Below, one piece after another: positions 1 to 37,192 of a DNA stretch of 37,192 bases (the stretch's first letter is position 1; each line of letters opens with the position of its first letter). Below the pieces are notes generated by a model, which searched no databases, had not been told where the DNA came from, and was given only the letters and a program-made list of their open reading frames with translations. This DNA comes from Bacteroidia bacterium (GTDB lineage: Bacteria > Bacteroidota > Bacteroidia > JAIBAJ01), in the NCBI GenBank assembly GCA_019695265.1, contig JAIBAJ010000022.1:1-37192 (forward strand), read 5' to 3'. Position numbers and translations under genes: made by a program.

Positions 1-2386
1 ATGCTCTACCTTGGTTGGTAATTACAACATTTAATTGAAAACTATCCAAGGTTGTTGTAACATCAGTTGGATTGGTAAAAACCAAATTTGGAGAAATCAT
101 TAAATCAGGTTTCCTAGGAGAATTTATTATTAATGCCGGATCACCATGCAAAGTCATCTCTAAACATACATCCTTAGAATCTGTATTATTTGGATTTTGA
201 GTTTGAAAAATGGTTCTACTGATAATTTCACCAACTGTTTTACCATAAAAATTTTGTCCGAGATTTTTAAAAAATGCAGTAGAATAAACATGCAAATATT
301 GCTGAAGTCCTTTTGTAATCTGAGCAAGAAAACCTATTCCTCCTTTACCATCCAATAAAACCCAAGGCTCACTTTGACTTTGTCCATCATCAGGCAAATG
401 AATATCACCAGCTAAACAAGAATTTGCTACGATAAATGGGTATTTTCCTTGATTGTTATAGGTACTTGGTTCATCAGTACTTACGTCAAAACCACTTCCT
501 GCGGCATGACCGAAAAAAGTCATAATAGAAACTCCACTGTTTACAAGGTTTCGAATACTATCTGCCAAAGAAATATTAATTGGTGCCGAAGTTGTACTTT
601 GGAAAGTATGCACGATTCCCCCAAACAAAGTATCCTCCAAGGTATTTTTATATGAATTCAAATAAGATAACAATGTTGATTGTTCTGCAGGATTGGAACC
701 TCCTGAAAAATGCGCAATTTGCTTCATCCAAGGTTGAGGATCCGAGGCAGCAGTTTCATACTCTATTACCTTGTTATGATACCAAGTTACATGTTCTGGA
801 ACCTTTGCGGCTAATCGTCCAATATATACCCCTGTTTCCCACAATCCTCCATTTATTCCGGATGTAATAAGATTATCACTACTTGGAAACCCCCAAGTAG
901 GGACTAAATTCTGAGCTGCGTAAACCGGATTGGTTCTCCATTTCATTTGAAAATCACTCATAACAGATTTCCCAATAATAAAAAGATGGGTACTGCTCCA
1001 AACATCCTTTCCATATTCGGCAAAACGGCGAATTGCCAATGGATTTTGCTTAATTCCATGCGAAAACTGGTCATATAACTCCGCAATATCTATAGCCATA
1101 CCAGGCAATCCTTGACTAGTTCTATAGGCTGCATATGATTGCGCTTCTGCCATTAAACTTTCATGACTAACAATTAAATGTTTTGGATTGGATAAGCTAG
1201 TTAAGTTGGTAAAATATCCATTGCTTCCACATGGAACCATATTGGAAATAGGTAGTGCCTGACCTTCACCTGTGAAAATACATTCTTTTAATCCTCCATT
1301 TGGAATTAAAACTGAAAATGTACCACCAGACCCGCCAACAGGTAAACGCTTGTGATTAGTAAGATCATAAACATAGGATGTGTTTTGATTCCCTAACACG
1401 TTGGTGAAGTCAATTCTATATTTAGATTGTGAAGGATTATCCTCCAAAAGAAACCTAAAGGTTCCAACTCCACCACCATTTGGCTGTTTTGGATATCTAA
1501 GCCAAACATAGGAAATTGCCTTTTTGTTTGAAGAAACAGACATTGGATTGCTCAATCCCAAAAAGGTGAAATTAGAGGTGGCCCCCAAATTAGCTGAAGA
1601 AATAGAAACACTAAATTTTGCTGCTAATGACCCAACCCAAGAAGTATCTAATTGATTTCCATTTGGCAAAGCTATTCTTAACGAATGGCCATCTTTTGAG
1701 GTACCAACGACACAAGCTCTAAAAATAGCATCATATCCTGAAACTGAATTTGGGGTTGAAATTGCTTTTGTAACAGAACCACCTATACCGAATTGATTGG
1801 TGGTTTCAATCCAACCTTCACCACTCACATACTCCGGATCTGTAACTCCATATGCATTTGTTGGTCCAAGAAAATAACCAGTAGGAAACTTTTGTATTAC
1901 ATCACTCCAAATATGGTTGGTTGAATTATAGGAATTAAAATTCACATCAGTTTCTAGTGAAAACCGATTATTATTAATTCCAGATGAAATTGTAAAAAAA
2001 TAATAAGCCGTATCTGTATATAAACTATGAAAAGGATTGGTAATTGCAGATGGAGTTTGATAAACTAAGCTATCTAAATAGCCATCATTTGACATGGCAT
2101 AAAACTCTATATAATCACTTTGATCAAAAGAGCCATCATTTTCTCCTGAAATATAAAGATATTGTTGAACCCCGCGACCATAAATCTGAAACCTCCTAGG
2201 ATCCTGGCCATTAATCTGAATTCCTGCATTCAGCAAATCAGAATAAGTAATCCTGTAAATACCTGTTTGAACAATAGGAAATTTAAAATAGACTTGTGAA
2301 TAATCAATCCATTCATTGCCATATGGCTGGGAGACTGATTGAAAGCCAATAAGTACTAATCCTAATAATCCTAAAATTCTTTTCAT
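1..2386 (-). CDS. C25 (gingipain-like) cysteine peptidase, PorU2-type T9SS sortase candidate; 3' end outside window
   Basis: An open frame runs without a stop from ATG at 2386 to the left edge (795 codons seen), so the C-terminus is missing. Residues 1-19 form a signal peptide ending in SVSQ. A long beta-rich region follows, then a C25 caspase-like fold. FFGHA carries the likely catalytic His627 and ANSCLAGD the likely catalytic Cys657. A family-typical segment near DIAELYDQFSHGIKQNPLAIRRF-like residues precedes them, and LHGDPAL follows. After the peptidase domain comes a CARDB-like beta segment. C25 enzymes include gingipains and PorU, which cleaves T9SS sorting domains and attaches cargo at the outer membrane. 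The ATG overlaps the stop of the upstream PorV-like gene (TGATG), as expected for a coupled pair. Pairing with a PorV/PorQ-type barrel favours a PorU2-like role over a secreted protease; this is inference, as the C-terminus is not visible. Confidence 0.85.
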   Translation of the reverse strand, partial: MKRILGLLGLVLIGFQSVSQPYGNEWIDYSQVYFKFPIVQTGIYRITYSDLLNAGIQINGQDPRRFQIYGRGVQQYLYISGENDGSFDQSDYIEFYAMSNDGYLDSLVYQTPSAITNPFHSLYTDTAYYFFTISSGINNNRFSLETDVNFNSYNSTNHIWSDVIQKFPTGYFLGPTNAYGVTDPEYVSGEGWIETTNQFGIGGSVTKAISTPNSVSGYDAIFRACVVGTSKDGHSLRIALPNGNQLDTSWVGSLAAKFSVSISSANLGATSNFTFLGLSNPMSVSSNKKAISYVWLRYPKQPNGGGVGTFRFLLEDNPSQSKYRIDFTNVLGNQNTSYVYDLTNHKRLPVGGSGGTFSVLIPNGGLKECIFTGEGQALPISNMVPCGSNGYFTNLTSLSNPKHLIVSHESLMAEAQSYAAYRTSQGLPGMAIDIAELYDQFSHGIKQNPLAIRRFAEYGKDVWSSTHLFIIGKSVMSDFQMKWRTNPVYAAQNLVPTWGFPSSDNLITSGINGGLWETGVYIGRLAAKVPEHVTWYHNKVIEYETAASDPQPWMKQIAHFSGGSNPAEQSTLLSYLNSYKNTLEDTLFGGIVHTFQSTTSAPINISLADSIRNLVNSGVSIMTFFGHAAGSGFDVSTDEPSTYNNQGKYPFIVANSCLAGDIHLPDDGQSQSEPWVLLDGKGGIGFLAQITKGLQQYLHVYSTAFFKNLGQNFYGKTVGEIISRTIFQTQNPNNTDSKDVCLEMTLHGDPALIINSPRKPDLMISPNLVFTNPTDVTTTLDSFQLNVVITNQGRA

Positions 2387-3498
2387 CAAGATTTTTTATT
2401 TAGATCAAACTTTAAAGAAAAAACATGGCTATACTGAGCAACCGATACGTTTCCAATATTGGTGAAAGCATAATCTACATAAAAATTCTTTATCCTAAAC
2501 CCTGCCCCAATATTTGGCTGAATGGTTGAAATCTTCTTACCTAAATCATCTGTATATGTTTGAAAATTACCAACTCCGGTCCTTATAAAAACGATGTTGC
2601 TATAAGCAAATTCTACACCCAAACGAGGGTCTATACTTATTGGATCTCCTTTTATCAAAACATTCCTTTTTCCATCGGTGGTCATTTCAAAATTTATCTC
2701 CGGATAACAAGAAAATTTCTTGTATATATTAATCTTCCTACCTACTCCTAAAATAAATCTTGGCAATGTAACTTCTAATGAATTTGTTGGAATTTCATTG
2801 CCAGTTTGTTGAAACACTTCTTTTGTTCTCTCATCCAAAGAAAAACTCCATGCATTGAATGTGCTGGTAACATCCCTTGCCATTAAACCAAATTTCCAAG
2901 CTCCTCTATCGTACTGAACACCAAAATCGAGACCAAACCCAATGGCATTTGCAAACTTACCAACCTTTCTATAAACTATTTTGACATTAGCCCCATATCG
3001 AAGGCCCTCAATTTTAGTCTTCCTGGAATACGTTAATAAAAAGGCATAATCTGAAGCTGAAAATTTTGTAATTCGATCATAATTTAAATTACCATTATTA
3101 TCTATCAGCTCTGTGGTATTTGGAATATTGTCCACACCAAATCGTATAATACTCAATCCAATCGAAGTGTTTGGATTCAATGCATGGGCAACTCCCAAAT
3201 AATCATACTTCGCTATTCCAGCGAAATACTCCGAATGCATTAATCCTACGGAAACTAAACTTCTAACATTAACAAGCCCCGCAGGATTCCAATAACCGGA
3301 TGTTACATCTCCAACATGAGCAACTGATGCATTGCTCATTCCCAATGCTTTTGCACCAACCCCAATTTGTAAAAACTCATTACTATACTTAGGTGCTTGG
3401 GAATAAACAATTTGAAAAGTAAATAAAACTAAAATTTTGGCAACGATTAGTACTTTCTTCATATACATAGGTGGGGTGTTATTATGGTCAGCCCGCAT
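2386..3498 (-). CDS. PorV/PorQ-family outer-membrane beta-barrel protein
   Basis: The protein has 370 residues. A hydrophobic signal segment (MKKVLIVAKILVLFTFQIVYSQ) is followed by FLQIGVGAKALGMSNASVAH and SGYWNPAGL, the N-terminal signature of the PorV/PorQ (UPF0164-like) family. The rest alternates short beta strands and glycines, as in a 14-strand FadL-like barrel. In T9SS, PorV shuttles cargo from the translocon to the PorU sortase; PorQ-type relatives do related work. The partner here is the C25 peptidase directly downstream, whose ATG shares one base with this stop codon. The start is uncertain: ATG at 3498 gives 12 extra residues, and ATG at 3468 or 3462 puts the signal peptide at the N-terminus and fits better. 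AAAATTTG just upstream of 3498 is a one-mismatch -7 box. Confidence 0.88.
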   Translation of the reverse strand: MRADHNNTPPMYMKKVLIVAKILVLFTFQIVYSQAPKYSNEFLQIGVGAKALGMSNASVAHVGDVTSGYWNPAGLVNVRSLVSVGLMHSEYFAGIAKYDYLGVAHALNPNTSIGLSIIRFGVDNIPNTTELIDNNGNLNYDRITKFSASDYAFLLTYSRKTKIEGLRYGANVKIVYRKVGKFANAIGFGLDFGVQYDRGAWKFGLMARDVTSTFNAWSFSLDERTKEVFQQTGNEIPTNSLEVTLPRFILGVGRKINIYKKFSCYPEINFEMTTDGKRNVLIKGDPISIDPRLGVEFAYSNIVFIRTGVGNFQTYTDDLGKKISTIQPNIGAGFRIKNFYVDYAFTNIGNVSVAQYSHVFSLKFDLNKKS

Positions 3499-3635
3499 AA
3501 CTGCAAATTTTTAAATCTATTGCCTCCGAATTCAACTTTTTTTGAAGAGTTGCTAAATTGGTTTTGAACAATTTGCTTAATCGAAAAACTCTTTAACTAG
3601 GTTTCATAAATCCAAACAAAAAAGCATAAAATCAA

Positions 3636-3643
3636 TACTTTTG
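3636..3643 (+). promoter_or_regulatory. Bacteroidota -7 promoter box (TACTTTTG)
   Basis: TACTTTTG fits the TAnnTTTG consensus exactly. It lies only 5 bp before the TTG start of the acyltransferase at 3649, so the transcript would begin at or next to the start codon. I see no clear -33 TTTG at the usual distance. Confidence 0.5.
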
Positions 3644-3648
3644 CATAC

Positions 3649-4785
3649 TTGCAAATTCGTACTGGAAAATATTTCTCTAACCTAGATGGACTCAGGTTCA
3701 TTTCATTTCTCTTTATTTTTTGGGGCCACTCATTAGATTCCGAAAATGCACTGGTTAAAAATTCAGAACTCTATCTTTGGATAAAAAACTATGTATACAT
3801 TCTTGGGAAAACTGGATTTAGCTTTGCATTTGTATTATCGAGCTATATAAACACTTTTGTTATCCTCGAAGAAAAAGAAAGGACAGGTACTTTCCACCCA
3901 CTGAAATTCTATATCCGTAGGGCACTTCGAATCTGGCCCCTTTATTTTATTATGATTGCCTTATGCTTTATTGGCTTTCCACTTCTTAAATCAATCTTAG
4001 GAGAACCTTACCATGACTCAACACCCTGGTGGCCGTTTGTAACCTTTACCGGAAATTTTTATCTTATTAATCATGGATTCCCATACTTACCTGCTATTTC
4101 TGTACTCTGGAGCATTAGCGTAGAAGAACAATTTTATCTAGTGTGGCCTTGGTTATTATGGCTTTTTGATAAAAAGAAATTAGGGCTAGTACTATTACTT
4201 ATCACAGGTTTCTTTCTATTTACATGGCAATTTTACTCCAAATTAAACATCTTCTTTCACACCCTTTTTATGTTAGGTGATATAGGTATTGGAGCTTTTT
4301 TTGCCTTTTTATCTTTCCAACCTAATTCAGTTGTATTTCAGAAACTATCTAGCCTTAGCAAAAACTCGATTCTTATCCTTTATATTTTTTTTATAACCAG
4401 TATTCTTTTCTATCATCCAATTTTTGAAAACAATCTATTGCCTCCATGGCTAAATCTTTGTTTTGAAAGACTTACCCTAGCAAGTTTTCTTGGGTTCTTC
4501 ATTTTTGAACAGAATTTTTGCTCCTACTCCATAGTAAAATGGGGGAATTTTAAACGAATAAGCCAACTAGGTTTAATTAGCTATGGACTTTTTTGCTTTC
4601 ATGAAATTGGACTTCTAATCTCAAAACGAATAATTGAACTTTGTGGATTCCATAACCCAATTTTACCTGAATTATTCTTAAAACCTGTACTAGGGTTTAT
4701 ATTAATTGTTCCAATAAGTGCAATTAGTTTTTATTATTTTGAAAGACCTTTGTTAGAATTAAAACAAAAATTCTATGGAAAATAA
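3649..4785 (+). CDS. Acyltransferase-3 family membrane protein (OafA/YrhL-like)
   Basis: The protein has 378 residues and about ten hydrophobic segments. NLDGLRFISFLFIFWGH (11-27) is the family N-terminus with its conserved His. RRALRIWPLYF (90-100) and WSISVEEQFYLVWPW (154-168) are the other hallmark motifs. The family moves acyl groups, often acetyl, across the inner membrane onto surface or periplasmic glycans such as O-antigen or exopolysaccharide. The start is TTG at 3649: no upstream ATG or GTG exists in frame after the promoter box, and starting later would remove the conserved NLDGLRF. It is convergent with the next gene, with a single base between the two stop codons. The adjacent glycosyltransferase operon suggests its product as substrate, but it is on the other strand, so this is only inference. 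Confidence 0.9.
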   Translation: MQIRTGKYFSNLDGLRFISFLFIFWGHSLDSENALVKNSELYLWIKNYVYILGKTGFSFAFVLSSYINTFVILEEKERTGTFHPLKFYIRRALRIWPLYFIMIALCFIGFPLLKSILGEPYHDSTPWWPFVTFTGNFYLINHGFPYLPAISVLWSISVEEQFYLVWPWLLWLFDKKKLGLVLLLITGFFLFTWQFYSKLNIFFHTLFMLGDIGIGAFFAFLSFQPNSVVFQKLSSLSKNSILILYIFFITSILFYHPIFENNLLPPWLNLCFERLTLASFLGFFIFEQNFCSYSIVKWGNFKRISQLGLISYGLFCFHEIGLLISKRIIELCGFHNPILPELFLKPVLGFILIVPISAISFYYFERPLLELKQKFYGK

Positions 4786-4786
4786 G

Positions 4787-5188
4787 TTATTCCTCTAAAT
4801 TGCAATTGGGATTGGTTCTTAAACTAGGTAAAACCGATTTTCTTACTGGATACCATTTTACCATTCTATCAACGGAAGCAAAATCTAATCCACCACCTTT
4901 CTTAAAAATATAATTTTCACTTAAAGTTTTTACAGCCTTTTCCTTTGAAAAAGTGGTAACTTCCGGATATGCAACCTTACCATTTGAAAAAATAAACTCT
5001 CCTTCCTTTATTTGAACAAACCACTTCCCTTCAATTCCATTTACATTCCATCCTGACCCATTTCTTGTAATTATAGCACATTTCTCCTCGCCCAAAAAAA
5101 TGGTATCCCCTTTTAATTCAGCAATTGACTGTGATTTGGAATAGAATGATCCCAGGACCATTATCAAAAGAATTAGCAATACTCTCAT
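4787..5188 (-). CDS. Small exported protein of unknown function
   Basis: The protein has 133 residues. The first 20 (MRVLLILLIMVLGSFYSKSQ) look like a Sec signal peptide with the Ser-Gln end common in this genome's exported proteins. The mature part is mixed, mostly beta (GDTIFLGEEKCAIITRNGSGWNVNG), and ends in an acidic tail with one late Cys. I do not recognise a family. It starts 10 bp after the epimerase stop on the same strand, so it is probably the last gene of the glycosyltransferase operon. It could be a periplasmic accessory of glycan synthesis or an unrelated passenger. Confidence 0.7.
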   Translation of the reverse strand: MRVLLILLIMVLGSFYSKSQSIAELKGDTIFLGEEKCAIITRNGSGWNVNGIEGKWFVQIKEGEFIFSNGKVAYPEVTTFSKEKAVKTLSENYIFKKGGGLDFASVDRMVKWYPVRKSVLPSLRTNPNCNLEE

Positions 5189-5198
5189 TGGGTCAAAA

Positions 5199-6176
5199 TT
5201 AATGCATTTGGCTTAAAATACACTCCATTAATCCTTTTTTTAAAGGAACTTTAGCCATCCATCCCAATTCCCGACGGATTTTAGTCAAATCTGCTATCTT
5301 ACCTTCAATTGAATCCTTGCCTTTTGGATAATAATCCATTAAATATTGAATTGGATAGTCCTTTATTTCAAATCCATTTATGGCTAATACCAATTCGGCT
5401 AGACCTATCATACTTATTTCATCTTCTTCGCTACCTTGAACATTGAAAATCTGATTTTTCACCTTAGAATTCCTAAACATTTCAACTAAGGCTAACACGG
5501 CATCATCTATAAAGGTAAATATCCGTTTTTGACTCCCATCCCCGTGTATCTCAATTGGCTTTCTCAACCTCACATTTTCCAAAAAAGCTGATTGAACACC
5601 TCCCTTCCAGGAAGGATGCTGCCTTGGACCATAAACACTAAACAAACGAGCAATTGCAAATGATAAACTTTCCTGTCTGGATAATGCCATAATTAATTGT
5701 TCTGAATGTATTTTGGATGCTGAATAAACCCACCTCTTATCCATTGGGCTACCAATTGAAATTGGATCATCTTCTTTAAATGGAACAACACACATGGGTC
5801 CATAAACTTCAGAAGTGGAAGAGAAAACTAATTTCGCCTTTGTTTGTAACCAAACATTTGAAACCCAGGCCAATGTAGTCATTCCTTCCCGAATGGTACG
5901 ATAACCTTCATCATCCAAAGCCCTCGGTATTTTACCAGAAGCCAAATGAAATATACCTTCCAATGAACCTAGTTCATCTAAGGTAACTTCTTCTAAATTC
6001 TTTTTTATTAAACGAAATTTTTCATTCTGAAGACATTTCTCCAAATTAATTAAAAACCCATTCGAAAAGTTATCAATTCCTATGACAGAATAGCCAAGTT
6101 CAAGCAAACGTTCACATAAATGGCTACCTATAAAACCAGCCGCTCCGGTAACTAAAACCTTTCCTTTTTCTTCCAT
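5199..6176 (-). CDS. NAD-dependent epimerase/dehydratase (extended SDR, nucleotide-sugar type)
   Basis: The protein has 325 residues, normal for the family. It has the Rossmann motif VTGAAGFIGSHL (9-20), the acidic IDNFSNG (34-40) that binds the NAD ribose, the SST segment (119-121) and the catalytic YSASK (Tyr151, Lys155). SVYGPRQHP and the C-terminal RRELGWMAKVPLKKGL are typical of UDP-sugar epimerases, decarboxylases and dTDP-glucose dehydratases. Which sugar it acts on cannot be told from sequence. The start codon lies 25 bp inside the 3' end of the preceding glycosyltransferase gene, so the two are translationally linked. The likely role is making an activated sugar for the three transferases encoded upstream. 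Confidence 0.9.
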   Translation of the reverse strand: MEEKGKVLVTGAAGFIGSHLCERLLELGYSVIGIDNFSNGFLINLEKCLQNEKFRLIKKNLEEVTLDELGSLEGIFHLASGKIPRALDDEGYRTIREGMTTLAWVSNVWLQTKAKLVFSSTSEVYGPMCVVPFKEDDPISIGSPMDKRWVYSASKIHSEQLIMALSRQESLSFAIARLFSVYGPRQHPSWKGGVQSAFLENVRLRKPIEIHGDGSQKRIFTFIDDAVLALVEMFRNSKVKNQIFNVQGSEEDEISMIGLAELVLAINGFEIKDYPIQYLMDYYPKGKDSIEGKIADLTKIRRELGWMAKVPLKKGLMECILSQMH

Positions 6177-7201
6177 CTTTCTCTGTAATTTTCAGGAATT
6201 AGTTGAAATGGGACTTTCCTTCTAAATATCAAATATAAGATATAAACCGGAAACACAAAATTGATTGGTTTACCAGGTTTATTGCGCAAACCCCAAAATG
6301 ACATTTGAAAAGCGCGTTTAAAATCATATAAATTTAAAAACTCAATCGATGTATATCGGTAAAACTTTGAACTGTCCTCTTTAAATGGTTGCTCCAATTG
6401 CTTAATTTTTTCTTGCAACCAAAATTGATTTTCCTCCTCTAATAAATACATATTTTTTTCTATCCATACCTTCCTTATGAACTCGATCGCAGGTAGAATT
6501 ATAAAAAAATCTATATTCTTATGTCTCATATTGTAAAGCTTAACCTGGCTATCATACATCCGATAAACATACAAAGGCTCCCGAATATGTTCTCCTTTAA
6601 AATTCCTTGATATCCTAAACAACCATTCGTAATCCTCTCCCCCCTTCCTCTCAAAAAAGGGATGATAAAAGCCAACCTTATTCAATACTTCACGTCGTAT
6701 AAAAATAGTTGCCCCACAAACCCGAATTTTATAATTTGAATCTAACCTGAACCTCTCTAAATCAACAGGCTCAATAATACTTGATAAAGATCTGCCCGAT
6801 TTGGATATCCGTCGAAAATCAGTGATTACAAATCCAATTTCAGGATTCATTCTAAAGGCCTCCAAACACTGTGCTATCCTCCCGGGCTCTGAAAAATCAT
6901 CAGCGTCCTGAAAACTCACAAAATCACCACTCACCTTTTGAAATAGCTCATTGCATGTTGCCAAGTAACCCAAATTCTCTTGGTGATAAAACTTACGAAT
7001 CCTATGATCATTGAAACTCTCCATGATAGATCTGGTTTCATCGGTACTTGCATCATCACAAATCAACAACTCTATATTTTGCCAGGTTTGATTTAGAATA
7101 CTAAAAATTGCCTCCTTTACAAAAATACCGGCATTGTAACATGGCATGATGATACTCACCAAAGGCTTGCTTTCTTGAAGTTCCATGGAAGCTGTGGTCA
7201 T
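6152..7201 (-). CDS. GT2-family glycosyltransferase
   Basis: The protein has 349 residues. The GT-A fold is visible from VSIIMPCYNAG (15-25) through ICDDASTDE (48-56), where Asp49/Asp50 bind the nucleotide. The metal-binding segment is FQDADD (97-102), and GGEDYEWLFRI (187-197) holds the likely catalytic acidic pair. The last 100 residues carry a basic/hydrophobic stretch (INFVFPVYILYLIFRR) that may lie on the membrane. The donor and acceptor are unknown. ATG at 7201 is 1 bp after the stop of the previous transferase; ATG at 7186 is an alternative. The 3' end overlaps the epimerase start by 25 bp. Confidence 0.9.
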   Translation of the reverse strand: MTTASMELQESKPLVSIIMPCYNAGIFVKEAIFSILNQTWQNIELLICDDASTDETRSIMESFNDHRIRKFYHQENLGYLATCNELFQKVSGDFVSFQDADDFSEPGRIAQCLEAFRMNPEIGFVITDFRRISKSGRSLSSIIEPVDLERFRLDSNYKIRVCGATIFIRREVLNKVGFYHPFFERKGGEDYEWLFRISRNFKGEHIREPLYVYRMYDSQVKLYNMRHKNIDFFIILPAIEFIRKVWIEKNMYLLEEENQFWLQEKIKQLEQPFKEDSSKFYRYTSIEFLNLYDFKRAFQMSFWGLRNKPGKPINFVFPVYILYLIFRRKVPFQLIPENYRERWKKKERF

Positions 7202-7202
7202 G

Positions 7203-8102
7203 CTACTTTGTTGATCTTATCCAATTAATTAAAAATCCGGGCAACAAAAGTACCTTTAGAAAACACACTACCAAACCTTTTGTATCCCATGCCCCTCCCC
7301 TAATGGCTTTCCATGCTAATTTCCTGGCTTCTTGGTAAGATGCCTGGGCATAAAGATCCATTGATTCTTTTCCAAAATAATACGACTGTAACAGCAAAAC
7401 AGCTCCGGCAATTTTATTTTGCTCCTTAACTCTTAGCTCAATCCGTTTATCTTCCTCCTTAAATCTTCCTCCATCATTCTCAGTTTTTGACCCTGAATGC
7501 AATCGGAAAACTGCAGTCGAAAAAGAAACAACCGCTACCTTATCTTGTCCATATTTAGCCAAATAACGAATCCATAAGTCTTTATCCATCGAATAATGAA
7601 ACTCCGTGGACACACCTCCCAATTCTTCCCATATCCTTTTTAAATAAAACTGTCCGGGCTGCCCCATACTACCATAAACAATGGTTTTTTCAGTACAACT
7701 TTCAAGTCTAGTTTGTGAAAATTCATCCTCCATTCCTTTTCCTTGCCTTAATCTCAAAACTTTCGAACATACTACTTCAAAATTTGATTTTGAAAAAACT
7801 TCGTTCACCTTACTTAAGGCTTGAGGTAATAAATAATCATCTGCATTTAACCAATTAACAATTTCACCTTTAGCTTTTTTCATCCCCTTTCTTATAGCAT
7901 CCGATTGTCCAAAATCTGGTTCGGAAACCCAGTAGCTAATTTGTTTTTCATATTTCCTTATTACCTCTACTGTTCTATCATTACTTCCACCATCAATAAT
8001 TATTAATTCCTTTTCTTCATGATCCTGACTCAATACCGACAAAATAGCTTCCTCCAGGTATTCCTCCTGATTCAATACTGGTATGACAATCGATATGAAC
8101 AA
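7203..8102 (-). CDS. GT2-family glycosyltransferase (WcaA-like)
   Basis: The protein has 299 residues. ISIVIPVLNQEEYLEEAILSV at the N-terminus, IIIDGGSNDRT (34-44) and WLNADDYLLP (84-93) are the GT2 nucleotide and metal-binding motifs. SDAIRKGMKKAKGEIV before the DxD-like NADD is typical of transferases working on surface polysaccharides. The C-terminus ends in a hydrophobic helix (VVCFLKVLLLPGFLINWI) that could anchor it to the inner membrane. It sits 10 bp after the previous gene of the operon and 1 bp before the next. Sugar specificity is not predictable. Confidence 0.9.
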   Translation of the reverse strand: MFISIVIPVLNQEEYLEEAILSVLSQDHEEKELIIIDGGSNDRTVEVIRKYEKQISYWVSEPDFGQSDAIRKGMKKAKGEIVNWLNADDYLLPQALSKVNEVFSKSNFEVVCSKVLRLRQGKGMEDEFSQTRLESCTEKTIVYGSMGQPGQFYLKRIWEELGGVSTEFHYSMDKDLWIRYLAKYGQDKVAVVSFSTAVFRLHSGSKTENDGGRFKEEDKRIELRVKEQNKIAGAVLLLQSYYFGKESMDLYAQASYQEARKLAWKAIRGGAWDTKGLVVCFLKVLLLPGFLINWIRSTK

Positions 8103-8112
8103 TTAAAAACAA

Positions 8113-8910
8113 TTATTTGTTTAACGACAATGGATGAACAAGCGGGAACTCCATCCCCTCACCTACTTTGTTATATAAATAAGGTATGGTTTCGAATGTA
8201 TGTGTTGCCTCCGGACCATATCCAATATTCTCTACTAAATTTCTTTTAGGAATAATACATTTCATACGATTGGCCATTATTGAACCTTCCCATTGGTAAT
8301 CCCAAGTATTTATGCTTCCTTCAAAGGTGCGCTGATACTGAGTTTGCTTATGTTTGGCCAAAGATTGATGTGCCAACTTAAAATAATCTGAATCACCCAA
8401 TGCTGGCCAATAACGCATTTCTATATCATACCTTTTCCATGCTCTTCTCCAACTAGCCCAGCCCCAAACATTGGAAGTTAACATACTCCCATAGGATGCT
8501 CCATCTTCAATATATCCATTGTTATTTGTTCCAGAAACTAGGGCAATAGAATCATCCGATCTATAACGATGAAGCAAGACGGAGGCGTACTTGAAAAAAT
8601 CAGGATGTGGTAAGGTGTCATCTTCTAATATGATACCTTCTGATTCCAGTTCAAAAAAACGGGAAATTGCCTCACTAACAGCCTTTTTACACCCCAAATG
8701 ACACTCCTGCTCCCATCGTATCAATTCAACATTACGTGGTATTGAATCCAAAATTTCCTTTACCTTAATCCAATTCATTCGGTTCTCAGGCAAAAAACCG
8801 TCTTGTGATACATAAATCCTATTCGTACCTGACTCCAAAATCCGATTGAGAACTTTCCGAGTTTCTTCCGGTCGTTTGTAAACCAAAAATAAAACTGCTG
8901 GTATTTGCAT
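8113..8910 (-). CDS. GT-A fold glycosyltransferase, 'HlpA-like' / GNT-I-like family
   Basis: The protein has 265 residues. PAVLFLVYKRPEETRKVLNRI opens the nucleotide-sugar fold, and EGIILEDDTLPHPDFF (91-106) carries the EDD metal motif (96-98). VWGWASWRRAW (148-158) is a strong signature of a bacterial family often labelled hemolytic protein HlpA-like, which is built like eukaryotic GlcNAc-transferase I. A glycosyltransferase role is more plausible than hemolysis. It is the first gene of the minus-strand glycan operon ending near 4787. An 800-bp gene-free region lies upstream; AACCTTTG at about -20 is a one-mismatch -7 box. Confidence 0.85.
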   Translation of the reverse strand: MQIPAVLFLVYKRPEETRKVLNRILESGTNRIYVSQDGFLPENRMNWIKVKEILDSIPRNVELIRWEQECHLGCKKAVSEAISRFFELESEGIILEDDTLPHPDFFKYASVLLHRYRSDDSIALVSGTNNNGYIEDGASYGSMLTSNVWGWASWRRAWKRYDIEMRYWPALGDSDYFKLAHQSLAKHKQTQYQRTFEGSINTWDYQWEGSIMANRMKCIIPKRNLVENIGYGPEATHTFETIPYLYNKVGEGMEFPLVHPLSLNK

Positions 8911-9453
8911 TTCTTAACTCTTTGAAACATCACAAAGGTTCTACTTTTTGACGAATTCCTTCCATAAAATAATCATTCTATTAAACATTTTACAGGTATC
9001 TGATGCTTACCATCAAACAATCACCGGATTTCGATTCAAATAGAACATGAAAAGAGAGACAGGGCTTGTAAAAAAATACTCCAACCTTTAATTAACCTTG
9101 ATTTATGCAATAATTTACCACGGCCATTTAAAAGGACATTCCTTAACAAACCATTCATCAGTACCATTTCAGTAATTTCCTGCAGACCCTAGCAACTGCT
9201 GGTTTCTACTATTTGCAAATACTTTTTAAACAATTTATGCTTCGCAATAATTGGCCTAAAAAGCTTTTCTACAGGCATTTACCAATGTTCTTTTCAACAT
9301 AGTTTTTGGACCATTACCCAACTAACATCGGTATTAGATTGGTCGAGCACAGCCAAGAGCACTGAATCAGAAGATGGTAAATACCCCCCTTTGCAGTAAA
9401 CAAATAGATACTGTTAATGGTATGTTTAAATATTACATTTTGAGGTTGCACCT

Positions 9454-9595
9454 CGGGCAACGATAGAGGCAAGTAGCCCACAGGACCACTACGGCTTTAG
9501 CCTAGGGGGACGAGGACTACAGCCGATAGCGTGACCCGAACGCCCATGCAGGTTGTTTTGAAATTAATAAAAGCTCATTGGGCGGAGGGGGCCCG
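9454..9595 (+). repeat. Structured intergenic element, copy A (subfamily 1)
   Basis: The closing stem is CGGGC (9454-9458) with GCCCG (9591-9595). The arm is ACG, internal loop ATAGA, GGC, GTAG, then variable hairpin (GGC-TTTA-GCC), CTAC, GCC, GATAG, CGT. Hairpin 3 is CGCCCA with TGGGCG. This copy is almost identical to D in the conserved blocks, including ATGCAGG and GGCGGAGGGGGCCCGCAT. It lies between divergent genes and overlaps neither. Confidence 0.85.
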
Positions 9596-9693
9596 CATAC
9601 CAAGAAATATAAAACATCCATTTGTAATTAATGACATATTAGATTAACACCAGTTAGGTAAGCTACTTGAACAATTTCTGAATCAATTTTTAC

Positions 9694-9701
9694 TACATTT
9701 G
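9694..9701 (+). promoter_or_regulatory. Bacteroidota -7 promoter box (TACATTTG) of the pspC-like gene
   Basis: This is an exact TAnnTTTG match ending 14 bp before the ATG at 9716. A TTG at 9667-9669 could serve as a loose -33 element, 24 bp upstream. Confidence 0.6.
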
Positions 9702-9715
9702 CATAACTAGTTAAA

Positions 9716-9937
9716 ATGGTAGAAAGAATTAAAGCACTCTTTGAACAAAAAGCCTATGGGGTATGTGAATGGCTTGGTGAAAAATTAGGTATAGAAAGTT
9801 CTAAAATCCGTTTATTCTTTATTTATACATCCTTCCTTACCATTGGCTCTCCGATTATAATTTACATGGTTCTAGCCTTTTGGATTGAATTAAAAAACTT
9901 AATAAACGGACGTAGAAACCGAGTGTGGGATTTATAA
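9716..9937 (+). CDS. PspC-domain small membrane protein
   Basis: The protein has 73 residues. AYGVCEWLGEKLGIESSKIRLFFIYTSF (18-45) is the PspC core, in which a helix is followed by the conserved GI-x-x-x-x-R-L pattern. One membrane helix follows (IGSPIIIYMVLAFWIEL). PspC proteins act in envelope-stress responses, but stand-alone miniproteins like this are of uncertain role in Bacteroidota. It has its own promoter box. Its stop is 4 bp from the stop of the giant histidine kinase, with which it converges. Confidence 0.8.
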   Translation: MVERIKALFEQKAYGVCEWLGEKLGIESSKIRLFFIYTSFLTIGSPIIIYMVLAFWIELKNLINGRRNRVWDL

Positions 9938-9941
9938 ATTC

Positions 9942-12900
9942 CTACAATCTTTCAAATGGCAAAAACTTAGCCAGTTTCTCAATTAATTCGCCTTGTTTAA
10001 ATGGCTTAGAAATATAATCATTTACTCCGGCTTTATAACACTTTTTTGCATCTTCAATACTGCTATTGGCAGTAATTGCAATAATTGGTAAAGCCGCCTT
10101 CACCTGAACTTCTCCCTTACGGATTTGCTCAGTTGCTGTATATCCATCCATTTCCGGCATTTGCATATCCATTAACACCAAATCAAAATCACGTTCTTCT
10201 AACAATCGCAATGCCTTTTCACCATTATCGGCCAATTCAGCAACCATATTAAGCTTTTCCATAATCCGTTTCATTAGTAACTGATTTACAGAATTATCTT
10301 CGGCTATTAAAACCCTGGCCCCTTTAAAGTCATACTGTGGCTCATCTTGATATACTTTCTTGGTACCTGCAACCTGAAAACTATCGAGCTTTTCAATTCC
10401 AAACAATAAACTAAAATAAAAAGTACTACCTCTACCTTCTTTGCTATCTACCCCAATTGTACCTCCCTGTAGTTCAATCAGTTGCTTGGTTATTGTTAAA
10501 CCCAAACCGGTCCCTCCAAACTTCCTGGTTGTTTCGCTACTAGCCTGGGTAAAACTATCAAAAACAAATGGCAATTTAGCTTCAGGTATTCCAATTCCTG
10601 TATCCTTAATAATAAAATTCAACTGAATACCTTCCGGCTTTTCCACTCCTTTTTCTATGGTAATTTCTACTCTTCCTGAATCAGTAAATTTAACAGCATT
10701 ACCAATCAAATTATTTAAAATCTGAGACAATTTTACCGAATCTCCGGAAATTTCGTTAGGAATACGTGGATCTAATGCAAAATGGATATTGATTGATTTC
10801 GCTTTTGCCTTACCTTCATGCAACTTTACAACACTTTGAATAAGCTCTTTCAAGTTGAATTTCACACGTTCAAACTCCATTTTACCGGATGTAATTTTGG
10901 CTAAGTCCAAAATATCATTCAAAATCACTAACAAATTATCTCCGGAAGTACGGATAGCCTTTAACATTTCAAACTGACTCTCATCTAACTGACTTTGAAG
11001 CAACACCTCAGTTAAACCGACAATTCCATTCATTGGTGTTCGTATCTCATGACTCATATTTGCCAAAAACAATTCCTTTGCCTTGGCAGCTTCCTCAGCC
11101 AAATTTTTTGCCTTTAACAACTGATCCTGGGTCTTTTTGGCGGTTGAAATATCCCTTAATACAGTAGAAAAAAACATCAGGTTGCCACGCTCATCCTTAT
11201 GAGCAATTACTATTTGTGAGCATGGTATTATAACAGATTCTTTCCCAATAATTTCCATTTCACCTATCCATGAACCTTCCTCCCTTGCCAACCTAAATGC
11301 CTTTGTTAATAAGCCCTGAATGTCAGGTTCAGAATTTACGGCAGTAATAAAATAGGTATTGGTATCCATTTCTCCCATTCTTTCCTTAAATGCCTTGTTC
11401 GAATATATTACCTTACCATCAGGGCTTATCATTGCAATTAAATCTCCACTTTCTTCAATGACCTGATGCAAGTTTTTCACATTCTGCTCAGCTACCTTTC
11501 TTGCAGAGACATTTCGAACATGTAACAACATAGCAGGTTTTTCACCATAGTGAATATGACTGCATTTTATTTCTACTGCTAAAGGTTTATCGCCCTTACG
11601 CCATGTATAACTCTCCAGAATATCAATCTCACCATTCACCATCCGTTGAAAATCTTCTGCCACTTGCTTTTCAAATTCTTTAGGTGTAATTTGCAGTATA
11701 TTCTTGCCTAATAACTCATCAATTTCCATGTTCTGCATAGCACAGGCTTCCGGATTTACTGCTAAAATATTCCCTTGATAATCTTCTACATAAATGGCAT
11801 CAGGAGAATTATTGAATACCTCCTTGAAATTGCCTTCATAATATTTCATCAGCTTCTCCAACGATTTGCTGTGTGAAATATCCTTCATAACAACAACTAC
11901 CTCATCTATTTCCTTTCCTACTTGTACGATTGGACTAAAACTTAATTCCAGGGTGGAATTATTTGCAAATTTCAAACTTTCAATAACTGTAAATGAATCA
12001 CCACCAAATGCACGATTCAAATACGATTCCAACAATTGCTTCTCTTCTCCTGTCGAACGCTCCATCAAAACCATTCTATCTCCTTCTACCGGCTCTATTC
12101 CAAACTTCTTTCCCAAAAAACCTTTATGACCTTTATTAATTGAACGGTACCTAAACTCTTTGTCAACACTAAAAATACTAAACCCTGCATTATCCATTAA
12201 GGTATTAAACCGTTTGTACTCATTTGAAAAATTGGGTAGTTCTGCAATCTCTAACTTCCTTTCCAACGTTCCCAAATAGGCCAAAGTCATTCCTTGAACT
12301 TCAATTTTTGAAAAATTTAAAACTAAGTCAGGATGATTAACTAAATTAACTTTCAACCTCCATGTACCCTCTGTTAATTGTCCTTTCTCCTCCTTTAATT
12401 TAACCAATACTAAATTTCTATCCTCCTCCGATAATAAATTCAACCACTGCATACCCTTCCACTTGGAAATATCCAGATCATCCAGATTGGAAAACACTTC
12501 ATTTTGATAAACCATTTGACCTGAATTATCAAAAACGGCAATAGGACTGGGCAGTGACTCCCCTATAGTCCGCACAATTAAGTCAAAATTTGGTAGCGAA
12601 TTGTTATGCATGAGGTCGTTAACATCTCTGATTATCCCAAGAATATGGACTGGAGCTCCATTTCTATCACGGTTATAAATTAATTCTTTAGAATGTACTG
12701 AAATAACTTTTCTGTCTTTTCTGACAAGACGAAAGGAAATTTCAGATGTTTGGCTTTCAGGTAGGGTGGATAATTCTAGAATATGTTTCTCGACCTTTGC
12801 TAAGTCTTCATGAAAAATAAATTGCTTTAAACTTTTTTCCTTTAATTGTTTATAATCTTCCAAGGTATAACCTAATAGCCTCGACATTTGTCTGTTCAGA

Positions 12901-14930
12901 AACAAATTCCGATTACTTTCTAAATCATACACAAACAAAGCATCCGGTAGAGTGTCCAAAATACTTGTTACCTTCTGATCCTTTGCCACATTTTGATGGG
13001 CCTTAAATAACTCCTTCGGTATAGCCCTCGCCGAACCTATAACTTGGCTAGGACGCCCGGTAATATCCAAACTGAATATGGTAAACTTTATATGCAGGAA
13101 CACCCTTGAGCCATTTTTGTGCTTAGCCCTTATAAATACCTGAATCGCCTCATCTTTCTTTAAGTTCGGAAAACTCTCTACCATATGTTCAATTTGACTC
13201 AAATCCTCCTGCTCCACCATATTCGTCCAAAAGGAACCACCCATTTGTATTAATTCCTGATTGGTATAACCCAACAATTCCTCTACCTGATCATTGGAAT
13301 ATATAATGCTTAGTGTGTCAACATCTAATACGGTTATTAAATCATGCTGATAACTCACCAACTTCTTAATAAATCTATCCTTATTCTCCTCTTTCCTTTT
13401 CAATTCGTAATGCTCACTCAAATCATGCCACACCACCAAACGGTATGATTTGTTTCGAATATTTACTTTGGTGATAGTAACCCTTACCGGTAATTTTTGC
13501 CCATCAGATGTTTTATGATTCCATTCTGTTACCACCGTATTATTGCCGGCAACCATTGCATTCACCTCCTCTCGCTTCTCTTCCAGTGTTTTACCATTCG
13601 GTTGGCTCTCATGGCACAAATCTATAGGTTCCTTCCCAACGATATAATTCTTATTCTTTGCTTTCAACAGCTTAACAGCCTGTTGATTACAGTCAACAAT
13701 TTTCGACTCTTCTAACAACAACATCCCATCAGAAGAATGCTCAAACAAACCTTTAAACAATTCCTGCTGAGATTTCACATTGCTTAAATCATTCAACAAC
13801 CAAACTTCTGTACCCCCTAATTCAACCCCAGCAAACTCCATCTCCACTTGCTTCCCATCTTTCCTAGTGATAGGCGTAATTTGCGAGGATGGGAAACTCT
13901 TATTCCGATCGTTCTCATAAATCATTTTTACCACATCGTGGTTTTTCCCATATAACTTTTCAAACCAATCATCCAAGGTTTGTAATTCATTCCTTTCATA
14001 CCCCGTAATTCGTTCTGCAGCCCTATTTAAGGTCAATCTACCTCCTTCTACAAATACTGCTCCCGATGGTAAATTTTCCAATATTCGATACAACCTGTCC
14101 TGGGACTTCTTCAACTCCAACTCTGCAATTTTCTTCTCTGTAATATCCTGAACACTGCCCGTACAACTTTCTAAATTCCCATGCCCATCAAAATAAGGCC
14201 TGGTATAGTTTTCAACATACTTTATCGTACCATCTCTTAACCTTAAGCGATAATCCAAATGATAAGGCTGCCCTTGTGATAAAAATTTGGCAGTCTCTTC
14301 CATAAAATATTGATAATCATCCGGATGAATTAAACTATAAAACAACTCCTCCGACGCTAATTCCCTTCTTGGATCAATACCGTAAATACGATAGGTTTCC
14401 TCACTCCAAATATCCTTCCTGGTTAAAAAATTAAACCTAAAATGTCCCAATTTTGCCAGTTGTTGCGATTGCTTTAACAACGATTCACTTTCTGCCAATT
14501 CTGTTTGTGCATAAATCTTGGCATCCATTGCCTTCCTTATTTGCCTCAATCCCCGCAATAAATACTTCACCACCCCTTCCGACAAATCTTCCCTGAACAT
14601 GATATTCACATTCGAATCTGCCGTCAAATAATCAAAATTTATCTGCTCCTGTTGTGACGCTAAAAAAATTATCGGAACCTGAACATTTAACTCTCTGATC
14701 TGACGATATAAAACCTCTGCATCTTGTAATCGTTTATCCAAATCTACCAACACCATATTCACCTCGTTGTATTCCAGCGGCAATTCAAACAATTCCAAAT
14801 AATTGCTTCTATCTAATATTACAGGCAGTCTTAATTCACCCGAAACCTTGGATATCAACCCGCTAAGCTGAGCATTATCCGACAATAACAATATGAAAAA
14901 TGGTTGAGTCAAGTCTGTTGATTGCCGCAT
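9942..14930 (-). CDS. Giant multi-PAS hybrid sensor histidine kinase with terminal receiver domains
   Basis: The protein has 1662 residues and no evident transmembrane segment, so it is probably cytosolic. An N-terminal receiver-like domain (about 10-135, VLVDLD at the acceptor position) is followed by about nine PAS domains (roughly 150-1240), several with PAC-like ends such as GSVQDITEKK and LGIIRDV. The kinase core has FLANMSHEIRTPMNG with phospho-acceptor His1294, NNLIGNAVKFT (Asn1411), DTGIGIP and FGGTGLGL. A C-terminal receiver (about 1535-1655) has AEDNSVNQ, LMDMQMPEMDG (acceptor Asp1588), TANSS and SKPF. It should sense several cytoplasmic signals and pass phosphate internally. No HPt domain or output regulator is encoded nearby, so its partner is elsewhere. 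The upstream region carries element copy B. Confidence 0.93.
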   Translation of the reverse strand: MRQSTDLTQPFFILLLSDNAQLSGLISKVSGELRLPVILDRSNYLELFELPLEYNEVNMVLVDLDKRLQDAEVLYRQIRELNVQVPIIFLASQQEQINFDYLTADSNVNIMFREDLSEGVVKYLLRGLRQIRKAMDAKIYAQTELAESESLLKQSQQLAKLGHFRFNFLTRKDIWSEETYRIYGIDPRRELASEELFYSLIHPDDYQYFMEETAKFLSQGQPYHLDYRLRLRDGTIKYVENYTRPYFDGHGNLESCTGSVQDITEKKIAELELKKSQDRLYRILENLPSGAVFVEGGRLTLNRAAERITGYERNELQTLDDWFEKLYGKNHDVVKMIYENDRNKSFPSSQITPITRKDGKQVEMEFAGVELGGTEVWLLNDLSNVKSQQELFKGLFEHSSDGMLLLEESKIVDCNQQAVKLLKAKNKNYIVGKEPIDLCHESQPNGKTLEEKREEVNAMVAGNNTVVTEWNHKTSDGQKLPVRVTITKVNIRNKSYRLVVWHDLSEHYELKRKEENKDRFIKKLVSYQHDLITVLDVDTLSIIYSNDQVEELLGYTNQELIQMGGSFWTNMVEQEDLSQIEHMVESFPNLKKDEAIQVFIRAKHKNGSRVFLHIKFTIFSLDITGRPSQVIGSARAIPKELFKAHQNVAKDQKVTSILDTLPDALFVYDLESNRNLFLNRQMSRLLGYTLEDYKQLKEKSLKQFIFHEDLAKVEKHILELSTLPESQTSEISFRLVRKDRKVISVHSKELIYNRDRNGAPVHILGIIRDVNDLMHNNSLPNFDLIVRTIGESLPSPIAVFDNSGQMVYQNEVFSNLDDLDISKWKGMQWLNLLSEEDRNLVLVKLKEEKGQLTEGTWRLKVNLVNHPDLVLNFSKIEVQGMTLAYLGTLERKLEIAELPNFSNEYKRFNTLMDNAGFSIFSVDKEFRYRSINKGHKGFLGKKFGIEPVEGDRMVLMERSTGEEKQLLESYLNRAFGGDSFTVIESLKFANNSTLELSFSPIVQVGKEIDEVVVVMKDISHSKSLEKLMKYYEGNFKEVFNNSPDAIYVEDYQGNILAVNPEACAMQNMEIDELLGKNILQITPKEFEKQVAEDFQRMVNGEIDILESYTWRKGDKPLAVEIKCSHIHYGEKPAMLLHVRNVSARKVAEQNVKNLHQVIEESGDLIAMISPDGKVIYSNKAFKERMGEMDTNTYFITAVNSEPDIQGLLTKAFRLAREEGSWIGEMEIIGKESVIIPCSQIVIAHKDERGNLMFFSTVLRDISTAKKTQDQLLKAKNLAEEAAKAKELFLANMSHEIRTPMNGIVGLTEVLLQSQLDESQFEMLKAIRTSGDNLLVILNDILDLAKITSGKMEFERVKFNLKELIQSVVKLHEGKAKAKSINIHFALDPRIPNEISGDSVKLSQILNNLIGNAVKFTDSGRVEITIEKGVEKPEGIQLNFIIKDTGIGIPEAKLPFVFDSFTQASSETTRKFGGTGLGLTITKQLIELQGGTIGVDSKEGRGSTFYFSLLFGIEKLDSFQVAGTKKVYQDEPQYDFKGARVLIAEDNSVNQLLMKRIMEKLNMVAELADNGEKALRLLEERDFDLVLMDMQMPEMDGYTATEQIRKGEVQVKAALPIIAITANSSIEDAKKCYKAGVNDYISKPFKQGELIEKLAKFLPFERL

Positions 14931-15405
14931 TTCAACGAGTCATTAGCTAAAACGTTGCCCTAAAAGTTGTAAATATTTAAACATTCCGACAAACGACCCT
15001 AGTTTAGTTCTTAACAAGTAATCCATACTGCCCTAAATTCTATTTTTTTTGGGGCGGGTCCCTTTCGCAAAATTATTGGCACTTTTCCATTATTTTTAAT
15101 GGCTCAAGGTCGGGCTATCGGCTGTAGTCCTCGTCGCCCACAGGCCCGAAAGGATTCGGGCCTGTGGGCTCCTGTGGGCTACTTGCCTCTATCCCTACCC
15201 GACACAAGCCCATACCAACGGTTTCCTTTCAAAAATTTCCAGGTCTTTGGATATTCCTTGCTTCTCGTTACCTAAGGTTTATCTGAGTTCCTTCTGCTCC
15301 TAAGATAGTTTCGAATTATTCCCAATTCACCGGTTCAAAACAAAACTGACAGGAAGTAATACATTCAATAATTTTCATTTTTTTTGACCTGCATTTCGCC
15401 AAACC
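14931..15405. other. Divergent intergenic region holding element copy B
   Basis: The gap is 475 bp between the hybrid kinase and the hydrolase, which point away from each other. Copy B (15055-15201) fills the middle. I found no exact TAnnTTTG box for either flanking gene and no RNA gene in the remaining sequence. Confidence 0.6.
15055..15201 (-). repeat. Structured intergenic element, copy B (subfamily 2)
   Basis: Read on the minus strand, CGGGT (15201-15197) pairs with ACCCG (15059-15055). The arm is GGG, ATAGA, GGC, GTAG ... CTAC, GCC, GATAG, CCC. Its apical hairpin is the longest of the five: 15 perfect pairs (GCCCACAGGCCCGAA with TTCGGGCCTGTGGGC) around TCCT. The 3' end GCGAAAGGGACCCG is followed by CCCC and an A8 run. 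Confidence 0.85.
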
Positions 15406-16260
15406 ATGGCTCAAAAAAGAAAAAACCAGGAATTCAGTTGCATGGTAAAAGAAGCTACCATTTCTTTTACCGACACCGGAAAAGGTTATCCCAACATAGT
15501 GCTACTACATGGTTTTTTGGAATCCAAACAAGTGTGGAAAAATTGGATTACTTCATTTCCCAAATCCTATCGCATTATAACCATCGACTTACCGGGACAC
15601 GGACAATCAGACACCATTGGTTATTACCACTCCATGGAACTGCTATCTGATATTGTCTTGGGCGTGCTCAAACACATCGGAATTAGGAGGTATTTCCTTT
15701 TTGGACATTCGATGGGAGGTTATGTTTCCCTTGCTTTTAACGCAAGGCACCCAGAACATCTCAAAGGATTGGGGCTAATACAATCTACACCTTTAGCAGA
15801 TAGCCCTGAAAGAAAAAAAATACGCGACAAAGCAATCAAATTAGTAAAAAAAGACTTTAAAAAATATGTGGATGTTACCCTCACAGCACTTTTCTCTAAT
15901 TCCTTCAAAAAGAAAAACCCAAATCTAATTAATCAGATGCTGAAGCTTGCCCAACAAATGAGTCCACAATCCATTGCAGCATCCTTGCATGGTTTAAAAG
16001 ACAGGCCATCGCATGTATCAACCCTTCAAAACTCTTCCACACCTTGTCTACTTCTGGCCGGCGAATCAGATAAAACTGTACCTCTTTCCGATCTCCTCCA
16101 TGTATTTGAAACGAGCCCCAAAACTGAAATAATTATTATACCCAATGGCAGCCACATGGCCTATTTGGAACAATTGGATGATTGCATCACACCCTGTATA
16201 CAGTTTATTAAAAACCACAGTTCTGGATTACTAACTCAAACATCCTTAGTTAATACCTGA
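15406..16260 (+). CDS. Alpha/beta-hydrolase fold protein
   Basis: The protein has 284 residues. NIVLLHGFLES (30-40) supplies the oxyanion HGF, IDLPGHGQSD (60-69) is the conserved loop, and FGHSMGGYVSLAF (99-111) is the nucleophile elbow with Ser102. Asp222 (GESDKTVP) and His250 (NGSHMAY) complete the catalytic triad. The family covers esterases, lactonases and similar hydrolases; the substrate cannot be told. ATG at 15406 is preceded by AAACC; ATG at 15442 (MVKEATISF) is a possible shorter start. The gene is alone between two inverted copies (B and C) of the intergenic element, which is unusual here. Confidence 0.9.
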   Translation: MAQKRKNQEFSCMVKEATISFTDTGKGYPNIVLLHGFLESKQVWKNWITSFPKSYRIITIDLPGHGQSDTIGYYHSMELLSDIVLGVLKHIGIRRYFLFGHSMGGYVSLAFNARHPEHLKGLGLIQSTPLADSPERKKIRDKAIKLVKKDFKKYVDVTLTALFSNSFKKKNPNLINQMLKLAQQMSPQSIAASLHGLKDRPSHVSTLQNSSTPCLLLAGESDKTVPLSDLLHVFETSPKTEIIIIPNGSHMAYLEQLDDCITPCIQFIKNHSSGLLTQTSLVNT

Positions 16261-16610
16261 TTTTTTGCTTGGTATAACTTAACTTTTTAAGGACCTTTAT
16301 ATTAAATTAGAATGCTCTTTTCTTACCTGATCACTGAATTTAAGTCAAACTTACCGTTAAAAAACCTAGATTCATTCAGAAGTTAATAAACCTATTAGGA
16401 CAGCGCTTTCAACTATTTATAAACTGTTCGGGACAAAACAAAGAAGCTGGACCCTTTCCGGGTAGGGATAGAGGTAAGTAGCCCACAGGCTCACGCAGCG
16501 TTAGCGGAGTAAGCCGAGGACTACAACCGATAGCCCGACCATGAGCCAGTTTAAATTAGGGAATTGCCCAAAAACCAATGCGAATGGGACCCGCCAAAAT
16601 CAAAAAAAAA
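16261..16610. other. Convergent intergenic region holding element copy C
   Basis: The gap is 350 bp between the hydrolase stop and the kinase stop. Copy C occupies 16459-16593. The rest (16261-16458) is AT-rich, with no gene or clear terminator hairpin. Confidence 0.6.
16459..16593 (+). repeat. Structured intergenic element, copy C (subfamily 2)
   Basis: CGGGT (16459-16463) pairs with ACCCG (16589-16593). The arm is GGG, ATAGA, GGT, GTAG ... CTAC, ACC, GATAG, CCC. The GGT/ACC pair is a double change from GGC/GCC in the other copies, so the stem is kept. The apical hairpin is GGCTCAC with GTAAGCC plus an inner GCG stem. An A-rich tail follows the 3' end. This copy ends 17 bp before the stop of the convergent histidine kinase. 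Confidence 0.85.
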
Positions 16611-17567
16611 TCAAACCCATTCCAAAACAAACCTTGACCCTTTTGGCAAATTATCTTCAATGCTCAATTGAATTTTGGCCATTTGACACAGATTTTTCAC
16701 AATATAAAGGCCCAATCCCGTTCCTTTTGATTGGCGTGTTTCCTCATTTCCTATTCTATAAAATTTTTGAAAAACTTTCGTTCTTTCAACTGAAGGAATT
16801 CCGGGTCCCTCGTCGGCAACCACTAAGACAAACTTCCCTTGTTGACGATTCAAAGCAACCATCACCTTAGACCCAGGCGGAGAATACTTAATGGCATTTT
16901 CAAGCAAATTACCCAATATAATTGAAAAAACCTGTTTATCAAAACTAGCAAAAAGATCAGGTTCAATATGGGTTTCCAGTTGATGCGAACTCAAACCTTG
17001 CTGAAAATGTGCCCGGCAGATTTTTTGGACGTATTGACTCAGATGGTCTTGTTCCATGTGCAAAGAAAACCGGCCACCATCGAGACGAGAAGCAGTTAAA
17101 ATATTATCAATTAAATTACCAAGACGTTCAGTATCAGACAAGGCATGTTTAGTTATTTCCTTTTGCTTTTCAGGATTCAAATCGCGTTTCAACAAGGTTT
17201 GCAAATACAATTTTACCGATGCCAACGGAGACTTTAACTCGTGTGTAACAGAAAGCATGAAATTTTTCTGTTGACTTTGAATGGCGATTTCACGTTTAAA
17301 ACTTCGGAGAATATAGAAGGCGCCGGCCAATAAAAGAATCAAGAAAACGGTTCCTTCACCTGCCACCATAATCATCTTCGATTCGATGGCCGCTTCAATG
17401 TTTTGGGTTTGGCCTGCTTTAAGCCCCTGGTAAGCAGCCAACTCAGATCGAAGCTGAATAATTTCAGAATTTAATCGAACAATGCTATAGGCCCACCAGG
17501 AGAACTGAAGCAGCACGTAGGCAAAAAGCAAATAAAAAACCGGGAAAATGCGTTGCCTTTTTGACAT
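16611..17567 (-). CDS. Membrane sensor histidine kinase
   Basis: The protein has 318 residues. Two membrane helices (about 8-30 and 67-88) flank a short, roughly 35-residue extracytoplasmic loop, too small for a large sensor domain. There is no HAMP domain. The kinase core has FMLSVTHELKSPLASVK with His109, LGNLLENAIKYSPPGS (Asn224), ADEGPGIP (251-258) and KGTGLGLYIV (281-290). It starts 3 bp after the pyruvate kinase stop, so the two genes form one transcript. No response regulator gene is adjacent in this window. The second helix joins directly to the dimerisation helices. Confidence 0.92.
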   Translation of the reverse strand: MSKRQRIFPVFYLLFAYVLLQFSWWAYSIVRLNSEIIQLRSELAAYQGLKAGQTQNIEAAIESKMIMVAGEGTVFLILLLAGAFYILRSFKREIAIQSQQKNFMLSVTHELKSPLASVKLYLQTLLKRDLNPEKQKEITKHALSDTERLGNLIDNILTASRLDGGRFSLHMEQDHLSQYVQKICRAHFQQGLSSHQLETHIEPDLFASFDKQVFSIILGNLLENAIKYSPPGSKVMVALNRQQGKFVLVVADEGPGIPSVERTKVFQKFYRIGNEETRQSKGTGLGLYIVKNLCQMAKIQLSIEDNLPKGSRFVLEWV

Positions 17568-17570
17568 TGC

Positions 17571-18989
17571 TTAAACCAGACTAAGCTTTAACATATTGGC
17601 CCCACCCCGTTCAGAAATTGGAATACTAGCCACATTCACCACCCGGTCGCCAGTTTGAAGGAAGCCATCCTTTTTCAATTTATGTTTCAGGTCGGCTATG
17701 GTATGGTCGGTACTAACATATTTATCATAGTAAAAACCCTTTACTCCCCAAACCAGATTTAAGGTATTAAGGATTGGACGATTATCGGTAAATACATAAA
17801 TTCCGGCTTTGGGGCGATTGGCAGAAACTTTGAAGGCAGTAAAACCCGAGTGAGTCATAGTAATAATGGCTTTGGCCTCACTTTGTCTGGCCAAGGTAGT
17901 TGCAGTGTAACAAATAGACTCGGAAAGGAAACGATCAGAGTCTTTAGAAGGCGGGTTATCCCTTTCAAAAACACTTTCAGTTTCCTCCACATGAAGGATA
18001 ATTTTATTCATTGCTTCAACCACTTTAGCCGGATGTTCCCCAACGCTTGTTTCACCGCTTAACATTAGGGCATCGGCGCCGTCGAGTATGGAATTAGCCA
18101 CATCATTTACCTCTGCTCTTGTTGGAGAAACGTTGGTAATCATACTTTCCATCATTTGAGTTGCAATAATAACAGGCTTAGCAGAAGCCAAGCATTTTCT
18201 AACGATCATTTTCTGAATGCCTGGAACTTTTTGCATGGGTATTTCAACGCCCAAATCGCCACGAGCCACCATTACTGCATCAGTTTGTTCAATAATGGAA
18301 TCAAGTTCTTCCAAAGCTTCCGGCTTTTCTATTTTGGCAATAATTTTTGCTTTTTTACCCGATGCATCAATTCGATGACGAAGTTCAATAATATCCGAAG
18401 CAGAGCGAACAAAAGAAAGACCAATCCATTCAACATCATTTTCCAAAGCAAAATCCAAATCCTTTAGATCCTTTTCGGTTAATGAAGGCAATGAAACTTT
18501 AGTATTGGGTAAATTAACCCCCTTTTTGGATGACAACTTTCCACCATGAACAATTTCAGCTTTAACCAAGTCTTTTCCATTGGTTTCCAAAACTTTAAAA
18601 ACCAATTTACCATCGTCAACCAAGATAGTTTCGCCTTGTTTTACATCCATTGGAAATTGCTGATAGGTCATATAAACTTTTTCAGAATTGCCTAAACATT
18701 TTTCTGTGGTAAATAAAAGGGTATTACCTGTTTGAATGTCACAAGAACCATTTTCAACTTCCCCGATTCGAAGTTTTGGACCTTGTAAATCAGCCAAAAT
18801 TGGAACAAATAAGGAATGTTTCCTATTAAGCTCTCTAACAGTTTCGATAACTGATTGATGTTGTTCGTAGGAACTATGGGAGAAATTTATTCGGCAAACA
18901 TCAAGTCCGGCAAACATCATTTCTTCCAATACTGCTTCTGAGGATGATGCAGGCCCTATGGTGGCTACAATTTTAGCTCTTTTTGACAT
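17571..18989 (-). CDS. pyk: Pyruvate kinase
   Basis: The protein has 472 residues, the usual bacterial length. It makes pyruvate and ATP from phosphoenolpyruvate and ADP in the last step of glycolysis. KIVATIGPAS (6-15), CRINFSHSS (32-40) and LADLQGPKLRIG (65-76) open the barrel. IIAKIEKPEAL (216-225) carries the catalytic Lys219 and metal ligand Glu221. MVARGDLGVEI (240-250) and ATQMMESMI...PTRAEVNDVANSILDGAD complete the active site, and a C-terminal allosteric domain follows. An exact -7 box lies 25-32 bp before the ATG. It is the first gene of a two-gene operon with the histidine kinase, an odd partner for a glycolytic enzyme. Confidence 0.97.
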   Translation of the reverse strand: MSKRAKIVATIGPASSSEAVLEEMMFAGLDVCRINFSHSSYEQHQSVIETVRELNRKHSLFVPILADLQGPKLRIGEVENGSCDIQTGNTLLFTTEKCLGNSEKVYMTYQQFPMDVKQGETILVDDGKLVFKVLETNGKDLVKAEIVHGGKLSSKKGVNLPNTKVSLPSLTEKDLKDLDFALENDVEWIGLSFVRSASDIIELRHRIDASGKKAKIIAKIEKPEALEELDSIIEQTDAVMVARGDLGVEIPMQKVPGIQKMIVRKCLASAKPVIIATQMMESMITNVSPTRAEVNDVANSILDGADALMLSGETSVGEHPAKVVEAMNKIILHVEETESVFERDNPPSKDSDRFLSESICYTATTLARQSEAKAIITMTHSGFTAFKVSANRPKAGIYVFTDNRPILNTLNLVWGVKGFYYDKYVSTDHTIADLKHKLKKDGFLQTGDRVVNVASIPISERGGANMLKLSLV

Positions 18990-19013
18990 ATTTTCACACT
19001 TTTAATACAGGAG

Positions 19014-19021
19014 CAAAGGTA
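19014..19021 (-). promoter_or_regulatory. Bacteroidota -7 promoter box (TACCTTTG) of pyk
   Basis: On the minus strand TACCTTTG matches TAnnTTTG exactly, 24 bp before the pyk ATG. The divergent gene at 19063 has a near-match (TAGTTTGC, 19036-19043) on the plus strand, so both promoters share this 73-bp gap. Confidence 0.6.
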
Positions 19022-19062
19022 AACTTGTTTGTAACTAGTTTGCATGTTGATTACTTAAGTTA

Positions 19063-19959
19063 ATGTTAAGGAAAATATTGAAAAGTTTTTTTCAAATTTG
19101 GCCAATGAATATTTCAAAGCCATTTTGGATTATAGTTTTATGTTTTTTGCCTGGAATACTTAGGGCCGGAAACGAAAATTTCCAGCTTGGATCGAGAAGT
19201 GCGGCTTTAGGAGGTGCTTCTGTTTGTTTATCAGATATTTGGTCATTAGGAAATAACCAAGCAGGATTAGGCTACATAAAAAATATCAGTTTGGGCGCCT
19301 ATTATGACAATAAGTTCCTTTTAAAGGATTTGAACACCGGAGCAGCAGCAATTGCAATACCAATTAAAAAGCTAGGTGTTTTAGGGCTTTGTTACACCCA
19401 AACAGGCAGTAAATTATATCGGGAATCGAAATACGGTTTTGCTTATGCCAGGGCATTTGGTGAACACATTTCAATTGGTATGCAGATCAATTACCAAAGT
19501 GTTTTTATTGGAGAGGGTTATAATAACAGGAAAGGATTATTTACCGGGGAAATTGGCATACAAGCAAAAGTATTTAGAAACTTAACCTTGGGTGCTCATG
19601 TGTACAATCCAACTATGACCAAAATGAATGATTATAACAATGAGCGAGTTCCTGTCATTTTCAAGTTAGGGTTATTATATCGATTTTCGGAGAAAGTATT
19701 TATTGCAGCGGAGGGTGAAAAAGACCTGGATTACAGACCCTACTTTAAGATTGGTATAGAATATATGCCAGTAAAACAAGTATTTATTCGAACCGGGATA
19801 AGCACCAACCCATTTCAAAATGGCATAGGAATAGGGTTAAAATTTGGAGGCTTAAAAATAGATGTATCAAGCACGATCCATCCTCAACTAGGAGTTTCAC
19901 CTCAGATGGGATTATGCTATTTGTTTGGTAAGGAAATTGAAAATCCGGTTAAAAAGTAG
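19063..19959 (+). CDS. PorV/PorQ-like outer-membrane beta-barrel protein
   Basis: The protein has 298 residues. After a signal segment (FWIIVLCFLPGILRAG, 21-36) comes NFQLGSRSAALGGASVCLSD, which resembles the start of PorV/PorQ-family barrels. Repeated beta strands follow, ending KMGLCYLF-like (QMGLCYLFGKE). The long basic stretch before the signal segment suggests the true start is ATG at 19105 (MNISKPFW) rather than ATG at 19063. It lies 95 bp before porW on the same strand, though porW has its own -7 box. A T9SS-linked role is inferred from family and neighbour. It is shorter and more divergent than the barrel at 2386-3498. Confidence 0.75.
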   Translation: MLRKILKSFFQIWPMNISKPFWIIVLCFLPGILRAGNENFQLGSRSAALGGASVCLSDIWSLGNNQAGLGYIKNISLGAYYDNKFLLKDLNTGAAAIAIPIKKLGVLGLCYTQTGSKLYRESKYGFAYARAFGEHISIGMQINYQSVFIGEGYNNRKGLFTGEIGIQAKVFRNLTLGAHVYNPTMTKMNDYNNERVPVIFKLGLLYRFSEKVFIAAEGEKDLDYRPYFKIGIEYMPVKQVFIRTGISTNPFQNGIGIGLKFGGLKIDVSSTIHPQLGVSPQMGLCYLFGKEIENPVKK

Positions 19960-20010
19960 CTGTTATACATTCAATCTGGCAAGTAATACTGTTTCTTTGA
20001 GGAAAAACAA

Positions 20011-20018
20011 TATTTTTG
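20011..20018 (+). promoter_or_regulatory. Bacteroidota -7 promoter box (TATTTTTG) of porW
   Basis: This is an exact TAnnTTTG match 36 bp before the TTG start of porW. It would drive porW and the protease gene behind it. Confidence 0.5.
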
Positions 20019-20054
20019 CAAGCTAGGAGTTTAACCCACCCTTAACTAAATCGC

Positions 20055-22721
20055 TTGAACAAGAAAGGATATTATTTTAGTTTGATTGGCTTATGTCTAG
20101 CCATTTTTGTAGGTTGCTCAACCAAAAAAAACACCTTCTTAAATCGTTCCTATCACAACACTACGGCTCACTACAATGTACTTTTCAATGGAAATGAGGC
20201 CCAAAAAGAGGTAGTATTTGAAACCGAAAAAAACCATAAGGACGACTATGACCATGTTATCCCAATGTTCAAAATCGGCACTTCAGAACAAGCCAAATCC
20301 ATTTACCCACAAGCAGACAAAGCAATAGCGAAGGCATCCAAATGTATTCAGAAGCATTCCATGCTGATTGGTGGCAAGGAAAGAGTTAAATGGATAAAAG
20401 ATGCTTATTTGTTAATTGGACAGGCTAACTATTACAAATATGACTACATGCCTGCCATGGAAATGTTTCAATATGTTTTTAAGCAATATGATAAAACCAA
20501 AATCAAATATGACGCTTTATATTGGTTAGCCAGAACCTACAATGAAAGAGGTAGTTTTAATGAAGCGCAAAGTATTCTAGATCTATATGAAAGTGAGCTG
20601 GAGATAGTCAAGAAAAAGAAAAGGTGGCAATATTATGCATCGTATTCGGACTATTATATCAAACAAGAAAAATATGGACAAGCAATACCTATGGTCATAA
20701 AAGCCATTGAATTCACCAAAAAGCGTAAAATACAAACCAGATATAAGTTTATTTTAGCTCAACTAAGCGAGCGTGTTGGAGATAAGGCAACCGCAACAAA
20801 ATACTATTCCGAAGTTTTACGAAGAAACTCCCCATTTGAAATGGAATTTAATGCTCGAATTAATAGAGCATTGGTTTATGATTCAGAGAAAGGTAATAGT
20901 GGAGATTTAAAAAAAGAACTAAAAAAGTTATCTCGAGATGATAAATATACAGATTTTCAGGATAAAATTTTCTATGCATTAGGCTCTATTGAAGAGGAAG
21001 AAGACCATAAAAAGGAAGCAATTGATTATTTCCAAAAATCTGTAAAGGCTAGTACAACCAATCAAAACCAAAAAGGAAAGTCTTATTTAAAATTAGCGGA
21101 TATTGCTTTTAAGGATTCTAAATACGAATTAGCGGCAGTGTATTTCGACAGCACTGTTGCGTTTCTTTCACCAACAGATGAAAAATACACTTATGCAACT
21201 GTAAAAAAAGACCTTTTAGATGAGTTGGTTGATAACATTCATACCATCCGAACTCAAGATAGTTTGTTAAAAATGGCAAGTCTAAGTCCAAATGAACTTG
21301 ATGCCAAAATTGAAGAATTAATAGAAAAGAAAAAGGCAGACGAACAAGCTCAGAAAGAATTAGAAGAAGCCAAACAAAAGCAGCAATCCAATACCATTTC
21401 AAATAATGGTGGAGGAACAGGAAGTCCAAGTCCTCCCGGAGGAACTGTTTGGTATTTTTACAATGCAACTGCATTGAGTTTTGGTTTGGCTGATTTCAAT
21501 AAGAAATTTGGAAATAGAAAATTAGAAGACCATTGGAGAAGAAGTAACAAACAATCTAATCCTCTTGCAGAGGCAAGTGAGACAGGAGTAAACCAAACGG
21601 ATTCCATTAAACCTGAATACACATTAGAATATTATAAAAAAGATTTACCTGTAACTCCGGATGCCAAGGCAAAGGCCAATCAAAAGATAATGGATGCCTA
21701 TTTCAACTTGGGGATAATTTACAGAGAACAATTGAATGAAAATATGCTTGGCATAACCTCATTTGAGCAGTTACTCTCAAAATTTCCTGAAACGAAATAC
21801 AAACTTACCACCTATTATCAACTCTATAGAGCCTACTCTGACATAGGAAACAATCCAAAATCTGATTATTACAAAAATAAAATCCTAACTGAGTTTCCTA
21901 ACTCAGATTATGCAAAAATCATATTAAATCCATCCATAGCATCTAGTTTAAAAACAGATAAACAAAAAATGGAAGCCATGTATGAAGCAACATACAATGC
22001 TTTCATGAACACTAACTATGATAGTGTAATCACTGTGGCTAATCAGGTAGATCAATTATACAATGGAGATCCTACCCAACCTAAATTTGCCTTTCTAAGA
22101 GCGCTTGCAATTGGACGTTCTGCTACAGTTCCTGAATTCGAAGCTTCGCTGCGAAGTGTAGTTATACATTATCCCAAACATAAGGTTAAGGAAGAGGCAT
22201 TGGCAATATTAGATTTCATAGCAAAACTAACCGGTGAAGAGGAAGAGTTCAGAAAAAAGAACCCCGAAGTTAGCTTGAATGCCAACTCTGCGATTCCAAA
22301 TGACACATTAAACAAAACTACTCCCAACCCAAGCCCAATACTTCCGTCTCCTCTTGTCAATTTTACATTTTCATCTGATTCGGCCCACTATTGCATGTTT
22401 GTTTTAATTAACAAAGGAGCGGAATCCAATAAATTAAAAGTTAGTTTAAGTGATTTTAATTCCAAATACTTCTCCTTAGAAGAAATTTCTATTTCAGGGG
22501 TACAAATAGGCAATAAAACTAGCGTATTCATTAGCAAATTTCCAAATTTAACCAAGGCAATGAACTACCTTAATACTGCCAAACAAAAACCGGAAGAAAT
22601 CAGTTCCCATTCCCCGGCGGATTACAAGCTATTTATCATTTCAGAAAACAATTTTGGAAAACTGATTAAATCTGGGAATTTGGAATCATACCTGAGCTTT
22701 TTCGAAACCAATTATAAATAA
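20055..22721 (+). CDS. porW: T9SS TPR lipoprotein PorW/SprE
   Basis: The protein has 888 residues. The lipobox is FVGC with lipidated Cys21 (signal 1-20). CSTKKNTFLNRSYHNTTAHYNVLFNGNEA right after it is the characteristic opening of PorW/SprE, an outer-membrane lipoprotein needed for T9SS secretion and gliding. TPR-like helical repeats fill about 70-400 and 540-740. A charged coiled segment (414-447) and a Gly/Ser/Pro-rich linker lie between them. The C-terminal 100 residues are a separate folded domain. The start is TTG at 20055: it gives a proper lipoprotein signal (MNKKGYYF), and no ATG is available. A protease gene follows after 22 bp. Confidence 0.92.
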   Translation: MNKKGYYFSLIGLCLAIFVGCSTKKNTFLNRSYHNTTAHYNVLFNGNEAQKEVVFETEKNHKDDYDHVIPMFKIGTSEQAKSIYPQADKAIAKASKCIQKHSMLIGGKERVKWIKDAYLLIGQANYYKYDYMPAMEMFQYVFKQYDKTKIKYDALYWLARTYNERGSFNEAQSILDLYESELEIVKKKKRWQYYASYSDYYIKQEKYGQAIPMVIKAIEFTKKRKIQTRYKFILAQLSERVGDKATATKYYSEVLRRNSPFEMEFNARINRALVYDSEKGNSGDLKKELKKLSRDDKYTDFQDKIFYALGSIEEEEDHKKEAIDYFQKSVKASTTNQNQKGKSYLKLADIAFKDSKYELAAVYFDSTVAFLSPTDEKYTYATVKKDLLDELVDNIHTIRTQDSLLKMASLSPNELDAKIEELIEKKKADEQAQKELEEAKQKQQSNTISNNGGGTGSPSPPGGTVWYFYNATALSFGLADFNKKFGNRKLEDHWRRSNKQSNPLAEASETGVNQTDSIKPEYTLEYYKKDLPVTPDAKAKANQKIMDAYFNLGIIYREQLNENMLGITSFEQLLSKFPETKYKLTTYYQLYRAYSDIGNNPKSDYYKNKILTEFPNSDYAKIILNPSIASSLKTDKQKMEAMYEATYNAFMNTNYDSVITVANQVDQLYNGDPTQPKFAFLRALAIGRSATVPEFEASLRSVVIHYPKHKVKEEALAILDFIAKLTGEEEEFRKKNPEVSLNANSAIPNDTLNKTTPNPSPILPSPLVNFTFSSDSAHYCMFVLINKGAESNKLKVSLSDFNSKYFSLEEISISGVQIGNKTSVFISKFPNLTKAMNYLNTAKQKPEEISSHSPADYKLFIISENNFGKLIKSGNLESYLSFFETNYK

Positions 22722-22743
22722 GGGGGAGTAAACTACATTTCTT

Positions 22744-24369
22744 ATGTCTAACAACGAGACCCGCGCCAGAACGATTATTTACCTTCCATTAATTCTATCC
22801 ATTGTATTAATTGCAGGGATTTACTTAGGAAAATTTATTCACTTTGATAAAGCAGGATTTGGTGCCGGAGAGTTTTCAAATAACAACAAAGTAGAAAACA
22901 TTTTAGACTATATTGAAAACGAATATGTTGATACAATAAGCAGGGAAAAGCTGACAGAAGAGACTATTATTTCCATGCTACAGCAATTGGATCCACATTC
23001 TCAATACATACCCGCATCCGAACTTCAAGAAGTAAATGAAAGTTTAGAAGGGAACTTTAGCGGAATTGGAGTAGAATTTAACATTATTAACGACACCATT
23101 GTGGTTGTTTCAGCTATTGCTGGCGGACCTTCAGAAACATTAGGAATTACAGCAGGAGACAGGATAGTTAAAGTAGATGGAAAAGCAGTGACCGGTATAA
23201 AAATTAAGAACTCAGATGTTGTAAAAAGACTTAGGGGGGTAGAGGGTACTATTGTCAATGTTGATATTAAAAGAGGTGATCAAAAACAATTACTCCATTT
23301 TAAAATTAAACGAGGTGAAATTCCAATTACCAGTGTTGACGCCGCGTTCATGCTTAATTCTGAAGTTGGTTATATTAAAATTAGTCGTTTTGCATCGAAG
23401 ACTTTTGAAGAATACCTAGAAGCCTTCGGCAAATTAGCTAACAAAGGAATGAACAAGTTAATTCTTGATCTAAGGGGAAATCCTGGAGGCTACTTAAATG
23501 CAGCCATTAAATTAGCGGATGAATTTATTCCAAAAGGAAAACTAATCGTTTATACAGAAGGCAAAGCAAGACCAAAAGAATCATTCATTGCCACAACCAC
23601 AGGTGGCTGGGAAAACAAACATGTTTGCATTTTAATTGATGAAGGGTCTGCCTCTGCAAGTGAAATTGTTGCTGGAGCTTTACAAGACAATGACATTGGC
23701 ACCTTAATTGGCAGACGATCTTTTGGAAAAGGATTGGTGCAGGAGCAAAAAGATTTACCTGATGGTTCAGCCATACGATTAACCATAGCACGCTATTATA
23801 CACCAACCGGCAGAAGCATTCAAAGGCCCTATTCTAACAATTTAGATGCTTATTATGAAGAAGTGTACGATCGTTACCAAAATGGAGAACTCACTAATCA
23901 GGATAGCAGTTCAAAGCACGTAAAAAAAGATAGTTTAATATATAAAACAGCAAAAGGTAAAATACTTTATGGAGGAGGTGGAATTACTCCAGACATCTTT
24001 GTTCCACTTGATACAGTTGGTTATACTAGTTATTTTTCTGAACTAGTCAATTCAGGTACACTTAACAAATATGCATTTAAATATTGTGATGTCCATCGGA
24101 GGATGTTGAAAGAAAAATTTAAAACCATTGACTCTTTCAAGAAAAATTTTGAATTAGGTGAATCTGAAATGACTGAATTCCTTCAATTTTCAATTCAGCA
24201 AGGAATAAAAGAAAATAAAGGGAAATGGGCTAAATCCTATCAACAAATAAAACTTCAATTAACGGCTCAAATTGCCAGAAACTTTTGGGGTAGTGAGGGC
24301 TTTTATTCCATTTTAGAATCTAAGGACAAATCCATTCTTAAAGCGATAGAGGTAATGAATAAACATTAA
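22744..24369 (+). CDS. S41A C-terminal processing peptidase (CtpA/Prc-like)
   Basis: The protein has 541 residues. One N-terminal membrane helix (10-29) exports it to the periplasm. A PDZ domain (about 95-190, with GIGVEF and GITAGDRIVKVDG) binds substrate C-termini. The protease core has LILDLRGNPGGYLNAAI (239-255), GSASASEIVAGAL (301-313) with catalytic Ser304, and GRRSFGKGLVQ (323-333) with Lys329; the 25-residue Ser-Lys spacing matches Prc. A C-terminal helical extension of about 120 residues follows. It sits 22 bp after porW, so the two are probably co-transcribed. Whether it processes T9SS parts is unknown. Confidence 0.93.
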   Translation: MSNNETRARTIIYLPLILSIVLIAGIYLGKFIHFDKAGFGAGEFSNNNKVENILDYIENEYVDTISREKLTEETIISMLQQLDPHSQYIPASELQEVNESLEGNFSGIGVEFNIINDTIVVVSAIAGGPSETLGITAGDRIVKVDGKAVTGIKIKNSDVVKRLRGVEGTIVNVDIKRGDQKQLLHFKIKRGEIPITSVDAAFMLNSEVGYIKISRFASKTFEEYLEAFGKLANKGMNKLILDLRGNPGGYLNAAIKLADEFIPKGKLIVYTEGKARPKESFIATTTGGWENKHVCILIDEGSASASEIVAGALQDNDIGTLIGRRSFGKGLVQEQKDLPDGSAIRLTIARYYTPTGRSIQRPYSNNLDAYYEEVYDRYQNGELTNQDSSSKHVKKDSLIYKTAKGKILYGGGGITPDIFVPLDTVGYTSYFSELVNSGTLNKYAFKYCDVHRRMLKEKFKTIDSFKKNFELGESEMTEFLQFSIQQGIKENKGKWAKSYQQIKLQLTAQIARNFWGSEGFYSILESKDKSILKAIEVMNKH

Positions 24370-24399
24370 GAGTTATTAGGTGTTTTTTATTAATAACTC
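24370..24399 (+). terminator. Inverted repeat after the protease gene, possible weak terminator
   Basis: GAGTTATTA (24370-24378) pairs perfectly with TAATAACTC (24391-24399) around a T-rich 12-base loop. No U-run follows, so termination would be weak at best. Confidence 0.3.
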
Positions 24400-24451
24400 A
24401 ATTGATCAACTATTCGGGATTTCTTATTTTATTTCTTAACTTGGGCACGGT

Positions 24452-25510
24452 ATGCAGTTGTCGACCCAAACATCCATTTCTAGAGAAGAACTAATTAACC
24501 TTCATGATATTTTTTACAAACAAGGGGGTAATTTTAGTAAGAAATATTCTGAACCATGTTTGGATATTCTGACAGAAATTTATCAAGGAAGAAAAATTCA
24601 GCTTTTTGACCATGAGTTTTCTGCAATTGTTTTTGCGTTGAAGTCTTTTGGAGTTACAGCCATGGATGAAGTAATTGTATCCTCTCACATAAACGCAACT
24701 TTTCTCCTCGCAATTACCACATTAGGTGCAATTCCAAAACCAATTATTACCAGTTACTCTTCACCCAAGTTCCAAACAACCCAACTTCAAAAGTTCATAA
24801 GCCCTAAAACCAAAGCAATAGTGCTCGATTATATCCATGGGGTAATGCCGGAATTGGACGAAATAATTTATTTGACTGCTCAAAAAGGTATTTTTCTATT
24901 GGAATATGCTTCTGACGGATTGGGTGCATCCTATAAATACAATCCCATTTGCAGCTTTGGACACATTGGTATTATTGGGTTTAATAATTTCAACAGTCCA
25001 ATAAACCTAGGTTGTGCTTTAATAAGAAACGACTCTTCTATTCCTTGGGCATTTTCTGAGGATAATTTAAAAAAGTGTGAAATAGAATTATCTGAACTTA
25101 AATCTGCCATTTTATTACCACATTTAAGAGAAACCGACACGCTTAAGGAAACCAGGAAGGATATCTGGATGATTTACTTGCAATTCTTGCAAATATTAGA
25201 AGATGAAAACCGATTCAAAATCCTTGGATCTTCAGAAATGGATAGTCACAACTTTTCTGGCCTTTCCTTAATTTTTGAAGAACCAACAATTGGAAATGAA
25301 TTACACACCTATTTATCAGAAAATCAGGTGGAAACAAATATCCAATCAAACAATTCGGAATGTTTTCTTGATTTACCCTTCCACCCCAATCTAACCGAAG
25401 AAGAAATACTTCGAATTACACTCTATGTAAATGAGTTTTTTGGACATAATGACCCAACTGATTCCATTTTAGAACTAAGAAGGAATTTTTTGGAAGATTT
25501 TGACCTATAA
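24452..25510 (+). CDS. Degenerate DegT/DnrJ/EryC1/StrS-fold protein lacking the PLP lysine
   Basis: The protein has 352 residues. The large-domain pattern of sugar aminotransferases is clear: MDEVIVSSHINATFLLAI, TKAIVLDYIHGVMPELDEI and SFGHIGIIGFNNF. Key residues are gone, however. The usual E-D-A-A, whose Asp contacts the PLP ring nitrogen, reads EYAS. The usual P-T-K-N-L-G, whose Lys forms the Schiff base, reads SPINLG (codon ATA). With both missing it should not be a normal aminotransferase. It may bind a nucleotide-sugar without catalysis, or have a new activity. The frame is intact and long, so decay is unlikely. It starts 82 bp after the protease gene and is followed 17 bp later by the amidohydrolase-like gene. 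Confidence 0.75.
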   Translation: MQLSTQTSISREELINLHDIFYKQGGNFSKKYSEPCLDILTEIYQGRKIQLFDHEFSAIVFALKSFGVTAMDEVIVSSHINATFLLAITTLGAIPKPIITSYSSPKFQTTQLQKFISPKTKAIVLDYIHGVMPELDEIIYLTAQKGIFLLEYASDGLGASYKYNPICSFGHIGIIGFNNFNSPINLGCALIRNDSSIPWAFSEDNLKKCEIELSELKSAILLPHLRETDTLKETRKDIWMIYLQFLQILEDENRFKILGSSEMDSHNFSGLSLIFEEPTIGNELHTYLSENQVETNIQSNNSECFLDLPFHPNLTEEEILRITLYVNEFFGHNDPTDSILELRRNFLEDFDL

Positions 25511-25527
25511 AAACCTTTCTTTGCATT

Positions 25528-26814
25528 ATGAAGAATATTGCATTCATTTACCTAATAATTCAAATTGCCTTTATCCAATTTACATTTGGACAAACTAAAC
25601 CGATAATATTGTTTGGTGGGACAGCACACCTTGGCAATGGTAAGGTAATTAATAATGCTGCCATAGGCATAGAAAATGGTAAAATCAGTTTTGTTATGGA
25701 TGCCGCAACCATTCGATTAAATCCAAACGAGGCCGAAATAATTGACATTACCGGGAAACATGTATATCCTGGTTTTATCGCTGTAAACAACACCATAGGA
25801 ATTACAGAAATTGAAGCGGTTAGAGCTACAAATGATTGGAATGAAACAGGGAGTTATACTCCACATGTAAGAACATTAATTGCTTTTAATCCAGAATCTA
25901 AAATAATACCTACCGTTAGATCAAATGGTATCCTATTGGCGCAATCAACGCCTAGAGGTGGAGTAATTTCCGGTACTTCATCAATATTTTGCTTGGAAGG
26001 TTGGAATTGGGAAGACGCTGTATATAAATCGGACGATGCCATCCATATCCAATTTCCGAATTGGTTTAATAGATCGGGCTGGTGGGCAGAAACCGGAATA
26101 ACGGAAAAAAATAAGGACTATGAAGTTCAATTGAAGGAACTAAAAAAATTCTTAATGGAGGCAAAGGCTTATAATTCCGTTTCCAACCATCCTGAAAAAA
26201 ACTTAAAATTTGAAGCTTTAAAAGGTGTATTTAATGGGAGCCAGGCAGTTTTCATTAATGCGAATTATTCAAAAGAAATTCTAGATGTAATACAATTAAA
26301 AAAAGAATTAGGAATTTCAAGAGTTATAATTGCAGGAGGCCTAGATGCTGAAGCTGTTTTGCAAGCACTTCAGAACAGTGGAATTCCATTGGTTTTAAAT
26401 AGACTTCATGAATTACCTAATAAAACGGATGCACCAATTGACCAATATTTTTCCTTACCCAAGATATTAAAAGATGCGCAAATTCCCTTTTGTTTAAGCT
26501 ATGTAGGAGGAATGGAAGCTATGGGGGTCCGAAATTTACCGTTTGTTGCAGGCTCATCTGTAGCCTATGGATTAAGTAAGGAAGAAGCCTTAGGAAGTAT
26601 TACTCTTCAAGCTGCAAAAATTCTTGGAATTGATTCTTCTACTGGATCCTTGGAAAGTGGAAAAGATGCGACTTTATTTATTTCGACAGGAGATGCATTA
26701 GACATGACAGGCAACCATTTAGAAAGAGCATGGATCAAAGGGAAAGAAATTAATTTATCCAACTCTCAAATTGAACTTTACGAGAAGTACAGTAAAAAGC
26801 TAGAAATCAGATAA
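25528..26814 (+). CDS. Exported amidohydrolase-superfamily protein
   Basis: The protein has 428 residues. Residues 1-22 are a Sec signal peptide (IAFIQFTFGQ). The fold is recognisable from IIDITGKHVYPGFIA (71-85) and from the C-terminal SLESGKDATLFIS and TLQAAKILGID. Where active enzymes have the metal-binding H-x-H after PGFID, this protein has VNNTIG (86-91), so the first metal site is missing. RSNGILLAQSTPRGGVISGTSS is conserved among Bacteroidota relatives. These relatives are annotated as amidohydrolases, but catalysis is unproven. It is close behind the DegT-like gene (17 bp) and 12 bp before the DUF1295 gene, so it is in the same operon. Confidence 0.8.
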   Translation: MKNIAFIYLIIQIAFIQFTFGQTKPIILFGGTAHLGNGKVINNAAIGIENGKISFVMDAATIRLNPNEAEIIDITGKHVYPGFIAVNNTIGITEIEAVRATNDWNETGSYTPHVRTLIAFNPESKIIPTVRSNGILLAQSTPRGGVISGTSSIFCLEGWNWEDAVYKSDDAIHIQFPNWFNRSGWWAETGITEKNKDYEVQLKELKKFLMEAKAYNSVSNHPEKNLKFEALKGVFNGSQAVFINANYSKEILDVIQLKKELGISRVIIAGGLDAEAVLQALQNSGIPLVLNRLHELPNKTDAPIDQYFSLPKILKDAQIPFCLSYVGGMEAMGVRNLPFVAGSSVAYGLSKEEALGSITLQAAKILGIDSSTGSLESGKDATLFISTGDALDMTGNHLERAWIKGKEINLSNSQIELYEKYSKKLEIR

Positions 26815-26826
26815 GCCAATTTGTTT

Positions 26827-27612
26827 ATGAATTTTCAGGAAATATTAACAGCTCTGGCATGTGTATTTATTTACATGAATAGCCTGTTCATTTTGGCTGT
26901 ACTATTAAAAAACAATAGTATTGTAGATATTGGTTGGGGAATTGGATTTATTTTAATTTCATTTTCCACACTTTACAACAAATTAGCCATATCAAACCTA
27001 AGCATTGTTTTGCTAACTATGGTTATACTTTGGGGCTTAAGATTGGCCATCTATATATTCATACGAAACTTCGGAAAAGGGGAAGACTATCGATACCTGC
27101 AATGGAGGAAAGAATGGGGTAAAACAGTTCTAATACGAAGCTATTTTCAAGTATTTATGCTACAAGGCAGCATTATGGTTGTAATCAGCAGCCCTATTCT
27201 ACTATTTTCTATACAACCTACCGAATTAATAATTGATTCATTCAATTGGGTTCAATATGTAGGTTTGATACTTTGGGCATTTGGATTGTCATTTGAAACT
27301 ATTGCAGACTTTCAGCTTTACCAATATAAATCCCTAGCTATTAACAAAGGTAAAATAATGAAAACCGGACTTTGGAGTTTAAGCCGACATCCTAATTACT
27401 TTGGTGAAGCCTTGGTTTGGTGGGGTATCTTCATATTCGTTTCCAACATAGGATGGACTTGGATTAGTATCCTAAGTCCACTGGTTATGACTTATCTACT
27501 TCGAAGAGTTTCAGGTGTGGATTTGTTAGAAAAGAAATACAGAGATAATCTTGAATACCAAGAATATGTTCGAAAAACGCCTGCCTTTATTCCTTATTTC
27601 AAATTGTGGTAG
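26827..27612 (+). CDS. DUF1295 / steroid 5-alpha-reductase-like membrane protein
   Basis: The protein has 261 residues from ATG at 26827; a TTG two codons earlier (26821) is less likely. It has six to seven membrane helices. KTGLWSLSRHPNYFGEALVWWGIFIF is the diagnostic C-terminal motif shared by DUF1295, isoprenylcysteine methyltransferases and sterol reductases, and binds NADPH or SAM. The substrate is unknown; a lipid or isoprenoid is a fair guess. It is the last gene of a plus-strand run. Its final 19 bp overlap the 3' end of yebC on the other strand. Confidence 0.88.
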   Translation: MNFQEILTALACVFIYMNSLFILAVLLKNNSIVDIGWGIGFILISFSTLYNKLAISNLSIVLLTMVILWGLRLAIYIFIRNFGKGEDYRYLQWRKEWGKTVLIRSYFQVFMLQGSIMVVISSPILLFSIQPTELIIDSFNWVQYVGLILWAFGLSFETIADFQLYQYKSLAINKGKIMKTGLWSLSRHPNYFGEALVWWGIFIFVSNIGWTWISILSPLVMTYLLRRVSGVDLLEKKYRDNLEYQEYVRKTPAFIPYFKLW

Positions 27613-28307
27613 ACATTTTGGACATCATCATCTTCTTCCATTTTTGCCACCATTTCCAAGATTTCATTCTCCACTTCTTCACTAGGTGGATCCACATGAC
27701 TTAGGGCCACCCGCGTCAATTCTGAACTAATCAATTTTACACCTTTTTCTTCTAAAACCTTTTGCATTCCCCCATAATCTTGGAAACTGGTATAGATGTA
27801 GCCTATATTTTCTTCATCCACTGCAATATCATCCAATCCAAAATCAATCAATTCCAATTCCAAATCATCTAAATCCAAACCTGTTGGATCAAATTTAAAT
27901 AAACCTTTTCGAACAAATACGAAGTCAAGCGAACCGGTTTTTCCAAGGGCACCTCCCCCTCTATTAAAGTACATTCTAACATTTGCAACTGTTCTGGTAG
28001 GATTATCCGTGGCGCACTCCAATAAAATAGCTACTCCATTGGGGCCATAGCCTTCATAAACCACTTCTTCATAATCTTTCTCATCTTTGGAGGAGGCCCG
28101 TTTAATAGCGGCTTCTACCCTATCCTTAGGCATATTAACCGATTTAGCATTCTGAATGGCGGCTCTCAATCTCGGATTACCTGAAGGATCCGGACCAGAT
28201 TGCTTAACAGCTATGGCAATCTCTTTTCCGATACGAGTAAAGGCTTTCGCCATTTTATCATATCGCGCAAACATTTTATACTTTCTTTTTTCAAAAACCC
28301 GTCCCAT
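27594..28307 (-). CDS. yebC: YebC/PmpR (TACO1) family protein
   Basis: The protein has 237 residues, normal for the family. It opens with MGRVFEKRKYKMFARYDKMAKAFTRIGKEI and has NPRLRAAIQNAKSVNMPKDRVEAAIKRA, then YEGYGPNGVAILLECATDNPTRTVANVR and GGALGKTGSLDFVF. Members were named DNA-binding regulators; relatives such as TACO1 and recent bacterial work support a role in translation on ribosomes, helping difficult sequences such as proline runs. It is monocistronic with an exact -7 box 23 bp before the ATG. Confidence 0.95.
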   Translation of the reverse strand: MGRVFEKRKYKMFARYDKMAKAFTRIGKEIAIAVKQSGPDPSGNPRLRAAIQNAKSVNMPKDRVEAAIKRASSKDEKDYEEVVYEGYGPNGVAILLECATDNPTRTVANVRMYFNRGGGALGKTGSLDFVFVRKGLFKFDPTGLDLDDLELELIDFGLDDIAVDEENIGYIYTSFQDYGGMQKVLEEKGVKLISSELTRVALSHVDPPSEEVENEILEMVAKMEEDDDVQNVYHNLK

Positions 28308-28329
28308 GTTACAATTTAGAATTATGCTG

Positions 28330-28337
28330 CAAAACTA
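28330..28337 (-). promoter_or_regulatory. Bacteroidota -7 promoter box (TAGTTTTG) of yebC
   Basis: This is an exact TAnnTTTG match on the minus strand, 22 bp before the yebC ATG. A TTTTGG about 20 bp upstream could be the -33 element. Confidence 0.6.
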
Positions 28338-28371
28338 AAAATGATTGAACTAAAAAACCAAAAAACTCACA

Positions 28372-28414
28372 CATCGGTTAATTTAGTAAAAAAACGCTTT
28401 TTTTGATACCGATG
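28372..28414. repeat. Nested inverted repeat in the yebC / sugar-transferase gap
   Basis: CATCGGT (28372-28378) pairs with ACCGATG (28408-28414). Inside it AAAAAAA (28388-28394) pairs with TTTTTTT (28398-28404) around CGC. It lies between divergent genes, close to where their promoters should be, and could be an operator or a bidirectional hairpin. Confidence 0.5.
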
Positions 28415-28470
28415 CAACCTTTTGAGCAATAATTTCATCTTGGTTATAGATAAACATGACTTAATATTTT

Positions 28471-29724
28471 ATGGAGTTGCAACACAAATCTATATTTACT
28501 TTACCTTTGACCCTAAAATCTACCATTAATAAATTTATGGGATTTGAAGATATTCCTGTTGCTTCACCTATTAGTAAGAATTACCAAATTATAGATCGTT
28601 CTAAAGCATCTATAGATTTGCCTTTAGATGTACTTTCGCCATTTGAACCAAATTCAGGTAAAGGTAAAAATAGGAATATGAATGTTTCTCAACAACAACT
28701 CGTAGAAGAAATAGGGGAAGAAGCTTATAAATACCTTAGTGAATTTGTAGAGTTACATTCCCAAACTACCTGTCTCTTAAGCACTACAACTCGTTTTAAC
28801 ATTCTGAATCAACCGAATAAAGAGTATAATGCTTTTGTTAATTTTCATAAGGTAAATGACATAAAGCTTATTAATAAATTTTTTGAATCCATTAATAGTA
28901 AACTGGAAGTTGGAGGATTATTCGTAGGCTGTGGAGAAACCCGATTGCTTAAAAAGCAACGAATTATGAAACGTTTCCCTTGGGGTATAAATTATTGCTA
29001 CATTTTCCTTGACTATTTAGTAAAAAGAGTATTCCCGAAATTAGGAAAACCAACTCGTAAAATTTATTTCTTTCTAACCAAAGGAAGAAATAGAGCGATT
29101 AGCCGAACAGAAATCCTTGGAAGACTTTATTCCTGTGGATTTGAATTTGTAGACGAAAAATATATTGGAGGTTTATACTACTTCATAATGAAGAAAGTAA
29201 ATGAACCTCTGTTTCCTGAAAATCCATCTTATGGACCTATTTTCAAAATGAGACGTGTAGGAAAGGGAGGTAAAATAATCCATGTATATAAACTTAGAAC
29301 AATGTACCCCTATTCGGAATACCTCCAAAAGTTTATTTATGAACGAAATGATTTGGCAGAAGGTGGGAAAATAGGAGATGATTTCAGGGTAACTACAGCT
29401 GGAAAATTGTTTAGAAAATTCTGGATTGATGAGCTACCTATGATTATCAACATGTTAAAAGGTGACTTAAAATTGGTTGGGGTTCGACCACTAAGCCAAC
29501 ATTTTTTAAGTTTATATTCACAGGAGCTAAGAGATCTTAGACTGCGCCATAAACCAGGTTTAGTTCCTCCTTTTTATGCGGATCTACCTAAAACATTAGA
29601 TGAAATTATGGCTTCAGAGATAAATTACCTCAAAGCATATGAAAAGAACCCATTTACCACTGATATCAAATACCTTTTCAAATCTTTCTACAATATTTTA
29701 ATTAAGAAAGCCAGGAGCCAATAA
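28471..29724 (+). CDS. Sugar-phosphate transferase domain fused to a methyltransferase-like domain
   Basis: The protein has 417 residues. The C-terminal part (about 255-417) is a bacterial sugar transferase of the PglC/WbaP type: MRRVGKGGKIIHVYKLRTM (260-278), WIDELPMIINMLKGDLKLVGVRP (318-340) with catalytic Asp320-Glu321, and HKPGLVPPFYADLP. Such enzymes put a sugar-phosphate on undecaprenyl phosphate to start polysaccharide synthesis. Residues about 80-245 resemble a SAM-methyltransferase fold (NFHKVNDIKLINKFFESINSKLEVGGLFVGCGE, cut here in family terms) but lack a clear GxGxG. The membrane re-entrant helix normally before the catalytic core is absent. The same two-part layout occurs in other Bacteroidota. 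It is monocistronic and convergent with the exonuclease (12 bp apart). Confidence 0.88.
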   Translation: MELQHKSIFTLPLTLKSTINKFMGFEDIPVASPISKNYQIIDRSKASIDLPLDVLSPFEPNSGKGKNRNMNVSQQQLVEEIGEEAYKYLSEFVELHSQTTCLLSTTTRFNILNQPNKEYNAFVNFHKVNDIKLINKFFESINSKLEVGGLFVGCGETRLLKKQRIMKRFPWGINYCYIFLDYLVKRVFPKLGKPTRKIYFFLTKGRNRAISRTEILGRLYSCGFEFVDEKYIGGLYYFIMKKVNEPLFPENPSYGPIFKMRRVGKGGKIIHVYKLRTMYPYSEYLQKFIYERNDLAEGGKIGDDFRVTTAGKLFRKFWIDELPMIINMLKGDLKLVGVRPLSQHFLSLYSQELRDLRLRHKPGLVPPFYADLPKTLDEIMASEINYLKAYEKNPFTTDIKYLFKSFYNILIKKARSQ

Positions 29725-29736
29725 TCTTCTCCTATA

Positions 29737-30450
29737 TTATTCTACTCTCTCAATTTGTTGATCTTTCAATGGATTCTCTCCACGATAACATTGAAATATT
29801 CTGGCCACACTAACTACATCCATTTCGCAATAAGAAACTATTCTACTTAGTTGGCCTCCAGAATAGTATAATTCGCCTACCATACTTCCATCTATGTCAT
29901 CTTTTGGGGAAGGCAATCCAAAGACATAAGTCAAGGTATCCAAGGATGTATAACTTTTAAAATCTCCAAACTTCCACAACTCCATAGTGTCCAAATGGGG
30001 AATCTCCCAGGGCTTCTTACCATGGTTATTTAATTGCTTTGGCAGTTTTAAACCATTAATTAATATTCTTCTCGCCAAAAACGGAAAATCGAATTCCTTT
30101 CCATTGTGTGCACACAAAACAAATTGAAAATTCGGCTTCAGCATCTCAATAAAATCGTGGAGAAGCTGGTATTCATTGTCACCACAAAACGATTTCACCC
30201 GGAAAACAAATTCATCATTTAATTTCGAAACAAAATACCCGCAGGAAATTACAATTACCTTTCCAAATTCAGCGTATATACCGGCTCGACTATACCATTC
30301 AGAAGGATCTGCTTCCTTGTCTCTAAAATACGCTACCTTCCTATCCCATAAGAGCCTTCCTTTTTCATCTAAATCTGCATAATTTCTTGCTATTGGCACA
30401 GTTTCTATATCTATAAAAAGAACCTGTTCTAAATTTACAAAATCATTCAT
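29737..30450 (-). CDS. Predicted 3'-5' exonuclease (DEDDy, PolB-exonuclease-like)
   Basis: The protein has 237 residues. The four acidic sites are visible: FIDIET (Asp14, Glu16), AHNGKEFDFPFL (Asp121) and SYCEMDVVSV (Tyr207, Asp211), giving the DEDDy class. The sequence resembles the family described as related to the exonuclease domain of PolB. It should remove nucleotides from DNA or RNA 3' ends with two metal ions. No polymerase domain is present, so it acts alone or with a partner. Its promoter lies partly inside the divergent mnmD 5' region. Confidence 0.88.
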   Translation of the reverse strand: MNDFVNLEQVLFIDIETVPIARNYADLDEKGRLLWDRKVAYFRDKEADPSEWYSRAGIYAEFGKVIVISCGYFVSKLNDEFVFRVKSFCGDNEYQLLHDFIEMLKPNFQFVLCAHNGKEFDFPFLARRILINGLKLPKQLNNHGKKPWEIPHLDTMELWKFGDFKSYTSLDTLTYVFGLPSPKDDIDGSMVGELYYSGGQLSRIVSYCEMDVVSVARIFQCYRGENPLKDQQIERVE

Positions 30451-30465
30451 AAAATATATTTAGAG

Positions 30466-30473
30466 CAAAAATA
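30466..30473 (-). promoter_or_regulatory. Bacteroidota promoter (TTTG-N19-TATTTTTG) of the exonuclease gene
   Basis: The -7 box TATTTTTG matches exactly. A -33 TTTG stands 19 bp upstream, the best-formed promoter in the window. The -33 part lies inside the first codons of the divergent mnmD gene, so transcription of the two could interfere. Confidence 0.65.
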
Positions 30474-30479
30474 GGCAAA

Positions 30480-31172
30480 ATGAACGAAAATTCAAATTAT
30501 TTTAAAATTTTAACTACGAATGATGGAAGCAATTCAATATACTCAGATTTTCAAAAATCCCTATTTCACTCTATACACGGAGCTGTTACCGAATCGAATC
30601 ATATATTTATTGAAAATGGTTTAAAATACAGTTTGAAGAATTTAAATTCAATTCGAGTTTTAGAAATGGGGCTTGGATCCGGATTAAACATTCTTTTAAC
30701 TTGGAACTATTTACAATCTAACCCGAACTTTACTTGCACATACATTAGTATAGAGGAATACCCAATTCCGATTGAACTTGTTAGTCAAATTAATTATGCC
30801 CGCTACGCATCAAGCCTTCCAATAAACTCTTTGCAGATTATACACCAAGCTAAATGGAACGAATTGATCAGATTGTCAGAGAATTTTTCATTAAAAAAAG
30901 TAAGTGCTAATATCATTAACCTTTCTTTCCAGCCAGAATTCCACCTCATATATTACGATGCATTTGCTCCGGAAGTCCAACCCGAATTGTGGACAACCGA
31001 GCTTTTTGAAAAACTTTACCAATCCCTTCTTCCAAATGGAACCCTTATCACTTATTGCGCAAAAGGTTATGTAAAAAGAAACTTGAAAAAAGTTGGATTT
31101 AAAATTGAGTCACTACCTGGTCCACCTGGCAAAAGAGAAATAACCAGGGCAATCAAACCTACTGAAAACTAA
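30480..31172 (+). CDS. mnmD: MnmD-type tRNA (mnm5s2U34) methyltransferase
   Basis: The protein has 230 residues. VLEMGLGSGLNILLT (60-74) is the SAM-binding motif and YYDAFAPEVQPELWT (158-172) is diagnostic for the methyltransferase half of MnmC, here stand-alone (MnmD). It methylates the 5-aminomethyl group of 2-thiouridine at wobble position 34 in Glu, Lys and Gln tRNAs. GPPGKREITRAIK at the C-terminus is conserved. TATATTTA (30455-30462) is a one-mismatch -7 box, 17 bp before the ATG. The last 14 bp overlap the end of comEC on the other strand. Confidence 0.92.
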   Translation: MNENSNYFKILTTNDGSNSIYSDFQKSLFHSIHGAVTESNHIFIENGLKYSLKNLNSIRVLEMGLGSGLNILLTWNYLQSNPNFTCTYISIEEYPIPIELVSQINYARYASSLPINSLQIIHQAKWNELIRLSENFSLKKVSANIINLSFQPEFHLIYYDAFAPEVQPELWTTELFEKLYQSLLPNGTLITYCAKGYVKRNLKKVGFKIESLPGPPGKREITRAIKPTEN

Positions 31173-33261
31173 CCACCTTACCTCCCTCAGCAAGATTAAG
31201 AATTTTTACCCTGCGCAGTTTCATAATTTGTTCTAAATAAGCCGCTTTTTTCTTCGAAATTCCATTTCCCAATACTACCAAATCAAGCCCTTCTACTCTC
31301 AAATTTTCCCAACCTTTGATATAGGCAGAATTTTGTAAATAAAGAATATCAATTTCGGGAGGCATTGCATCTTTTATTGTACATTTTCCCCACATAAAGC
31401 AAACTAGTTTTCCTGCTATCCTATATAAATGATATCCAGACTTTTGTTTATTTCCTGAATTATCCTTTTCCATTCTAGACCTTAAAACAGAATTACCTGC
31501 CGCTACCAATTCCATGCTTCCAAGTAATTCCCTTCTAATACTCTCTTCACCATCTTCTCTCATAACAACAATTTCATTTCCTTTTAGTATCCCCTGAATC
31601 AAATCACCTTTTCCTTTATAAAAAGCCAACTTAGAAGTTTGAAAATTCCTGTAAAACAAAAACAGATTGCCAACACAAATTACCCAAAAACAAAAAAGCA
31701 GCAGGAGCATTGCTCTAGCTTTACTCTTATTTAAAGCAAATAAAAGACCGAACAACATCAAATAAAACAAAACCAAATCAAAAATCGACCATACAATTCC
31801 TGTTGTAACCGCTCCCGGCAATCGTTCAATGGCAAATACCAATTCATTTAGCATCCAAACAGACCAATACAATGCTTTGCCAATCCAATAGGAAAAAACT
31901 GGGAAAATCCCGAAAACAGACAATGCAATACCTAAATAAATAACCAGGTTAGAAACCGGTATTACTAAATAATTTGATAGCAAAAAGTAATTAGGAAATT
32001 GATGAAAATAAAAAAAACACAATGGCAAAGTTGCTAAAGTTGCAACAACAGAAACCGCTGATACAGACCATATCCAATCAAGGAATTTCCATCGAAAAAA
32101 AACCATCCCATATAATTTCTTATACCATAACAAAATACCTAAAACAGCGACAAAAGAAAGCTGAAAGCCAACATTCCAAAATAATCTGATATCATAAAGA
32201 AGCAAAAAGAAGGCAACCATAAACAAGGTATTAACAGGATGTTGCCGCCTTCCAATCAATTCTCCAAAAACGATAAAGCTTAGCATTAAACTAGACCTTA
32301 AAACAGAAGGCGTTAATCCTGAAACAAGAGAATAAGCCCAAAGAACTAGAATTATGAATATTGACTTTATTACTCTACTCCAATTACTTCTATCCAATAG
32401 TTTTAATAAAAATTGTAATGCCAAAAATATCATTCCAACATGCATTCCTGAAACTGATAAAATATGCATTGCTCCTGATGATGCAAAGGCCGAAATAACT
32501 TCCATATCCATTTCATTTCGAAGTCCAAAAACCAAAGCAGTAGCTACAGAATATTCTCTTCCTGTAAGTCCACCTGATTTAAATCTAAGCGCTAAATAAT
32601 CAGAAGCCCTATTGGCCCAATCCATATACCACTCCAATTCACCAGATCCAACATAAATCCAATTTCTTGGACCTAATCTCATCGAACGATAAATGGACTG
32701 ATTCCCAAAGTATTCCTTTGGACTAAACCCAAATGGATTAACCGGTCCCATTAAATCTTTAGTAAAGCTTTCAACTAAAAGTCGACTTTTATAATCAAGT
32801 TGGATACCTTTTAAATCATTTACTTGAATGTAAACCAAAACTCTGCCATGCGTTGGGATAAAATCAGAATCAATCTTAACAGCCAAAACTTCAGCAGCAA
32901 ATCGAAAGTTATCCCTTTTTAAGACAGGCCTTTCATCAAGCTCTATTAGAAATACACCAGAAGGCCTTTCATTAACTACATTCTGCCAATGACTACCACT
33001 TCTCTTGTCATTAACTAACTGATTTTGAATAATTCCCAAACCACATAACAACAGTAAGCTAAGCACCCCCCATATCCAGATTAATCCAAAACGTACCAGC
33101 CTATTGTATAAAAAACTACTCAGAAAAGAAAGCAAACATATTGCCAAAGAAAATAATACAATATCATAATCAGAACTAATAATAAATACCCCTCCAAAAA
33201 CAATAGAAGCGCAGTAAAATAAGGAAATTCTAAAAAATGGATACTTATAAATATAATCCAT
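31159..33261 (-). CDS. comEC: ComEC/Rec2 family DNA-uptake channel
   Basis: The protein has 700 residues. An N-terminal DUF4131-like part (about 10-190) with two or three helices is followed by the Competence domain (about 235-510). Its signature is AMHILSVSGMHVGMIFLAL (264-282), followed by LTPSVLRSSLMLSFIVFGELIGR. The C-terminal 150 residues are soluble and lack the HxHxDH metallo-beta-lactamase motif seen in many ComEC proteins, a form common in Bacteroidota. The family passes single-stranded DNA across the inner membrane during transformation. An exact -7 box lies 27-34 bp before the ATG. Confidence 0.92.
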   Translation of the reverse strand: MDYIYKYPFFRISLFYCASIVFGGVFIISSDYDIVLFSLAICLLSFLSSFLYNRLVRFGLIWIWGVLSLLLLCGLGIIQNQLVNDKRSGSHWQNVVNERPSGVFLIELDERPVLKRDNFRFAAEVLAVKIDSDFIPTHGRVLVYIQVNDLKGIQLDYKSRLLVESFTKDLMGPVNPFGFSPKEYFGNQSIYRSMRLGPRNWIYVGSGELEWYMDWANRASDYLALRFKSGGLTGREYSVATALVFGLRNEMDMEVISAFASSGAMHILSVSGMHVGMIFLALQFLLKLLDRSNWSRVIKSIFIILVLWAYSLVSGLTPSVLRSSLMLSFIVFGELIGRRQHPVNTLFMVAFFLLLYDIRLFWNVGFQLSFVAVLGILLWYKKLYGMVFFRWKFLDWIWSVSAVSVVATLATLPLCFFYFHQFPNYFLLSNYLVIPVSNLVIYLGIALSVFGIFPVFSYWIGKALYWSVWMLNELVFAIERLPGAVTTGIVWSIFDLVLFYLMLFGLLFALNKSKARAMLLLLFCFWVICVGNLFLFYRNFQTSKLAFYKGKGDLIQGILKGNEIVVMREDGEESIRRELLGSMELVAAGNSVLRSRMEKDNSGNKQKSGYHLYRIAGKLVCFMWGKCTIKDAMPPEIDILYLQNSAYIKGWENLRVEGLDLVVLGNGISKKKAAYLEQIMKLRRVKILNLAEGGKVVSFQ

Positions 33262-33287
33262 AAAAATTAATTAATAATATATAGGAA

Positions 33288-33295
33288 CAAAAATA
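33288..33295 (-). promoter_or_regulatory. Bacteroidota -7 promoter box (TATTTTTG) of comEC
   Basis: This is an exact TAnnTTTG match on the minus strand, 26 bp before the comEC ATG. TTGG about 17 bp upstream is a possible -33 element. Confidence 0.55.
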
Positions 33296-33424
33296 ATAGA
33301 AATTTCAAATACCAACTCAATTGGAAAACTATTTTAATCTACAACATTCACATAATTGGGTTAAATAGGGTACTTCGAAAAAGTCAACCAGGAGGAAACG
33401 ACCATTTTTAAAATACTTTTTATG

Positions 33425-33565
33425 CGGGCCCCCTCCGCCCAACAAGCCTTAACAAAGCTCAGAACTACCTGCATGGGCGTTCGGGTCACGCTTTCGGCTG
33501 TAGTCCAAGCCAACTCCGCTTAACCGCTGCGTTGGCTTGGAGCTACTTGCCTCTATCGTTGCCCG
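33425..33565 (-). repeat. Structured intergenic element, copy D (subfamily 1)
   Basis: On the minus strand CGGGC (33565-33561) pairs with GCCCG (33429-33425). The arm uses ACG/CGT, GGC/GCC and GTAG/CTAC. The apical hairpin is long and unrelated in sequence to the other copies: TCCAAGCCAAC pairs with GTTGGCTTGGA. Hairpin 3 is CGCCCA/TGGGCG. The internal loop is ATAGA/GAAAG, with one A-A mismatch. Confidence 0.85.
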
Positions 33566-33768
33566 ATGCGTAACCAATCAGAGCAACTTCTGTCCCAACT
33601 ATTAACTGTATCTATATGTCCTCAAAAGAAAGTCGTGGTATTATTAGAAGAATCATGGCAACCTGCCAGGGAATAAAGTGCTTAAATAATTGAATAAAAA
33701 TGATTTGAGTGTTTTTTAGGTGACCCTAAATAATCATTAAAATCAGACACATTAAAGACTTGCACCCT

Positions 33769-33913
33769 GGGGCAACGATTGAGGCAAGTAGCCCACAGGC
33801 GCACACGGCGCTAGCCAAGTGCGACGAGGACTACAGCCGAAAGCGTGACCCGAACGCCCTAGTCAGAAAAGAATGGATTATGCAGAAAACCGGGAAGGGC
33901 GAAAGGGGGCCCT
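33769..33913 (+). repeat. Structured intergenic element, copy E (subfamily 1, divergent)
   Basis: GGGGC (33769-33773) pairs with GCCCT (33909-33913), including one G-T. The arm has ACG/CGT, ATTGA/GAAAG, GGC/GCC and GTAG/CTAC, with an apical CGCAC/GTGCG plus GGC-GCTA-GCC. Hairpin 3 is CGCCCT/AGGGCG, a compensated change from CGCCCA/TGGGCG. Its 3' part, GCGAAAGGG, resembles copy B and links the two subfamilies. Confidence 0.83.
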
Positions 33914-34095
33914 CCAAATTAGAAAACTGATTTATCCCAGATTACGCATTACAAATTCTTAACTCGGGGTAAACCAAACTAAATCAAGTAGTTCGGATTA
34001 GGAATCCTCCTATTGATTAATTTGGGTTTATGATATAAGACTTTCGTATATGAAGTCAAGAGCTTTCAAACAGAAATGAGGTTTAACCCCAACTG

Positions 34096-34137
34096 CAAAA
34101 AAAATGGGGCTCCATCCTATTCGGAGAAGCCCCATTT
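34096..34137 (-). terminator. Intrinsic terminator of the giant surface protein gene
   Basis: On the minus strand AAATGGGGCT (34137-34128) pairs with AGCCCCATTT (34111-34102) around a 16-base loop and runs into eight Ts (34104-34097). It starts 18 bp after the stop at 34155. Confidence 0.85.
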
Positions 34138-34154
34138 CAAAAGGTTATTGAAAA

Positions 34155-37100
34155 TTATTTGAACAAGCTAATGAATCCGGTTTTTTCGAAATCACCTTTC
34201 AATCCACCATTTACTTTCAAAACATAGTAGTAAGTACCTTCTTCAAGATTTACCCCAGCATTGGTTTTTCCATCCCAACGAATTTCGCGGCCTTCGCTCA
34301 CATATACTTGTTGACCCCAACGGTTGAAGATTGTGATTCCATAAGAAATCGCACCGTTGTTTTGTATCCACAAGATATCGTTGTTGCCATCACCATTTGG
34401 AGTGAATGAGTTTGGAACTGTAACTACTTGTTCAATGCCAATAGTTTGAGAAGTACTATCCACACAACCAAAAGCATTAGTAACTGTTAAAGTAACTACG
34501 AATGTATCGGAAGATTCGTATGTATGGTATGCATTCTGACTTACAGAAGTATAACCATCTCCGAAATTCCATAACCAGCTTACCAAATTGCTACCAGCAC
34601 TTAGGTCGGTGAAGTTGGTTGGATTACCAAATGAAGTACCAGCGTAAACAAAGTCTGCATCAGGTTTTTCAGCTACAGTAACTAAAACTGTATCTGTTTG
34701 ATCAGGACAAACGCCATTGCTTGCTGTAACCACATAAGTCTCGGTTCCGACATTTGAAACTTGAACAGTGTTAATACTTGTGTTTACCCCATTGCTCCAA
34801 GCATAGGAGGAAATAAATCCGCCTTGATTTGGAGTAGCGAACAAGGTAACATTACTTGGACCGCAAACCACCACATCAGGACCTGCATTTACATAAGGCA
34901 ATTCGCGAGTTAACACAGAAATTGGACTGCTAGTTGCCTGACAACCATTTGTATCTGTGGTAGAAACAGTGAATTGTCCATCTGTTGATACTATAATTGA
35001 TTGAGTAGTATCACCATTACTCCACAAGTAGTTAGAAGCCACAGATGAAGTAAGTGTCACGCTATCACCTAAACATATTACAGTATTTCCGTTTGTACTA
35101 ATTACCGGTGGTTGCGGTGTTACTACAGTTATAGTTACACAAGACTGACCAGAACATCCTGAACCGATTTGAGCAGTTAAACAGTATGTGCCAGATTGAT
35201 CAACTACAATACTTGAACCAGTTGCGCCATTACTCCAAGTATAAGTTCCACCCACATTTGCAGTTAAGGTTACTGAAGAACCTTGGCAAATAGTAGTTGG
35301 ACCATTTAGGGAGATAATGTTTGAAGGAACCTGCCCTACATTTACAATAACTGTTGCAACAGATGATGTTGAACCTGAGTTGTCTTGAACGGTATAGGTC
35401 AAAGAATCGGTTCCGTTAAATCCTGCATTTGGAGTATAAGTAACTGTACCATCTAGGTTATTTACAATTACACCATTGCTTGGATTTGATTGAACAGCAA
35501 CAGATGAAGGTACTAATGAACCATCAGAATCCGAATCGTTTGCCAATACATTTACCACTACAGGAACTCCTTCGCAAGTGAATGCAGTGTCATTGGCAAC
35601 ACCTGGAACCTGATTCACATAATCTACTGTAATAATAACAAGTGCAGTATCACACAATGCAGGAATGCCATTGTCACAAACCTGATAGATTAAGGTATCG
35701 TTTCCAAAGAAACCATTGTTTGGTGTATAATCGATTGACCCATTGGTATTAACTACAACAGTTCCGTTGTTTGGCTGATCTGTTACAACTACGCTTCCAA
35801 CATTTAATCCATTGTCAGAATCAGAATCATTGGCAAGAATAACCACGTTAATTGGTGTATTCATTGGCGTAGTATCTCTGTCAATTACAGCAATTGGAGG
35901 TGTATTAACCGGACCATTTACAACAATTATAACTAGAGCAGTATCACACATTGGAGGTACGCTATTATCGCAAACTTGGTAAATCAAGGTATCGATACCA
36001 GTAAATCCATTGTTAGGTGTATAAATAATTGTGCTATCGCTATTGTAGGTCACATTACCATTGTTAGGTTGATCAACTATTGTAACCGAGGTAATGCTTA
36101 AGCCATCATCAGTTCCATTATCATTCGAAAGGATATTGAATGTAATTGGAGTATTGAAGGCTGTTGCATTATCATCACGATTTGCAATTGGAGGAACATT
36201 TGGCAAGCTAGAAACATTGATAATAACAATTGCAGTATCGCAAAGAACCGGCATTCCATTATCACAAACTTGGTAAATCAAAGTGTCAGTACCAGCAAAG
36301 CCATTGTTTGGACAATAAGTAATAGTTCCATTTGCATTTAGCGTAGCAGTACCATTTACAGCAGAAACGGTTATCGTTACTGATGCGGTATCCAAGACAC
36401 CATCAATATCCAAGTCATTTCCTAAAACATTGATTGTTACACAAACATTTTCAGGTGTGCTTGCATTATCTGGATTTGCAATTGGACCATCATTAACTGG
36501 AGTTACAACCACAAACACAATAGCAGTGTCACACAAGGTTGGATTACCATTATCACAAACATTATAGATAAAGCTATCAGTTCCATTCCAATTTGTATTT
36601 GGAGTGTAGGTAACAGTTCCGTTAGCATTAACCACAACTGTACCATTAGATGGTTGACTTACCACAGTAACTGAAGTTGGCACAATCAATCCATCTGCAT
36701 CAGAGTCATTACTTAAGATTGCAATTGTTACAGGAGTATCTTCTTGCGTTGTATCGTAATCTACTACAGCTACAGGAGGGATGTTTCCGGAACCAACATT
36801 AATAATAACCAAGGCAGTATCACACAATACTGGCATTCCATTGTCACATACCTGGTAAACCAAGGTGTCATTACCGCTGAATCCAATTGTTGGACAATAA
36901 GTAATAGTTCCATTGCTATTAACTGTAGCTATACCATGAGCTGGATTTACTAGAACAGTAACAGTTGCAGGATCAATAATACCATCCAAATCAGAATCAT
37001 TCGATAAGATATTGATAACCACACAAGAATCGTATGGGGTAGAAATAGTATCAACGTTAGCAACAGGAGGATCATTTACAGGAGTGATATTGATTACAAC

Positions 37101-37192
37101 TAAAGCTGTATCGCATAACACTGGCATTCCATTATCACAAACACTATATACCAAAGTATCTACTCCATTGTAGTTGGTATTTGGAGTGTAAT
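34155..37192 (-). CDS. Giant Ig/cadherin-like repeat surface protein with T9SS type-B sorting domain; 5' end outside window
   Basis: The frame is open through the right edge (1011 codons plus two bases seen); TTG at 37154 is internal, not a start. Six complete repeats and one partial repeat of about 97 residues come first (PPVANVD...ILSNDSD...CDTALVIINV, cadherin-like/Big_9 type). Three Ig-like segments of the CQGSSVTLTA...YTWSNGATG type follow, then a PKD domain (NFTDLSAGSNLVSWLWNFGDG). The protein ends in NSFTPNGDGNNDILWI...IFNRWGQQVY...GTYYYVLKVNGG, the CHU_C/gliding-motility-associated type-B sorting domain. The T9SS should export it and attach or release it at the surface; an adhesin or matrix role is likely. 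Most repeats carry paired Cys (VCDN...LCDT). A clear terminator follows the gene. Confidence 0.93.
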   Translation of the reverse strand, partial: YTPNTNYNGVDTLVYSVCDNGMPVLCDTALVVINITPVNDPPVANVDTISTPYDSCVVINILSNDSDLDGIIDPATVTVLVNPAHGIATVNSNGTITYCPTIGFSGNDTLVYQVCDNGMPVLCDTALVIINVGSGNIPPVAVVDYDTTQEDTPVTIAILSNDSDADGLIVPTSVTVVSQPSNGTVVVNANGTVTYTPNTNWNGTDSFIYNVCDNGNPTLCDTAIVFVVVTPVNDGPIANPDNASTPENVCVTINVLGNDLDIDGVLDTASVTITVSAVNGTATLNANGTITYCPNNGFAGTDTLIYQVCDNGMPVLCDTAIVIINVSSLPNVPPIANRDDNATAFNTPITFNILSNDNGTDDGLSITSVTIVDQPNNGNVTYNSDSTIIYTPNNGFTGIDTLIYQVCDNSVPPMCDTALVIIVVNGPVNTPPIAVIDRDTTPMNTPINVVILANDSDSDNGLNVGSVVVTDQPNNGTVVVNTNGSIDYTPNNGFFGNDTLIYQVCDNGIPALCDTALVIITVDYVNQVPGVANDTAFTCEGVPVVVNVLANDSDSDGSLVPSSVAVQSNPSNGVIVNNLDGTVTYTPNAGFNGTDSLTYTVQDNSGSTSSVATVIVNVGQVPSNIISLNGPTTICQGSSVTLTANVGGTYTWSNGATGSSIVVDQSGTYCLTAQIGSGCSGQSCVTITVVTPQPPVISTNGNTVICLGDSVTLTSSVASNYLWSNGDTTQSIIVSTDGQFTVSTTDTNGCQATSSPISVLTRELPYVNAGPDVVVCGPSNVTLFATPNQGGFISSYAWSNGVNTSINTVQVSNVGTETYVVTASNGVCPDQTDTVLVTVAEKPDADFVYAGTSFGNPTNFTDLSAGSNLVSWLWNFGDGYTSVSQNAYHTYESSDTFVVTLTVTNAFGCVDSTSQTIGIEQVVTVPNSFTPNGDGNNDILWIQNNGAISYGITIFNRWGQQVYVSEGREIRWDGKTNAGVNLEEGTYYYVLKVNGGLKGDFEKTGFISLFK
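35345..37192 (-). repeat. In-gene tandem repeat array (about 97-codon units)
   Basis: Six full units and part of a seventh encode the cadherin-like domains of the surface protein. The segment coding YQVCDNGMPVLCDTA is nearly identical in DNA between several units, a sign of recent duplication or gene conversion. The last unit lacks the Cys pair and reads VQDNSGSTSS there. The array continues past the right edge. Confidence 0.85.

Follow-up and report, generated by a model that had tools for sequence, protein, structure and literature searches.

A DegT-family protein without a PLP site in an isolated branch of Bacteroidia: a probable cofactor-free pseudo-aminotransferase

Introduction

What does a member of a sugar aminotransferase family do once the residues that hold its cofactor have gone and its reading frame has stayed intact? 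The question is raised by a gene at 24452-25510 on the forward strand of a 37,192-nucleotide stretch of DNA (contig JAIBAJ010000022.1, assembly GCA_019695265.1), the whole of which we refer to as the window; the source genome belongs to an isolated branch of Bacteroidia. The gene begins with ATG and runs for 352 codons with no internal stop. Members of the DegT family are annotated en masse as aminotransferases, and in a literature search that was not exhaustive we met no description of a DegT pseudoenzyme. A sequence-only reading of the locus had proposed that the product retains the DegT fold without the lysine and aspartate of pyridoxal phosphate (PLP) chemistry, and that it is maintained for a new role, for example the binding of nucleotide sugars. 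Here we ask how much of that proposal holds, and what the protein is most plausibly kept for.

Fold and family

By profile, the 352-aa protein is a member of the DegT/DnrJ/EryC1/StrS family (PF01041, 80.5 bits, E 1.8e-22, against a gathering cutoff of 19.8). Its best NCBIfam profile is that of WecE (NF008687), on which it scores 77.7 bits, far under the curated cutoff of 375. Its closest solved relatives by sequence are likewise sugar transaminases (7b0d, E 4.5e-13), in an alignment that covers residues 57-331 and leaves the large and C-terminal domains both recognisable. The C-terminal tail (residues 333-352, 25448..25507, forward strand) is missing from nearly all aligned homologues and carries a helix predicted with low confidence at 335-349.

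When given an input alignment of 74 DegT proteins of viral contigs, AlphaFold2 returned a model with a pLDDT of 84.8 and a pTM of 0.82. The best matches of this model are all sugar aminotransferases, with WecE on top (Foldseek 1.2e-21), and its superposition on WecE (6blg/4piw) aligns 314 residues with Z 34 and an rmsd of 2.4, placing it within the fold type I of PLP enzymes. From the single sequence no model forms (pLDDT 40.6); the model thus depends on the DegT alignment and cannot count as evidence separate from the homology call. Read with that dependence, the profile score, the WecE-like model and the replaced lysine and aspartate columns described below bear out the proposal of a DegT fold kept without PLP chemistry.

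Cofactor and substrate sites

Conservation was assessed against 90 other DegT sequences of Bacteroidota, comprising the hits of the genome searches and 20 further loci; counts at the lysine column were taken from the genome-search loci, the viral survey being biased because its search patterns contain the lysine. Of the 31 columns with at least 85% conservation among the homologues, the 352-aa protein keeps 16, against at least 19 for each of the other homologues and a median of 29. The kept columns lie mostly in the core (A58, D72, E73, V74, I75, G92, I116, T120, K121, A122, G130, E151, Y161, G170, F177 and A219), and most of the lost ones come from the cofactor or substrate site. Four columns are invariant in all 90 homologues, namely the ring-nitrogen Asp, the FSF-motif Ser, the Schiff-base Lys and the final Gly of GEGG, and the protein replaces every one of them, as compared with 16 of 27 kept among the remaining columns at that threshold. 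Smaller sets agree on the Lys and Asp columns (59/59 and 70/70).

All coordinates of the replaced residues refer to the forward strand. Tyr152 (24905..24907) occupies the ring-nitrogen column (D in 90/90), Asn181 (24992..24994) the Schiff-base column (K in 90/90) and Gly176 (24977..24979) the phosphate-binding Ser column of the FSF motif (S in 90/90), while Cys188 (25013..25015) stands at the last glycine of GEGG (G in 90/90), a motif that is here cut to LGC. At the phosphate-binding Thr column of the SGT/SCT motif the protein has Phe56 (24617..24619; T 67, L 13 and S 8 of 90 in homologues), at the column of the aromatic residue stacked on the PLP ring it has Asn81 (24692..24694; F 39, Y 23 and W 4 of 70), and at the Gln/His column that contacts O3' of PLP it has Asp155 (24914..24916; Q 72, E 12 and H 4 of 90). 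The lysine column was placed at Asn181 by an ungapped count from the Ser-Phe motif (F177 N178 N179 F180 N181). Since the segment from E151 to C188 has 36 residues, one fewer than in any homologue (at least 37), the column could instead fall on F180 or S182, and there is no lysine nearby either way. The sequence-only reading was therefore right that the Schiff-base lysine is absent and that the aspartate has become tyrosine, and wrong about the substituting residue: the isoleucine that it assigned to the lysine position (I184, in SPINLG) reflects a misalignment of three residues. In the family alignment no other lysine of the 352-aa protein falls at the PLP position. As compensating residues, the nearest lysines were considered and rejected: K162 matches the YKGK position, which in homologues is on the surface, and the pair K207/K208 lies outside the site.

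Loss of the lysine has a precedent within the family. In the PMP-dependent ColD/E1 3-dehydratases, histidine replaces the lysine, the aspartate and phosphate site are kept, and PMP is still held. The 352-aa protein likewise combines a DegT fold with the absence of the lysine, and its model superposes on E1 (3bcx) with Z 30.7, but it has neither the histidine nor the aspartate nor the phosphate site, these columns being occupied by Asn181, Tyr152 and Gly176. A 3-dehydratase of the ColD/E1 type is thereby ruled out, as the earlier remark that the protein is not ColD-like had anticipated. The ColD/E1-type dehydratase signature, with histidine for the PLP lysine, was met separately in a DegT protein of a viral contig (L208:1465-2628, FSFFFSHHIQTMEGG, IMGVR_UViG_3300047548_001136).

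The losses extend beyond the two residues recorded at first, to the phosphate Ser and Thr, the stacking aromatic, the O3' Gln/His, GEGG and two substrate loops. The PLP contacts of Spr1654 are Lys199, Asp170, His173 (usually Gln), Tyr84 (an aromatic position), Ser194, Thr59, Glu205 and Gly206 (PMC5936713). Their motif equivalents in the 352-aa protein are, in the same order, N181, Y152, D155, N81, G176, F56, L186 and G187, so that of the eight contacts only the glycine G187 is kept. From these residues we infer that the protein would be unable to form a Schiff base or to hold PLP or PMP.

The substrate side is reduced as well. Between C188 and A219 (25013..25108, forward strand) there are 30 residues, as against at least 41 and a median of 44 in homologues, and the flexible substrate loop of the form GTNR...GxNxR is missing. 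Between L288 and L308 (25313..25375, forward strand) there are 19, as against a median of 43 and a 5th percentile of 38, with one short outlier of 19 among the homologues, and the conserved His-Tyr sugar-binding loop is missing. Amino donor, sugar and diphosphate are all bound by these two loops in Spr1654 (PMC5936713). Because both of these loops are missing or cut down, the suggested nucleotide-sugar binding lacks support, and the protein would not be expected to bind nucleotide sugars in the classical way. Compared with WecE/RffA (dTDP-4-amino-4,6-dideoxygalactose transaminase), with which it shares the fold, the best family profile and some 21% identity, the protein lacks four features of a PLP-dependent sugar aminotransferase: Schiff-base lysine, ring-nitrogen aspartate, phosphate-binding Ser/Thr and substrate loops are all gone.

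Selection on the reading frame

Neutral decay was simulated from the genome's own WecE-type gene (L058), with 300 runs at each of seven divergences, 2100 in total. At 0.2 substitutions per site the simulated genes had acquired a mean of 11 stops while 2.6 of the 7 PLP residues had changed; by the time most of the PLP residues were gone the stops exceeded 20, and none of the 2100 runs was free of them. The simulation is simple (equal-input substitution, without indels) and the margin is large. Since neutral decay yields about 11 or more stops and the real frame has none, the sequence evolved to its present form while selected for an open frame and a fold; a very recent release from that selection is possible. 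The simulation supports the original appeal to the intact frame as a sign of a maintained role. The GC content by codon position (0.41/0.32/0.30) is similar to that of the adjacent SprE gene, as in a normal gene of the window.

Distribution and paralogues

No orthologue was found in 60 relatives and 395 genomes of the class, where the best non-self match reached 1.1e-14 at about 30% identity over residues 56-197, nor in 395 genomes of the phylum, where the best reached 2.5e-15. The best matches among these roughly 700 class and phylum genomes are ordinary DegT enzymes, about 30% identical over the large domain. At the level of the order, for which the sample consists of its own genome only, none was found beyond it. 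Contigs of the genome collection scanned with the 352-aa protein gave no orthologue, and neither did viral contigs or the plasmids and phages searched, the last with 22-24% identity at best. A further scan of the genome collection with a fragment of the neighbouring protease, aimed at sister species, yielded 80 loci in Bacteroidota, and no DegT gene lies near any of them. Within the class genomes, no DegT-like gene lies in the 1.5-kb flanks of 29 loci of the protease and 11 of the amidohydrolase that adjoin the gene here; within this sample, its position is therefore peculiar to the one genome. The DegT form lacking both lysine and aspartate is at present a single sequence. Orthologues in sister species would make it the first member of a new pseudoenzyme subfamily.

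Five other DegT genes were found in the genome, all of them among the 90 homologues with the invariant Asp, Ser, Lys and Gly. One is a WecE-type enzyme by curated cutoff (400.8 against 375 bits), with lysine, aspartate and serine intact. The gene under study is unlinked to any of these paralogues.

Proposed role and alternatives

We suggest, with a good measure of confidence, that the product of this gene is a pseudo-aminotransferase, catalytically dead and cofactor-free, whose ancestor was a WecE-like sugar aminotransferase of the DegT family. Sequence and model show a preserved fold core from which the PLP anchors and two substrate loops are gone, and the protein is probably a retired enzyme kept for a non-catalytic job. 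What that job may be is suggested by LCB1 (SPTLC1), which is, like the 352-aa protein, a fold-type-I PLP relative without the PLP-binding lysine that has been kept as a protein, and which works as the partner of LCB2 in serine palmitoyltransferase (PMC3794620). LCB1 belongs to a different subfamily, and its pairing with LCB2 is proven, whereas a pairing of the present protein is hypothetical. In view of this analogy, and of the fact that DegT active sites sit at the dimer interface (PMC5936713), we tentatively propose that the fold persists because the protein works by contacting other proteins. The most plausible arrangement would be one in which it partners or regulates, without catalysing anything itself, a DegT paralogue that is still active, a candidate being the WecE-type enzyme of the same genome. 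The missing loops normally complete the active site of the neighbouring subunit, and their loss could produce an inhibitory or a purely structural partner. We would also entertain, with similar reserve, a lineage-specific PLP-free DegT pseudoenzyme with a new function, be it an obligate non-catalytic aminotransferase subunit or an altogether different protein, binding or enzymatic, that makes use of the emptied cleft.

Other interpretations deserve weight. The gene might have served some other earlier role and now be drifting without selection, having met no stop or frameshift yet. Such decay would fit the absence of orthologues from some 700 genomes of the phylum, the two internal deletions and the branch of the protein in the tree, whose placement is unsure and whose length, 4.05 against a median of 0.32, is the greatest of 91; a branch this long also fits relaxed constraint. 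The deletions, however, are in frame and restricted to active-site loops, the core motifs are retained, codon-position composition is normal, and 352 codons without a stop can be squared with neutral drift only if the loss is very recent, which leads us to regard decay as unlikely. A little less likely still, in our estimate, is the reuse of the DegT cleft for a different, PLP-free chemistry. The intact frame would be in keeping with a new enzyme, as would the polar side chains that the former active site has gained (Tyr152, Asp155, Tyr127 and Cys188), but the substrate loops are gone, there is no pathway context, and a single sequence defines no conserved set of candidate catalytic residues.

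The role offered by the sequence-only reading, that of a nucleotide-sugar binding protein or sensor, is to our mind quite improbable. Descent from the DegT family speaks for it, as do the sugar-polymer genes elsewhere in the window: at 5.2-8.1 kb these are an epimerase and glycosyltransferases, at 28.5 kb a sugar-phosphate transferase. Against it stand the curtailment of precisely those loops that engage the donor and the nucleotide sugar (PMC5936713) and the presence of Asn81 where the stacking aromatic should be. The pseudo-aminotransferase remains our preferred reading. A DegT member with an intact frame that lacks the whole cofactor site and the substrate loops would mean that the family also yields pseudoenzymes, and this protein offers a testable case for whether such pseudoenzymes regulate active paralogues.

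Genomic neighbourhood

Upstream of the gene lies a C-terminal processing protease (22744-24369), which in turn follows the type IX secretion lipoprotein PorW/SprE (707.7 bits); downstream, 17 bases away, is an amidohydrolase-like gene (25528-26814), followed by a DUF1295 gene. In the class genomes examined, neither the protease nor the amidohydrolase adjoins a DegT gene, so the neighbourhood offers no clue to function. The promoter scan before the DegT-like gene did no better than chance. Between the protease and the DegT-like gene, at 24370-24399, is an AT-rich hairpin of 10 pairs with six T in its loop (-8.8 kcal/mol, z -2.1), which fails the terminator pattern in a terminator scan.

Metal-dependent amidohydrolases carry the motif PGxIDxHxH, in place of which the amidohydrolase-like protein has PGFIAVNNT. 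All 11 class relatives compared (about 50-57% identical) lack HxH too, so that this is a family widespread in Bacteroidota and devoid of the metal-binding motif normally present. Elsewhere in the window, a 370-aa protein (2386-3498) has a weak match to the type IX secretion protein PorV (21.2 bits, below the cutoff of 27), and a 999-aa protein (34155-37154) with repeated Big_9/cadherin-like domains, a PKD domain and a C-terminal CHU_C type IX secretion signal is likely, to judge from these domains, to be secreted or surface-located.
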